The notes under the pieces: model-generated
The model's input: the letters and a program-made list of their open reading frames with translations, nothing else
What the model was told of the DNA's origin: nothing
Databases searched by the model: none
Part shown: positions 1 through 64,000 of the stretch, piece by piece
Layout of the letters: every line of letters starts with the position of its first letter
How positions within the stretch are numbered: the stretch's first letter is position 1
Source of the DNA: Lucinisca nassula
Lineage: Eukaryota > Mollusca > Bivalvia > Lucinida > Lucinidae
DNA: 64,000 nt
Direction of reading: 5' to 3'
NCBI GenBank assembly: GCA_963580285.1
Contig: OY757019.1
Coordinates: 61,772,587-61,836,586 of the forward strand
Translations under genes and position numbers: made by a program

Positions 1-74
1 CTCGCAAGCTCGTGCGTCCTTCGCCATATGAACTCGTGCCGAATATTTCACAATATAAAGTCAATAACCTATAA

Positions 75-311
75 TTACTCGGCGCATGTATTGCTGAAGC
101 TCTGTTGACTTGACATTAGTCTCCGGTTGCGTAACTCTTGATCGACAACAAGGCGGTCATCGCGTCCGTTAGTACTCTTCGAGTGTCCACTTCTCTGCAA
201 ATCCGCTACTGCTCCTGTCCTACGATAGCGTGCCCACCGTCGAATGGCAACTGACTGTGACGTATTCATAACATTTGGCGTCTGCAACTTTGTACTTCCG
301 GTCTGAAGCAT
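75..311 (-). pseudogene. Tc1-type transposase fragment (DNA-binding region)
   Basis: A 78-codon open frame reads like the paired-type helix-turn-helix linker of Tc1/mariner transposases: the stretch RRWARYRRTGAVADLQRSG is followed by GRDDRLVVDQELRNRRL, matching the family pattern (R-x-x-x-R-Y-x-x-T-G-x-V-x-D-x-x-R-S-G, then R-x-D-R). In complete elements this region binds the terminal inverted repeats (TIRs). No DDE catalytic domain follows, no TIR pair was seen, and the frame stops soon after the linker, so this is a broken remnant running toward the left window edge. It is unlike the Tc1 copy at 47.5-49.1 kb in detail. Family assignment comes from motif reading only. Confidence 0.65.
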
Positions 312-676
312 GCCTACGGCTCTAACGTTGAGCCTCCGTTAGCCGAATCATGGTTCTATTAACGAATTTGTTTATGAAATTTCATACAACACTTCAAAAA
401 TCGATACAGAAAGTTTTATCGAAATCTCGAATTAATAAAGCGGTTTGTCACTAATGTTAAAATGTTAAAATCCATGTGCTACCTGACCCATGTACAATTT
501 ATGTTCATGTGTTACGCCACTCGAGCATAAATACCATACTGCTCAACACATGATAGTCAAATGAAATGGTATACCCGATATTTGATTATTCCTAATGCTT
601 AGGCAAGGAACGCGAATATCCCCTACTTTTTGTGAACAGTATATACTGAAGAATATATTTGAGAATCATCGAGGTG
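312..676. other. no recognised feature
   Basis: AT-rich unique-looking sequence between the Tc1 fragment and the first SINE. I see no coding signal or repeat here. Confidence 0.5.
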
Positions 677-880
677 GCCCCATCCGATAGCTTAGTGGTT
701 AGCAAGTTCGTCTTATGATCGAGAGGTGTGTGTTCGAATCCGGCCACCAGAGGTGAGGTGTGTCCTTGGGGAAGACACGTTATGCCACTTCCCCACTCTA
801 ACCAGGTGTAAATGGCTAGCAGTAGCACTGCCTCTTTCTTGCGCGTGATAACACCTGCAGTGAAATGAGTTTTTTTTTGT
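677..880 (+). repeat. tRNA-derived SINE
   Basis: An RNA polymerase III type 2 promoter is visible: box A TAGCTTAGTGG at 688-698 and box B TGTTCGAATCC at 731-741, 33 bp apart as in a tRNA. It is followed by a CTTGGGGAAGACACG block and CCAGGTGTAAATGGCTAG, a conserved central segment shared by many marine-animal SINEs (the SINE at 38.5 kb has a related CTTGAGCAAGAAAC block). The anticodon arm does not form a convincing functional tRNA. The 3' limit is uncertain because it runs into a T-rich stretch before the ribozyme repeat. Confidence 0.75.
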
Positions 881-898
881 TGTTTTTTGGTTTGGGTT

Positions 899-1050
899 TG
901 CAGTATGTTTCCTCTCTGGCTTTCGTTGCCGGATCATTACATGGTCACTGATGAGGCTTTATTAGCCGAAACTACGTAGTATGACCCATCTTCTTTCTTA
1001 TGAATGTTTTCATTGCTCTTAAAGGAACTCATTCTTGATTTTTATTTGAC
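899..1050 (+). repeat. solo partial copy of the hammerhead-ribozyme repeat
   Basis: About 150 bp matching part of the 383-bp monomer at 25.0-26.0 kb in opposite orientation: it starts at GCAGTATGTTTCCTC and ends near TTGATTTTTATTTG. Only one incomplete monomer is present, so no monomer could be excised by two cleavages. It holds the best-paired hammerhead of the window. Confidence 0.85.
943..986 (+). ncRNA. type I hammerhead ribozyme motif (locus A)
   Basis: All core elements are intact and in order: stem I 5' strand GGTCA (943-947), CTGATGA (948-954), stem II GGCT/AGCC with loop TTATT (955-967), GAAA (968-971), short stem III ACT/AGT with loop ACGT, cleavage triplet GTA ending at 981, and stem I 3' strand TGACC (982-986), fully complementary to GGTCA. 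Hammerheads with such a tiny stem III are known from Penelope-like elements and metazoan retrozymes and usually act as dimers. Activity of this copy is inferred, not shown. Confidence 0.9.
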
Positions 1051-1062
1051 GGCCCTTTCAAG

Positions 1063-1240
1063 ATTATTTCACTCATATCGAGCCGATCGTTAATCAGAGG
1101 TGGGCGAAAACCGGAGTACCCGGAGAAAAACCACCTGACCTTCCGTTGCAGAACTTGGCGTCTCACATGTGACCCGAGCGAGGCTCGAACCACAGCGGTG
1201 AGAGACCTAATGATCAGGAATGAGTTTTAGAGGGCGATTC
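1063..1240 (-). repeat. tRNA-related SINE, family with TCTCCGGGTACTCCGG core (copy 1)
   Basis: On the minus strand a box B-like GGTTCGAGCC is followed by CACATGTGAGACGCCAAG and TTTCTCCGGGTACTCCGG, then a 3' part ending near GTGAAATAATCTT. The same order recurs at 1.55, 22.35 and 44.3 kb. The CTCCGGGTACTCCGG phrase is a conserved block seen in dispersed repeats of many animals (general knowledge; exact family not determined). Confidence 0.6.
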
Positions 1241-1539
1241 AAATAAGCTTTAAGCATTCATCGCAAACCGAGTTTCGGATCGCCCTGGGTATCCCGAGGG
1301 TTGAAAAAGCCTGTAGCGAATCCATAGTAAAAAATTCTCTTTTATTTATAAACCACAGTATTTCTTCTCAATATTTTACCTAAAAATATCGCGGATGACA
1401 GGAAAGAAAGCCATTATCCTGTTTTGTAATTTGTGCCCAGAACTGCTGTTGGGGTTAAAATATTCATTGAGAATCCAGCCAATTTTTATTTATCGATTTA
1501 TTTCGTGCAGTGGGTCAATGGTCAATCCAAAATTAATTC

Positions 1540-1695
1540 ATTTATTTCGAGGCGATCATGAATCAGAGGTGGGCGAAAATCGGGTTGCCCGGCGAAATAA
1601 AACACCTGACGTTCCGTTGCAGAACTTGGCGTCTCACATGTGGCCCGAGCGTGGCGCGAAGCGAAGCGGTGTAAGAGTCATCGCTCAAAGTGTAA
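1540..1695 (-). repeat. same SINE family (copy 2, degraded)
   Basis: Shares the ATGAATCAGAGGTGGGCGAAAA and CTTGGCGTCTCACATGTG blocks with copy 1, but the box B region is mutated. The mariner derivative starting at 1702 abuts it. Confidence 0.55.
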
Positions 1696-1701
1696 GACAT
1701 A

Positions 1702-2211
1702 CGAGGGTTGTCCCAAAATATCGTGGACAAATGCATTTTCTCCCGAATGCGGGTAACAAGCAAATTGAAATTTTCTACATTCATGAAACAATCATTTTTG
1801 ACTTTAGTAATGCGAGTTAGTTGACGCTGAGTTTTTTTTTCAGATTTATACAGACAGGAGACAGACCGTGCGCGAAGTTGGTGAAAAACTGGGACTGAGT
1901 AAAACTACTGTTCATCGTGTACTGAACAAAGATTTATCTATGATAAGTGGTTACATCGCTATAAAAGGTGCATTAATCATAATGGGGAGTATTTCGAAAG
2001 GGAGTGACGCGATGTCGTTTTACGACGTAGACCTGGGCCGCTCGGCCCTGACCCTAGTTAGTAAATAGGCTATTATTTTTATGTTGCTAATCATATAAGC
2101 TTAAAATTTAGCATATCAATAGGGGATATATATGCCACAATTGTCTTAAAATTTCATAAAATTCCGCCGATTATTAGAAAAGTTATAGACGTTGTATTAG
2201 GACAACCCTCG
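1702..2211 (+). mobile_element. internally deleted mariner element (MITE-like)
   Basis: Bounded by imperfect inverted repeats: CGAGGGTTGTCCCAA at 1702 and its counterpart TTAGGACAACCCTCG ending at 2211. A TA dinucleotide precedes the left end; the right flank is AA, so one TA looks mutated. The interior holds the two ends of a mariner transposase gene joined by a large internal deletion, so the element cannot make transposase and would depend on another copy. Confidence 0.8.
1850..2007 (+). pseudogene. mariner transposase remnant: N-terminal HTH joined to C-terminal tail
   Basis: Residues RQTVREVGEKLGLSKTTVHR (about 1856-1915) form the second helix-turn-helix of Mos1-type mariner transposases. 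From about 1945, in the next reading frame, KWLHRYKRCINHNGEYFERE and a stop (2005-2007) match the conserved transposase C terminus. The whole catalytic DD(34)D region between them is missing. This is a typical deletion product of abortive gap repair inside a transposon, here also out of frame. Confidence 0.8.
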
Positions 2212-2257
2212 AATTTTTAGCATTAAAGAATGCAGGAAAAGAAAACGCTTAATCTTT

Positions 2258-2637
2258 TATACCCTGCCACTACCGTGTAGCGTAGTATAATGTTATACCA
2301 CTTGAGTGTCTGTCCGTCCGTCCGTCCGTCCGTCCGTCCGTCCGTCAGTGCTTTATGTACACTCGCTTGTTTGATTGTTTTTAAATCACTTCATTCAAAT
2401 TTTGCATGAACACTGATATCAGGACTGGGTGTTTTGGGTTAATCGTTTGAATAATGGGCAGAATACGTTAATGCTTGGCAGAGTAATGACCACCCGATGA
2501 ATGGGGTATGGCCTATTAGTCCTTCACTATATGTACTGTATATAGAACATATGGACGAAATTTCACTTCTGTCTGGACCACTGAGGCCAGGGTGCACTAT
2601 TTTGGCTGTTCAAGTTCTTGAATTATCTGCCCTTGCC
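2258..2637 (+). mobile_element. HINE-like 5' end of the TACCC type with (GTCC)n and body
   Basis: Starts with a hairpin-prone TATACCCTGCCACTACCGTG segment, then a GTCC microsatellite (2312-2346), then non-coding body sequence. Same design as the 5' end at 14.01 kb (TACCCCCGGCATACG hairpin then CTGT repeats). No 3' end was found before the next element starts at 2638. Confidence 0.5.
2312..2346 (+). repeat. (GTCC)n microsatellite
   Basis: About nine tandem GTCC units, placed just downstream of a hairpin-type element end as in DINE/HINE elements. Confidence 0.95.
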
Positions 2638-3220
2638 AGCTCACCTGAGCCGAAGGCTCATTTGTAAGTTTCGTTGCCTATCTGTTGTCTTTCTGTTGAC
2701 TTTCTGTTGTCTGTCTGTTGTATGTCAACATTTTCAAACAGCTCTGAAACTACTGTGCTATTGAAGCCAAATTCAATACGGAGCATTTATGGGATAGGGG
2801 AATGAAAGTTTGTTCCAGGTCTCATGACTTAGATGGCCTCAGTTAGAAACACTTCGAAATCAATGTGCCGAATATCATGAAACTTGTAATGTAGCATTGA
2901 GGACTCGAGCTAGTCATAGTTTGTGCAGATGATGACACCTAGTGGACGTTGACCCATTTTAGACCAAGGTCAACTATACTCCCTTAGCCTTTATATGGGA
3001 AAAAGTAAAACATGTGTACTTTCCGGAAACAGTTGCAACCTCTGATCTGGGATTTTGTTAGTTAAATGAGTAAATGAAACTACACAAGTATTAAAGATCA
3101 TGGTCCTTGACCTTGGCCTTAGATCATTCAGATATAAAAATTAAAAGTTTATATATATTGCAAACTTCGGTATCCGTGGGACCCAGACATTCATCATATA
3201 AATCCGTTAATGCAAATAGC
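2638..3220 (+). mobile_element. HINE-like element of the AGCTCACC family, first part
   Basis: Begins AGCTCACCTGAGCCGAAGG, the 5' signature also seen at 15.61, 16.87 and (reversed) 51.2 kb, then a CTGTTGT/CTGTCT-rich tract and a body with TGGTCCTTGACCTTGG-type motifs. It is interrupted by the SINE at 3232 and resumes near 3790 to about 4440. Non-coding. Confidence 0.55.
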
Positions 3221-3536
3221 AACTCTATCTGACAGCCCCCGCCCATCGGGGCTTGAAAAAATAGAATGGGCTGCATGATGCTTCCACGCAGAGCTGAACC
3301 GACCACACTTGAATACTGGAAAACCACATAGAGGTTCTCAGTCGGCCGTGGAAAAGTGGTGTTAGTCGTACCGTCCATGCATGTAAACCTATTGGTTTCA
3401 TTGGGCTACAGGGCTTGAGATGTCATGTCATCTCAATGTCGGGTAAACGTCCCACAAAATTGGACGCAACGCCCCAAATGACCTACACAGTGTTGGCGGG
3501 GACGTTAAACCTCAAACAAACAAATAACTCTATCTG
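3221..3536 (+). repeat. SINE-like retroposon with 11-bp target-site duplication
   Basis: A 294-bp insert (3232-3525) is flanked by perfect direct repeats AACTCTATCTG at 3221-3231 and 3526-3536. It begins with a GC-rich CCCCCGCCCATCGGGGC hairpin and ends GGGGACGTTAAACCTC plus an AAAC-rich tail. Same family at 4.47, 13.73, 14.1 and 46.39 kb, plus shorter end fragments near 10.3, 13.4, 31.0 and 46.3 kb. No tRNA-type box A/B is evident, so the promoter class is unknown. TSD and A-rich tail indicate retroposition. Confidence 0.85.
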
Positions 3537-3593
3537 TCTGGTCTTGCAGGAAAAACGAGCTAAACACTGCTCCATGAAAACTCATTTTTTGAG

Positions 3594-3689
3594 GAGCGTA
3601 ATGGCGCAGTCGATTAGACCCTTGTACCTGTTTTGTTAGGTGTGGTAGCCATTGCCAGCGTGAGTTCGAATCTCGCCACAGCCCAGTTT
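3594..3689 (+). repeat. tRNA-derived SINE head
   Basis: Box A TGGCGCAGTCG (3602-3612) and box B GAGTTCGAATCTC (3662-3674) on the plus strand, with a longer than normal spacing between them (an inserted stretch around GTACCTGTTTTGTTAGG). It lies inside the interrupted HINE-like body. Confidence 0.6.
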
Positions 3690-3789
3690 GTACTTTCTTC
3701 AATCTGATTGAAACCCGATCTAAGCTGAACTATGTACGCCTATAGCTAGCCGCAGCGAGATCGGATTTTAATCAGATTGGTACTTTCTT
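3690..3789. mobile_element. 80-bp palindromic transposon with 10-bp TSD
   Basis: Core 3700-3779 has 22-bp terminal inverted repeats (CAATCTGATTGAAACCCGATCT against AGATCGGATTTTAATCAGATTG at 3758-3779, 20 of 22 complementary). The direct repeats GTACTTTCTT immediately flank it at 3690-3699 and 3780-3789. This is the full signature of a tiny cut-and-paste (MITE) insertion. A 9-11-bp TSD is typical of Mutator-type transposases, but superfamily assignment is only a guess. Confidence 0.85.
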
Positions 3790-4440
3790 ATTTCTGAACT
3801 TTATATTAATAGTCCAATGGGCCGATTGCCATGAAACTTAGTATGTGTCATTCGGGTCTCGGGTTCATCACAATTCATTCAAATGATAACTCTGCCTTGA
3901 CCCTGCCCAGTTTACTTTAAAGTCAAATTCAGTTGCATATGCTTTTATACTGAAACATGGACCTTGTTTCTTTTTCGGAAAGTATAATTTGTTGTCCGTT
4001 AAATTTATATTTGTATATGCAGTCAGCTAAATGATAAGATAATGCTACACGAGCATCAAAAGTCAGGATCACTCCTTGACCTTGGACCAAGGTCAATCAA
4101 ATATCCAAACTTAAAATTATTAAAACCTGCTGGGCAAATTGAAGTCAAATTTCATATGAAGCATTTATGAGCGGAACGAAAATGAAATTATTCAACTGGT
4201 CCAGGCCGGATGATCAACATGGCCGTTCTGTCCATATACGGTAAAAAAATCAAAAATCTGTTTCTCTGGAACCAGTGGCTAATGCCCTTGGAACTGCAAA
4301 TGTAGCACTGGGACTCCGGCCAATTATAACTTATTCAATTGATGACTCTGGGTTGGCCCTGACCTATTTTACACCAAGGTTAAATCTGGTCACTTATGCT
4401 TAAGTTAAAATTAATATTTCTTTGAAAACTGTTAATGCCT
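3790..4440 (+). mobile_element. continuation of the HINE-like body
   Basis: Repeating non-coding units with GGGCCGATTGCCATGAAACTT, ACCTTGGACCAAGGTCAA and similar phrases, continuing the element that starts at 2638. Repeats resemble those of the 7.6-9.8 kb array only in general style. No 3' hairpin end was identified. Confidence 0.5.
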
Positions 4441-4467
4441 GTAAATGCAATCAGCTAATTTTAAATT

Positions 4468-4718
4468 TGGCTCCCGACCATCGGGGCTTAGATTGGGCAC
4501 GTAGAGTTGAAACCGAAAGTACTAATAAACCGCTTAGGTCTAAGCCTGTCCAGGCAAAGTTGTGCGAGTCGGACCGTCCTATTGGTTTCATCGGGTGGCA
4601 AGGATTGAGATGTAATTTCATCTCAATGTCGGGTAAAAGTCCCACAAAACTGGAAGCAACGTCTCCAAAACGACCTAAATAGTGTTGACTTGGACATTAA
4701 ACCTCTAGTCAAACAAAC
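4468..4718 (+). repeat. SINE-like retroposon, second copy (diverged)
   Basis: Aligns with the copy at 3232-3525: GACCATCGGGGCTTAGA at the 5' side, GAGATGTAATTTCATCTCAATG in the middle, and a TTGACTTGGACATTAAACC tail with AAAC repeats. No clear TSD. Confidence 0.75.
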
Positions 4719-5143
4719 ACAATTGCTTTTTTCGACTTAAAATAATTTCATTAACACACTGTACAAATGTAGCGTGTTGCTAAATCTTTCTGCAATGCAT
4801 TTATTTTGCCTAGAGAGTGGGGGTATTTCCTTTCCAGGAATGTTGTAAATAGGGTATGTTGAGATAACATTTTCTATAAACTTTGATATGTTGTATAATC
4901 TTATGACATTTCTAACAATTAATTAATTATTTATATTACGTTTTTGCTGCTATTTTAAGTAATTTTTTGGGGAAATAAAAATGATATTCCTTTCAGGCGG
5001 GGATATATTTCCTTTCGAACGTCATCATGCACTATGACGCGCCAAAAATCGGGACAAATTGCGTCACGTCACAGCGCTAATTACGTCAGTTTTAATTGTT
5101 AGAAAGGCCAAAAAACGGCCGACTTAATAAATGTAATATAAAC
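4719..5143. other. no recognised feature
   Basis: AT-rich sequence with nothing recognised. Confidence 0.5.
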
Positions 5144-5296
5144 ATTAATACATCTTTAGTTTTGAAAACAGGAACTATTTCCCTCGAAACTTGCAAATCT
5201 TATAAACAAACTCGTGTATTTGCACTCGTTTGTTTACTTGATTTGCAAGTCTCTCGGGAAAATATTTCCCGTATTTAAAACTGAAGATGTATTAAT
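5144..5296. repeat. about 153-bp near-perfect palindrome
   Basis: Left arm ATTAATACATCTTTAGTTTT pairs with AAAACTGAAGATGTATTAAT at the right end. Pairing continues inward through TTGCAAATC/GATTTGCAAG to the centre AAACAAACTCGTG...GCACTCGTTTGTTT. It would fold into one long hairpin. Similar palindromes lie at 9.95-10.09 and 30.05-30.14 kb. Confidence 0.85.
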
Positions 5297-5437
5297 TTCT
5301 ATGTCTCGGTGAAAGGAAACCCGATAATCGTTCAACAGTGAATTATTTCATTTTGACGTCATAATTTCTAGGCGACATTGGTGACGTCGTTGGTAACAAC
5401 AATAACAATAGTTGGCGTTTGGCGGAAAATCTGATAA

Positions 5438-6919
5438 AATCATAGAAATCAGACTTGTGGAACTAAGGCCTATGAACTTCAGCCTTTAGCTGAAGAGAGA
5501 GCTATAGTAGATAAACACGTTTGTCTTTCAGCCACCAAGTTTGCTGTGTGTGTTAACGAAGGCCAAGACAAGCTTCCTACGCTATACTGGTTACCAAAAC
5601 TGCATAAAAAACCTTACAAAGCACGGTTTATTGCAAATTCTCGCTCTTGCACTACCACTGAACTTTCTAAATTATTAATTTCCTGTCTTACTGTTATTAA
5701 AACGCATGTAATTAAATATTGTGATAAAGTCTTTGAAAGATCAGGAAGAAATCTGTTTTGGTCTATAAAAAATTCGAATGAGGTTTTAAATAAATTGAAA
5801 TCTAGACATTTTCGTGCTTCTAGTCTGTCTACTTACGATTTTTCCACTATTTACACTACACTTCCTCATAATCTTATAAAAGAAAAGCTTAATGATTTAA
5901 TTGAATGGGCTTTTCACAGAGAAGATTCTCTCTATCTTGCATGTAATGTCAGAAATGCATTTTTCACTTCTAAAGAGCATAAGAATTATACACTTTGGTC
6001 ATGTCAGAAAGTGTGTGATGCCCTCACCTTTCTACTTGACAATATTTATATTAGATTCGGTACTAAGTTATTTAGACAAATTGTGGGTATTCCGATGGGT
6101 ACTAATTGCGCACCTCTTGTGGCTGATCTGTTCTTGTATTGTTATGAAAGAGACTTCATTTTGTCGCTTTCCATTGATAACCAATCTGAAATTATTGAAG
6201 CTTTTAGCTCTACTTCTAGATATTTAGATGATTTATTAAATATTGATAATACCTATTTTGATGGTTTGATCAGTCAGATTTACCCCCTAGAACTTCAGTT
6301 AAATAAAGCAAATTCTTCTGATACCGAGGCCCCGTTTTTGGATTTACATCTATCTATTGTAGATGGATTTGTTTCGTGCAGAATTTATGATAAACGCGAT
6401 GACTTTGATTTTGAGATTGTAAATTTTCCTTTTTTGGATGGTAATGTTCCTCGTGCGCCATCCTATGGCGTTTATATTTCGCAATTAATTCGATTTGCTA
6501 GAGTGTGTAGTCATGTAACTGACTTCAACACTCGTAATAAATTATTAACGGCTAAACTCCTTAATCAGGGTTATCGGTACCATAAACTACGCAAAGCCTT
6601 TTCAAAATTTTATAGACGCCATTCTGATTTAATTTCAAAATTCAATATTGGACTTAAATCTCTTCTGCAACAAGGTCTATCGGAACCCGAATTTTATGGT
6701 GACTTAGTATATAAATTCAGAAAAATATATAACCTCAATGACTTCAGCACCCAATTTCGTAAAATCATTCTTCGATATAAAAAGATTGGGTACAATATGG
6801 ATATTATACGACAGACTGCATGCATGGTAGTTAACCCAATCACGGTTGGCAACTTTGCTTCCCTCTTTAATTGCACGCCGGTGGGTCAGGCCTCAGATTC
6901 TATGACGGCTCCAACATAA
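5438..6919 (+). pseudogene. Penelope-like retroelement reverse transcriptase (5'-truncated)
   Basis: An uninterrupted frame (stop TAA at 6917-6919; in-frame stop upstream at 5435-5437) encodes a PLE-type RT. Numbering from the GTG at 5546: YWLPKLHKKPY (14-24, PLE N-terminal motif), STYDFSTIYTTLPH (95-108, containing catalytic Asp98), IVGIPMGTNCAPLVADLF (179-196), SRYLDDLLN (224-232, the YxDD catalytic pair) and APFLDLHLS (262-270, the FLD motif shared by PLE and telomerase RTs). The frame extends upstream (KAYELQPLAEE) to 5438 without a proper start, so the 5' part is missing. It ends about 190 residues after FLDL at MTAPT with no C-terminal GIY-YIG endonuclease. It therefore comes either from an endonuclease-free or N-terminal-endonuclease type PLE. 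Enzyme role: RNA-templated DNA synthesis for the element. The retained open frame suggests a fairly young copy. Confidence 0.9.
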
Positions 6920-7490
6920 AGGCTTATTGAGAATTAGAGAGATAATGTCGGTTGGTGCCTGATGCTCTGTCTCTGGTCGGGCTCATTGGAGTCTAACTGA
7001 TGGTTTGCTTTTGCTCCAGCATTTCAGTGGTTTCTTGCTGTCGAGTCCTCACCGTTGTCTCACCTCTGTGGTACTTTGATTTTTGTGTTCACGGAGATGT
7101 TGCACTGATGAGATAGGAGGCCTTCATGCGGACTGAACAAATTATTTGTCTAAATCGCGACGGAAGTAAGGGCGAGGATTGTGGCCACGTAAAATCGATT
7201 TAAGCCCCCCAGTGGAAATCTTCCACTGACCGTTCCAAGGCGGCTCTTCTGTGGCGATTTATTTATGTTGTTGTTTGTTACTTACTGTGTGTATCACTTG
7301 TGTCTTTTAATTTTGGATGGCCATATGGCCATTTTGTGGGAAAGTAACTGTCCTTATGGCCTTCCTTTGTTTAGGTTTCCATTATGGTCTGGTCGCTTAA
7401 TGTTTGTATTTCTTTCCCTTTGGTGTCTTTTATGGGTGGAGTAAGTTAATTGTATCAATTCCTGATCTTTGTTTTACTTCTACTTTTCAA
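6920..7490 (+). repeat. PLE 3' UTR (reference copy)
   Basis: The sequence directly after the PLE stop includes blocks found at six other places: CTGTCGAGTCCTCACC, TTCACGGAGATGT, ACTGACCGTTCCAAGGCGG, GGGAAAGTAACTGTCC, TTTCTTTCCCTTTGGTGTC and the end TTGTATCAATTCCTGATC. All copies share the same 3' end, so this is the element's 3' untranslated region, and copies without ORF are 5'-truncated insertions. Confidence 0.85.
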
Positions 7491-7572
7491 TTTTCGCGTC
7501 CATTTGACGTTTTTGAGGAGTGACCTGCAACACGAAAATAAAGTATTATTTTCTTGTAAATGCAGTTCTAAT

Positions 7573-9752
7573 TGCACGACCCGCAGAAAAAGCAACCGAC
7601 TGAAGTCGGTTTTTTCTAAGAGTGCCCTAAAATCACCGTGTCATTCTGTCATTCTGTCATTCTGTCAGTCTGTCAGTCTGTCATTCTGTCTGTCCGTCCG
7701 TAACCCGTTTGTGAAAATTGGTGATAGTGACTTAACCGCTTGGAATATTTAAACAATTTTTGGCATACTGATAGATATGAATGAGATCTAACCAATGAAC
7801 TTACGAAATATTACATTCCATTTAGTATAGCCTCGCCGAGGCGAAAAATGTGAAAATTTTCGAACATTTTTGAACTGCTTCTCCTCGGAAACCGTTGGGC
7901 CGATTGAAGTCAAATTTCAAATGGAGCCCCTATGGGATGGGGGAAACCAAAATTTGCTCATGGAGTCAAGGTCACATGACCAAAGTGGCCGCCAAGCCAT
8001 ATATGGTTTGTCTGTCTGTCCGTCCGTAACCCGTAAGTGAAAATTGGTGATAGTGACTTAACCGCTTGGAATATTTAAATAATTTTTGGCATACTGATAG
8101 ATATCAATGAGATCTAACCAATGAACTTGCGAAATATTACATTCCATTTAGTATAGCCTCGCCGAGGCGAAAAATGTGAAAAATTTCGAACTGCTTCTCC
8201 TCGGAAACCGTTGGGCCGATTGAAGTCCAATTTCATATGGAGCCTCTATGGGATAGGGAAACCAAAATTTGCTCATTGGGTCCAGGTCACATGACCAAAA
8301 TGGCCGCCAAGCCATATATGGTAAAAACCCTTCAAAAATAGTCTTTTCCAGAACCACTGGGCAGATTTCCACGAAACTTGATAAATAGCATCTGGGATGT
8401 AGGCCTATCATAAATTGCTAAAATGGTGACCCTGGGTTGACCTTGACCTTCTTTGGGTCCGTCCGTAACCCGTTTGTGAAAATTGGTGATAGTGACTTAA
8501 CCGCTTGGAATATTTAAACAATTTTTCGCATACTGATAGATATCAATGAGATCTAACCAATGAACTAACGAAATATTACATTCCATTTAGTATAGCCTCG
8601 CCGAGGGGAAAAATGTGAAAATTTTCGAACATTTTTGAACTGCTTCTCCTCGGAAACCGTTGGGCCGATTGAAGTCAAATTTCATATGTAGCCTCTATGG
8701 GATGGGGGAAACCAAAATTTGCTCATGGGGTCAAGGTCACATGACCAAAATGGCCGCCAAGCCATATATGGTTTGTCTGTCTGTCCGTCCGTAACCCGTT
8801 TGTGAAAAATGGTGATAGTGACTGAACCGCTTGGAATATTTAAACAATTTTTGGCATACTGATAGATATCAATGAGATCTTATCAATGAACTTGCGAAAT
8901 GTTACATTCCAGTTAGTATAGCTTCGCTGAGGGGAAATATGTGAAAATTTTCGAACTGCTTCTCCTCGGAAACCGTTGGGCTGATTGAAATCAAATTTCA
9001 TATGGAGCCTCTATGGGATGGGGGAAACCAAAAATTGCTCATGGGGTCCAGGACACATGACCAAAATGGCCGCCAAGCAATATATGGTCTGTCTATCTGT
9101 CCGTCCGTAACCCGTTTGTGAAAATTGGTGATAGTGACTTAACCGCTTAAAATATTTAAACAATTTTTGGCATACTGATAAATATCCATGAGATCTTATC
9201 AATGAACTTGCGAAATATTACATTCCATTTAGTACAGCCTCGCCGAGGCGAAAAATGTGAAAATTTTCGAACTGCTTCTCCTCGGAAATCGTTGGGCCGA
9301 TTGAAGTCAAATTTCATATGGAGCCTCTACGGGATGGGGGAAACCAAAATTTCCTCATGGGGTCCAGGTCACATGACCAAAATGGCCGCCAAGCAATATT
9401 TGGTAAAAACCCTTCAAAAATAGTCTTCTCCAGAACCACTGTGCAGATTTCAACGAAACTTGATAAATAGCATCTGGAACGTAGGCCCATCATAAATTGC
9501 TAAAATGGTGACCCTGGGTTGACCTTGACCTCTTTGTGCCTAGGTCAAACTTTGACACATATGCTTTTGTGTTGGATTTTATCCTGCAAACGATTCAGAA
9601 TACTGTACTAAAGTATAAGATATATTTTTGCTCCTTACGATAAGGCGCATTTATTGGGGGAACCGTTTTATGTCCAGGTCACATGACCAAAATGGCCGCC
9701 ATACCATATATGGTAACACTCATAAAGCTAAAAGCATCCGGCGGGTCGTGCA
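7573..9752 (+). mobile_element. HINE/pearl-like element with 5-unit tandem array
   Basis: Bounded by 12-bp inverted repeats TGCACGACCCGC (7573-7584) and GCGGGTCGTGCA (9741-9752). Inside the left end lies the hairpin AACCGACTGAAGTCGGTT (7593-7610), then a CATTCTGT/CAGTCTGT and GTCCGTCC microsatellite. Five repeats follow, starting at about 7692, 8018, 8457, 8783 and 9099 (spacing 326, 439, 326, 316 bp). After the right inverted repeat comes the palindrome CTTCAGCTGAAG. This order (sub-terminal inverted repeat, GTCY microsatellite, tandem repeats, inverted repeat, stem-loop) is the known architecture of Helentron-derived HINE/DINE/pearl elements. No coding capacity. Confidence 0.7.
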
Positions 9753-9948
9753 CTTCAGCTGAAGCACTGGTTTCATGACATTTGTGCATCTGTATTTCAA
9801 GGATAGGATGAATGTTGCATTGAAATGAAGCACGATCAAACTAAACCACGCCTCCTGAAATCCATACACTGACTGAAACTATTTTGGTTGGAAATCAGAA
9901 TGGTTGAATTTGAAACATGAATGGAAATGTAATAAACAGTTTATTTTC

Positions 9949-10089
9949 TTGTTTTGATTGATTACGGAGAAATAATTCACTCGTGTTCTAAGACTTTCGC
10001 GTGAAAAACTCGTTCGCTATCGCTCACTCGTTTTTACTCGGAAGCCTTAGAACACTTGTGAATTAGTTTACCGTAATCGATAAAAACAA
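9949..10089. repeat. about 140-bp palindrome
   Basis: TTGTTTTGATTGATTACGG on the left pairs with CCGTAATCGATAAAAACAA on the right. The arms continue through AATTCACTCGTGTTCTAAG / CTTAGAACACTTGTGAATT to a TTCGCTATCGCTC centre. Confidence 0.8.
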
Positions 10090-10305
10090 ACAAACAAATA
10101 AACTCCATCTCTTATACAAGAAAGTGTTACATGACTGTATGGTGTCAGAATGACATAACCATACAAGCATTCGTCTCATCTCGGCGACAAATATTCGTTA
10201 GAAATGCTACATTCTTGGCAGTTTTAATTCGTGCCCTTAGTATATACATGTATTTTAAACAGAAAAAGACAGTTAACGCGTACGATCTCCAATATTTGTA
10301 TGTTT

Positions 10306-10345
10306 GATTTGAGGTTTAACGTCCCCTTCAACACAATCAATATTT
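10306..10345 (-). repeat. 3'-tail fragment of the CCCCCGCCC-type SINE
   Basis: TTTGATTTGAGGTTTAACG then CCCC is the reverse complement of the conserved SINE 3' tail. Only the tail is present, next to the GT microsatellite. Confidence 0.7.
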
Positions 10346-10362
10346 ATCGCAGGCATGGCACA

Positions 10363-11939
<1,577 letters not shown>

Positions 11940-12090
11940 CTCAGAGGGGAAATTTAACAATGGTCCAACATAGAATGTGGAAGAAATGTGAAAAATAATG
12001 TACACCCCTAAAAACCCCAGTTTTAATAAATCAATGAAATTGCGGTTTAAGGGGATCAAAATTGTATAGGCATGTTTTCATGATGGTCTT
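11940..12090 (+). repeat. dispersed repeat with CCCCAGTTTTA ... TATAGGC block
   Basis: Shares CCCCTAAAAACCCCAGTTTTA and the GGGGATCAAAATTGTATAGG / ATGTTTTCATGA block with copies at 45.2-45.4 and 45.6-45.8 kb. Non-coding, type unknown. Confidence 0.6.
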
Positions 12091-12260
12091 CTGTAAGTCG
12101 TTTGAAATCGCATTCTGTATCATGGATAATGGTGTTATTATTATCATTATTATTATTATTTTCGAAATCGGTGGTCACAAAAGTGCATGCATGTTGCATT
12201 TTTCATCTTGTATAGTTTATCTATTTCACATTTGTACAGTTTAGCAACGACACAGACAAC

Positions 12261-12416
12261 AGAATAGAAGTGGAGGCAATGATCAGGAATCGATACAATT
12301 AACCCAGAGCTCCCAGCAGTGACACCAAAGGGAAAGAAACACAAACATGAAATAACTAGACACTAATGGAAACATCAATAGCGGAAAGTTATTTTCCCAC
12401 AAAATGGCCAACTGGC
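12261..12416 (-). repeat. PLE 3' UTR fragment (solo)
   Basis: Reverse complement of the 3' end following the PLE ORF: AGAAGTGGAGGCAATGATCA, AATCGATACAATTAA, CACCAAAGGGAAAGAAAC, CCCACAAAATGGCCA. A 5'-truncated copy with the common 3' terminus. Confidence 0.8.
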
Positions 12417-12647
12417 TACTTATCTAAAAGTGTCAACTCCTTAAAGAAGTTGATTTAAGATGTCTTGAAAAAGTCCTTTCAAAAATTTTATTTTTCCATT
12501 CAGAAAAGGAGGTTACTTTCGCTTTAGTATAAAGGACAGCTAAAATAACTTTCATCCTAATTGTAATCGATTATTTCTGAGTAAGCTGGAAAAACTAGTC
12601 CTGAAATGTGACTTAAGCTGTACGTTTAACCCTCCCAGCATTTTAAA

Positions 12648-12711
12648 CAAGCAGTGTAGATCTGGCCATACGCCGCGTTATGTGGCGTCTGATTAGGTAT
12701 ACACTGTTTGC
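12648..12711. repeat. 64-bp palindromic MITE (copy 1)
   Basis: Hairpin with centre CGCCGCGTTATGTGGCG and outer arms ACAAGCAGTGTAGA / TACACTGTTTG. Related copies at 19.37 and 45.83 kb. Confidence 0.75.
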
Positions 12712-13031
12712 CAAAGACCCAGCACACGAGCCAAGTCTAGATTTTACTTTTTACACAGAGATCGGATGTCATAGGGAGAACCCAAAGCTAAAAGGTGGAC
12801 TAGCTATGCTATAAATTACCGGTACCTTGATTTTATACAAGGTCAGCGACAGTCAATGGACAATAGCAGGCGGGAAGCTTCTGTAATTAGTAACTTTTGC
12901 TTGATTGTGTGCAGGATGACTGCGCGTTGTTAGTGTTAAATAAATATGAATGGTGAGACTAAAAAGTATGAAATTGAACTGAAGAAAGGTGATGGTGTTA
13001 AATGTTATAGTAGTCGCAGTTAATATTTACT

Positions 13032-13340
13032 AGGCGGAGCTATCGTTTGCACCTGCCTTTGGAATGTTCTTTTTTCAAAAATGGTAAACCAAGTCACCCG
13101 ATTGTGTGAATTCAACTATAAGACAAACAAAGCTGTGGTGTATATGGCCATTTGGTCAGTTTGCAGAAAGCAAGCGAAGGCACTCTACCGAATCTTCTGG
13201 TGAACTCAGCGAATTTGACATATATTGGCGGTATTCGACTGGAGACATTTCGTGGAGCACGACTGAGCTCCGCCCATGATGCGCAGTGGAAAATCGTGCT
13301 CCACGTTTTTGTACCAGTCAAATGTGATCCGTGCTTCCAG
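13032..13340 (+). repeat. dispersed palindromic repeat (GGCGGTATTCGACTGG type)
   Basis: Contains CTAGGCGGAGCTAT, GGCGGTATTCGACTGG and the inverted pair CGTGGAGCACGA / TCGTGCTCCACG (13251-13303). A reverse-oriented relative lies at 22.9-23.1 kb and a short piece near 31.8 kb. The overlapping frames on both strands are by-products of the palindrome. Confidence 0.65.
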
Positions 13341-13436
13341 CTTGATGCCTAAAGCAAGAAAATGAAAAACTAATGTGACTGTTTTATATTTTAGCATTCT
13401 TGTACGTCCCTCGGTTGTACAGAAAGCAATGAACCT

Positions 13437-13490
13437 ATACAGTGTTGACGGGGACGTTAAACCTCGAATCAAACAAACAAACAAACAGAA
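13437..13490 (+). repeat. SINE 3'-tail fragment
   Basis: CAGTGTTGACGGGGACGTTA followed by AAC-rich tail with repeated CAAA; same tail as the 3232-3525 SINE. Confidence 0.7.
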
Positions 13491-13732
13491 AACAAATTAT
13501 CAAATATATTCGTATATATGCTCTGTTACAACGCATAATGTAGTAATGTAGTAATTTCTTCATTTTGAAATTTTTACTACATTATGCGTTGGCATAGTCG
13601 ACGCGAAATGAAATAAAATGTCGTTTTTACTTCATTATGCGTCGATACTAAGAGGTTTGAGCAAAATGAAAGAATTATTTCATTTTGCGGCGATGGGTGG
13701 CATACTTAATTTTACTTCATTATGCGTCAACA

Positions 13733-14008
13733 GTTTGTTTGTTTGATTTGAGGTTTAACGTTCCCGTCAAGACTATTTAGGTCATTTTGGAGACATTGCT
13801 TCAAATTTTATGGGACTTTTACCCGATATTGAGATGAAATGACATCTCAATCGCTGCCGTCGTATTTAAAAGCAATAGGGTTTATATGCATGGATGGGCC
13901 GACTCGCAGCAGTTTTCCTGGACAGGCTTAGACCTTCTAAGCAGATTACGAGGACTCATGTACGGGCGGTATCAGCTCTGCGTGGAAGCATCGTGCAGCC
14001 CATCTATT
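13733..14008 (-). repeat. SINE of the CCCCCGCCC type (nested)
   Basis: Reverse-strand copy: tail AAACAAAC/GGTTTAACG at the left, GAGATGAAATGACATCTCAAT in the middle, GGGCCGACTCGCAGC, and the 5' part broken at GCAGCCCATCTATTT where a TACCCCC hairpin sequence begins. Confidence 0.8.
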
Positions 14009-14097
14009 TATACCCCCGGCATACGAAGTATGCAAGGGGGTATATAGTTTTTGTCCATTCTGTCTGTCTGTCTGTCTGTCTGTCTGCCTGTCTGTCT
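14009..14097 (+). mobile_element. HINE-like 5' end (TACCCCC hairpin + CTGT repeat)
   Basis: TATACCCCCGGCATACGAAG followed by TATGCAAGGGGGTATATAG makes a strong hairpin (TATACCCCC / GGGGGTATA), then (CTGT)n. Only this 5' segment exists before the next SINE tail. Confidence 0.6.
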
Positions 14098-14207
14098 TTT
14101 GTTTGATTTGTTTGATTTGAGGTTTAACGTCCCCGTCAACACTATTTAGGTCATTTTGGAGACGTTGCTTCCAATTTCATGGGACTTTTACCCGACATTG
14201 AGATGCC
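14098..14207 (-). repeat. second nested SINE fragment
   Basis: GATTTGAGGTTTAACGTCCC to TTTACCCGACATTGAGATG matches the 3' third of the SINE; the rest is absent. Confidence 0.75.
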
Positions 14208-14580
14208 GCCCAATAAACCTTTTTCTTTGTGATTTTGACCTTCAGTGTGTTTTTGTGGAATACCGTCTTTTGGACTGTTCAACTGTGGTCTTAAAGACCA
14301 CTTTTGAACCGTCTCAAATGTGGTCTAAATTGTAGGAATTTAACTGTATTGCTTCCTAAGTCTTTTCGAAGACAGCTATGTTCTACCATCATTACTTCAT
14401 TATGCGTCGATATGGTGCATATCAACGCGAAATGAAATATTTTTTTTACTTCATTTCGCGTCGACTATGCCAACGCATAATGTAGTAAAAAAAATCAAAA
14501 TGTAGTAATTACTACATTACTACATTATGCGTTGTAACAATGCTCTATATTGCTTGAATTAAATGACTCATATCGACGAA

Positions 14581-14672
14581 TCACGTGGCGCAGTGGATAA
14601 AATACTGGACTAAGTTCAAAAAAGTTCAATTTTGCACCGCAAGTTGGGGCGTGAGTTCAAGTCACAGTGGAT
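14581..14672 (+). repeat. possible tRNA-derived SINE head
   Basis: CACGTGGCGCAGTGGATAA matches box A and GTGAGTTCAAGTCAC resembles a mutated box B about 60 bp later. Just outside the foldback element. Confidence 0.5.
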
Positions 14673-15070
14673 GTTTATTTCTTTCTTTCTTTTCTTTTAT
14701 TTAAGCATATGTACTGCTATTATCACTTGCACGTTTGTAGATTTTTTGTCAAAACTGAAAAAAAAAATGTGTTTTAAAATGATATTTAATTCATTCTGAT
14801 TAGTTCGCCGTCTTTTTAGCTCTTTTTTAGGGGCAACAACAGCAAACTGAAATTTTATTATTTTGTGAAACAGAAGCACTAAAATGAGATTTCTTGTTTA
14901 GTGATTCATAGGGACACTTTCTGGTTGTCTTTTAATTGTTGTAATCTGTTGGGCTCTTTTGAAGAGAAATCGACATTTTGGGTCAAATAGTGTGTTATTA
15001 AAATTTCACTTGCCTTCATTCAACTTAGGACACCATAGGCGAGGTACGTTGTCTTCTGACAACCCTATTT
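14673..15070. other. no recognised feature
   Basis: AT-rich DNA without recognised content. Confidence 0.5.
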
Positions 15071-15609
15071 TATCCCCTCGCAACAACGTTGTGACGGGGA
15101 TATAGCATCGGTACCTTGCGTCCATGTGTGTGTCTGTGTGTGTGTGTTAGTGTGTGTGTCCGTCCGGAACCTTGTGAACACGATAGCAGACACAGTTTTC
15201 ATCGTAGAAGCTTCCAGCCTTCCACAAATGTTTCCCATGGAAAGACGACGACCCTTATAGGAGTTTTTTTTCGTGACTCGTGACGCACTTCCGCTTCTAA
15301 AAATAGAACGGGAAAAGCCCTGGCCGTCAACGTCGTATATGCTTCAAGGCCGTGGGACAGATAAAGTGTTAATTACAGCGTAAATGTAACTTTTGGCGAA
15401 TTCTAATGTAAGATAATGGGACAAACACCGATATGCTACCAGGTGTGAAATTTCGCATTACGAAAAATGCCTACACAAATTTATTATCAATTTTTCGGGG
15501 GAAAAAATGGAAACTTTAAGATGAAATGTTGTGATATTTTTTTTTATTTCTGCTTGAAACACAGATTGCGGGGACTCGATAGAACCGCCCCTACGCGATA
15601 AAGATTTTT
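15071..15609 (+). mobile_element. HINE-like 5' end (TATCCCC hairpin) and body
   Basis: Starts with hairpin TATCCCC...GGGGATA around the palindrome ACAACGTTGT, then GTGT/GTCC microsatellite, then AACCTTGTGAACACGATAG and GAAGCTTCCAGCCTTCCACA, the unit that forms the tandem body at 20.7-22.3 kb. Interrupted at 15610 by the next element. The segment 15478-15600 also matches part of the 45.2 kb repeat. Confidence 0.55.
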
Positions 15610-16862
15610 AGCTCACCAGAGCCGAAGGCTCCGGGGGAGCTTATAGGATAGGCAGTTGTCCGTCGTCGTCGTCTGCGTCTGCGTCGTCTGCGTCTGCGTC
15701 TTCGTCAACATTTTCAAACGACATCTCCTCTGAAGCCACTGGGCCGATTCAGCCCAAATTCATCTGTAGCATCCTTAGGCAGGGGGATTGAAAGTTTGTG
15801 TTTTTAATTAAAATCGGCTCATTAGTTTGGTTGCTATGGCAACTTAGAGTGCCCATAGACTTATAATGGGGAAAATAGAAAAATGGCATTTACTGCCAAG
15901 CCTCTGCAGATATTTTGACAAAACTTTCAAAGAAATGTTCCATAGGCGATCTACTATCTGCCGTATGATTTTAGGCCTTCTGCTCATTTTTGTTGGTTGC
16001 CATGGAAACCAAAATAAAGAAATAGACAAAAAATACTTAAAAAAAACATCTCCTCAGAAACCATATGCTCTAGGAGGCTGAGACTATATGAAAATATTCA
16101 CCATATTTGCCTTTACAGGTTTAGTGTTTTTTATGAAATTTGGCCTTTTAGTTTTGTTGCTATGGCAACTTAGAGTTTCCATTGACTTATAATGGGGAAA
16201 ACTGAAAAATGGCATTTACTGCCAAGTCATTGCAGATATTTTGACAAAACATGTTCATAAACATGTTCCTTGAGTAAACTTCTCTCAGCCATATGGTTTT
16301 ATGTCAACCTGGGGGTCCCCTAGGTTGTGCCGGGGCCATGCCCCACCCCCTCCACTTCATAAAATGCCTTATATCTCAGAAACCTTACAGATCCCAACCC
16401 CTAAACCATATATATTCTTGTTCCTTATGATAAGATGCATTAAGTGACACCAACCTGGGGATCCCCCGGGATGTGCCGGGGACATGCCCTGCCCCCTCTA
16501 TTTCATAAAATGCCATTTATCTCAGAAACCATTCAGATCCCCACCCCTAAACTATATTATATTCTTGTTCCTTATGCTAAGATGCATGAAGTGACACCAA
16601 CCTGGGGGTCCCCCGGGATGTGCCGGGGACATGCCCCCCCCCCTCCACTTCATAAAATGCCATTTATCTCGGAAACCATTGAGATCCCCACCCCTAAACC
16701 ATATATATTCTTGTTCCTTATGATAAGATGGACTCAGTGGTTGCCATGGAAACCAAAATGAAAAAAAAGAAATACTTAAAAACTCATCTTCTCAGAAACC
16801 ATATGCTCTAGGAGGCTGAGACTTTATGAAATTATTCACCATATTTGCCTTTACAGGTTTTG
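15610..16862 (+). mobile_element. HINE-like element, AGCTCACCAGAGCC type, 3'-truncated
   Basis: Starts AGCTCACCAGAGCCGAAGG after a run of T, has a CGTCGT/CTGCGT microsatellite (about 15660-15710), then AACGACATCTCCTCTGAAGC and a tandem body of about 147-bp units. It is cut off where the second copy begins at 16868; no 3' hairpin. Confidence 0.7.
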
Positions 16863-16867
16863 TTTTT

Positions 16868-18762
16868 AGCTCACCAGAGCCGAAGGCTCCGGGGGAGCTT
16901 ATAGGATAGGCAGTTGTCCGCCGTCGTCGTCGTCGTCGTCGTCGTATGTCGTATGTCGTATGTCTGGTGTCAACACTTTTAAACATCTTCTCCTCTGAAG
17001 CCACTTGGCCGATTGGGCCCAAATTTTACATGTAGCATCCTTGGGCTGGGGAATTGAAAGTTTGTGTTTTTTATGAAAATCAGCTAATTAGTTTGGTTGC
17101 TATGGCAACTTAAAGTTTCCATAGACTTATAATGGGGAAAACTGAAAAATGGCATTTACTGCCAAGTCATTGCAGATATTTTGACAAAACTTTTATAGAA
17201 ATGTTTCTTGAGTAAACTTCTCTCTGCCATATGCTTTTATGCCAACCTGAGGGTCCCCCAGGTTGTGCCGGGCCATGCCCCACCCCCCCCCCCCCCACCC
17301 CCACTTCATAAAAGGCCATATATCACAGAAAACATTCAGATCCCCACCCCTAAACCATATATATTCTTGTTCCTATTGATAAGACGCATTCAGTGACACC
17401 AACCTGGGGGTCCTCAGGGATGCGCCAAGGCCATGCCCCACCCCCTCCACTTAATAAAAGGCCCAATATTTTGGAAACCATTCAGATCCCCACCCCTAAA
17501 CCATATATATTCTTGTTCCTTATGATAAGACCCATTCAATGACATCATCCTGGGAGTCCCCCGGATGCGCCGGGGCCATGCCCCACCCCCTCCATTTCAT
17601 AAAAGGCCCAATATCTCGAAAACCTTACAGATCCCTGCCCCTAAGCCATATATATTCTTGATCCTTATGATAAGACACATTCATTGACACCAACCTGGGG
17701 GTCCTCAGGGATTCGCCGGGGCCTTGCCCCACCCCTTCACTTCACAAAAGCCCATATATCTCAGAAACTGCTCAGATCCTCACCCCGAAACCATATATAT
17801 TCTTGTTCATTATGATAAGACGCATTCAGTGACACCAACCTGGGGGTCCCAAGGGATGTGCTGGGGCCATGCCCACCCCCTCCATTTCAGATCTGCTCAG
17901 ATCCTCACCCCTAAACCATATATATTCTTGTTCATTATGATAAGACACATTCAGTGACACCAACCTGGGGGTCCCCAGGGATGTGCTGGGGCCATGCCCC
18001 ACCCCCTCCATTTCATAATCTCACAATATCTCGGAAGCCCTACAGATGGCTACACCTAAACCATATATATTCTTGTTCCTTATGATAAGACACATTCATT
18101 GACACCAACCTGGGAGTCTCCCGGGGCCTTGCCCCACCCCTCCACTTCACAAAAGGCCTTATATCTCAGAAACTGTTCTTAGCCCCACCCTAAATCCATA
18201 TATATTCATCTTCATTATGATAAGACGCATTCAGTGACACCAGCTTGGGAGTCCCTGGGGCATGCCCAGGCCATACCCCATTGCTTTACTTCATTAAAAG
18301 CCATATATCTCAGAAATAGTTTAGATCCCCACCCCTAAACCATATACTTGTTCCGTATGATAAGACTCGTTCAATCACACCATCCCGGGGGTCTCTTTGT
18401 GCTGAGGCAATGTGCCCCACCCTTCCACTTCATAAAAGGCTTTATATTTCAGAAACCATTCAAATCCCCACCCCATAATCATATTAGGTTCTTGTTCCTT
18501 ATTATTAGCACATCTACATATATATTCTTGTTCCTTATGATAAGACGCATTTAGTGATACCAACCAGGGCTCCATTGGGTCCATGCCCCACCCCCTCTAC
18601 TTCATAAAAGGCCTAATGTTTCAGATACTGAGTCCATATGGGTGCTCATTTGGACATGGGGGTTCATTTGGTAGATTAAAATGATATGTTAAAATACATG
18701 GCTGCCATTGGGCAGTGCCCACCTGAGCTCTGGTGAGCATAGTGGCCCATGGGCCTCTTGTT
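16868..18762 (+). mobile_element. HINE-like element, AGCTCACCAGAGCC type, complete
   Basis: Complete 1.9-kb copy. The 5' end AGCTCACCAGAGCC (16868) is inversely matched by GAGCTCTGGTGAGC (18725-18738), followed by the stem-loop GGCCCATGGGCC (18744-18755) and TCTTGTT. After the 5' end comes a (GTC)n tract, then a body of about a dozen degenerate 140-150-bp units (ACCAACCTGGGGGTCC, CATGCCCCACCCCCTCC, CCTAAACCATATATATTC). No coding potential; the short frames inside are repeat artefacts. The architecture fits non-autonomous Helentron derivatives. Confidence 0.75.
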
Positions 18763-18856
18763 ATTTATTTGTCCGTGTTTGTTTTTTTTTTAACATTTAA
18801 TCATTTTTTGCATTAAGTACAGGCGGTTCTATCAAGTACCCACAAACAGGAATACG

Positions 18857-18862
<6 letters not shown>

Positions 18863-18932
<70 letters not shown>

Positions 18933-18985
18933 GTGCCATGGCCTACATGTTGCTCTCTCTCTCTGTCTCTCTCTCTCTCTCTCTC
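18863..18985 (+). repeat. (CT)n microsatellites
   Basis: Two CT runs (about 18863-18928 and 18953-18985) separated by a short unique spacer. Confidence 0.95.
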
Positions 18986-19368
18986 TTAGCGTACCAACAC
19001 TTAGCGAGCGTAGGTAAATGTAAATTACAGTTCCACGTCAACCGACATGTAACGTGTCAACAACGTCGTGTCTACATCAAACAAACATCAAAGCGATGCA
19101 CTGAATTTGACTTTGCAACGTCGATGAAACGTCAGAACGTTGCGTTGGCGATAATACGGCGTTGCTTAATAAGATGTCATTTGCCTAGAGCTCGGACCCA
19201 TCAATACTCAGTGAGATTTGAACATTAAATTCAAAACAAACATAGAACACCCTTTCAGTGCATGAGAATGAAACACTCCTTCGCAAGTGCAAGATTTTAC
19301 AGTAAAATCAGGTAGATCAACCTGCCCAGCCCTTACATTACCAGGAACCCCAAAACGGGTATCCTGGC

Positions 19369-19437
19369 AAACAGTGCAGGCCCAGATCAGACGCCGCAGA
19401 ACGCGGCGTCTGATCAGGGCCTACACTATTTGCAAAA
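19369..19437. repeat. palindromic MITE (copy 2, best preserved)
   Basis: GCAAACAGTGCAGGCCCAGA and ATCAGACGCCGC pair with GCGGCGTCTGAT and CAGGGCCTACACTATTTGC around the 5-nt loop AGAAC. Copies at 12.65 and 45.83 kb share the arms. Confidence 0.85.
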
Positions 19438-19603
19438 GTCAAGCCAATTTCCAAACAAATTTTGAAGAAAACACAACCTGACACGCCTAAATTTTGAAAT
19501 GGACTCCTGCTATATATAAGGAGGAAGATTCCATTATTTGGTAAAAAAAAAGGGTTAATGGCTTATTAGCTAAGCTCCACAATATCTTCTTGGATACACG
19601 GAT

Positions 19604-20014
19604 CAGTCAAACCTCTCTCATCTCAACGGTCACGTGACATTGACGTGAGTTGGAGTGGGTGTCGACGGCATGACGTCGAGTCAACGTTGACTCGACGACC
19701 GTCTTTCAGTCCACTCATTAGCTTTTTTTTCGACCGTCAGTATGTTTATTTTTCTGTCTGTTCGTCCGTACGTCTGTTAGTCATTCATTCATTCAGTCGG
19801 TCGGTCTGTCGTCTGTCAGTTTGTCAGTCAAACCTCTCTCTCTCAACGGCCATGTGACGTTGAAGTGAGTTGAAGTTGGTGTCTCCACTCATTAGTTGTT
19901 TTCTACTATCAGTATCAGTTTATTTTTCTGTCTAACTGTCCGTCCGTTCATCTGTTAGTCAGTCATTCGGTCTGTATGTCGTCTGTCTGTCTACTGTCAG
20001 TTTCTCAGTCAAAC

Positions 20015-20035
<21 letters not shown>
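19604..20035 (+). repeat. degenerate tandem repeat, about 180-220-bp unit
   Basis: CAGTCAAACCTCTCTC recurs at 19604, 19825 and 20006, with CTCATTAG and TTTATTTTTCTGTCT in each unit. A perfect 24-bp palindrome (19674-19697, centred on CAACGTTG) lies in the first unit. Confidence 0.7.

Positions 20036-20082
<47 letters not shown>
20015..20082 (+). repeat. (CT)n microsatellite
   Basis: CT dinucleotide run with one TTT interruption. Confidence 0.95.
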
Positions 20083-20085
<3 letters not shown>

Positions 20086-20237
20086 CATGATGTTTGCTAT
20101 AAATAAAATGTTGTTTAAACAAAAACAAACGTTATCTGTCCACAAGTATCTTCAATTTATTAAAACTGCACTTCAAGACAGATCGTTGGACATTTTTATA
20201 ATTGCACATGTAGACAGATCGTTGGACAGTTTTCTCA

Positions 20238-20353
<116 letters not shown>

Positions 20354-20689
20354 AGTTCTGTCCGTATGTGATAGCTATACTTGGATACCGAATAACGAAA
20401 AGTTACGTAAAACCCTATTTTGTAAGTAAGCTTTCGTAAGCCATTGACATGGGTCATTAACGAAGAGATTTTCGTCGATAACAAACGGATCCAGGATAAA
20501 TGAATTTCAGTAATAAAAGCAAAATATCATTCTTTTCTTCTCGAGGCAATATTTAAATGTAAACGGGTACATTTTCTCTCAAAATGTCTGAATATTGTTG
20601 GCATTTTAAGTTCCGCCAATACATTTGAATAGCGATGGCCGTTTCAATTGACGGTCAGTGCTTTGCGCATGCGCAAGAATGACGTCATA

Positions 20690-22262
20690 AACGGAATCTC
20701 TAAAACCGCCTATTGATTTTCAAGGTCAAGGGTAAAAGGTAAAGGCTACAATGGCCTTGACATTAAAAACATTGTGAACAGAATAGAAGACAAATAGATC
20801 ATCCTAGAATCTTCAAACCTTCCACAAATTTTCCCCGTTGGAAGACAATAAACCCTATTTCTTTTCAAGGTCAAAGGTCAAGGTCACAATGAACTTGACC
20901 TTAAAAACCTTGTGAACACGATTAAAGACACATTTATCATCATAAAAGCCTCAAACCTTCCATAAATATTCCCCATGGAAAGACGATGAACGCTATTGAT
21001 CTTCAAGGTCAAGGTTCAAAGGTCAAGGTCACTATGAACTTGACCTTAAAAACCTTATTAACAGGATAGAAGACACAGTTATCAGCGTAGAAGCTTCAAA
21101 TCTTCCACAAATTGTCTCCATGGAAAGACGATGAACCTTATTGAGTTTATGCAAAAATGGTCAACATTATACCAGGTATTCCAAGAAACAGAGGATTAAG
21201 GTAAATAAATAAATAAAAAAAAAAGTTTGTGTAGAAAATGAAAAATATGATTTCATAAAATGAATTTATGTAGTGTTTTACTATTTAGTAGCAGTGGATA
21301 AAAATAAATAAATATTAAATAATTAAAACTAAATGATTAAAACTAAATAATTAAACATATAATAATAAAACAGACACAGTTTTGTGGGGGAAAAAAAAGA
21401 AGAAAACATTCATAAGCATTAAAGTAAGGAGAGGGTCATGCAAGGCAAAACATACTTAAAAAACAAAACCTGTTTTGTCATGGCTTATGTCACAATAGAG
21501 TTGCTGTATGTGTTAAAATCATTTATGACTCCTGGAATGTGGCAGAATATAAATTGTAGGTTATGTGGTTATACTATGGTAAAGATAAGAATAACTGATG
21601 TATTTTAAGTTTTTTAGAGTTTATGACGAAATGAAATGAGTTGGCTTACCGTGATAATCCTTAGTATTGGGGCTGATGGGATTATGTGAGCAGTGCAGCT
21701 CGAAGTCAGACTGCTCCTGAAAGGAGCAGAACGGCTGGGTCTGCACGGTTTGCTGTCCCATCGGTACCTTTTACACCCCTCACCGGTCAGTAAAACAAAT
21801 CAGTCAACATTTTTGAAGATTTGGAGCAAGTCCTTGAGGTGTCTGGATTTTTACGGTAAGAGACGTTTGAGAAATATGATAATGGCAGAAAATAATGTAA
21901 AGATGGACGCAAGAAGAAAGAAAGAGATTAAACAGGTATATCACATGTTGTAACAGTTTAATGATAATAAAGCAAACAGGTTAAAAAAAAAAAAAAAAAA
22001 AAAAAACCTTATTGATTTTCAAGGTCAAGGGGCGGAGATCAAGGTCAGAATGGACTTGACCTTAAAACCTTATGAACAGGATAGAATGCACAGTTTCATC
22101 GTAGAAGCTTCAAACCTTCTACAAATGTTCCCCACGACGAGACGATGAACCGTATTGACTTTCAAGGTCAGTGGTCAGAGGTCAAGGTCACAATGGACTT
22201 GACCTTAAAAATCTTATGAACAGGACAGAATATACAGCTATCATCGTAGAAGCTTCAAACCT
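20690..22262 (+). repeat. minisatellite body of the TATCCCC-type HINE
   Basis: About 150-bp units: TTCAAGGTCAAGGTCACAAT, GAACTTGACCTTAAAAACC, ACAGGATAGAAGACACAGTT, GTAGAAGCTTCAAACCTTCC, CCATGGAAAGACGATGAACC. The same units follow the 5' end at 15.07 kb. The array is split by the retrocopy at 21145-22004. It contains many AGGTCA half-sites. Confidence 0.75.
21134..22015 (+). mobile_element. poly(A) retrocopy with 11-bp TSD, source unknown
   Basis: The insert 21145-22004 interrupts a minisatellite unit and is flanked by perfect direct repeats AACCTTATTGA (21134-21144 and 22005-22015). It ends in a run of more than 20 A with AATAAA about 15 bp upstream, the hallmark of target-primed reverse transcription of a polyadenylated RNA. 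The A-rich left half and a short frame (21693-21953, no recognisable domain) do not identify the parent: it could be the 3' end of a LINE or a processed pseudogene. Confidence 0.85.
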
Positions 22263-22329
22263 TCATGTCGATGAATGGTATGCTGTTGCGAGGGGATGCT
22301 ACGCTTGCGTTGCCTTGTTCAAGTTGTTC

Positions 22330-22480
22330 TGTCGAGATTATTTCACTTGTATCTAACCGATCGTTAATCACAGGTTGGCGAAAATCGAAGCCGGCATCCC
22401 CGGAGAAAAACCACCCGACCTCCGGTTGGCGTCTCACATGTGACCCTAGCCAGTTTCGAAACACAGCCGTGAGAGAGCTA
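22330..22480 (-). repeat. SINE with TCTCCGGGGATGCCGG-like core (copy 3)
   Basis: CCGATCGTTAATCACAGG, CCCGGAGAAAAACCACC and GGCGTCTCACATGTGACCC align with the copy at 1063-1240; mutated box B. Confidence 0.55.
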
Positions 22481-22899
22481 TGATTAACAGTCAAAAGGCA
22501 AAGAGGCACATCCAAGCCAATCATTTATAATCAGATAGATCCGAGCTGTGTCTTAGCTCCATATTAACTGCAAATGACAAGCACAATAAATAGCTTAAGT
22601 TTATAAAACTTGTATTATGGTTACTTTCTAAAATTGCCTCGCGGCCTCGGGCCAATGCAGCAGACCTCGGACCTGTACCTGGGTCAATGCGAAATTACTT
22701 GATCAATGACATTATAAGCCAGTTACTTATATTTTTATCTCTTTCCAAACCAAAGTATGTCTTGTTACAATGACCTCCAATGTTTATTATAGATACATAT
22801 AATTTGATTTATAGATATATATTATAAAATTATAGATATCTCGTAAAATTATAGATATCTCGAAATTGTATTAAATAGTAAAACGGCAGCCATATTAAT
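22481..22899. other. no recognised feature
   Basis: AT-rich; contains a small run of TTATAGATATCTCG repeats near 22800-22870, otherwise nothing. Confidence 0.5.
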
Positions 22900-23110
22900 T
22901 CAGTCACGTGACTGATTTCACGCTCTTTTTGAAACGTGGTCGTTGTGCTCCAAGAAATTGTACGAAATTTCACGAATCTCCCAGTCGAACAAAAAACGTG
23001 TTCCACGCTTCAGTTCGTGGACCACGAAATCACCAGTCGAATACCGCCATTGACAACACCTGAATAGCTCCGCCTAGTCAATTTTATCTGCGACTACTAT
23101 TACAATAGAT
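22900..23110 (-). repeat. dispersed palindromic repeat (GGCGGTATTCGACTGG type), second copy
   Basis: Reverse complement carries GGCGGTATTCGACTGG and CTAGGCGGAGCTATTCAGG in the order seen at 13.03-13.3 kb; includes CGTGG/CCACG inverted pairs. Confidence 0.6.
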
Positions 23111-23517
23111 TAGGTGAAATTTGGTTAAAACAGGTATGTTGTGTTCATGGCAACTTCTGACCAACAGGCCGGACTCCCACACTGAACTTAGTTAATGCAG
23201 GTATCAAAACAATATTGGGGGTAAATCTATTCCATTGCCAAGTTGTCACGGGGAAGTATGAATACATGTAACAATTAACTTAATGCGGGTGGGTGGCTCA
23301 TGCTGTGACCCGTGTTTCGATTGGCTGCTAGAAATAAGGGGAGGGAGATACTGCAACTATACCATGAATAAAGGGGTCTTTCAAGGTATAGGAAATTTGC
23401 ATTGGTTTCCTCCCACGCTTGGATTTTGATGAAATTATGCACAATAATTGCTTTGGGTATAACCGTTATAATTACGATGCATTCACTTTTAAATTTTATT
23501 TCCGTAGTAAGTTTATT

Positions 23518-23808
23518 ACATATTTTATGAGGAACGGGAGGTCTCGGGTTCGATCCCGGGCCGCGACATACCAAAGTCGTTAAAAATGGTACTAGCTGCT
23601 CCTCGCTTGGCACTCAGATTTACGGGGTAGAGCTAGGACTGGTCGACCAAGTGTCAGGATAATGTGACTGGGTGTGGTATCATGTAATGTGTCTGGGACA
23701 TGATACTTAAGTGAGGCAGCACTATAAAAGTGAGCATTGAGCTCCCTGTCGCTACCAGACACCGTCGTGATATGACTGAAAAATTGTTGAAAGCGACGTT
23801 AAACCCGA

Positions 23809-23874
<66 letters not shown>

Positions 23875-23881
23875 TTTATGA
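23518..23881 (+). repeat. tRNA SINE (5'-truncated) with 13-bp TSD and (CA)n tail
   Basis: The insert 23531-23868 lies between perfect repeats ACATATTTTATGA (23518-23530 and 23869-23881). It contains box B GGTTCGATCCC, GCACTATAAAAGTGAGCATT, ACACCGTCGTGATATGACTG and GCGACGTTAAACCCG, ending in about 54 bp of CA. Box A is missing, so the copy is 5'-truncated. The ...GACGTTAAAC tail is shared by several SINEs here. Confidence 0.88.
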
Positions 23882-25005
23882 AGTCTCTATCACAACAGAG
23901 AGTACTCTCATATAAACTTGTCTACAGTATTCAGAGTTTCATATATCTAATGCTGCTATATTTTATGAATTAAAGCCATAATTGGTGAGTTAGTTGATAC
24001 TATGAACGACCTCATATGTGTAGTAGTAGTGGATGGGCATTCAGTTTTCTTCGATGGTGTCCCCATATTTCAGCTCCTATTTTTGTACTCATTAAAAATT
24101 TATTTGCATTTTTACCATGTTCCAATTTTTGTCAAGACAGCATTTTAGTATAAAAACTACCCACATATCTTAGGAACATGTTGATGAATTTTGATGGAAA
24201 TTGAGGACCGGTAACATTGTGTTTTAACAGACTGAATACTGATAGTCCTGATTCAGCTAAATGTGAAATTATATGATTATCATGTTTTGGTCATGTTTAA
24301 TAATACTTTACTATTGCTTTCAATTTGGAAGGCTATAGTATAGTATGGTTTGTGTAAGTAGTTCACAGCATAATTATAAGTATTATTTCAAAACATCCAT
24401 TTCAGTAAATTTTCCCCCTATGGAACAAACTGTTTTGTCTACAGAACTATACCGCAAAGGTTTTGATGACAAACGTCATCAAACGCACCCATGTAATCAT
24501 GTGCACAGTTTTCTTTTTGTCTTTCCTGTCTTATTTGGTAATGGTGCTAAGGTGATGTTTAGATTTCACATTCAAATCAACAAAATACCAGTCACTTTAG
24601 ATGTTGCTTCAGATTTTGCGAGATTTGTTATCTGACTCGAGATAAATGACTCTCAAGTAAAACTGTTGTTTGTTTATTTAACCATAACTGTCCATTTAAA
24701 AAGAAAGGTTTACTCTAGGGAAAATCAATAACACTTGAGATTACTTTTCCTGGACATTAAGTTTTCAGAATTTGTATCTGCATAGGCACTAGCCAATCTA
24801 TCTTTTGTATAGCCCCTATGAACGAAATCAAACGGCTTCCTGAAGCTGTATTCCAAAACCATTTGAATTTGCTTTTAGAATTCACATGGTCGTACATTTG
24901 TCAGTGTTCCAAAACTTATGTGATCATGATTGTGTTGTCTATATATTTGTATAGGTTTTTCACTTCATTTATCTATCTCAGCAGTTGTTGCAGTAATTAC
25001 AATTA
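23882..25005. other. no recognised feature
   Basis: AT-rich sequence; a frame at 24345-24635 has no motif I recognise and no splice context I can support. Confidence 0.5.
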
Positions 25006-25147
25006 AAAATCAAAATTGAGTTCCTTTAAGAGCAATGAAAACATTTTACGGCCGTCACACGGCACAACACCAGCTGCAGTGAAGGCAAATAAAAATCAAA
25101 AATGACTTCCATTAAGAGCAATGAAAACATTCATAAGAAAGAAGATG

Positions 25148-25192
25148 GGTCATACTACGTAGTTTCGGCTAATAAAGCCTCATCAGTGAACC
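25148..25192 (-). ncRNA. hammerhead motif, array copy 1
   Basis: On the minus strand: CTGATGA, stem II GGCT-TTATT-AGCC, GAAA, stem III ACT/AGT, site GTA. The stem I 5' strand reads GGTTCA against TGACC, an inserted/changed base that weakens stem I. Confidence 0.85.
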
Positions 25193-25530
25193 TGTAATGA
25201 TCCGACAACGAAAGTCAGAGGAAACATACTGCAATTTTGCGAATTTCGAATAGGCAGTCGATTCAAAGACTGATATAAATCAAAATGGGGTCCAAATAAT
25301 TAAAAACCTGTCTAAAATTTGAGTCTAAACAAATAATCTATTTCTGATTTCTCAGAATATTCACGCTGATCTCAAAGGACCAATAGTAAAATATAAACTG
25401 CACTATAGTTGATGTACGTGGAGACGTTTTACGGCCGCCACACGGCACAACACCAGCTGCAGTGAAGGCAAATAAAAATCAAAAATGAGTTTCTGTAAGA
25501 GCAATGAAAACATTCATAAGAAAGAAGATT

Positions 25531-25574
25531 GGTCACACTACGTAGTTTCGGCTAATAAAGCCTCATCAGTGACC
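25531..25574 (-). ncRNA. hammerhead motif, array copy 2 (site mutated)
   Basis: Perfect stem I GGTCA/TGACC, core and stem II intact, but the cleavage triplet is GTG; the rule is GUH (H not G), so this copy is probably inactive. Confidence 0.85.
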
Positions 25575-25913
25575 CTGTAATGATCCGACAAAGAAAGCCA
25601 GAGGACACATACTGCAATTTTGCGAATTTCGAATAGGCAGTCGATTCAAAGACTGATATAAATCAAAATGGGGTCCAAATAATTAAAAACCTGTCTAGAA
25701 TATGAGTCTAAAACAATAATCTATTTCTGATTTCACAGAATATTCACGCTGATCTCAAAGGACCAAAAGTAAAATATAAACTGCACTATGATTGATGTAC
25801 GGGGAGACGTTTTACGGCCGCCACACGGCACAACACCAGCTGCAGTGAAGGCAAATAAAAATCAAAAATGAGTTCCTGTAAGAGCAATGAAAACATTCAT
25901 AAGAAAGAAGATG

Positions 25914-25957
25914 GTTCATACTACGTAGTTTCGGCTAATCAAGCCTCATCAGTGACC
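25914..25957 (-). ncRNA. hammerhead motif, array copy 3
   Basis: Core intact, stem II loop TGATT instead of TTATT, site GTA. The stem I 3' strand TGAAC has one mismatch to GGTCA. Confidence 0.85.
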
Positions 25958-26041
25958 CTGTAATGATCCGACAACGAAAGCCAGAGGAAACATACTGCAA
26001 TTTTGCGAATTTCGAATAAGCAGTCGATTCAAAGACTGATA

Positions 26042-28089
26042 CAGCACATTATGTAAGATATCAAGAAGCATTGTTGATAATTATTATTCAATCTGTGAGT
26101 AGTTATCGCATTACTCTTAGAATTTTAAATTATTTTCAGTAAATACATTGTGATGCTTTTTTCTGTCCAAACACTGCAATGCTCTTTCTAAGCTGAGAGA
26201 TACATTGCACAGAAATGTGCTGGTTATTATTGATGAACAAACAGCAAGCAAGAACAGTGCTTAAATAAAACAGTGAACTTGCATTCAGCAGAAACATTCA
26301 AGAAGTGGTTGAACGTTTTACAACCAGGAAAAAATACTAAAAGCTCGCATCCGATAAATTAACCACTATATTGACAAAGTAAATAGAAAAAATAAGACAC
26401 TAAAGAAAGGTCAACAATTACAATACCAATGCAGAAAAGAGACATATTTATGCATGTGTACTATAAGGAAGGAAACTGTTTCTCTCCCTGTCTAATAGCA
26501 AAATTTCTCTAGGTCATGGGACAGCTTTGTTTACACCAAATATTCTGCGCCTCAATGATCCATCAATGATATCTTTTGCAACAGAAACTCAATATCAGTG
26601 ACATTTCGATTTTTGGAATACTAACAAATAATTACTGTAACTTTTTTGTTAGGATAATAACCCAGCGTTCATAAAGACAGAGTATGTCTAAGGCTTAATC
26701 TGGCCATGAATTTATCAACAGAACTATTTTTACTAGTAACAACAAACCACTGACAGTTGCGTCCTTGCATACCAGCTTGGCGTGGAAATGAAAATAATGG
26801 ATCTCCTTGCCTTACACCTATTTAAGTAGCATGACTTATTCAAAATCATTAAATAAAGTTGCACATGTTTACAATAATTTTGCTGCTAATAAAAAAGCAA
26901 TATATGTTGTTAAGCCTAATTTATTGATAAGAATACCTTTTGATTTAGTGTTTTACTATCTACTATTTTGGATAGATCACAGTGTATAAATGAAAGGAAA
27001 ATATCAGAAATTCGTGATATTTTAATAGTTTCTAAGCTAGATCAGCTCAATATGTATTCACTTTGATTTGTATAATCTCATTTTTATGACGTAAGTGTTA
27101 CGAATTGCCTTTTTGTAAGGTTCTTGGATGATTTCAATATAAATGTAAATTTTGCAGAAACGACTTACATTCATTAAAGGTGTAAAAATACAGTGTTACC
27201 GGTTTCGGATTTTCATGAAATTTGGCATAGCTAAAGAAGATACATATGGCAAGTTGTCCTACCAAGATGAAATCTTGACAAAGACTAGAACATATTTATC
27301 TTAGGGATTGAATTTTGATATTTTTTTTTGTTTAAATTTAATTAAAAAATGAGATTTTTGATAATTATTTTATCAGAAAATGTAAACTTTAATAATTCAA
27401 AAGGTTGTTTAGTATCAAAGAAATGCCACCGGAGTTCTGCATTCAATCCAGGTCACAGATCTTGAAACTAAATAAAACATAAGATTTAAGATGCACTTAT
27501 TTAGAGACAGACACCAGCTCATGGAGGGAGTCAGTTAGAGTGGCCTTCTGAGTCCTACTTTGAGTTATATAATTTATTAAATACATTTTTATAGGTTGTA
27601 TATGCTGAGTAATTAATATACAAAGTTTGAAGAAAAAACATGCATGGGCACAGATGAAAGACCCCCTTTTATATAAATAAATGAGGCATGCAACTGACTA
27701 TCTCTGCTGTAAGGATCTATAGCAAAGATAAGGCTGCATGTCGTAGGTAAACTAATTGCTTAGAGTGAAGTGGAAGGCTCTACGCTACATCATTTCGAGT
27801 TAATGGGCACATGAATGTGTGCATAGGCTCCATACCGTGGAGAAGTATTCAAGTGTCTTGCATGCTGCTTCCCGAACGCAGTTTTTTTTTTGTTCTGATA
27901 TTAGATAAATAAAACAAAGGATTTATTAGCAGTTTAAGAGATTATATCGATATGTATGTTAATATTGGTGGGTAGATAGCTCAGTACTTTTCAGATGAAA
28001 CGATTTAGAGGACATGATAATGCGATATATATGGTGTAAGGGTTGGAGTTCTTCCCCAGGTTATGTACAAAATAAAAGTAAAACAAAAG
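26042..28089. other. no recognised feature
   Basis: About 2 kb of AT-rich sequence, the least repetitive part of the window. No long frame, no repeat of other loci noticed. Confidence 0.5.
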
Positions 28090-28200
28090 TCAGGAATCGA
28101 TACAATTAACTTACTCCACCCATCAAAGACAACAAAGGGAAAGAAACACAAACATTAAGCGACCAGACCAAAATGGAAATCTAAACAAAGGAAGCCTGAA
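28090..28200 (-). repeat. PLE 3' UTR fragment (solo)
   Basis: Reverse strand: AGGAATCGATACAATTAACT, CAAAGGGAAAGAAACACAAA, AAATGGAAATC match the PLE 3' terminus. Confidence 0.75.
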
Positions 28201-28225
28201 TAACCTGGACATACCTTATGATCGC

Positions 28226-28354
28226 GTCCAATCATAAGAATCTCACTGAACAATATTCAAGTGTCTGACCTCTCCCACTTAGAAAAGACTTAATCGAAAA
28301 ACCTGAACATTCTAGGTTGTAATCCATGTCCCAGTGAGATTCTTATGATTGGAC
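28226..28354. repeat. 23-bp perfect inverted repeat around an RT fragment
   Basis: Left arm 28226-28248 (GTCCAATCATAAGAATCTCA then CTG) and its exact reverse complement at 28332-28354. The 83-bp interior carries CTGACCTCTCCCACTTAGAA, a second copy of RT sequence found at 29.13 kb. Confidence 0.85.
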
Positions 28355-28369
28355 GGTCTAAGTACCTCT

Positions 28370-28510
28370 AGAAGTGTGGGGGTGCAGCTGAGTATTCAGG
28401 GCTAATAGTGGCCAGGTACAACGCAGTGTCATCTGCAAATAGGCGAACCTGGGACCAAACATTGTCGGACAGGTCGTTTATGTTATTACGAGCCATGTGT
28501 AGCAGAAAGG
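28370..28510 (-). pseudogene. non-LTR RT fragment (catalytic FADD part)
   Basis: The minus strand reads INDLSDNVWSQVRLFADDTA then LYLAT, the RT segment with the catalytic Asp pair. It continues the RT fragment at 29.0-29.3 kb, from which it is separated by an unrecognised insert of about 0.5 kb. Confidence 0.75.
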
Positions 28511-29003
28511 AAAAGCAAAAAAGCCTTATGGAAAAATTTAACAAAATTTATTTACAAAGTATCTTTAACCTGTAGAAGTAAGAAAATTAAATGTACTTAG
28601 CTCTGTTATGAAATATCCCTGAATGAATCTATTTTCCTTGATCCGACAGAGTTCACAGTCCGAAATGAAATAGCACATCCTTTAACAATCCAACACAGAA
28701 TTTAGAAATAACTTTTCTTATAAACCCAAATTCCAAATTCTAAAGTCTGACTCCAAGAGAAAAATCGAGTTCTTTTATAGACCCTTAGATTTCTCTAAAA
28801 CATTCCAGAGGGCTGAGGAATAAAATTAGGTAATTTTCTAAAAATAATACCACCCCGAACTTTCTGAAAGATTCTAAAGTAGTTTTCCTTGTAAACAAGT
28901 TGTTTACCAAATAAAGTTAATCTGTGACTCATTTCTTTCCAGAAAGTTCTTTATGAAGAATAAACATGATGTTATTAAAACACCAGTGGGGTGAAAGTGG
29001 GAA
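28511..29003. other. unrecognised insert splitting an RT pseudogene
   Basis: The RT reading on both sides (LLLLYI / INDL) would be contiguous without this stretch. No ORF, TIR or TSD was identified. Confidence 0.55.
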
Positions 29004-29290
29004 TCAGAAAAATAAATTCTTATGCATAACAATATATAGTAACAATAACAAGGTGCCTAGAACTGATTTTTGCGGTACAGATGAAGTAGCTGGAACCTCA
29101 TCTGAGAACTCACCTTCAAGTTCAACTGCCTGACCTCTCCCACCTAGAAAAGACTTAATCGACTGGATTGTTAATCCATGTACCTGTAGCTTGCGAAGGA
29201 GCTTCAGGTTATTCACCTTGCCAAAGGTCATGCTAAACCCAAGATAAGATCTATTTGTTGACCATTTAACCATGATCTGGTAAGGTCATA
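29004..29290 (-). pseudogene. non-LTR RT fragment (fingers/palm)
   Basis: The minus strand contains FGKVNNLKLLRKLQVHGLT, IKSFLGGRGQAVELEGEFS and VPATSSVPQKSVLGTLLLLL, matching AFDKV-H-LL-KL...GVPQGSVLGPLLFL of CR1/jockey/RTE-group RTs. Key residues are decayed (AFDKV to TFGKV, PQG to PQK), so it is inactive. Confidence 0.8.
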
Positions 29291-29689
29291 AACAAGCTGC
29301 TCACATGGGTGTCACAAGATCTGCACTCCCAGGCAGTTGAATATTTCGCGATCATAAGGTATGTCCAAATGAAATCAAATCGAATTTATTTCTCTACGGC
29401 TATACAATATGGTAACATGAGACGCAAACGTTGTACACACATACATGGCGGTTTCATGGCGGCACACTGTAATGAAGAAACGATGCGGGATATAAACTTT
29501 AATCCTTCTATATGGCAGGTCCTTCATGTTACCCGACGTAAGAGCCTCATTCCAACTGTGTACCTCTTGCATGGTACCCATCTGGAGAGTGTTTCTGCAG
29601 CTAAGTACCTTGGGTCACCATCTCCGATGATGTAAACTGGAGCCCCCACATTGACAACCTAAAAAGGCAAATCAGACCCTTGGATTCTT

Positions 29690-30490
29690 GAAAAGAAACA
29701 TTCGGGTCAATAATAAGGACCTGGAATCAGTTGCATATAAGACACTTGTCAGGCCGCAACTAGAGTATGCGTTCACTGTATGGTATCCCCACACAGCCAC
29801 TGACATATACAAAGTGAAAGCAGTCCAACGAAATGCTGCCACGTGGGCAACACATGACTATAGCTACACTTCAAGTGTTACAGCTACGCTGAAGGACCTA
29901 AATTGACGCCCCTTGAACAACGCCACATTGATAACCCTCCCGCCATGATGTATAAGATCACTTATGATCTTGTTGCAATACCTGCATCTGAGTACCTCAT
30001 ACTCAATACTAGACCATCAGCCCACAACCTCCCCTTGCATACATAGAGGATCTTACACGAGCGGTCATTTCATATGATATTTATGTAACGAGCCTTCGGC
30101 GAGTTTCATAAATATCATATCAAATGACCACGAGTGTAAGATCCTTTTTATCATATGACTTCTTAAAATTGGATTTTACCGCCTTGTAATTTGACAATTT
30201 TTCTACGAAAATTGCATTGTTGACATGGACGTCGTCATGACGTTACTTAATCCCGCCAAAGTGTTATAACACGTGTGGTCATACGATTTTTATTATACGA
30301 CGTTATCCACTTCTTATCAACGACGACATATGATAAAGTAAGATTTACACCCGCACATACTACTACAAGTACACCTTCTTTCCCAGGACTATTATTCACT
30401 GTAATGCTCTACCTGCCTATGTTGTAACGCTACCCACTCGGGCGCAGTTTAGCAGTGCTGTTAGCCTGGTGGCTCATGCTTCTCCTTAAA
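29690..30490 (+). pseudogene. non-LTR RT C-terminal (thumb) fragment, opposite strand
   Basis: GFLKRNIRVNNKDLESVAYK, TLVRPQLEYAFTVWYPHTA and AVQRNAATWATHDYSYTSSV are the C-terminal signature of the same general RT group, here on the plus strand. Further downstream DYYKYTFFPRTIIHWNALP continues it after a palindromic interruption at about 30045-30345. Together with the minus-strand pieces this shows an inversion or two head-to-head insertions. Confidence 0.8.
30048..30144. repeat. 97-bp palindrome inside the RT remnant
   Basis: GGATCTTACACGAGCGGTCA pairs with TGACCACGAGTGTAAGATCC, continuing through ATATGATATTTATG / CATAAATATCATAT. An outer pair TTTTATCATATGA / CATATGATAAAG at 30146 and 30328 suggests the full insert is about 300 bp. 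Confidence 0.8.
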
Positions 30491-30982
30491 AGACCAATTT
30501 CTGTTTTTATCTTTTCACTATGCTAACTCTCTTTTCCCACAGTAGCAACTAACCTTTCTTTTTACTTTAGCTAACACCCTTCAACACTTGGTTCGCCGGA
30601 ACCCGTCTTATGCCACCCCCCCCCCCCCCCACACACACACACACCTCGGGGGGTTAAAAAATCGAGAAAAGTCGAGAAAAAAAGAACAAACTCGAGGACA
30701 ACAGCAGGTCAATCTGTTGTCATTACCAAATGTTTTATATTCCCATATCCCCAAACCTTCTGCCCTTTTAAAACTAGTTATAACAAGAAATATCTTTTAA
30801 AGGTAACCGGCGTAAGAGATATACTGGAAATGATATTGAAACTATTTTGGGGTTCAATATGAAAAGAAGAACGCTTTTAAAATATAAACTTTATTACGAA
30901 TTCAAACAGTATCAAAAGTATTTGAAAATTCCATGCCAATCAGGCACCTTTTTGATAAAGAGTAAGCAAAGTGTAACACTAT
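30491..30982. other. no recognised feature (poly-C/CA tract inside)
   Basis: Contains a C homopolymer followed by CACA repeats near 30615-30643, otherwise nothing recognised. Confidence 0.5.
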
Positions 30983-31023
30983 GCAGCCCAATCTATTTCT
31001 TCGGGCACCTATGGGCGGGGGCT
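30983..31023 (-). repeat. 5'-end fragment of the CCCCCGCCC-type SINE
   Basis: GCAGCCCAATCTATTTCTTC and CCTATGGGCGGGGGCT are the reverse complement of the SINE 5' end. Confidence 0.65.
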
Positions 31024-31557
31024 TAACATAATTGTTTTAACAATATTTGGAGAAACATTTCTGTGAAATAAAAATCCAATCAGCCCTTATAAAGAAGATT
31101 TTGAAAGATTTTGTTGCTTTAACAACAAGAGGGATAACTCCATTCATAAACTCAGCCCTCCTTCACACTGATGTTTCAGACAATCTGATTGCAACCAGAC
31201 CAGTAGCTTCAGGACAGAGGTCACTTAAATACACATGCTTTCAGCTGAGTCAACACTGTTTACAAAAAACGATGTTTTATCGAAATTATATTGTTTCGCG
31301 CTTTTATTTCTAGCTCACTTATTCCAAAAGAATACTTCAAGACTACAAACGGTTTTCTTTCTCTCTTTTATTGTCTATTTCTGTTACGCAAGGGCAACTA
31401 GACCTGTCAGAAGCTGACTATAGCCCACCTATAACGCTTTCTGAAGTCATGACACATCTGTAAATAAGAAGTATGTATTTAAAAAAGATATACGACCTAG
31501 TGATAAGTCGAGTATTATTCTGAACAACAGAAATTGATCTATGGGTAAAGATTCACG
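31024..31557. other. no recognised feature
   Basis: Short chance frames only. Confidence 0.5.
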
Positions 31558-31785
31558 ACTCTTCTGTCGCGGTTTATTTTTGTTATGGTTTGTCTTTGGG
31601 TGTTTGTGTCGCTTATATTATTTTATTTTGGATAGCCATTTTGTGGGAAAGTAACTGTCCGATGTTGATGCTTCCATTAGGGTCTGTTGTTTCATGTTTG
31701 TGTTTCTTTCCCTTTGGTGTCTCTGATGGGAGCTGTGGGTTAATTGTATCGATTCCTGATCATTGCCGCCACTTCTACTTTTTAT
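31558..31785 (+). repeat. PLE 3' UTR fragment
   Basis: CTTCTGTCGCGGTTTATTTT, TTTTGGATAGCCATTTTGTG, GGGAAAGTAACTGTCC, CTTTCCCTTTGGTGTCTCTG, AATTGTATCGATTCCTGATC; ends at the common 3' terminus and is followed by a piece of the TCGAATACCGCCAG repeat. Confidence 0.85.
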
Positions 31786-32169
31786 AGTCGAATACAAACA
31801 GGTGCTTCACGTTTCGAATTTTCCCCAATCGAATACCGCCAGTCATACGCTGAGTTAATTGGATTAGTTCAGTAAATATTTTTTTTCAGATTTGCCACAC
31901 CAGAAAGTTGTTTCTGACGATTGATAAAACGATTGAGCTGACACATACAACTCCACATGAATTTGACGCAAAAAATACACGATTAAGGAAACAAAACCAA
32001 CGGGCCGTTGTTTTGTAAAAACAAAAAAACTTGAACATGTCTGTGGAAGAATAAGTCACACGAATACCAGATTTCAATATCGTAGGCCTAGTTGTTTCTG
32101 AGACATTCGTGACACAAATTGTCAGTGTTTGCAAGTTAGAGAAAAATAAAACTAACAAATGGAAGAATA
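31786..32169. other. short palindrome-family piece then no recognised feature
   Basis: 31795-31855 carries CCAATCGAATACCGCCAG, related to the repeats at 13.0 and 22.9 kb. The remainder is unassigned. Confidence 0.45.
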
Positions 32170-32982
32170 AGCACAAGCAGGCAAGGTACCCCAGAGAACC
32201 CCCATGTTGGTGTCACTGAATGTCCCTAATCATAAGGAGCATGAATATATATGATTTAGGGGTGGAGCTCTGAACAGTTTCTCGGATATATGACCTTTTG
32301 TAAGGTGGAGGGGTGGGACATGGCCCTGTCACACCGCAGACTCCAAGGTTGGTGTTACTGAATGTCCTCATCATAAGGAACAAGAGTATATATGGTTTAG
32401 GGGTGGGGCTCTGTTAGGTTTCCAAGATACTGGGGCTTATTATGAAGTTGAGGGGTGGGGCAATGCCCCGTCGCATCCCAGGGGCCCCCAGATTGGTGTC
32501 ACTGAATGCGTCTTATCATAAGGAACAAGAAAATATATGGTTTAGGGGTGGGGATATGAATGGTTTCTGAGATAAATGGCATTTTATGAAGTCGAGGGGG
32601 TGGGGCAATGCACCGGCGCATCCTGAGGGCCCCCAAGATGGTGTCATTGAATGCGTCTTATCATAAGGAACAAGAATATATATGGTTTAGGGGTGGGGAT
32701 CTAAATGGCGTCGGAGATATTGGGCCTTTAATGAAGTGGAGGGGTGGGGAAATGCCCCGGTGTATCCTGGGGGACCCCAGGTTGGTGTCACTGAATGCGT
32801 CTTATGATAAAAAACAAGAATATATATAGTTAAGGGGTGGAGATCTCAATGGTTTCTGAGATATATGGCCTTTTATAAAGTGGAGGGGGTGGGACATGGC
32901 CTCGGCCCAACCCAGGGCCCCCAGGTTGGTGTCACTCAATATGTCTTATCCTCAGGAACAAGAATGTATATGGTTTAGGGGC
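32170..32982 (-). mobile_element. HINE body array (AGCTCACC family), reversed and lacking both ends
   Basis: Five to six degenerate units on the minus strand: CCCAGGTTGGTGTCACTGAA, TCTTATCATAAGGAACAAGA, ATATATATGGTTTAGGGGTG, GGGGTGGGGCAATGCCCC. Same unit as 16.3-18.6 kb. The right side is cut by a CAAGGTTGG sequence. Confidence 0.75.
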
Positions 32983-33090
32983 AAGGTTGGCAAAAAAAGC
33001 GGGAAATACTCATATTTCCCTGGACGGCGGGAAATACATGGAATTCTCGGGAAATACTGGGATATATATATTTACATAGGTGGTACCAAT
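32983..33090. mobile_element. CAAGGTTGG-ended repeat fragment
   Basis: GCAAGGTTGGCAAAAAAAGC and AGCGGGAAATACTCATATTT interrupt the HINE array. The reverse end CCGACCAACCTTG is found at the same kind of junction at 50.48 kb. Probably ends of a MITE; no complete copy here. Confidence 0.5.
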
Positions 33091-34995
33091 TGAGACTGCT
33101 TAACATTCCCCCAACTACCTAGCTATTTGAAAGCAAAATTATTTCAAGTTCATGCATGGCTTAAAAATTTCTCTTGCCTGCTTGCAATGACAAAAACAAA
33201 TTGAAGGACAAGTCAAAAGCTTGTCTAGTCCTTACAACATTTACCAAAGTTTACATGCATTTAGTCGTAGGACAAATGAAATTTTAAAGAATTTTCCAGC
33301 CCTTTTTATATTGAATGACTTGAAAGATTTTAGTTGTCCCTTTCCTTTATATAGAATGTATATACTTTCTTTTCATGTGATTCTGAAATATTAGTTTTTA
33401 TCTTTCAGCTTTTTCCCTTGACTTGTAAATTACATGTAATTTTAATATTAAGGTGAGTATCTGTAGACTGACTGACGGTTGTTTTTAGGGTAACCGGGCG
33501 CCAAGGGCACATAGGGGCTACCCCCAGTTCGCCAACTGGGATTAGTTGTAGGTACTGCTCTTTTCCCTAGGCTGCCAATATGCTGAATCCTGTCTGCTTG
33601 ACGGTTATCAGCTAGCCGATTGGGAGTTAGGTGACTTCTTTCGCGGATGACGTAAGAAGTAGGTCAATCCCACCTCTCCCATTCCCCGCTCAAGATGCCA
33701 TGTAGACACAGAACGCCCCCAATGTTAAGCGTTTGTCCTGTAAAATGAGCAGTCCTCTGGCGGGGTTCGAATTTTGAATGCAAATGCAGACCAATGGTCG
33801 GGCTCTAGAATGTGGTGACACGTTGCCAATTGCGGCTGCAAAATGTGTCAGTACACATCCCTTTGTCTGACCGAGGAAAAAAGCTTCTCATGCATTATCG
33901 GTTTTGGCTTCCATTAGACTCTACCCCCACCCTGTCATGGTAGAGAAAACGCCTATGGTCACGGTGCTTGTTAAAGGGTGATAATGCATGTAATTTTGAA
34001 TTTTGAACGGCGGCCAAAAGTGAGCCAGGAAGGGTTACTATTAGACCAGCCAATTTCGGCTATTGCAAAATGTCCTAGTACCCGTGCTCTACCACCCTGA
34101 AAACACGCCTATGCTGTGTCTACACCCCCCTCCCCCCCCCCCCCCCCCCCCAGGTCTCTACGAGGGAAATCTTGGTAGTATCGTGTACTATTGGCCCCTA
34201 ACTGCGTTGTGTTGGGATGTCATGTGTTGGTGTTTTGGTTGTTGCTTTTCTCTTAGTTTGTAGTTAATCCAGCCAATCAGTGTGTAGTTAGTGACTTCTA
34301 TCGCGGAGGATGCGAAAGAAGGTCAATCCTATTTTGCTTCTTAGCTTTTTCAGTTTATGAAAAGGTGATGCTTTCATCGACGTAGGATGTCGAGTTCTTA
34401 TAAAATCTTAAGTGGGTCAATTGGGACCGGACCGCCATGTTTGCATATCATTATCTCATCCTACGTGAAGGAAGATATCATATTAGGGATATATGGGTTG
34501 TAATACAGTATGGATTAGTTCTGATTGTGTGTGGTAATGTTGTAGCCCTCCTTTGTTAAGGATCAATGTGGTTAGGCTTATAATGTTTACGCATAGGCGT
34601 GTCTTTTTAGTGGTGAAAAATTGTGTGGTTTGGCAAAGGCGAGTATGCGGCTAACCAGCCATTGTGCAATTTCGCTTTTATTTCATTTTGAACGGTCAGT
34701 CTAAAAGGCTTCTTAAGGGTCTTCCTGTGTCCAAATCCCTATCAAATTTGGTCTTTACCTTTGCCCCGCCTATTAAATTGTTCTATACTTTACATATTCC
34801 AGGAATGTATGCTCCGTTCTGACAGCCATGCTGTCTTCGCTTCGCATATTTCCTGGTTCCATCAGGAGGGTGTCCCCAAGGGGGCCTCAACGAAGCAGCC
34901 TTCTGGGCACCCAGCTGATGACTTCTCGGTAGCTGTCCTACACGAGGTATAGTGGGGTTCCCCGTCAAGAGAAATTATGATTAGTGTATATTGGA
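33091..34995. other. no coding feature; two short related segments and poly-C
   Basis: A segment at about 33610-33690 (GGTGACTTCTTTCGCGGATG, AGTAGGTCAATCCCAC) has a diverged partner at 34270-34335. A long C homopolymer lies at about 34126-34152. Nothing else recognised. Confidence 0.45.
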
Positions 34996-35041
34996 GTTAG
35001 GGTTAGGGTTAGGGCTAGGATTAGGGTCAGGGTTAGGGTTA
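34996..35041 (+). repeat. interstitial telomere-type repeat (TTAGGG-like)
   Basis: Seven to eight copies of GTTAGG/TTAGGG with variants (GCTAGGATTAGGGTCAGG). TTAGGG is the telomere unit of most animals including molluscs; the short degenerate run is internal. Confidence 0.85.
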
Positions 35042-35755
35042 CATAAGCCTAGGTTTAGACTTGTCTATCGTCGATGTGTTACGTCGGCGGAGCACTCATA
35101 AGTGCAAAGCAAATGAGCCGCAACCACAGCGCCCCGCTTCGGCTCAACCGGCTCTAGTCCAAGTTATGTAGGGTAGGGTCTGTAAGGGGTAGAAGCACTG
35201 CTCATGTAACCACTATATAAGCATGTGTGGGTTTTGTGCCCCCCCCCCCCGCACCCATGCAACCGAGGACTCCGGGCCACCGTCCCGGAAACGGCCAGTC
35301 CGCCCAATGTGGGGGAATCATGTCCCCAGGGACGCCAGCCCGAAGCCCCCACGTACACGGAGGGGCAGAAATATTAGAATGGGGCCTACATGTATGGGTT
35401 GGGTAGCATAAGCAGAACTGTTAGATTCTTAGTAAAAATAGTTCACCTGTTCGCGACGGCAAGGCCAGAAGCACAAAGCGGTCACGTTCTAATTGGGAGA
35501 GTGCCCCACCCAGGTTGCAACCAACCCATGCCCCAGCAAGCACGTGATCACGACCAGGCGTAATTTTTGATTTGAAGAATTTATTTAGAGAGAAACTTAT
35601 ATGTATCCGTACCCGACGCGCACCGCGACACGCCTGTCACGCCTGGAGCCAGGAGCATGTGGCGGAAACCAATGTCATAACATCATGCACCCAGAAACGA
35701 CAACCGAGCGCCCGCGGCCAGCGAGAGGCCAGTGGGTTGGTTAAGCCCCCGCCCC
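35042..35755. other. no recognised feature
   Basis: GC-richer sequence with a poly-C tract near 35240. The frames on both strands have no recognisable motifs. Confidence 0.45.
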
Positions 35756-36062
35756 TGGCTATGGAACAAAGCACAGGGAACCAGATTGCCTTCCGCAGTC
35801 AGTTACCTAACGTTAGCAGCATTGGTTGGCTCTCTGATAGAAACTTTAGTCCCACGCCCAGTATATTTAGATATTGAAACTTCCTTATTGCGATGCTTAA
35901 ATTAAAGACTTGTTATGGAACAAAGCACAGGGAACCAGATTGCCTTCCGCAGTCAGTAACCTAACGGTAGCAGCATCGGTTGGCTCTCTGATTGAAACCT
36001 AGGAACTTTAGTCCCACGCCAAGCATATTTAGATTAAAACATTCATATTGCTTTATGCTCTA
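35756..36062 (+). repeat. 156-bp direct tandem duplication
   Basis: TTATGGAACAAAGCACAGGG... to ...TTTAGTCCCACGC occurs twice with start points near 35759 and 35915. It lies close to the 3' side of the I-like retroelement (minus strand), possibly its downstream flank. Confidence 0.75.
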
Positions 36063-36274
36063 GTTTAGAGAGTGGGAGAATCCTGTCTCCGGACACCTTC
36101 GCCCGAGCCCCCGGGGCACGGATATATGGTGTTATTGGAATAGGGCCAGATGGGTATTGGAAGCTGTGTCTGAAAGAGAAAGAAACATGCAGTATTAATG
36201 ATCGCTGCATGAAAGGATTCCAGCGCTGGAAGAGAAATAAATTAGGATTAGTATTACTCTTATACTGCAGCTGT

Positions 36275-39045
36275 CTATATGTTATCGATTAACTCAGTAG
36301 CTTTCAAAAATGTAATGATTGCCTCAACTATCTGAGGCCTAATGTTTCGTGAGGGGTTAAGTAGGTCTCGTTCATCAAATGTATTGCATCCCAATATAAA
36401 CAGTGCAGCTTTTAATTCCTGTTTGGGTTCTACATTTCCTTCACAGTGGAAAAGAATATGTTTGATGTCATTTTGTTCATCTTTATCACATCTGTTACAT
36501 TTGATGTGGTTTTGATTAAATACACAGTGGGTCCCTAGTTTACTGTGGTTTAGACGCAAACGTGTGTAAACTGCGTCATGTTTTCGGTTATCGCTGTGAT
36601 GGGTGATAGTTTTTTTGACCTTGGGTTCCAATCTATGGTAGGAGCGACCTTTGCTTTGTGGGTTGTCCCATATTTTTTGCCATTTTGTCATAATGGCCTG
36701 GTTAATTACCGGGTATATTTCTGTTTTTGTTGGTAAGGTTTGATCGTTTTCACCGTTTGTCATTGCTGATTTGGCACTTGAGTCTGCCATTTCATTACCT
36801 GGGATATCTACATGGGATGGAATCCATTCCAGGTAGATATTGTTGCCTTTGTCTTTAGCTGAGTCTAAGAGTAGAAGTATTTTGTTTATTTTATCTGGTC
36901 TTGTTTTTGATTGACCAGATTGGAGGGCTTGTATTGAGCTGAGGGAGTCTGTAAGTATGACTGTCTCAGGGATGCTGTTTTCAATGATCCATTTAATGGC
37001 ATTTTCTATTGCTATCAATTCAATAGTAAATATCGACAGGCTCGGATTGGTTTTGAGTTTGATGTTTAAGTTTTCATCAGGGACCGAAACTGCTTCTCCT
37101 GCCGTTTGTTTTTCAATATCTTTGCTGCCATCCGTATATAGCTTTAATCCTGTAATCTACCCCTACGATTTTTTCTATATAGTTTAGACTACTTTGTTTC
37201 AAAATTTTTATGTCATATTCGCCTTTCTCTCCAATGATGTCCTTGATTGCACAGGAAGGTGGGTTGTGCTTTAGGTCACACTTGTTTCTATAATGGGGTG
37301 GTTCGATGTCCTTAGGTATGTTCAGCTCACCTATGAGCTTCTGAACTGTAACGGAGTATGGTCGGTATTGGTGTGCCTTTTTAGTGGTTTGGCACCCATG
37401 TTCCCCAATGAGGTCATTTACGGGCAATGGCGAGGAACGTGCCCAGTAGTTTAGGATTGATTCTTCTCTTCTTAAATGTAGTGGTTTAATGCCGCATTCT
37501 ACTTCGAGTGCATTACTCGGGGTGGATATAAATGCCCTTGTTGCAATGCGAAGGGCTTGGTTTTGTACTGTGTCGAGCTTTTTAAGTTGGGCTTGTGAGG
37601 CTGAGTTGTAGGCTTGTGCGCCATAATCTAGTGTTCTTAAGATGAGGGCTTTGTATAGGTTGATAAGGGTATAATTGTCAGCACCGAAAGTTGTGCCTGT
37701 GACCAAACGAAGAATGTTTAGGCCCTTCTTTCATTTTAGGATGAGCTGTTTTATGTGCTCATCCCATCTGAGTGCTTTATCAGGGATCATCCCTAGAAAG
37801 TTTACGTTGTCCACAAATTCAAGTTTTTTGCCAAATAGTTTGAGATCGAATATGGAGGTGTCGGTGTTCTTTTTTACGTCTAAAAAGTATGGCTTTGGTT
37901 TTAGTGTTGGACACCTTAAACCCTCACGCCTCGGCCCAAAATTCGATTTTGAGTGCTTTTTGAAGGGCATCTACGGCGCAACTGGGTGAATAATGTTTTC
38001 TCCATATTGCGCTATCATCTGCAAATTGCGACAGCTGCAGTCTTTCTTCAGGCTCGAGATTCTCTTTTAATGTAACAATAATTATATTGAAAAGAATGGG
38101 ACTGATAACACTGCCCTGGGGACAGCCGTTTTTGAATTTGTGCTGATTTGATGTTTCTTGTCCCACCTTAACTTGAATTTTTCGATTGTGGAGGAAATTA
38201 TGTATCCATTTAAGCATGTTTCCGTTTACAGATGGTTCCTGTTGACAACATGAGGCCAAAGGCTTTTTCCAGGTCTAGAAAGACGGCAGCTACTATCTTA
38301 TTTTCCGTGAAGGCCATATTTATCTCAGAGTCTAATCTGGTTAGTTGATCAGTGGTAGATCTGTTGGGTCTAAATCCAGGTTGAGTGTCAGCCAGGTGCC
38401 CTTTGTTTTCTAAATGGGCCGTCAAGCGTTTAGCAATCATGGTTTCCATTGTTTTGCAGATACACGATGTAAGTAATAATAATAATAATAATAATAATCG
38501 ACCTTATTTATAGAGGGTAACAAATTTAGTACTGGTACTAATCTTCCATGTGACCCTCTTTTCCTGGGTAGGAACCAGTACTAAGCAATGTGGATAAAGT
38601 TTCTTGCTCAAGGATCGAACCGGCTACCTCTCGATCTCAAATCCGATGCTTTACTACTGCACCACAGCGCCCCAGTGATATAGGTCTGTATGACCCTGGA
38701 TCCAGTTTGTTTTTATTTGGTTTCATAATGGGTATGATGGTGGCAAGTTTCCATTCAGATGGGAGTTCTCCTCTTTGATAAGAGATATTCAAAAGTTTCA
38801 ATAGTTCCATTTTAGAGTTATCTGGTAGTTGTTTAAGCATTTCATAGTGGATTGTATCCGCTCCTGGTGTTGATTCCTTTTTGGATAATAATGCAGTTCC
38901 AAGTTCAAAAAAAGGAAAGGGTCGGTTTAAGTTTGAGTTGTTTTCTGTTGCCTGGGGTTCCGTGGTGTGACCAAATCCCCTATCTTCCATAATTATTTTA
39001 ACGGCTTGAAATTTGGGCATATGGTTTGACGATTTCGACATGTTG
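36275..39045 (-). pseudogene. I-like non-LTR retrotransposon: RT + RNase H part
   Basis: Read right to left: YEMLKQLPDNSKMELLKLLN and GSYRPISL (RT start), then a SINE insert, then CKTMETMIAKRLTAHLENK, FLDLEKAF, GCPQGSVISPILFNIII and QFADDSAIW (RT catalytic block), then RNase H with YTDGSKD, TIELIAIENA, LTDSLSS and HVDIPGNEMADSSAK, i.e. all four D-E-D-D residues. It ends with a cysteine/histidine knuckle CNRCDKDEQNDIKHILFHC and a stop at 36275. Several frameshifts (near 38250, 37950, 37720, 37130) make it a pseudogene. RT plus RNase H without a second nuclease at the C terminus places it in the I group. The same element's endonuclease half is at 46597-49525; an 11-bp target duplication proves they were once joined. 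Confidence 0.9.
38470..38682 (-). repeat. tRNA-derived SINE inside the RT gene
   Basis: On the minus strand: GGGGCGCTGTGGTGCAGTAG (box A TGGTGCAGTAG), GGTTCGATCC (box B), CTTGAGCAAGAAACTTTATC block, ending in (TTA)n. Removing it rejoins SYRPISL with TSCICKTMET. At most 3 bp (ACT) is duplicated at the junctions. Confidence 0.88.
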
Positions 39046-39056
39046 TCATAATGTTG
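39046..39056 (+). other. left target-site duplication of the 7.5-kb insert
   Basis: TCATAATGTTG, identical to 46586-46596. The two copies sit at the exact point where the I-like coding sequence breaks off (QHY on one side, HYDNMSKS on the other). Confidence 0.9.
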
Positions 39057-42000
39057 GTTTAAACAATATTTTATTCAAACTTTAGCAAATGAACAACACA
39101 AATACATAGATGTGGAATGTATGAGGATCTGAACGGAAGCCTATGGCTTATAGAGTTCATTTCCTTGTAGTATCAATAAATTCACAGCAATAAAGTTTGT
39201 CTGTGTGACAACATGAATAACTAGTTCATATCATTTAAACGCATACTATATATGTTTTTGAATAGAGAAATGAAAATATAATGAACATAAACAGGAAGGA
39301 TGATAAATGACTAAATGAGATCATGAGACCATCAGGCCAAACACCGTGGAACGCACTGTCAAGCTTGGTTCTGATCAATTCCTAGCCCAGCAGGTACACA
39401 ACGCGCAGGCAACACCGCACTAACGCCGATACAACGTCATGGCGTTGCATCGACGTCGATGCGACACCGCCCAAACGTCAGTGCGACGGGTAGGAGTGGT
39501 CGCAGAGTGGCACTCTGATTTTAATTAAACCGTTTAGTAGCCAAAATATACAACTGGACGCGTCTAAAAATGGCATTGTTCACGGTTACATTTTCATCTG
39601 TTTTCCCATTTAATAGTATATTTACTGTCAATGTCAGGCCGAGTCCAGAAAAGTAACGCTGTCTCAAGTCACTATAGTGAACACAAGTTAACAAAAAACT
39701 GAAATGATGTTTCTGGTGCTCCACACGAACAGAGGGGGCTTGCAACCAAGTTTTTATTGTATAGATGATGATTTAAGGAGCTGCATTCAAGCCTTAAACG
39801 TGTGTGCAGAATTTGTCCCAGGCGTTTGTATGGTATTATAATAGATCGGTGGAATTCGTAGTTGGGACTTGAGTTTATGCTTAAATACAAGTAAGGAGGC
39901 CGATTCTTTTACATCTTGATCCAGCAAGTTCCATTCTCTTAGAGTCGATGGTAAAAAGGAATTAAAATGGTATGTCGTTCTAGAGGCAGGTATCACATAG
40001 TTTGTAATATTTCGAAGAGTGTATCGAGGGATCAATTCTTGTAGGTAAGGAGGAGTCAGATTATTCACCATTTTATATAGTTGACATAATTTATATTTTT
40101 CGCGGCGAGTCGTTAATGGTTCTATACAAGTGTCATCATATAAAATTTGTGTACTACATAATTTAGTAGCTCCTGTGAGTATTCGAGCAGCATCAAGCTG
40201 GATATTTTCTAAGTTACGTTTATTTTCCAGACTACAGTTATCCCATATTATGTCGCCATACTCTAACAATGGCCTAACAAACGTTGTATACAGCTTAAGC
40301 AGGGAACACCTATCTAAAGCAAATTTATGTCGCCTTAATGCCCCTAATCGTTTGCAAGCCTTTTCTTGTATAGTTTTAGACTGATCATTCCATGAGAAAT
40401 CGCAAGATATCATTAACCCAAGATGTTTATGCTTTGGGATCTCCTTTATTTGAGTATCTCCCATGAACAATGGAGGATGATATAATTTTATTCTTTTCTT
40501 GGAAATGAGAAGGACCTCAGTTTTGAGGGCATTGAATAAAACTAACCATTGTTTTGCCCAAGCAAATATTTTCTTTAAATCTCCGTTTAAAGTCGCTGCG
40601 GAAGCAACAGGATCGTCAACTATTTCGAAAATACAAGTGTCATCTGCAAAAAGCCTTATGAGACTATTGATATCATTTACTATATCATTAATAAAAACAA
40701 TAAATAGCAGAGGTCCCAGGATAGAGCCCTGGGGCACACAAGCAGTATTCTTTTTCCATGAAGATGTGACGTTTCTTATGCATACACGTTGATACCTGTC
40801 CGATAGATAATTACTGAACCAATCAAGAAGTTTACCAGAGACACCTACCGACTTAAGCTTGTACAACAGACCTTTGTGCCAGACACGATCAAAGGCCTTA
40901 CTGATATCTAGAAATACTATTCTTAGTTCCTTATTGTTATCAAGCGCGCTGGTATATTTCATTACAAATATATAAAAGCTGGTTTACCGTGGAATCACCG
41001 CTCTGGAATCCGGACTGAAAGGGCGTAATGATAGAATGTTCAATTAGGTATTCAGATACATGTTTATGTATACACCGTTCCATTAGTTTACCAGCATAAT
41101 TCAATAATGAAATGGGTCTATAATTACTGGGGTTGGAGCGACTATCCTTTTTGTGAACGGCGGTTACATTAGATGTTTTCCAAGAAACAGGAAACTTTCT
41201 TACTGCCAGAGAGAGGTTAAATAGCTTCCTTAAATGAGGAATAAATACGTCTGCACCTTTTTTATACAGCCTGGGGCTTATATAGTCTGGACCAGGGGCC
41301 TTGTTCGATTTCACTGAACTAATTGCTTCCCTTACATCATCGTTTGTTATAAGTATATTTTCAAGTAATTCATAGTTCGGAGTGTGGGATTCTGGGAGCG
41401 AGGCTTGACTGTCATCTAATGTTGACTGCTCGAGAAAGTACTTGTTTAAAGTTTCTACTATTTCGTGATCAGATTGTACAATTTCATCATCAATTTCAAG
41501 AAATTGGATTGGCTGTTTATTGTTTTGAGGGATACTAATTTGATTAACTAATCTATGTCATCGTTTGGAGTTCGTGTTGCTACTTATCAGGTCATCAGTG
41601 AGTTTATCGTTGTACTGTTTCTTGGCCTCTCTTATCATTAAGGTCAGTTAATTTCGTTTCTGTTTACACTTGTTCCAGGAGACACTTGTATTTTTACGTC
41701 GAGCGTTTTTAAATAGGCGTTTCCGTTTTCTTATTTCACGTTTTATTTGTGCGTTTATCCAATCAGGTTCGTTAGGTCTAATGGTCACTGTTTTATTGGG
41801 AATTGTAGCTTTAGCTGCTTTTAAGATGGAATCTGTAAATTTATCAGCACATTCATTTATATTATTAGTTGCAAATACCTGGTCCCAGTCCACCCGAGTC
41901 AATTTGTCTCTATACTCATTATAGTCACCTCTGTCATATAGCCAGATATGTCACTTGTACGTCTTGCCAACAGGTTTTCGATATTTTAAATGCAGGACAG

Positions 42001-42237
42001 TTGGGCAATGATACCGAACAAGGTTTGGTATAAAAGGAGATATGACGTCAGAATAGAGTACGATTCAGGCTTCCAAAGGATAACCCTTTTATAGAACATA
42101 TTTAACTTCACTACAGCTGGTGTGTGGGAATGTGTGGCGACGGTAAAACGTCTCCCTGCCCTACATCATAATGTAGATTATATTTTCTTGTCCTTTGGGA
42201 TCATTGATTCCATTGTTGAATTTTGAAAATATCTGAG

Positions 42238-42281
42238 GGTCACTGATGAGGCCTAAATGGCCGAAACTAGCTAGTCTGGCC
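42238..42281 (+). ncRNA. hammerhead ribozyme, 261-bp monomer 1
   Basis: GGTCA (stem I), CTGATGA (42243-42249), stem II GGCC-TAAAT-GGCC, GAAA (42263-42266), stem III ACT/AGT with loop AGCT, site GTC ending at 42276, stem I 3' strand TGGCC (one G-U pair). All core bases present; the site GTC is the most efficient natural triplet. Confidence 0.9.
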
Positions 42282-42498
42282 CAGAAAACATGTACACTCC
42301 ATATTTTTCACTTCTGTGGTGTATTCCTTGCTTCCAAAGGATAACCCTTTTATAGAACATATTTAACTTCACTACAGCTGGTGTGTGGGAATGTGTGGCG
42401 ACGGTAAAACGTCTCCCTGCCCTACATCATAGTGTAGATTATATTTTCTTGTCCTTTGGGATCATTGATTCCATTGTTGAATTTTGAAAATATCTGAG

Positions 42499-42542
42499 GG
42501 TCACTGATGAGGCCTAAATGGCCGAAACTAGCTAGTCTGGAC
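42499..42542 (+). ncRNA. hammerhead ribozyme, 261-bp monomer 2
   Basis: Same as monomer 1; cleavage would be after 42537, exactly 261 nt downstream of the first site. The stem I 3' strand is TGGAC, which loses one pair. Confidence 0.9.
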
Positions 42543-43321
42543 AAGAAAACATGTACACTCCATATTTTTCACTTCTGTGGTGTATTCCTTGCTTCCAAAG
42601 GATAACCCTTTTATAGAACATATTTACTGACAAGAACAAGATTAATTATTGAATGCGAATTTTCAGTGTAGTGAGTTGGTTCATCTATAAGTTGATGAAA
42701 ATTATAAGAGGAAATGAGATTTGTGATTTTAGTCGAAGCAGTTGAATTCAGCATGTCATTGTTAAAGTCACCTACAATTATGATGTCCCTAGTTCCTGAA
42801 TTTGACAGACTATCAAACATGTCGTCAATTAAGTCCCAATGTGCATTAGGGGAGTTTGGTGGTCGATACATACCACAAACGAGAAGTTTATGGTGTTTTA
42901 ACATAAGTTCAATGCAAAGTCCTTCGAATTCTCCGTTGATCAAGTCTGGTCTACAAATACAGTTGAGACCAGTTCTGACATAGATCGCAATCCCACCCCC
43001 AGGTCTGTCCGTCCTATCTTTCCTATATGGTATATCAAAGTTTGAAATACGTAAGTCATCGTCTAAATTTTCTGGTTTGAGCCAGGTCTCGGTAAATACA
43101 AGTATATCATATTATTGCATTTCGGTTTCGAGAATATCCAGTTTTGGGATTAAGCTTTGTATGTTCAACTGTATTATGCTGAGATTGTGATTGAATAAAG
43201 ATGTGTTATTTGCGCCTGGAGTGTTTGATAATGAAGCACTTTCAGGACCGGGGTTTTTGTTTTTATTTGGATGTATATCATTTGATAAACTAATTTTTAT
43301 TTTTATTTGGATGTATATCAT

Positions 43322-45179
43322 TTGATAGAAGGATATGCACTAAGAAACACCATGTAGTACAAATAAAGAAGCTGCATAATACTTTTTCGGTGAAATTCAC
43401 ATTATCAGCTGCATGTTTACCAAAGACTGCTTTTCTGTGTATACCGGTATAAAACCGTGTACCTTGCCTAAGGTTCAAATGAATGCTAAACATTATTTCA
43501 GGCCGTTTTGAGCAGACAACAAGAAGCAAGCTAACGAGCACTATCCGCGAAGCCACTGAGATTCTACAGTTAATTATATTGCTACACTGACAACCAATCC
43601 CACGTGGGGCGGCAGAACCAAGAATAGGTACAACAACCATTTTCATCAGAAAAGCTGGCTACAAGGTTGGCACTGCCGCCCAGAACAGGGGAGAGGACTA
43701 CGCAGCATATCAATGATACATAGAACATGCTTGACAATACGTCACACGAGTACGGCCTGATGAAAATGAAGATGAAAAAGGAAGACAAAAAGAAAATTAG
43801 AAATATTTTCATACTTTTGAATAGCTGTTATTAAAAGGATCTTGGGGGCGTGAGCTGCTAGGTACAACGTGTCATTATACACAGCCACAGACAGGAGGGG
43901 AATCCACAAATTGTCTATCTTGTTACCGCACACAAAAAATGGCCGCGGGTACTCATTAGAAGCGCATCGCTGATGCATTTCTAATGAGCGCCAGCAACAA
44001 GCGTATAGCAAGTATAATAGACTGATCCGTGTATTTAAAGAGCAAAGTTAAGGACACGTTGCGTTAGAGTATTACTTGAGGCTAAAACCGTTGCGATACC
44101 AGTATGTTCGACGCAGAATCCTCTCAAGCTTTGAATAGAAAGATTTTGGTTCAATGCAAATATTTTATTACTTCCGTCTCGAAGCAGAGCCCGCGGCTGC
44201 CCGCTAGGGTCACTTCAAAAGGGCGATAACGTACACACACTATGCATGCCCAAGGAAGAGAAGAGTAGCCAAATGTAGGCGAAAAACCGGAGTACCCAGA
44301 CAGAAGACCACATGATCTTCCGTTGCAGGACTTGGCGTCCCACATGTGACCCGAACTATAACCAGTCATGAGAGATCTGGTGGCACCGGAGACATGTATG
44401 GAGAAACGGTATACATATATATGCACAGACATTTGGACGTATTGTTAAATAAATATCTCATTTATCATATAAACAATACATAGTAATAATTTTGTACAGT
44501 ATAAAAATGGAATTTTTGCTTTGTTCCATTTTGAACAGAAAATAATACACAACATGATGTGTTGACATATTAGGCAAATGAGCCTCGTCATGAGAAGAGC
44601 CTGTAATTAGTATAGTCCTATCTTAAAAAAAAAAAAACAAGAGAAGGAGCCTTCTTCAAATCAAAAGGAGTTTTAGGAATAAATTACAGAATAATATTAC
44701 GTACAATTCTCTTCAAATTTGAGATAAGTGTACGTAAATTATCCGTCTGCATCTCTATTGTTCACGTTTTACATATTAAGGCTGCTATTCTCATGTCGCG
44801 GCTCAAACCATTGTATTTACAACTATATATTTACACCAATGCCCACAGTCGAACTTCGACAACTCAAACACATTTGGTACCGTAGAATTCGAATATATTA
44901 GGCTCGCTCGTATTGCCTGGCTACGAGACATAATAGGGTGGCATGTTTTTACGATTCCCGGCAGAGTAAGGAACAGTCTGCGTACTTTTAGAATCATCTC
45001 GGTGAGACGACCCCGATAATATATATCACACACCCTTTCAAAATTAGATCAATAAAACATCCATGAAAGATCCTTAATACACGTATATCAATATCTGAAG
45101 CCATGACAACAAACTTCAGCATTACGAAAACACACCTATACAAATAACATTGAAAATTTTACCGCCGAAAATCGAAAAT
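43322..45179. other. no recognised gene; 5' flank of the CR1-like element and one SINE
   Basis: Includes a 27-bp direct repeat TTTTATTTGGATGTATATCA... at 43261 and 43299 and a degraded copy of the CTCCGGTTTTTCGCC SINE (44268-44390, minus). The rest is unassigned. Confidence 0.45.
44268..44390 (-). repeat. SINE with CCGGAGTACCC core (copy 4)
   Basis: AGGCGAAAAACCGGAGTACC, CTTCCGTTGCAGGACTTGGC and CCCACATGTGACCCG align with the copy at 1063-1240. Confidence 0.55.
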
Positions 45180-45420
45180 TTTAAGATGAAGAATTGTGAT
45201 ATTCTTCTTATTTCCGCCCAAAATACAGACCGTGGGTACACGTTAGAATCGCCTCACTGAGGCGGCCCCAACGAGCACCCACAATCGACACTCCAGAGCA
45301 GAAATAAGAAAAACAAGGTCCACCCCCGCAAACCCCAGTTTTACTATATTAAAGTGGGGTTCAAGGGGGGGGGGGGGTCAAAATTATATAGGCGTGTTTT
45401 CGTGAAGGAACTCCAGACGA
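45180..45420 (+). repeat. foldback-type dispersed repeat, copy 1
   Basis: Contains palindrome ACCGTGGGTACACGTT...AACGAGCACCCACAATC with centre GCCTCACTGAGGC, then CCCCAGTTTTACTAT, a poly-G run and TATAGGCGTGTTTTCGTGA. Confidence 0.7.
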
Positions 45421-45579
45421 CATGTAAATCTGTTGATATTGACAGTTTCGTATTAATTCGTTTTTTCCCAACCACTCCCGTTTTCGACTTTGTACCAGTC
45501 AGATAACTTAAATGTAATTTATTCCTGACATCACGAAACTACGCACAGACAAACAAACTGCAACCTTTGTCGCCGTCAA

Positions 45580-45815
45580 AACGAAGAGTTTTAAAATGAG
45601 GAAATGCGACACTCCCCCATCTCCGCCCAGAGTACAGATTGCTGGTGCTCACTAGATTCGCCTCATCGAGTCGAATCCAACGAGCACCCACAATCCACAC
45701 CTTAGAGCAGGAATAAGTAAAAAATAAGGTTTACCCCTGTAAACACCAGGTTTACTACATAAAGGTGGGGCCAAGGGGGTCAAAACTATATAGGCGCGTC
45801 TTCGTGATGAAATTT
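45580..45815 (+). repeat. foldback-type dispersed repeat, copy 2
   Basis: Tandem neighbour of copy 1 with the same order: GAGTTTTAAAATGAGGAAA, CCAACGAGCACCCACAATCC, GTTTACTAC, TATAGGCGCGTCTTCGTGA. Confidence 0.7.
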
Positions 45816-45831
45816 ACAAACTAAATTTCAA

Positions 45832-45893
45832 ACAGTGCAGGTCCCGATCAGACTCAGAAGCCATCTGATCTGGATCTGCACTATGTGCAGAGA
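45832..45893. repeat. palindromic MITE (copy 3)
   Basis: CAAACAGTGCAGGTCCCGAT and GATCTGGATCTGCACTATGT form the arms; centre CAGACTCAGAAGCCATCTG is degraded compared with the copy at 19.37 kb. Confidence 0.7.
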
Positions 45894-46162
45894 TAGGTGT
45901 TATCAGGAACTGTTACAGCAGAATAAATATTATGAGTTGTTGCTGTAATTGGTCCATCTGTGGCAGACTATATTCCATTCATAAAATAATAGAGCGTAAA
46001 ACGTGTGAAAAAATAAATAAATGGGCCGTTCCAAAGCATGCTCTGCACGAGCATATGTAGTTTGGTGTATGTTAACACGTGTCATCAGCACACATTAGAA
46101 AATGAAAGAAAAATGGAATACATTTACTACAGAATGGTAAGTGTAATTAAAATTGTATAGGC

Positions 46163-46205
<43 letters not shown>
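46163..46205 (+). repeat. (CT)n microsatellite
   Basis: About 20 CT units after a TATAGGCGT end of the foldback-type repeat. Confidence 0.95.
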
Positions 46206-46210
<5 letters not shown>

Positions 46211-46388
46211 AATACAAATATGTAGACATATTTAAAGCCATTGTGTATATGAACATATTGATATTTATTTGTTTATTTATTTATCCAACTGTTTGTTTGA
46301 TTTGAGGTTTAACGTCCCCATCAACACTGTATAGGTCAATTATTTATTTATTTATTTATTTATCAAGGTCCGGGGTACCTTGTTAGTT

Positions 46389-46585
46389 GCCGGCCCCCGC
46401 CCATCGGGGCCTGAAAAAAACACATGGGCCGCACGATGCCCCAAGCGGAGCCGAAACCGACCCGCACACGAGCACCGGCAAACCATACAGAGGACCCAGG
46501 CCCACTCAGGCATAGCGGCGAGAGTCGGCCCGCCCACAAACCCCACTGGCCCCATTGAGCGGCAGGGCCCGAGACATCATTCCAT
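46389..46585 (+). repeat. GC-rich SINE copy truncated at the insertion boundary
   Basis: CCCCCGCCCATCGGGGCCTG to GGGCCCGAGACATCATTCCA aligns with the 5' two thirds of the 3232-3525 SINE and stops exactly at the right target duplication. A 3'-tail fragment in reverse orientation lies at 46290-46340. Confidence 0.75.
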
Positions 46586-46596
46586 TCATAATGTTG
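46586..46596 (+). other. right target-site duplication of the 7.5-kb insert
   Basis: TCATAATGTTG, identical to 39046-39056. Confidence 0.9.
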
Positions 46597-47549
46597 TGCT
46601 AGAGCATTAGCTTGTTCTTTTTCGCCGGTAATGATAGTATTGTTTACCTCTAGGCAGGTAATATGGTCCCTAGGTTTGCCCCTAAAGCGGTTAATCATAT
46701 TCCATACTGATTTGGTGTTTGCCTTATGATCTAGTTTAGAGACAAAGTCACGCCATGAGTTTATCTGTTTGTCCCTTTTGATGTCTCTAGCTTCATTTTT
46801 TAACCTGTTATAGTTTCTTTTTTGTTCTGGTGTTTTATTTTTAAGGTATTTCTTTCTAGCTTGTTCACGTTTTTTGATAGCTATAGTAATTTCCTGATCC
46901 CACCAGGGCGGTCGGGGCGATTTTACTTTTGGTTTTGTTTTAGGAATGGTTTTCTGGCAAATTTGTTGGAAGGATTATACAAAGTCTGTTGCTATTTCCT
47001 GTGTTGGATTGTTTTCATTTATTTTTAAAGTTTCTGAGCACAGGATTTTGAATTTTTCCCAATCAGCTCTTTGTAAGTTCCATTTTGGATGTGGGCTGTC
47101 CCCAGTGCATTGAATTGTGTAAGAAATCGAAAGTAGATGGGGAGGTGATCGCTTCCACAAGTGTTGCCCAGGGTTTCCCAGATTGTTCCTGGGCTGGAGT
47201 GGCTATTGACAGGTCAGGCGACGTAGTATGTTCGGCCATCGTGGCTTCATCATTCTCATTGAGTATAATAAGGCAGTTCTTTATAACGAGGTCAAGTAAA
47301 GTTTTTCCCTTTGTGTCTGATTTAGAGCTCCATAAGGAGTCATGGGCATTTAGGTCGCCTACTTGGTAGGGATAAGATCAAGAACCTATTGATATCCATT
47401 AGCTGTGGATTTGCTATGAGGAGGGTCATAGCAATTGAGAATAGTTATTTTATCTTTTTTCAAATATATGGTGGTAGCACAGTATTCAAGATTGGGTTGT
47501 TCAATTTTGAGGTCTAAGTTTGTAAAAGGTAAATCGTTCCTTATATATA
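46597..47549 (-). pseudogene. I-like retrotransposon: endonuclease C-terminal half and linker
   Basis: The minus strand reads RNDLPFTNLDLKIEQPNLEY and CATTIYLKKDKITILNCYDPP (endonuclease), and, at the far end, MINRFRGKPRDHITCLEVNN and KEQANALAQHYE just before the insertion. It has stop codons and frameshifts. It connects to the RT part at 39045 across the 7.5-kb insert and to the endonuclease start at 49126 across the Tc1 element. Confidence 0.85.
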
Positions 47550-49125
47550 CTACTCAAAGTTTGATAGGGATCACTTTTTATATACCAAATTTTGCACTGA
47601 AAATTTAAAATTTCTTGACAGAATTTGAACTCGGCATATTGATAAATATCTTAAGCAGAAACTCATGTGCAGTTCAGTACTCATAAAAGTGCACACTTCT
47701 CACACTTCTCAAATGAATGCATGCACCCCCAAAATCTTGCGTAGCACTGCTTTCCAAGAGACCAATCAAACTTGTCAGTGTTCCTTTACCAAGCGTAAAA
47801 AGGACTTCATTTGATTTGTGAAACACAAAATGCCTAGGAGACAATTAAGAAACTGTCTGAGCCCCGAAGAAATGAATTGTGGCGTCGGAATGTTGGAATC
47901 TGGCGTCTCTCAACGGCGTATTGCTGGCAATCTGAATGTGTCTCAGAGCGTGGTTTCCCGAATGTGGAGTCGGCATCTTACCCACGGAAATCCTTCACTC
48001 AGACACGGTGGGGTCGAGTAAGGGCTACAACTCAACGTCAGGGTCGTTTCTTGTTGATTCAGTCTCGACGTCAACGGTTCCTGAACGCTACGCGTTTGCA
48101 TAACGAGCTTAGGAACGGAACTGGAGTTCGAATTTCTACACAAACTGTCAGAAACGGGCTCCAAGAGTTCGGACTTAATGCCATGAGGCCTGCTGTACGT
48201 GTTCTGTTGACGAGACAGCACGTGCTAGACCGGTTGGACTTTGCCAGAACTCACGTCAGGTGGACGGTTCGTGACTTGACGCCAGTCCTGTTTACTGAGG
48301 TGTCCAGATTCTGTCTAGACTTCACTTATAAACGTCAATTAGTGTGGCGAATGTCTAAAGAGCGATTCGATGACTTGAATGTTGCAGAGCATGATCGCTA
48401 TTGAAAGCGGTCAGTCATGGTTTGGGCTGGGATAAACGTGAACGGTAAAACTGACTTGTACGTCGTTGAAAACGGAACGTTAATGGCAGTGAGGCACTGT
48501 ACTAGTATTCTTGATGAGTTTGTGAGACCATATGCAGATTCTATCGGCCCGGACTTTATTCTGCTGGACGATAATGCCCGTCCCAACTGTGCCAACGTCA
48601 CTGATTCCTATCTGGAACGTGAGACAATCGTTCGTATGGACTGGCCTGCTCGGTCCCCGGACTTAAATCCGATTGAGCATGCGCAGGATATGCTACAGCG
48701 TGCTGCTTCAGCCCGACCTATGCATCCGAGGACTTTACAGGAGCTCAAAGATGCACTGGTTGCTGAATGAAAGCCGATTCCCCAAAACCGGATACAGACT
48801 CGAGTTACGAGCATGCGCAGGCGATGTCGTACTGTAATTGATGCCCATGGATGTCATACACGATATTAGGCACGTTTGTCTAAACAAATTTGGAAATTTG
48901 TGAAAAATCAGTTGTCCAAATCCCTTCGTGCTACGGCAAATTTTTGGGCGTACCAAGACGGTTGCTGTTGTGACGCTTGAATGCAGTACCAGTTGACAAA
49001 ATTAATTACTAGTTTTTGTGAAGGATACGTTTCCTATCATTATGTATCAAATTTGGATTCAGCTGATTAATTCATCCAAAAATTATTTTGCATTAAAAAA
49101 GTGATCCCTATCAAACTTTGAGTAG
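47550..49125 (+). mobile_element. Tc1-like DNA transposon, full length, inactive
   Basis: 1576 bp with near-perfect terminal inverted repeats (CTACTCAAAGTTTGATAGGG at the left, inverse at the right) and a TA duplication at both ends. It sits inside the endonuclease of the I-like element; removing it with one TA rejoins the frame (VLT-Y-IRNDL), proving a precise insertion. Confidence 0.95.
47830..48869 (+). pseudogene. Tc1-like transposase (DD34E type), inactivated
   Basis: Starts MPRRQLRNCLSPEEMNCGV. The N-terminal HTH includes GVSQRRIAGNLNVSQSVVSR; the frame shifts near 48000 into RATTQRQGRFLLIQSRRQRF. The catalytic domain shows VLFTEVSRFCLD, where the first catalytic Asp of the usual TDES motif has become Glu; second Asp in LLDDNARP; Glu in SPDLNPIEH, 34 residues after the second Asp. 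Two further nonsense codons stand at 48402 (TGA for Gly before the SVMVWAGI motif) and 48768 (TGA for Trp); homology runs on to a TAG at 48867-48869. Four independent lesions make it dead, yet near-complete length suggests moderate age. The enzyme normally performs cut-and-paste at TA sites. Confidence 0.93.
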
Positions 49126-49525
49126 TATATGTTAGGACCCCGCCTCCTCTGTCTATTCTATGTTTGAAGGAGGCGACTTTGTAATTGGGTATATGGGGTA
49201 TTTTATCTTTCAACCACGTTTCTTGTAGGCATAGTAGATGGGGCTTTAGTTTTTTATCTTCCAAGTGTGACCTAAGTTCGGAAATATTGCCCATGTTACG
49301 GATGTTCCATTGTATCAATTCAAGGTCAGAAGTTGTTGTTACAGCCGCGTGTGTGAAGCCGTTGCTGTAGTCGTGGGGCCATGAGGGGGGGGGGGGGGGG
49401 GTATTTGTGTCTACTGGAGGTCTCTTGTGGAAGTAACGTATAAATATTGTTACTATGATTCGTTGCCTTAGGTAATGAGTTATTTGATTGTCTGGTTCTT
49501 TGCTGGGCAGCCGTTGTGTTGGCAT
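49126..49525 (-). pseudogene. I-like retrotransposon: endonuclease N-terminal part
   Basis: The minus-strand frame contains LELIQWNIRNMGNISELRSH and PHLLCLQETWLKDKIP (Asn and Glu of the APE-type endonuclease), then RIDRGGGVLTY where the Tc1 element interrupts. A Pro-rich stretch (TNTPPPPP) corresponds to a poly-G tract at about 49386-49401. Confidence 0.88.
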
Positions 49526-50009
49526 TTGTTTTTATAGGATCGGCCCTTCTGACTTGATTGGATGAGGCAGTTCCTGAATTTTGCGGAGCATACCTCGGTA
49601 CATTTGGTTTAGCGGGAACTGGGGGCAGGTTATGGGTCAGTATAATGGGGGAGTGTTATCTCTTTCATCCACACGTTTCTCTATAATGTTTGTTACTACA
49701 CTTTCTTTCTGTCTATTACTCATATGGACGTGTTTGTGTGTAAAATGTCTGTTAATATATGTTTTAGTTGTAGCAGTGTGATAGTTTTTGTCATGTCTAG
49801 TCTAGGTGCTGGTTGTTCGGCAGTTTTTGTTTTATTTATTTTTGGAAAGTCCGTTTCTTAATTAAATAGTGAAGCGGGTTTGACCATCATGAGGGGGACT
49901 TGTTTTTTTATCGGTCCTGTGCGTGGTTGGATCTTTCCTTCTTTTTGCCCATTCTATATAAGTAATGTTATTATCTTATCAATGGCATATTTCTGTTCAA
50001 GGAAGAAAG
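49526..50009. other. likely upstream part of the I-like element, no clear ORF1
   Basis: Region expected to hold ORF1 of the minus-strand element; I see no gag-type zinc knuckle or clear frame. Confidence 0.4.
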
Positions 50010-50240
50010 GGCAAGATTTGGAGGCCGCGCCATGCTGGTCATTTGGTTTAATGTTACCCTAAAGCATTCAAAACATGTAGTTCCAATGGCAAACTCTCTC
50101 AAAGAAGCTAAGTGATTCCGATCTGGGTCTGCACTGTTTGCCCAGGCATGTCTGTCCCAAATATTGAGATCATTATGGTATTTTATCTTCTTAAACATAT
50201 GAGTGATTTTAAAGTCTCTGCACCCTACATAACAACATAT
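50010..50240 (-). repeat. dispersed repeat with frame NIWDRHAWANSADPD
   Basis: The minus strand translates to YHNDLNIWDRHAWANSADPD, a peptide I associate with a very common molluscan non-coding repeat rather than a gene (from memory, not checked). Includes CTGGGTCTGCACTGTTTGCC. Confidence 0.4.
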
Positions 50241-50374
50241 CACTTTATATTTATGCTTCTGTTTGGTTGAGTAAAAGCAGACTGATGACATACATCTATG
50301 GGGATAGCTAACTGTCCATTATTAAATAACAAAAATATTAATATTGTTTTTCTATGAAATAACTAAACAAAAAT

Positions 50375-50491
50375 CATATTTCCCACCAGTATTTCACACT
50401 TTTACTGAAATTTGGAGCATTTCCCAGGACGGTAATTACCGGTAAATACCAGTGGGAATTCCCATCACCGGTATTTACCGACCAACCTTGT
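50375..50491. mobile_element. CCAACCTTG-ended repeat fragment
   Basis: ACCGGTATTTACCGACCAAC then CTTG abuts the HINE array; inverse counterpart of the CAAGGTTGG end at 32983. Confidence 0.5.
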
Positions 50492-51235
50492 TTAGGGGTG
50501 GGGATATGTAAGGTTTCCGAGTTATTGGGCCTTTTACGAAGGGGAGGGGTGGGGCAAAGCCCCGGGCGCATCCCCCCAGTTGCTGTCACTGAATGCATCT
50601 TACCATAAGGAACAAGAATATATACGGTTTAGGGGTGGGGATCTGTAAGGTTTCCGAGATATTGGGCCTTATATGAAGTGGAGGGGTGGGGCAAGGCCCT
50701 GGTGCATCCCGGGGGCCCCCAGGCTGGTGTCACTGAATTCGTCTTATCCTAAGGAACAAGAATATATAAGGTTTAGGGGTGAAGATCTGAATGGTTTCTG
50801 ATATATATGGCCTTTTATGGAGTGGAGGGGGTGGGGCAGGGCCCCAGCACAACCGCGGGACCTTCAGGTTGGCACAAAAGTTGAGAGAAGTTTACTCAAG
50901 AAACATTTCTATAAAAGTTTTGTCAAAATATCTGCAATGACTTGGCAGTAAATGCAATTTTTCAATTTTCCCCATTATAAGTCTATGGAAACTCTAAGTT
51001 GCCACAGCAATCAAACTAATGAGCCGATTTTCAGAAAAAAAAAACAAAAAAAAAAAAAAACACACACACACAAACTTTCAATCCTCTAGCCCAAGGATGC
51101 TACAGATAAAATTTGGGCCCAATCGGCCCAGTGGCTTCAGAGGAGATGTCGTTTGAAAGTGTTAACGACGCAGGCGACGACAGCGGACAATGTCCATCCT
51201 ATAATTTCCCCCGGAGCCTTCGGCTCTGGTGAGAT
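50492..51235 (-). mobile_element. HINE-like element (AGCTCACC family), reversed, 5' end at 51235
   Basis: Body units as at 16.3-18.6 kb on the minus strand, then TTTGGGCCCAATCGGCCCAG, the GTCGTC-derived tract and the 5' end CGGAGCCTTCGGCTCTGGTG then AGATA followed by A (T-rich target in sense). Confidence 0.7.
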
Positions 51236-51999
51236 AAAAAAAAACAACAAAAAAGCAAGGTCGTCTTCCTTGTTCATGACTCATCGACTCAATGTCATGC
51301 ATGCACCTGTAACGTTTCATAAATATATTCCATACGGTTTAGTACGGAAGCCTATATGTGACATTGTGTTTTGTGTAATGGTCTTTTGACTTTTGTTTTT
51401 CTCACTTTGGACATAAGAGTTTTGAATTTTGAGTTCTGTATTTTTAGTTCTTGCTTTTTGTGTTCTTTGTTGTTTGCATTGAATACCGTGACTTCCGTAT
51501 TAAAAGGCGGGATAATCAGAGAAAGCAATCGGAGGAGGCACTATCACAATGGAGAAGAAAAAGATAGAGAAGAAAAAAAAGACAGACAAAAATATGAAAT
51601 CGGGAATGTGAGTAACAGTTTTTTTGATTATTTATGTGGTTTTAGCTCATTTTTGATCAGCCGACATTATCTCAACAAACAGTGACCATTCGTGCTATTT
51701 TAACCACTGACCCTGGGATGCTGAAATCAAGTACACTGCAGGCCTTGGTCAAGAAACCGACTTCCTGATGGGACACGCAGTCTCCTGTGGGTCCTGGGGT
51801 CGCAAAGAGCCTCCTACTCATTTATTACTAGATCTGAATAACGATTGACTAACGTTAGTGCAGTGTTGTATATCCAGTGCCAACGGTCGGCCAATTGACT
51901 TACCATATGCCAATATCTTTTATTCAATGTCGGCCCAATATTTTCATGCTATTTGGGATCCATCTATATATCTAGGGGCCAAAGCGTCTTGGAATTTTG

Positions 52000-52290
52000 G
52001 AAACCCGTGCCGAAACGTCTAGGGCTAATACGTCTAGGAATATTGCTGATCGGGGGGGGGGGGGGGGGGGCTAAATCGTCTACAGGGCCAAAAGGTCTAG
52101 GGCCTAAACGACTAGGGCCTAATCGTCTAGATGCAAAACTTTTTGAAATCACCGAATGTTGCTAAGTGGGCCGTTTTGACCTGGGCCGTTCTGACTAAGT
52201 GTACCTCGACCGTTTTGACATTTGGCCGCTTTGATCTGGGCTGTTTTGACTCTGGATCGTTTTGACTGTCAAGCCCGTGTTTTACACGAT
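52000..52290 (+). repeat. two adjacent short minisatellites
   Basis: First CGTCTAGGGCTAATA / ACGACTAGGGCCTAAT units (to 52133), then GGGCCGTTTTGACCT-like units of about 17-19 bp (52168-52275). Duplicated in copy B at 55375-55650. Confidence 0.8.
52052..52070 (+). repeat. poly-G tract (copy A)
   Basis: 19 G; flanked by an 18-20-bp minisatellite based on CGTCTAGGGCCTAAA. Confidence 0.95.
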
Positions 52291-52702
52291 CCGTCCAAAC
52301 CAAAAGCGGATTGTAAAACGAGTGCTGCATGCTTTTTGAATGATGGCGTGATTTACACATTTTAAGGGGATTTATATATTATTTAAAATCCAAAGTCGAA
52401 ACTATTAATAATCTCGGGGGCTCTTCCGATGCCAGGACGTTGATCCATTTTTTTTTTTTGATTATTTATTTATTTATTTATTTTTTTAAGGATTAAGTAC
52501 ACTGCAGGCCTTGGTCAAGAAACCGACTTCCTGATGGGAAACGCAGTCTCCTGTAACATGTAAGGGACGTTGGCGTGGCAAGGACTTTGGTTTTTAATCA
52601 AAAGTGCTAGAAAATATTAAGGTCGGTAGATAACAAAATCTTTTTATTTGTTTATTTTTTTCTGGATGGCAATAAAAAATGCAGGGTCGGCACAAAAAAG
52701 AT

Positions 52703-52885
52703 GTGTGTTTCATGTTTTGACTGTTGTGTTTTAATTTTTGTGTTTCATGTTTCGACTTTTGTGTTTTGACTTTTGTTGTTTTAAGGTCTAAAATACCTGT
52801 GATTCCGCTAACCTTAAAACAACAAAAGTCAAAACATGAAACACGAAAATTGAAACACAAAAGTCAAAACATGAAACACACATGT
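52703..52885. repeat. about 180-bp palindrome built of a minisatellite
   Basis: The left arm repeats GTGTTTCATGTTTTGACT; the right arm is its inverse AGTCAAAACATGAAACAC, around the centre TACCTGTGATTCCGC. Both arms end in TGTGTGTTTCATG/CATGAAACACACA. Copy B has the same at about 60657-60852 with small indels. Confidence 0.85.
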
Positions 52886-52955
52886 CAAATCTCAAACCAC
52901 TCTCCTGGCCAATGAAACACCTTTATATGCTGTGTTGGCATACCTTTGTCATTAG

Positions 52956-53117
52956 GAAGCCTCCGTGGTGCAGTGGTTACGCTACTCGCCTTGTAAACCA
53001 GGGATCGCAGGATCGATCCCGGGCTTCTCCAGACTTTCAGATGAGTCTTTAAACCGAGGTCCCGTCTCCGTATGACCTTAGCTGTTGGTGGGACGTAAAA
53101 CTCAAACACTCACTCAT
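52956..53117 (+). repeat. tRNA-derived SINE, GAAGCCTCC family (copy A)
   Basis: Box A TGGTGCAGTGG (52966-52976), box B GGATCGATCCC (53010-53020), then TTCTCCAGACTTTCAGATGA, GTTGGTGGGACGTAAAACTC and a CACTCACT tail. The tRNA-like region has CCTTGTAAACCAGG, resembling a Thr(TGT) anticodon arm. Its tail runs directly into a PLE 3' UTR. Confidence 0.85.
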
Positions 53118-53120
53118 TTA

Positions 53121-53575
53121 TTGCTGTCGAGCCCTCGCCGTTATTTCATCTCTGTGTTTTTTATTTTTGTGTTCACGGAGATGTGGCACTGATGAGTAAG
53201 GAGGCCTTCGTGCGGACTGAACAAACCATTTGTCTAAATCGCGACGGAAGTAAGGGCGAGGATTGTGGCCACGTAAAATCGATTAAAGCCCCCAAGTGGA
53301 ATTCGTTTCACTGACCGTTCCAAGGCGGTTCTTCGGTCGCGGTTTAGTTTTGTTATGGTTTGTTTTTGAGTGTTTGTATCGCTTATATTATTTGTTTTGG
53401 CTATCCAATTGGCCATTTTTTTGGGAAAGTAACTGTCCTTTTGGCTTCCCGCTATTCTTGTTTCCATTAGGGTCTGTTGTTTCATGTGTTTGTTTCTTTC
53501 CCTTTGGTGTCTATGATGGGAGCTCTGTGTAAATTGTATCGATTCCTGATCATTGCCTTCACTTTTCACTTTTTC
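53121..53575 (+). repeat. PLE 3' UTR fragment (copy A)
   Basis: CTGTCGAGCCCTCGCCG, CACGGAGATGTGGCACTGAT, CGTTCCAAGGCGGTTCTTC, GGGAAAGTAACTGTCC and TTGTATCGATTCCTGATC match the region after the PLE ORF; ends at the common 3' terminus. Confidence 0.85.
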
Positions 53576-53919
53576 ATTTTTTTTTAGTAAATTTACATTT
53601 TATATTAGTGAAGGCACATATTCATACATACATGTAGTAAAAAGAAATTCAGTTTGGTCCAGTAGCATGGAGGCTATTTGACCGGTCCCGGCCAAACAGT
53701 CCCCACGCTATTTGACCTGTGCCGGCCAAATTGCCACTACCTTATTTATTCATTTATTTATAATTTTGTTGTTGATTCTTAACATTATTGATATTATTTC
53801 TTATTTGTTTCTAATAATTGTGGACTAAAAATTGTTATCATTAAGGAAGTTTGTGTGAAAACTATTTTTTTGTCAAATCTGCTTCTAGTAAGGTGCGACA
53901 TAGTCGTCCAATTTTCTGC

Positions 53920-54180
53920 CCATTCATGTGTTCGTGCGTGCGTTCCTCTGTTCATTCGTCCGTCTGTCAACAATTTATGTCGACTCTCGCAATCTCGTCA
54001 CCTATGAGGCCTACATCCATCAAACCTTCTCCAAGGCATACCAACCGGGCACTCACCTTGACCCGGTGACCTTGACCTATATTCGCACTCAATCGACTTT
54101 GACAGCTTTTACATTGACCCTCGCTATGGTGTCAGATATCAGGCCTACATACATCACCAAACCTTTTCAGGAAATATGAA
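53920..54180 (+). repeat. minisatellite with GACCTTGACCTATA units (copy A, truncated)
   Basis: After a GTGCGTTC/GTCCGTC tract, units with GAGGCCTACATCCATCAAAC, GGTGACCTTGACCTATATT. Continues longer at 61.9-62.5 kb. HINE-like organisation but no ends seen. Confidence 0.6.
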
Positions 54181-55426
54181 TATTTCTGATATATATGGCC
54201 TTTTATAGAGTGGAGGGGGTGGGACAGGGCCCCAGCACAACCGCGGGACCTTCAGGTTGGCACAAAAGCTGAGAGAAGTTTACTCAAGAAACATTTCTAT
54301 AAAAGTTTTGTCAAAATATCTGCAATGACTTGGCAGTAAATGCAATTTTTCAATTTTCCCCATTATAAGTCTATGGAAACTCTAAGTTGCCATAGCAATC
54401 AAACTAATGAGCCGATTTTTATACAAAAAAAAAAACACACACACACAAACTTTCAATCCTCTAGCCCAAGGACGCTACAGATAAAATTTGGGCCCAATCG
54501 GCCCAGTGGCTTCAGAGGAGATGTCGTTTGAAAGTGTTAACGACGCAGGCGACGACAGCGGACAATGTCCATCCTATAATTTCCCCCGGAGCCTTCGGCT
54601 CTGGTGAGATAAAAAAAAAAAAAAAAAAAGCAAGGTCGTCTTCCTTGTTCATGACTCATCGACTCAATGTCGTGCATGCACCTGTAACGTTTCATAAATA
54701 TATTCCATACGGTTTAGTACGGAAGCCTATATGTGACATTGTGTTTTGTGTAATGGTCTTTTGACTTTTGTTTTTCTCACTTTAGACATAAGAGTTTTGA
54801 ATTTTGAGTTCTGTATTTTGAGTTCTTGCTTTTTGTGTTCTTTGTTGTTTGCATTGAATACCGTGACTTCCGTATTAAAAGGCGGGATAATCAGAGAAAG
54901 CAATCGGAGGAGGCACTATCACAATGGAGAAGAAAAAGATAGAGAAGAAAAAAAGACAGACAAAAATATGAAATCGGGAATGTGAGTAACAGTTTTTTTG
55001 ATTATTTATGTGGTTTTAGCTCATTTTTGATCAGCCGACATTATCTCAACAAACAGTGACCATTCGTGCTATTTTAACCACTGACCCTGCGATGCTGAAA
55101 TTAAGTACACTGCAGGCCTTGGTCAAGAAACCGACTTCCTGATGGGACACGCAGTCTCCTGTGGGTCCTGGGGTCGCAAAGAGCCTCCTACTCATTTATT
55201 ACTAGATCTGAATAACGATTGACTAACGCTAGTGCAGTGTTGTATATCCAGTGCCAACGGTCGGCCAATTGACTTACCATATGCCAATATCTTTTATTCA
55301 ATGTCGGCCCAATATTTTCATGCTATTTGGGATCCATCTATATATCTAGGGGCCAAAGCGTCTTGGAATTTTGGAAACCCGTGCCGAAACGTCTAGGGCT
55401 AATACGTCTAGGAATATTGCTGATCC

Positions 55427-55451
55427 GGGGGGGGGGGGGGGGGGGGGGGGG
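55427..55451 (+). repeat. poly-G tract (copy B)
   Basis: 25 G against 19 in copy A. Confidence 0.95.
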
Positions 55452-58080
55452 CTAAATCGTCTACAGGGCCAAAAGGTCTAGGGCCTAAACGACTAGGGCC
55501 TAATCGTCTAGATGCAAAACTTTTTGAAATCACCGAATGTTGCTAAGTGGGCCGTTTTAACCTGGGCCGTTCTGACTAAGTGTACCTCGACCGTTTTGAC
55601 ATTTGGCCGCTTTGATCTGGGCTGTTTTGACTCTGGATCGTTTTGACTGTCAAGCCCGTGTTTTACACGATCCGTCCAAACCAAAAGCGGATTGTAAAAC
55701 GAGTGCTGCATGCTTTTTAGCTCACCATCACGTAGTGATGAGGTGAGCTTTTGGGATCACTTTTTGTCCGTCGTCCGTCGTGCGTCCGTGCGTCCGTCCG
55801 TGCGTCCGTGCGTCCGTGCGTAAACAATTTCTTCAAACGACATCTCCTCCTAAACCACTGATCGGATTTTGACCAAACTTCACAGGAATGATCCTTAGGT
55901 GGTCCCCTTTCAAAGTTGTTCAAATGGTTCCGGTCCGTTGCACATCTAGGTCACAGGAGCCAAAAATAGATTTTTTTCACTGAAAACTTAAAAAATCTTC
56001 TTCTCTGAAACCACAAGGCCCAGGTCTTTGATATTTGGTATGAAGCTTCATCTAGTGGACCCCTACCAAGATTGTTCAAATTGTAGTGCTGGGGCACAAA
56101 ATGCCCCCGCCCCGGGGTCCTTTGGTTTTACATAGGCTTATATATGGAAAACCTTTAAAAATCTTCTTCTCTGAAACCACAAGGCCCAGGACTTTGATAT
56201 TTAGTATGAAGCTTCATCTAATGGACCTCTACAAAGATTGTTCAAATAATAGTGCTGGGGCCAAAAATACCCCCGCTCCATGGCCCTTTGGTTTTACATA
56301 GACTTATATAGGGAAAATCTTTAAAAATCTTCTTCTCTGAAACCACAAGGCCCAGGTCTTTGATATTTGGTATGAAGCTTCATCTAGTGAACCCCTACCA
56401 AGATTGTTCAAATCATAGTGCCTGGGCACAAAATGCCCCCGCCCCGGGGCCCTTTGGTTTTACATAGGCTTATATATGGAAAATCTTTAAAAATCTTCTT
56501 CTCTGAAACCACAAGGCCCAGGACTTTGATATTTAGTATGAAGCTTCACTTAATGGACCTCTACCAAGATTGTTCAAATTATAGTGCTGGGGCCAAAAAT
56601 GCCCCCGCTCCGGGGCCCTTTGGTTTTACATAGACTTATATAGGGAAAGTCTTTAAAAATCTTCTTCTCTGAAACCACATGGCCTAGGTCTTCGATATTT
56701 GATATGAAGCTTCATCTAATGGACCTCTACCAAGATTGTTCAAATTATAGCCCTTGGGCCAAAAATGCCCCCGCTCCGGGACCCTTTGGTTTTACATAGA
56801 CTTATATAGGGAAAATCTTTATAAATCTTCTTCTCTGAAACCACAAGACCTAGGTCTTTGATATTTGGTATGAAGCTTCATCTATAGGACCCCTACCAAG
56901 ATTGTTCAAATTATAGTGCTGGGGCCAAAAATGCCCCCCCCCCCTCCCCCCGGGGCCCTTTGGTTTTACATAGGCTTATACAGGGATAATCTTTAAAAAT
57001 CTTCTTCTCTGAAACCGCAAAGCCCAGGACTTTGATATTTGGTATGAAGCTTCATCTAATGGACCTCTACCAAGAATGTTCAAATTATAGCCCTGGGGCC
57101 AAAACTGCCCCCGCTCTGGGGCCCTTTGGTTTTACATAGACTTATATAGGGAAAATCTTTAAAAATCTTCTTCTCTGAAACCACAAGGCCTAGTCCTTTG
57201 ATATTTTGTGTGAAGCTTCATCTAGTGGACCTATATCAAGATTGTTCAAATTATAGCCCTGGGACCAAAAATGTCCCCGCTCTCGGGCCCTTTGGTTTTA
57301 CATAGACTTATATAGGGAAAATCTTAAAAAATCTTCTTCTCTGAAACTGCATGGCCAAGGACTTTGATATTTGGTATGAAGCTTCATCTAAAGGACCCCT
57401 ACTAAGATTGTTCAAATTATAGCCCTTTGGCAAAAAGTGCCCCCACTGGGAGGCCCTTTGGTTTTACATGGACTTATATAGCGAAAATCTTCTTCTCTGA
57501 AACCACAAGGCCTAGGTCTTTGATATTTGGTGTGAAATTTCATCTAGTGGACCTCTATCAAGATTGTTCAAATTATAGCCCTGGGGCCAAAAATGTCACC
57601 GCCCTGAGACCTTTTGGTTTTACATAGTCTTATAAAGGGAAATATTTAAAAATCTTCTTCTCTGAAACTGCAAGGCCCATGTCTTTGATATTTGGTATGA
57701 AGCTTCATCTAGTGGACCTCTACCAAGATTGTTCCAAATTATAGCCCTGGGGCCACAAATGTCCCCAGCCCGGGACCCTTTGGTTTTACATAGACTTATA
57801 TAGCCCCGATGCAAATTTGGTTTTACATAGGCTTATGTATGGAATATCTTTAAAAAAATCTTCTTCTCTGAAACCGCAAGGCCCAGTTCCTTGATATTTG
57901 GTGTGTAGCTTCATCTCGACGACCTTTGCCAAGATTGTTCATATTATAGCCTTTGTTGATGTTTGGTATGAAGCTTCACCTTTAAGACCTCCCTCAGCAT
58001 TATGCACATTAAAGCCCTGGGGCCAATAATGACCCTCCCTGGGACCCACTTGTTACACTATGGATCAGGTGAGCGATCCA

Positions 58081-58102
58081 GGGCCATCATGGCCCTCTTG
58101 TG
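58081..58102 (+). terminator. internal 3' stem-loop of HINE unit 1
   Basis: GGGCCATCATGGCCC followed by TCTTG, identical to the terminal one. In Helitron-type elements this hairpin marks the replication stop; here it was read through. Confidence 0.6.
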
Positions 58103-60047
58103 TTTTATATTAGGATCACTTTTTGTCTGTCATCCGTGCGTAAACAATTTCTACAAACGACATCTCCTCCTTAACCACTGATCGGATTTTGACCAAACTT
58201 CACAGGAATGATCCTTAGGTGGTCCCCTTTCAAAGTTGTTCAAATGGTTCTGGTCCGTTGCACATATATGTCACAGGAGCCAAAAATAGATTTTTTTCAC
58301 CGAAAACTTAAAAAATCTTCTTCCCTGAAACCGCAAGGCCCAGGACTTTAATATTTGGTATGAAGCTTCACCTAGTGGACTCCTACCAAAATTGTTCAAA
58401 TTATAGTGCTGGGGCCAAACATGACCCAGCACCAGGGCCCTTTGGTTTTACACAGGCATATACATGTATAGGGAAATTCTTTAAAAATCTTCTTCTCTGA
58501 AACGCAAGGCCCAGGTCTTTGATATTTGGTATGAAGCTTCATCTAGTGGACCCCTACCAAGATTATTCATATTATAGTGCTGGGACCAAAAATGCCCCCG
58601 CCCCAGGGCCCTTTGGTTTTACATGGGCTTATATTGGGAAAATCTTTAAAAATCTTCTTCTCTCAAAACGCAAGGCCTAGGTCTTTGGTATTTGGTATGA
58701 AGCTTCATCTAGTGGACCCCTACCAAGATTGTTCAAATGATAGTGCTGGGGGAAAAATGCCCCTGCCCTGGGGCCCTTTTGTTTCACATGGGCTTATATA
58801 GGGAAAATCTTTAAAAATCTTCTTCTCTGAAACCGCATGGCCCAGGTCTTTGATATTTGGTATGAAGCTTCATCTAGTGGACCCCTACCAAGATTGTTCA
58901 AATAATAGTGGCGGGGGCAAAATGCCCCTGCCCTGGGGCCCTTTTGTTTCACATGGCCTTATATAGGGAAAATCTTTAAAAATCTTCTTCTCTGAAACCG
59001 CAAGGCCCAGGTCTTTGATATTTGGTATGAAGCTTCATCTAGTGGACCCCTGCCAAGATTGTTCAAATAATAGTGGCGGGGCCAAAGATGCCCCCGCCCC
59101 GGGGCCCTTTTGTTTCACATGGGCTTATATAGGGAAAATCTTTAAAAATCTTCTTCTCTTAAACCGCAAGGCCCAGGTCTTGGCTATTTGGTTTCAAGCT
59201 TCATCTAGTGGACCCCTACCAAGATTGTTCAAATAATAGTGCTGGGGCCAAAAATGCCCCCGCCCCGGGGCCCTTTTGTTTCACATGGGCTTATATAGGG
59301 AAAATCTTTAAAACTCTTCTTCTCTGAAACTGCAAGGCCCAGGTCTTTGCTATTTGGTATGAAGCTTCATCTAGTGGACCCCTACCAAGATTGTTCAAAT
59401 TATAGTGCTGGGCCCAAAAATGCTCCCGCCCGGGGCCCTTTTGTTTTACATGGGCTTATATAGGGAAAATCTTTGAAAATCTTCTTCTCTGAAACTGCAA
59501 GGCCTGATATTTGGTATGAAGCTTCATCTTGTGGACCTCTACCAAGATCGTTCAAATTATAGCCCTGGGGCCAAAAATGCCCCCCCCAGGGGCCCTTTGG
59601 TTTGACATAGACTTATATAGGGAAAATTTTGAAAAATCTTCTTCTCTGAAACCACAAGGCTTAGGTCTTTGATATTTGGTATGAAGCTTCAGCTAATGGA
59701 CCTCTACCAAGATTGTTCAAATTATAGCCCTGCGGCCAAAAATGCCCCTGCCTCTGGGCCCTTTGGTTTTACATAGACTTATATCGGGAAAATTTGTAAA
59801 AAATTTTCTTCTGTGATACCATAACTTGATGATAAGGCCTAGGTCTTTGATATTTGGTGTGAAATTTGATCTAGTGGACCTCTATCAAGATTGTTCAAAT
59901 TATAGCCCTGGGACCAAAAATGCCCCCGCCCCGAGACCCTTTGGTTTTACATAGGCTTATATAGGGAAAATCTTTAAAAATCCTTGGGGTCAATAATGGC
60001 CCTCCTCGGGGCCCACTTGTTACTCTATGGATCAGGTGAGCGATCCA

Positions 60048-60070
60048 GGGCCATCATGGCCCTCTTGTTT
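60048..60070 (+). terminator. terminal 3' stem-loop of HINE unit 2
   Basis: GGGCCATCATGGCCC then TCTTGTTT at the junction with AATGATGGCGTGATTTACAC, which is the continuation of the empty site. Confidence 0.65.
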
Positions 60071-60409
60071 AATGATGGCGTGATTTACACAGTTTAAGGG
60101 GATTTATATATTATTTAAAATCCAAAGTCGAAACTATTAATAATCTCGGGGGCTCTTCCGATGCCAGGACGTTGATCCATTTTTTTTTTTTGATTATTTA
60201 TTTATTTATTTTTTTTTTTTTAAGGATTAAGTACACTGCAGTACACGATCCGTCCAAACCAAAAGCGGATCGTAAAACGAGTGCTGCATGCTTTTTGAAT
60301 GATGGCGTGATTTACACATTTTAAGGGGATTTATATATTATTTAAAATCCAAAGTCGAAACTATTAATAATCTCGGGGGCTCTTCCGATGCCCCCGATCC
60401 ATTTTTTTT

Positions 60410-60440
<31 letters not shown>

Positions 60441-60656
60441 TTTTAAGGATTAAGTACACTGCAGGCCTTGGTCAAGAAACCGACTTCCTGATGGGACACG
60501 CAGTCTCCTGTAACATGTAAGGGACGTTGGCGAGGCAAGGACTTTGGTTTTTAATCAAAAGTGCTAGAAAATATTAAGGACGGTAGATAACAAAATCTTT
60601 TTATTTGTTTATTTTTTTCTGGATGGCAATAAAAAATGCAGGGTCGGCACAAAAAA

Positions 60657-60852
60657 GATGTGTGTTTCATGTTTTGACTTTTGTGTTTTAATTTTTGTGT
60701 TTCATGTTTCGACTTTTGTGTTTTGACTTTTGTTGTTTTAAGGTCTAAAAATAGCTGTGATTCCGCTAACCTTAAAACAACAAAAGTCAAAAGTCAAAAC
60801 ATGAAACACGAAAATTGAAACACAAAAGTCAAAACATGAAACACACATGTCA
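60657..60852. repeat. minisatellite palindrome (copy B)
   Basis: Copy B of the 52.7 kb palindrome with an extra AAAGTC unit in the right arm. Confidence 0.85.
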
Positions 60853-60920
60853 AATCTCAAACCACTCTCCTGGCCAATGAAACACCTTTATATGCTGTGT
60901 TGGCATACCTTTGTCATTAG

Positions 60921-61083
60921 GAAGCCTCCGTGGTGCAGTGGTTACGCTACTCGCCTTGTAAACCAGGGATCGCAGGATCGATCCCGGGCTTCTCCAGACT
61001 TTCAGATGAGTCTTTGAACCGAGGTCCCGTCTCCGTATGACCTTAGCTGTTGTTGGGACGTAAAACTCAAACACTCACTCATT
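60921..61083 (+). repeat. tRNA-derived SINE, GAAGCCTCC family (copy B)
   Basis: Duplicate of the SINE at 52956-53117, same boxes A and B. Confidence 0.85.
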
Positions 61084-61086
61084 TAT

Positions 61087-61545
61087 TGCTGTCGAGCCCT
61101 CGCCGTTATTTCATCTCTGTGTTTTTTTATTTTTGTGTTCACGGAGATGTGGCACTGATGAGTAAGGAGGCCTTCGTGCGGACTGAACAAATCATTTGTC
61201 TAAATCGCGACGGAAGTAAGGGCGAGGATTGTGGCCACGTAAAATCGATTAAAGCCCCCAAGTGGAATTCGTTTCACTGACCGTTCCAAGGCGGTTCTTC
61301 GGTCGCGGTTTAGTTTTGTTATGGTTTGTTTTTGAGTGTTTGTATCGCTTATATTATTTGTTTTGGCTATCCAATTGGCCATTTTTTGGGGAAAGTAACT
61401 GTCCTTTTGGCTTCCCGCTATTGTTGTTTCCATTAGGGTCTGTTGTTTCACGTGTTTGTTTCTTTCCCTTTGGTGTCTATGATGGGAGCTCTGTGTAAAT
61501 TGTATCGATTCCTGATCATTTCCTTCACTTTTCACTTTTTCATTT
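61087..61545 (+). repeat. PLE 3' UTR fragment (copy B)
   Basis: Duplicate of 53121-53575 with a handful of substitutions. Confidence 0.85.
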
Positions 61546-61889
61546 TTTTTTAGTAAATTTACATTTTATATTAGTGAAGGCACATATTCATACATACATG
61601 TAGTAAAAAGAAATTCAGTTTGGTCCAATAGCATGGAGGCTATTTGACCGGTCCCGGCCAAACAGTCCCCACGCTATTTGACCTGTGCCGGCCAAATTGC
61701 CACTACCTTATTTATTCTTTATTTATAATTTTGTTGTTGATTCTTAACATTTTTGATATTATTTCTTATTTGTTTCTAATAATTGTGGACTAAAAATTGT
61801 TATCATTAAGGAAGTTTGTGTGAAAACTATTTTTTTGTCAAATCTGCTTCTAGTAAGGTGCGACATAGTCGTCCAATTTTCTGCCCATT

Positions 61890-62520
61890 CATGTGTTCGT
61901 GCGTGCGTTCCTCTGTTCATTCGTCCGTCTGTCAACAATTTATGTCGACTCTCGCAATCTCGTCATCTATGAGGCCTACATCCATCAAACCTTCTCCAAG
62001 GCATACCAACCGGGCACTCACCTTGACCCGGTGACCTTGACCTATGTTCGCACTCAATCGACTTTGACAGCTTTTACATTGCCCCTCGCTATGGCGTCAG
62101 ATATGAGGCCTACATACATCACCAAACCTTTTCAGGAAACAGCCCCATGACATCCTAACCTAGCAAGCCTCTTGACCCAGTGACCTTGACCTATATTTTG
62201 CCCTCCAGTGACTTTGACAGATTTTATGTCGACGCTCGCAGTGTCATCACCTATGAGGCCTACATCCATCAAATCTTGCATGAAGCATCTCCAGGACATC
62301 CCTACCTATCACGCACCTTTAACCAATGACCTTGACCTATATTTCACGCTCCAGTGACTTTGACGGAATTAACGTCGACCAGCGCAATCTCTTCACCAAT
62401 CATGCATACATCAATCAAACCTTGCATGAAGCATTCCAAGGACACCCCGACCTGGCAGGCACCTTGACCGGGTGAACTTGACCTATATTTTACGCTCTTG
62501 TTTCTTTGATAGATTTCATG
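61890..62520 (+). repeat. GACCTTGACCTATA minisatellite, longer version
   Basis: Four to five units of about 130-150 bp: GAGGCCTACATCCATCAAA, CTTGCATGAAGCAT, CCAGTGACTTTGACAG, GACCTTGACCTATATTT. The part after 62145 is outside the duplication. Confidence 0.7.
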
Positions 62521-62905
62521 TTAATCCTCTAGATCTTGTGAGCCTCCTATCAGAGCTTCCTTTACTGTCGCCCTGACAGGTGCGATGCTGCCCTCCGCGG
62601 AATTCTTGCGCATGTTAGTAAATGTTTTAGTGGCCTTACAAAATGGCAAATCTTTTTCTGTTTTTCTGGGCCAAGAAAGTATGGAGATTGAGAGAAAAAT
62701 AGTTAGAGGGGATATTAGTTTCATGTGACCTCAAAATTGAAATCACATCATATCCTGGGCAGTGTGACAAATATTTGTTGTTTTAACATGAAATTCCGGT
62801 CATTAATGCACACCAAGTGGTAGTATACAAATTGTTCTCAGCAGGCGAGCTTTGTTTTCCGGTGACATCTCTAGTTCAAATTATAGTAATACGGATAGCA
62901 ACCAT
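62521..62905. other. no recognised feature
   Basis: Nothing recognised; a short minus frame at 62521-62724 has no motif. Confidence 0.5.
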
Positions 62906-63092
62906 ACAGTATATGAGTAGAAGCCTCCGTTGTGTAGTGGTTATGCTACTCGCCTTGTAAATCAGGGGTCGCAGGATCGATCCCGGGCTTCTCCAGACTT
63001 TCGGATGAGTCTTTAAACCGAGGTCCCGTCTCCGTATGACCTTAACTGTTGGTGAGACGTAAAACGCAAACACTCACTCACAGTATATGAGT
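62906..63092 (+). repeat. tRNA-derived SINE with 13-bp TSD
   Basis: A 161-bp SINE (62919-63079) of the GAAGCCTCC family between perfect repeats ACAGTATATGAGT (62906-62918 and 63080-63092). Box A TTGTGTAGTGG, box B GGATCGATCCC at 62974-62984, tail CACTCACTCAC. This defines the full length of the family. Confidence 0.92.
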
Positions 63093-63399
63093 GGCAACTA
63101 CTGCCTGTGAAGGATTTTTATCGCTTGCATCTATGTTCATTTTAGTTAATCGATCAAGATGATATTTTAATAAAGATTTGTTTATTATTTTTGACTGTCA
63201 TTACGTGTTATTTTGCCTCTGACTTTACATACAAACGATGGAAGGCAACGGGGCCGTACCCAAGCAAAGGTAACAGTAAAATATTTGGACAAACCTTTAT
63301 GAAGTACATTGCTCAGGAATCGGAACGCTTTCATACTGTTTAATGGTCTGGTAGTTAAATTGTTTTGTGCCCAGGCCTCCGCTCCCTTCTGACTCCATG
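63093..63399. other. no recognised feature
   Basis: AT-rich; nothing recognised. Confidence 0.45.
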
Positions 63400-64000
63400 A
63401 TGGCCCAGGCTTTAAACCGTTTATTTCTTGGTCGGGGCTTGAACTTTCATGTCTGTTTCTTGACCCATCGGGGTTTATTTTAAGGTTTCGTTTGCTCCAG
63501 TGATCTTGTATGAAGCATCGGATGTCTCAACGCGTTGGACTGTCGAGTCCTCATTCTTGAATCCCCTTAGTTTAGTGATTTCCTTGTTACCCCCAGTGGA
63601 ATTCGTTTCACTGACCGTTCCAATGCGGTTCTTCTGTCGCGGTTTATTTTTGTAATGGTTTGTCTTTGAGTGTTTGTATCGCTTATAATATTTTGGATAG
63701 CCTTTCTTGACCCATCGGGGTTTATTTTAAGGTTTCGTTTGCTCCAGTGATCTTGTATGAAGCATCGGATGTCTCAACGCGTTGGACTGTCGAGTCCTCA
63801 TTCTTGAATCCCCTTAGTTTAGTGATTTCCTTGTTACCCCCAGTGGAATTCGTTTCACTGACCGTTCCAATGCGGTTCTTCTGTCGCGGTTTATTTTTGT
63901 AATGGTTTGTCTTTGAGTGTTTGTATCGCTTATAATATTTTGGATAGCCAATTGGCCATTTTGTTGGATAGTATCTGTCCTTTTGGCTTTCTTCTATTGA
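63400..64000 (+). repeat. PLE 3' UTR with internal 247-bp tandem duplication, runs off the window
   Basis: TTTCTTGACCCATCGGGG starts at 63456 and again at 63703 (period 247). Each unit carries TTTGCTCCAGTGATCTTG, GACTGTCGAGTCCTCATTC, CTGACCGTTCCAATGCGG and TTTTGGATAGCC. The second unit continues into the normal ATTGGCCATTTTG 3' part. Confidence 0.8.

Follow-up and report, generated by a model that had tools for sequence, protein, structure and literature searches.

Hammerhead retrozyme arrays in the bivalve Lucinisca nassula share a fixed internal 3′ end beside a conserved RNA block

Nearly all sampled retrozyme insertions in the genome of Lucinisca nassula end on their 3′ side at one position of the repeat unit and are variable at the other end, a combination that constitutes an insertion signature. 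The array of 261-bp units at 42069-42626 of the window (the whole 64,000-nucleotide stretch of DNA analysed, from contig OY757019.1, to which positions given without a locus name refer) is classed on its sequence anatomy as a metazoan non-LTR retrozyme; it is a known kind of element, and the new part is the insertion signature. The array is probably a non-autonomous retrozyme that was copied from a fixed internal start on circular or multimeric RNA by a reverse transcriptase (RT) supplied in trans. A first-pass annotation of the same DNA had called the array retrozyme-like and its insertion compatible with reverse transcription of a circular or multimeric RNA; the genomic copies described below support retrozyme identity and an origin by multi-round copying.

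Published accounts leave the mobilisation of animal retrozymes open and propose LINEs or Penelope elements (PMC7229834, PMC7761336, PMC11722881). In the mainly open-access literature searched, neither a fixed 3′ end nor a target motif is described for these elements. A fixed internal start beside a shared RNA block, together with a target motif, makes mobilisation directly testable by biochemical means, and the fixed-end scar is a diagnostic that can be sought in other genomes.

Anatomy of the array and its hammerhead ribozymes

The array is a tandem repeat (Table 1) for which TRF reports a period of 261, 2.1 copies and 98% matches, the two full monomers differing at 3 of 261 positions. Units of 261 bp in 2.14 copies fall within the range of about 150-450 bp for tandem retrozyme units, and the GC fraction of 0.394 (39.4%) is below the 50% ceiling for such elements. 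Long coding frames of its own are absent, as is also expected of a retrozyme: the longest stop-to-stop frame lying fully within the array has 51 codons, the longest one leaving it into the left flank has 59, and a 166-codon frame of the host LINE penetrates it by 16 nt. Elsewhere in the window, 63456-63949 is a perfect tandem duplication (247 bp, 2.0 copies, 100% by TRF), and two similar palindromic TTTTGTGTTTCA repeats (52701-52883 and 60656-60851) draw sub-threshold miRNA hits in Rfam.

Table 1. Positions of the 261-bp array, its parts, related 383-bp copies and the host LINE in the window
Feature	Position	Strand	Basis
261-bp retrozyme array, 2.14 copies	42069..42626	+	TRF and monomer comparison
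Array parts: two full units and a 36-bp stub	42069-42329, 42330-42590 (full units), 42591-42626 (stub)	+	
Microhomology GCTT at the 5′ junction, shared with target GGCTTACTG	42069..42072	+	Empty sites L093-L098
Conserved block CTTCACTACAGCTGG...GATCA, possibly structured RNA, also in the 383-bp family	42106..42203	+	Alignments, fold
Conserved block, second copy	42367..42464	+	As for the block at 42106..42203
Predicted hammerhead copy 1, cut after 42276 (GTC)	42235..42284	+	Core pattern, intact stem I
Predicted hammerhead copy 2 (two C>A changes weaken stem I), cut after 42537	42496..42545	+	Core pattern
Fixed 3′ end (..ATATTTA), putative RT start; TTA common to target	42620..42626	+	Shared end in sampled loci; empty site
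Host LINE, endonuclease region upstream of the insertion	42611..43111	-	PF03372 (Exo_endo_phos) E 1.5e-9, PF14529 E 1e-7; frame
Host LINE, remainder: endonuclease end, linker, RT, frame breaks	39787..42064	-	PF00078, reading frames
Related 383-bp array, three hammerheads, same end landmark after an internal deletion	25000..26041	-	TRF, alignment, end by eye
Truncated single 383-family copy, one hammerhead, end at u382, 67 nt past the hammerhead cut	898..1048	+	

Two matches to the hammerhead core pattern CTGATGA..CGAAA..GTC lie in the window, spaced by 261 nt (42243-42276 and 42504-42537), where 0.06 would be expected by chance. Each 261-bp unit carries the complete type I core expected of a metazoan non-LTR retrozyme (CTGATGA-GGCC-TAAAT-GGCC-GAAAC-TAGCTA-GTC), yet the core lies below the Rfam gathering score: a scan of the window with Rfam returned no family at that level, copy 1 reaching 19.5 bits (E 4.4) against HH9. 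For this reason the hammerheads are identified from the full core, the stem pairing and the copies in the genome. In copy 1 stem I pairs as GGGTCA/TGGCCC, and in copy 2 two C>A changes (TGGACA) leave a weaker stem. A survey of the fetched loci, from which repeats of one insertion were excluded, recovered by pattern 113 copies with an intact core, 103 of them of the 261 type. Stem I is fully paired (6/6) in 82 of these 103, with 5/6 pairs in 16 and 4/6 in five; stem II reads GGCC/GGCC in 105 of the 113, GGCT/AGCC (both sides changed) in six and GGCT/GGCC in two. The first-pass annotation is thus borne out in its description of two exact 261-bp monomers plus a stub, of hammerheads with GTC sites 261 nt apart, of a full core in both copies and of a near-perfect stem I in monomer 1.

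The host LINE and the empty site

By sequence, the flanks of the array are a decayed LINE on the minus strand, presumably of the CR1/jockey-like kind named by an earlier reader. RVT_1 (PF00078) matches lie in two frames, 40940-41557(-) and 39787-40962(-), and a Pfam search of the short LINE piece 41951-42064 gave no hit. The flanks were joined into a 310-nt query, and all 39 candidate places in the genome were scored; 19 of them match nearly the whole query at 94-97% identity and lack the array, which is therefore absent from some copies of that retrotransposon. Six of the 19 (L093-L098) were read through the empty site and are clean. Although the array sits within the LINE, these 19 near full-length matches and the six copies read across the site refute the reading that it has long belonged to the LINE family, to which we assign practically no probability.

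The empty site in the LINE copies is ACGTTTTCAGGCTTACTGACAAG (one of the six reads ACATTTTCAGG..) and the filled site is ACGATTCAG[GCTTCC...CATATTTA]CTGACAAG. Comparison of the two implies that array and target have GCTT in common at the 5′ junction and TTA at the 3′ one, and that any target duplication amounts to 0-2 bp. Earlier claims thus hold here as well: the array does split the endonuclease region of a minus-strand LINE, as Pfam and the empty LINE copies attest, and the comparison with array-free LINE copies that had been recommended defines the junction, with its short duplication mixed with microhomology.

Genomic copies end at one position of the unit

With loop 2 left free, the hammerhead core has 9957 + 9739 exact occurrences (19,696) in the 2.93-Gb genome and the reversed-pattern control has 0 + 0, as expected of a dispersed multicopy element. 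Array ends were examined in an unselected sample drawn from the first places of the core listing on contig C1 and picked without regard to where arrays end, which gave 50 loci, or 42 distinct ones after eight overlapping loci had been removed. In unit coordinates (u, counted from TRF monomer position 37), an array end falls at u253-u3 in 37 of the 42 loci by script (chance 12/261; p 2e-44) and in 40 of 42 once L043, L052 and L078 had been read by eye. Ten of the 42 loci consist of several pieces and were counted if any one piece ended at u253-u3; among single-piece loci the script finds the end there in 29 of 32. Two loci (L074 and L086) have ends off the fixed position, and secondary ends occur elsewhere at L069 (u204), L075 (u247) and L081 (u92).

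A second set, selected by similarity, comprised 39 loci and the window; 18 of its loci share one common flank and three share another, which leaves 21 contexts, and 19 of these end at monomer position 33-38. Of the other two, L026 is a misfit that ends at monomer position 176, and the end of the long array L027 lies beyond the fetched stretch.

The other end of the arrays behaves differently, with starts spread over the whole unit. A bunching of 5′ ends (18 of 62, expected 5.0) at u54-74, where the predicted block structure has its 3′ arm, is suggestive at most, since the way the loci were sampled makes starts in u1-138 more likely to be caught and the bin was picked after the data had been seen. 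The fixed end lies 89 nt 3′ of the hammerhead cut in the 261-bp unit, and the inserted end therefore differs from the end that the ribozyme makes. In 18 of the 19 arrays compared (the exception being L048), units resemble their array mates more closely than they resemble units from elsewhere, mean identity being 0.970 within arrays and 0.937 between them.

One retrozyme insertion, mostly a trimer, recurs at 18 loci (L003, L008, L011 and 15 others) because each holds a copy of the same larger repeat, with about 1.2 kb of common flank on each side at 97-99.6% identity; L036 has a dimer. The exact trimer with the same start and end at 18 loci was considered as a full-length element and rejected, as it is a single insertion carried by the larger repeat. 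Some copies have thus spread as passengers of other DNA.

A related 383-bp family and its shared block

The first-pass annotation listed the 261-bp array as a second, shorter array of the window; its kinship with the 383-bp array on the minus strand, like the fixed 3′ end and the target motif, goes beyond that description. Alignment shows that the 383-bp and 261-bp units have in common the hammerhead region and, in addition, about 98 nt of conserved block, spelled CTTCACTRCAGCTGG..GTAAAACGTCTCC, which starts one nucleotide past the fixed end and two positions after the putative RT start. The predicted fold of the block has a z score of -2.71 in the 261 type and of -1.0, barely better than shuffles, in the 383 type, and covariation of its outer helix is weak (57 of 500 shuffles attain the score).

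Copies of the 383 family end at u380-382 in the window (898-1048) and at L067, L073 and L076, further pieces in L056 and L076 extend past the fetched stretch, and the main 383-bp array of the window ends, by eye, in the same landmark sequence. At L067 (1339-2351) the fixed end of a 261 array abuts a 383 array, which starts inside its own hammerhead, with TTTA common to both; judged from its sequence, this chimera is likely to record a template jump at the fixed site. A related repeat on the minus strand of L030 (1010-1114 and 1291-1353) has the shared block and a similar end and carries no hammerhead core.

Target motif and junctions

Target sequence was studied at 51 pooled sites, prefiltered for the standard end, for 22 of which an empty relative was found in fetched sequence. 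CTT beginning -4 to -1 of the 3′ junction is present at 13 of the 22 empty sites against a background of 7.4% (p 5e-10); T occupies position -2 at 17 of these sites and position -1 at 18. With four sites that lie in a single satellite excluded, the motif is present at 12 of 18. Where an empty relative is lacking, the left flank alone shows CTT near the junction at 7 of 29 sites against 21%, which is no enrichment. Relatives of a 166-bp satellite, present in the window at 55982-59982, have been hit by retrozymes at one spot in L006 and L076 (ACATAGACTTATATAGGG). By eye, a 383 copy in L076 occupies the same satellite spot as the 261 insertions of L006 and L076.

Direct repeats at the 51 pooled junctions do not exceed the swapped-flank and flank controls. 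At a few other sites an overlap of up to 5-7 bp is readable by eye, mixed with microhomology. A regular target site duplication is not supported on these grounds, junction repeats being at control level and the overlap at empty sites small and mixed with microhomology. Hairpin or cruciform targets, hinted at by the first 20 sites, were rejected when the signal was lost with 51 (p 0.33 for DNA folding); of the four window sizes in the hairpin test, a single one still yielded p 0.02 in comparison with swapped flanks and 0.08 with flank controls.

The array ends and the target motif weigh against spread at the DNA level, in which satellite units would move as extrachromosomal circles or by means of a rolling-circle (Helitron-like) transposon. 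The tandem arrangement of the units and the 18 loci within one larger repeat of high identity would suit such a route, but randomly opened circles would not yield one fixed and one variable end, and the target motif is CTT, not the A to T step at which Helitrons insert. The more than 19,000 exact hammerhead cores and the clean insertion in a single LINE copy in the window also speak against it, and we consider DNA-level spread very improbable as the main route.

A model for mobilisation

In the reading that we consider probable, RNA copying from a fixed internal start, transcripts of 261-nt units, each with a type I hammerhead, would be cut into monomers and circularised, as in the published family. 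An RT supplied in trans would load beside the conserved, possibly structured RNA block, and cDNA synthesis would start at a fixed internal ..ACAUAUU(UA), directly 5′ of the block, with the hammerhead cut some 90 nt further 5′, a start position taken from the genomic ends. The primer would be the target nicked at CTT (often RCTT), its complementary ..AA-3′ pairing with UU of the start site; the motif comes from the recovered empty sites, and the nick and the pairing are proposed steps. The RT would then travel around the circle or along a multimer and halt at variable points, after which the cDNA end would be joined to the target by short microhomology with little or no target duplication. The outcome in the window would be the 2.14-mer in the endonuclease region of the LINE.

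A linear multimer with a 3′ end processed or terminated at the same point would leave equal scars, and this leads to a rival in which no circle takes part: a LINE would copy linear multimeric retrozyme RNA from an ordinary 3′ end at u260, produced by termination or processing 5′ of the block. A fixed 3′ end with a variable 5′ end is what ordinary target-primed reverse transcription leaves, and the likeness of units within arrays is equally expected from the transcript of an older, homogenised array. Several features of the insertions are less readily accommodated. The duplication signal at the 51 pooled junctions is not above controls and is little or none at the empty site of the window, and neither a simple-repeat nor a poly(A) tail is present in the listed junctions. 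Units of the 261 and 383 families differ in their 3′ tails, yet have the same block just past the start, as would be expected if the enzyme recognised sequence 3′ of the start and not a shared tail. The chimera at L067 is, moreover, joined at an internal site. Copying of linear RNA by a LINE thus appears unlikely, though it keeps a real share of the probability.

For copying from an internal start, a Penelope-like RT is the preferred candidate helper, because a start 67-90 nt 3′ of the hammerhead cut resembles the internal initiation described for one Penelope-like element; the match between this spacing and one of about 85-92 nt could be coincidence. GIY-YIG matches number at least 138 in the genome (150 of 746 candidates having been scored), in frames of up to 820 aa. 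Two of these elements, G000:C6:63493280-63494950 (L099) and G000:C17:120265480-120266039 (L100), are probably Penelope-like, which we assume from the GIY-YIG match and what we take to be the beginning of an RT frame; L099 has an upstream frame with an RG-rich end ahead of the next frame. The hammerhead core and the retrozyme block are absent from the parts of the two families that were read (1,671 and 560 nt). The single spelling CTGATGAN{8,22}CGAAACGTC, which we take to be a minimal Penelope-type hammerhead, is nearly absent, with six genome matches (control 2), two of the six being retrozyme-like. That a Penelope partner was not found in the GIY-YIG regions read or by this minimal hammerhead spelling is a point in favour of LINE copying of linear RNA. 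The location of the internal 3′ end 3′ of the hammerhead agrees with Penelope mobilisation as described in PMC11167929.

A broader proposal, which we regard as evenly balanced between right and wrong, is that retrozyme RNAs of different length share an RT-start module consisting of the fixed start and the block. One helper would then insert copies of small RNA circles at CTT targets, switching at times from one circle to another, and the hammerhead would make the template rather than the inserted end.

Comparison with known systems

Penelope elements or LINEs were proposed as retrozyme helpers by Cervera and de la Pena 2020 (PMC7229834). The metazoan non-LTR retrozymes of that paper resemble the array described here in having a type I hammerhead, a unit of 170-400 nt, dimers to multimers, low GC and multiple genomic copies. 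In the portion of the paper available, duplications, when present, exceed 4 bp and a fixed end is not mentioned, whereas the window array has a fixed 3′ end, a target motif and no clear duplication. Plant LTR retrozymes (PMC7761336, PMC11722881, PMC4918200) are likewise non-autonomous retroelements bearing hammerheads, and their RNA is circular, but as described there they have type III hammerheads, LTRs, PBS, PPT and 4-bp duplications; identity with them was rejected, the core order in the window being of type I and the duplication 0-2 bp. The Pen2 element of Adineta vaga (PMC3846280) offers a closer parallel at the insertion site, with a partial tandem in a non-LTR retrotransposon, no duplication and a 5′ microhomology junction, although Pen2 encodes RT and endonuclease and other copies have duplications of 8-10 bp.

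For one Penelope-like element, Frangieh et al. 2024 (PMC11167929) report that the RT initiates internally at +111..118 and that the hammerhead cuts at +26. Initiation depends on template RNA beyond the start, as far as +172, and copies in the genome end at the start sites. The element in question, PAc (Poseidon, Anolis; PMC11167929), resembles the retrozymes described here in that its copies end at the internal RT start, about 85-92 nt 3′ of the hammerhead cut. It differs in carrying its own RT and endonuclease and in a hammerhead described there with stems I and II only; its likeness to the 261 unit lies in the layout. The preferred cut motif of this Anolis element is ATT in AT-rich DNA, against RCTT here. 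The layout common in kind to PAc and to the 261 and 383 units is a hammerhead cut, an interval (67-90 nt here) and the start, followed by RNA that is needed 3′ of the start in PAc (PMC11167929) and by the conserved block in the retrozymes of L. nassula.
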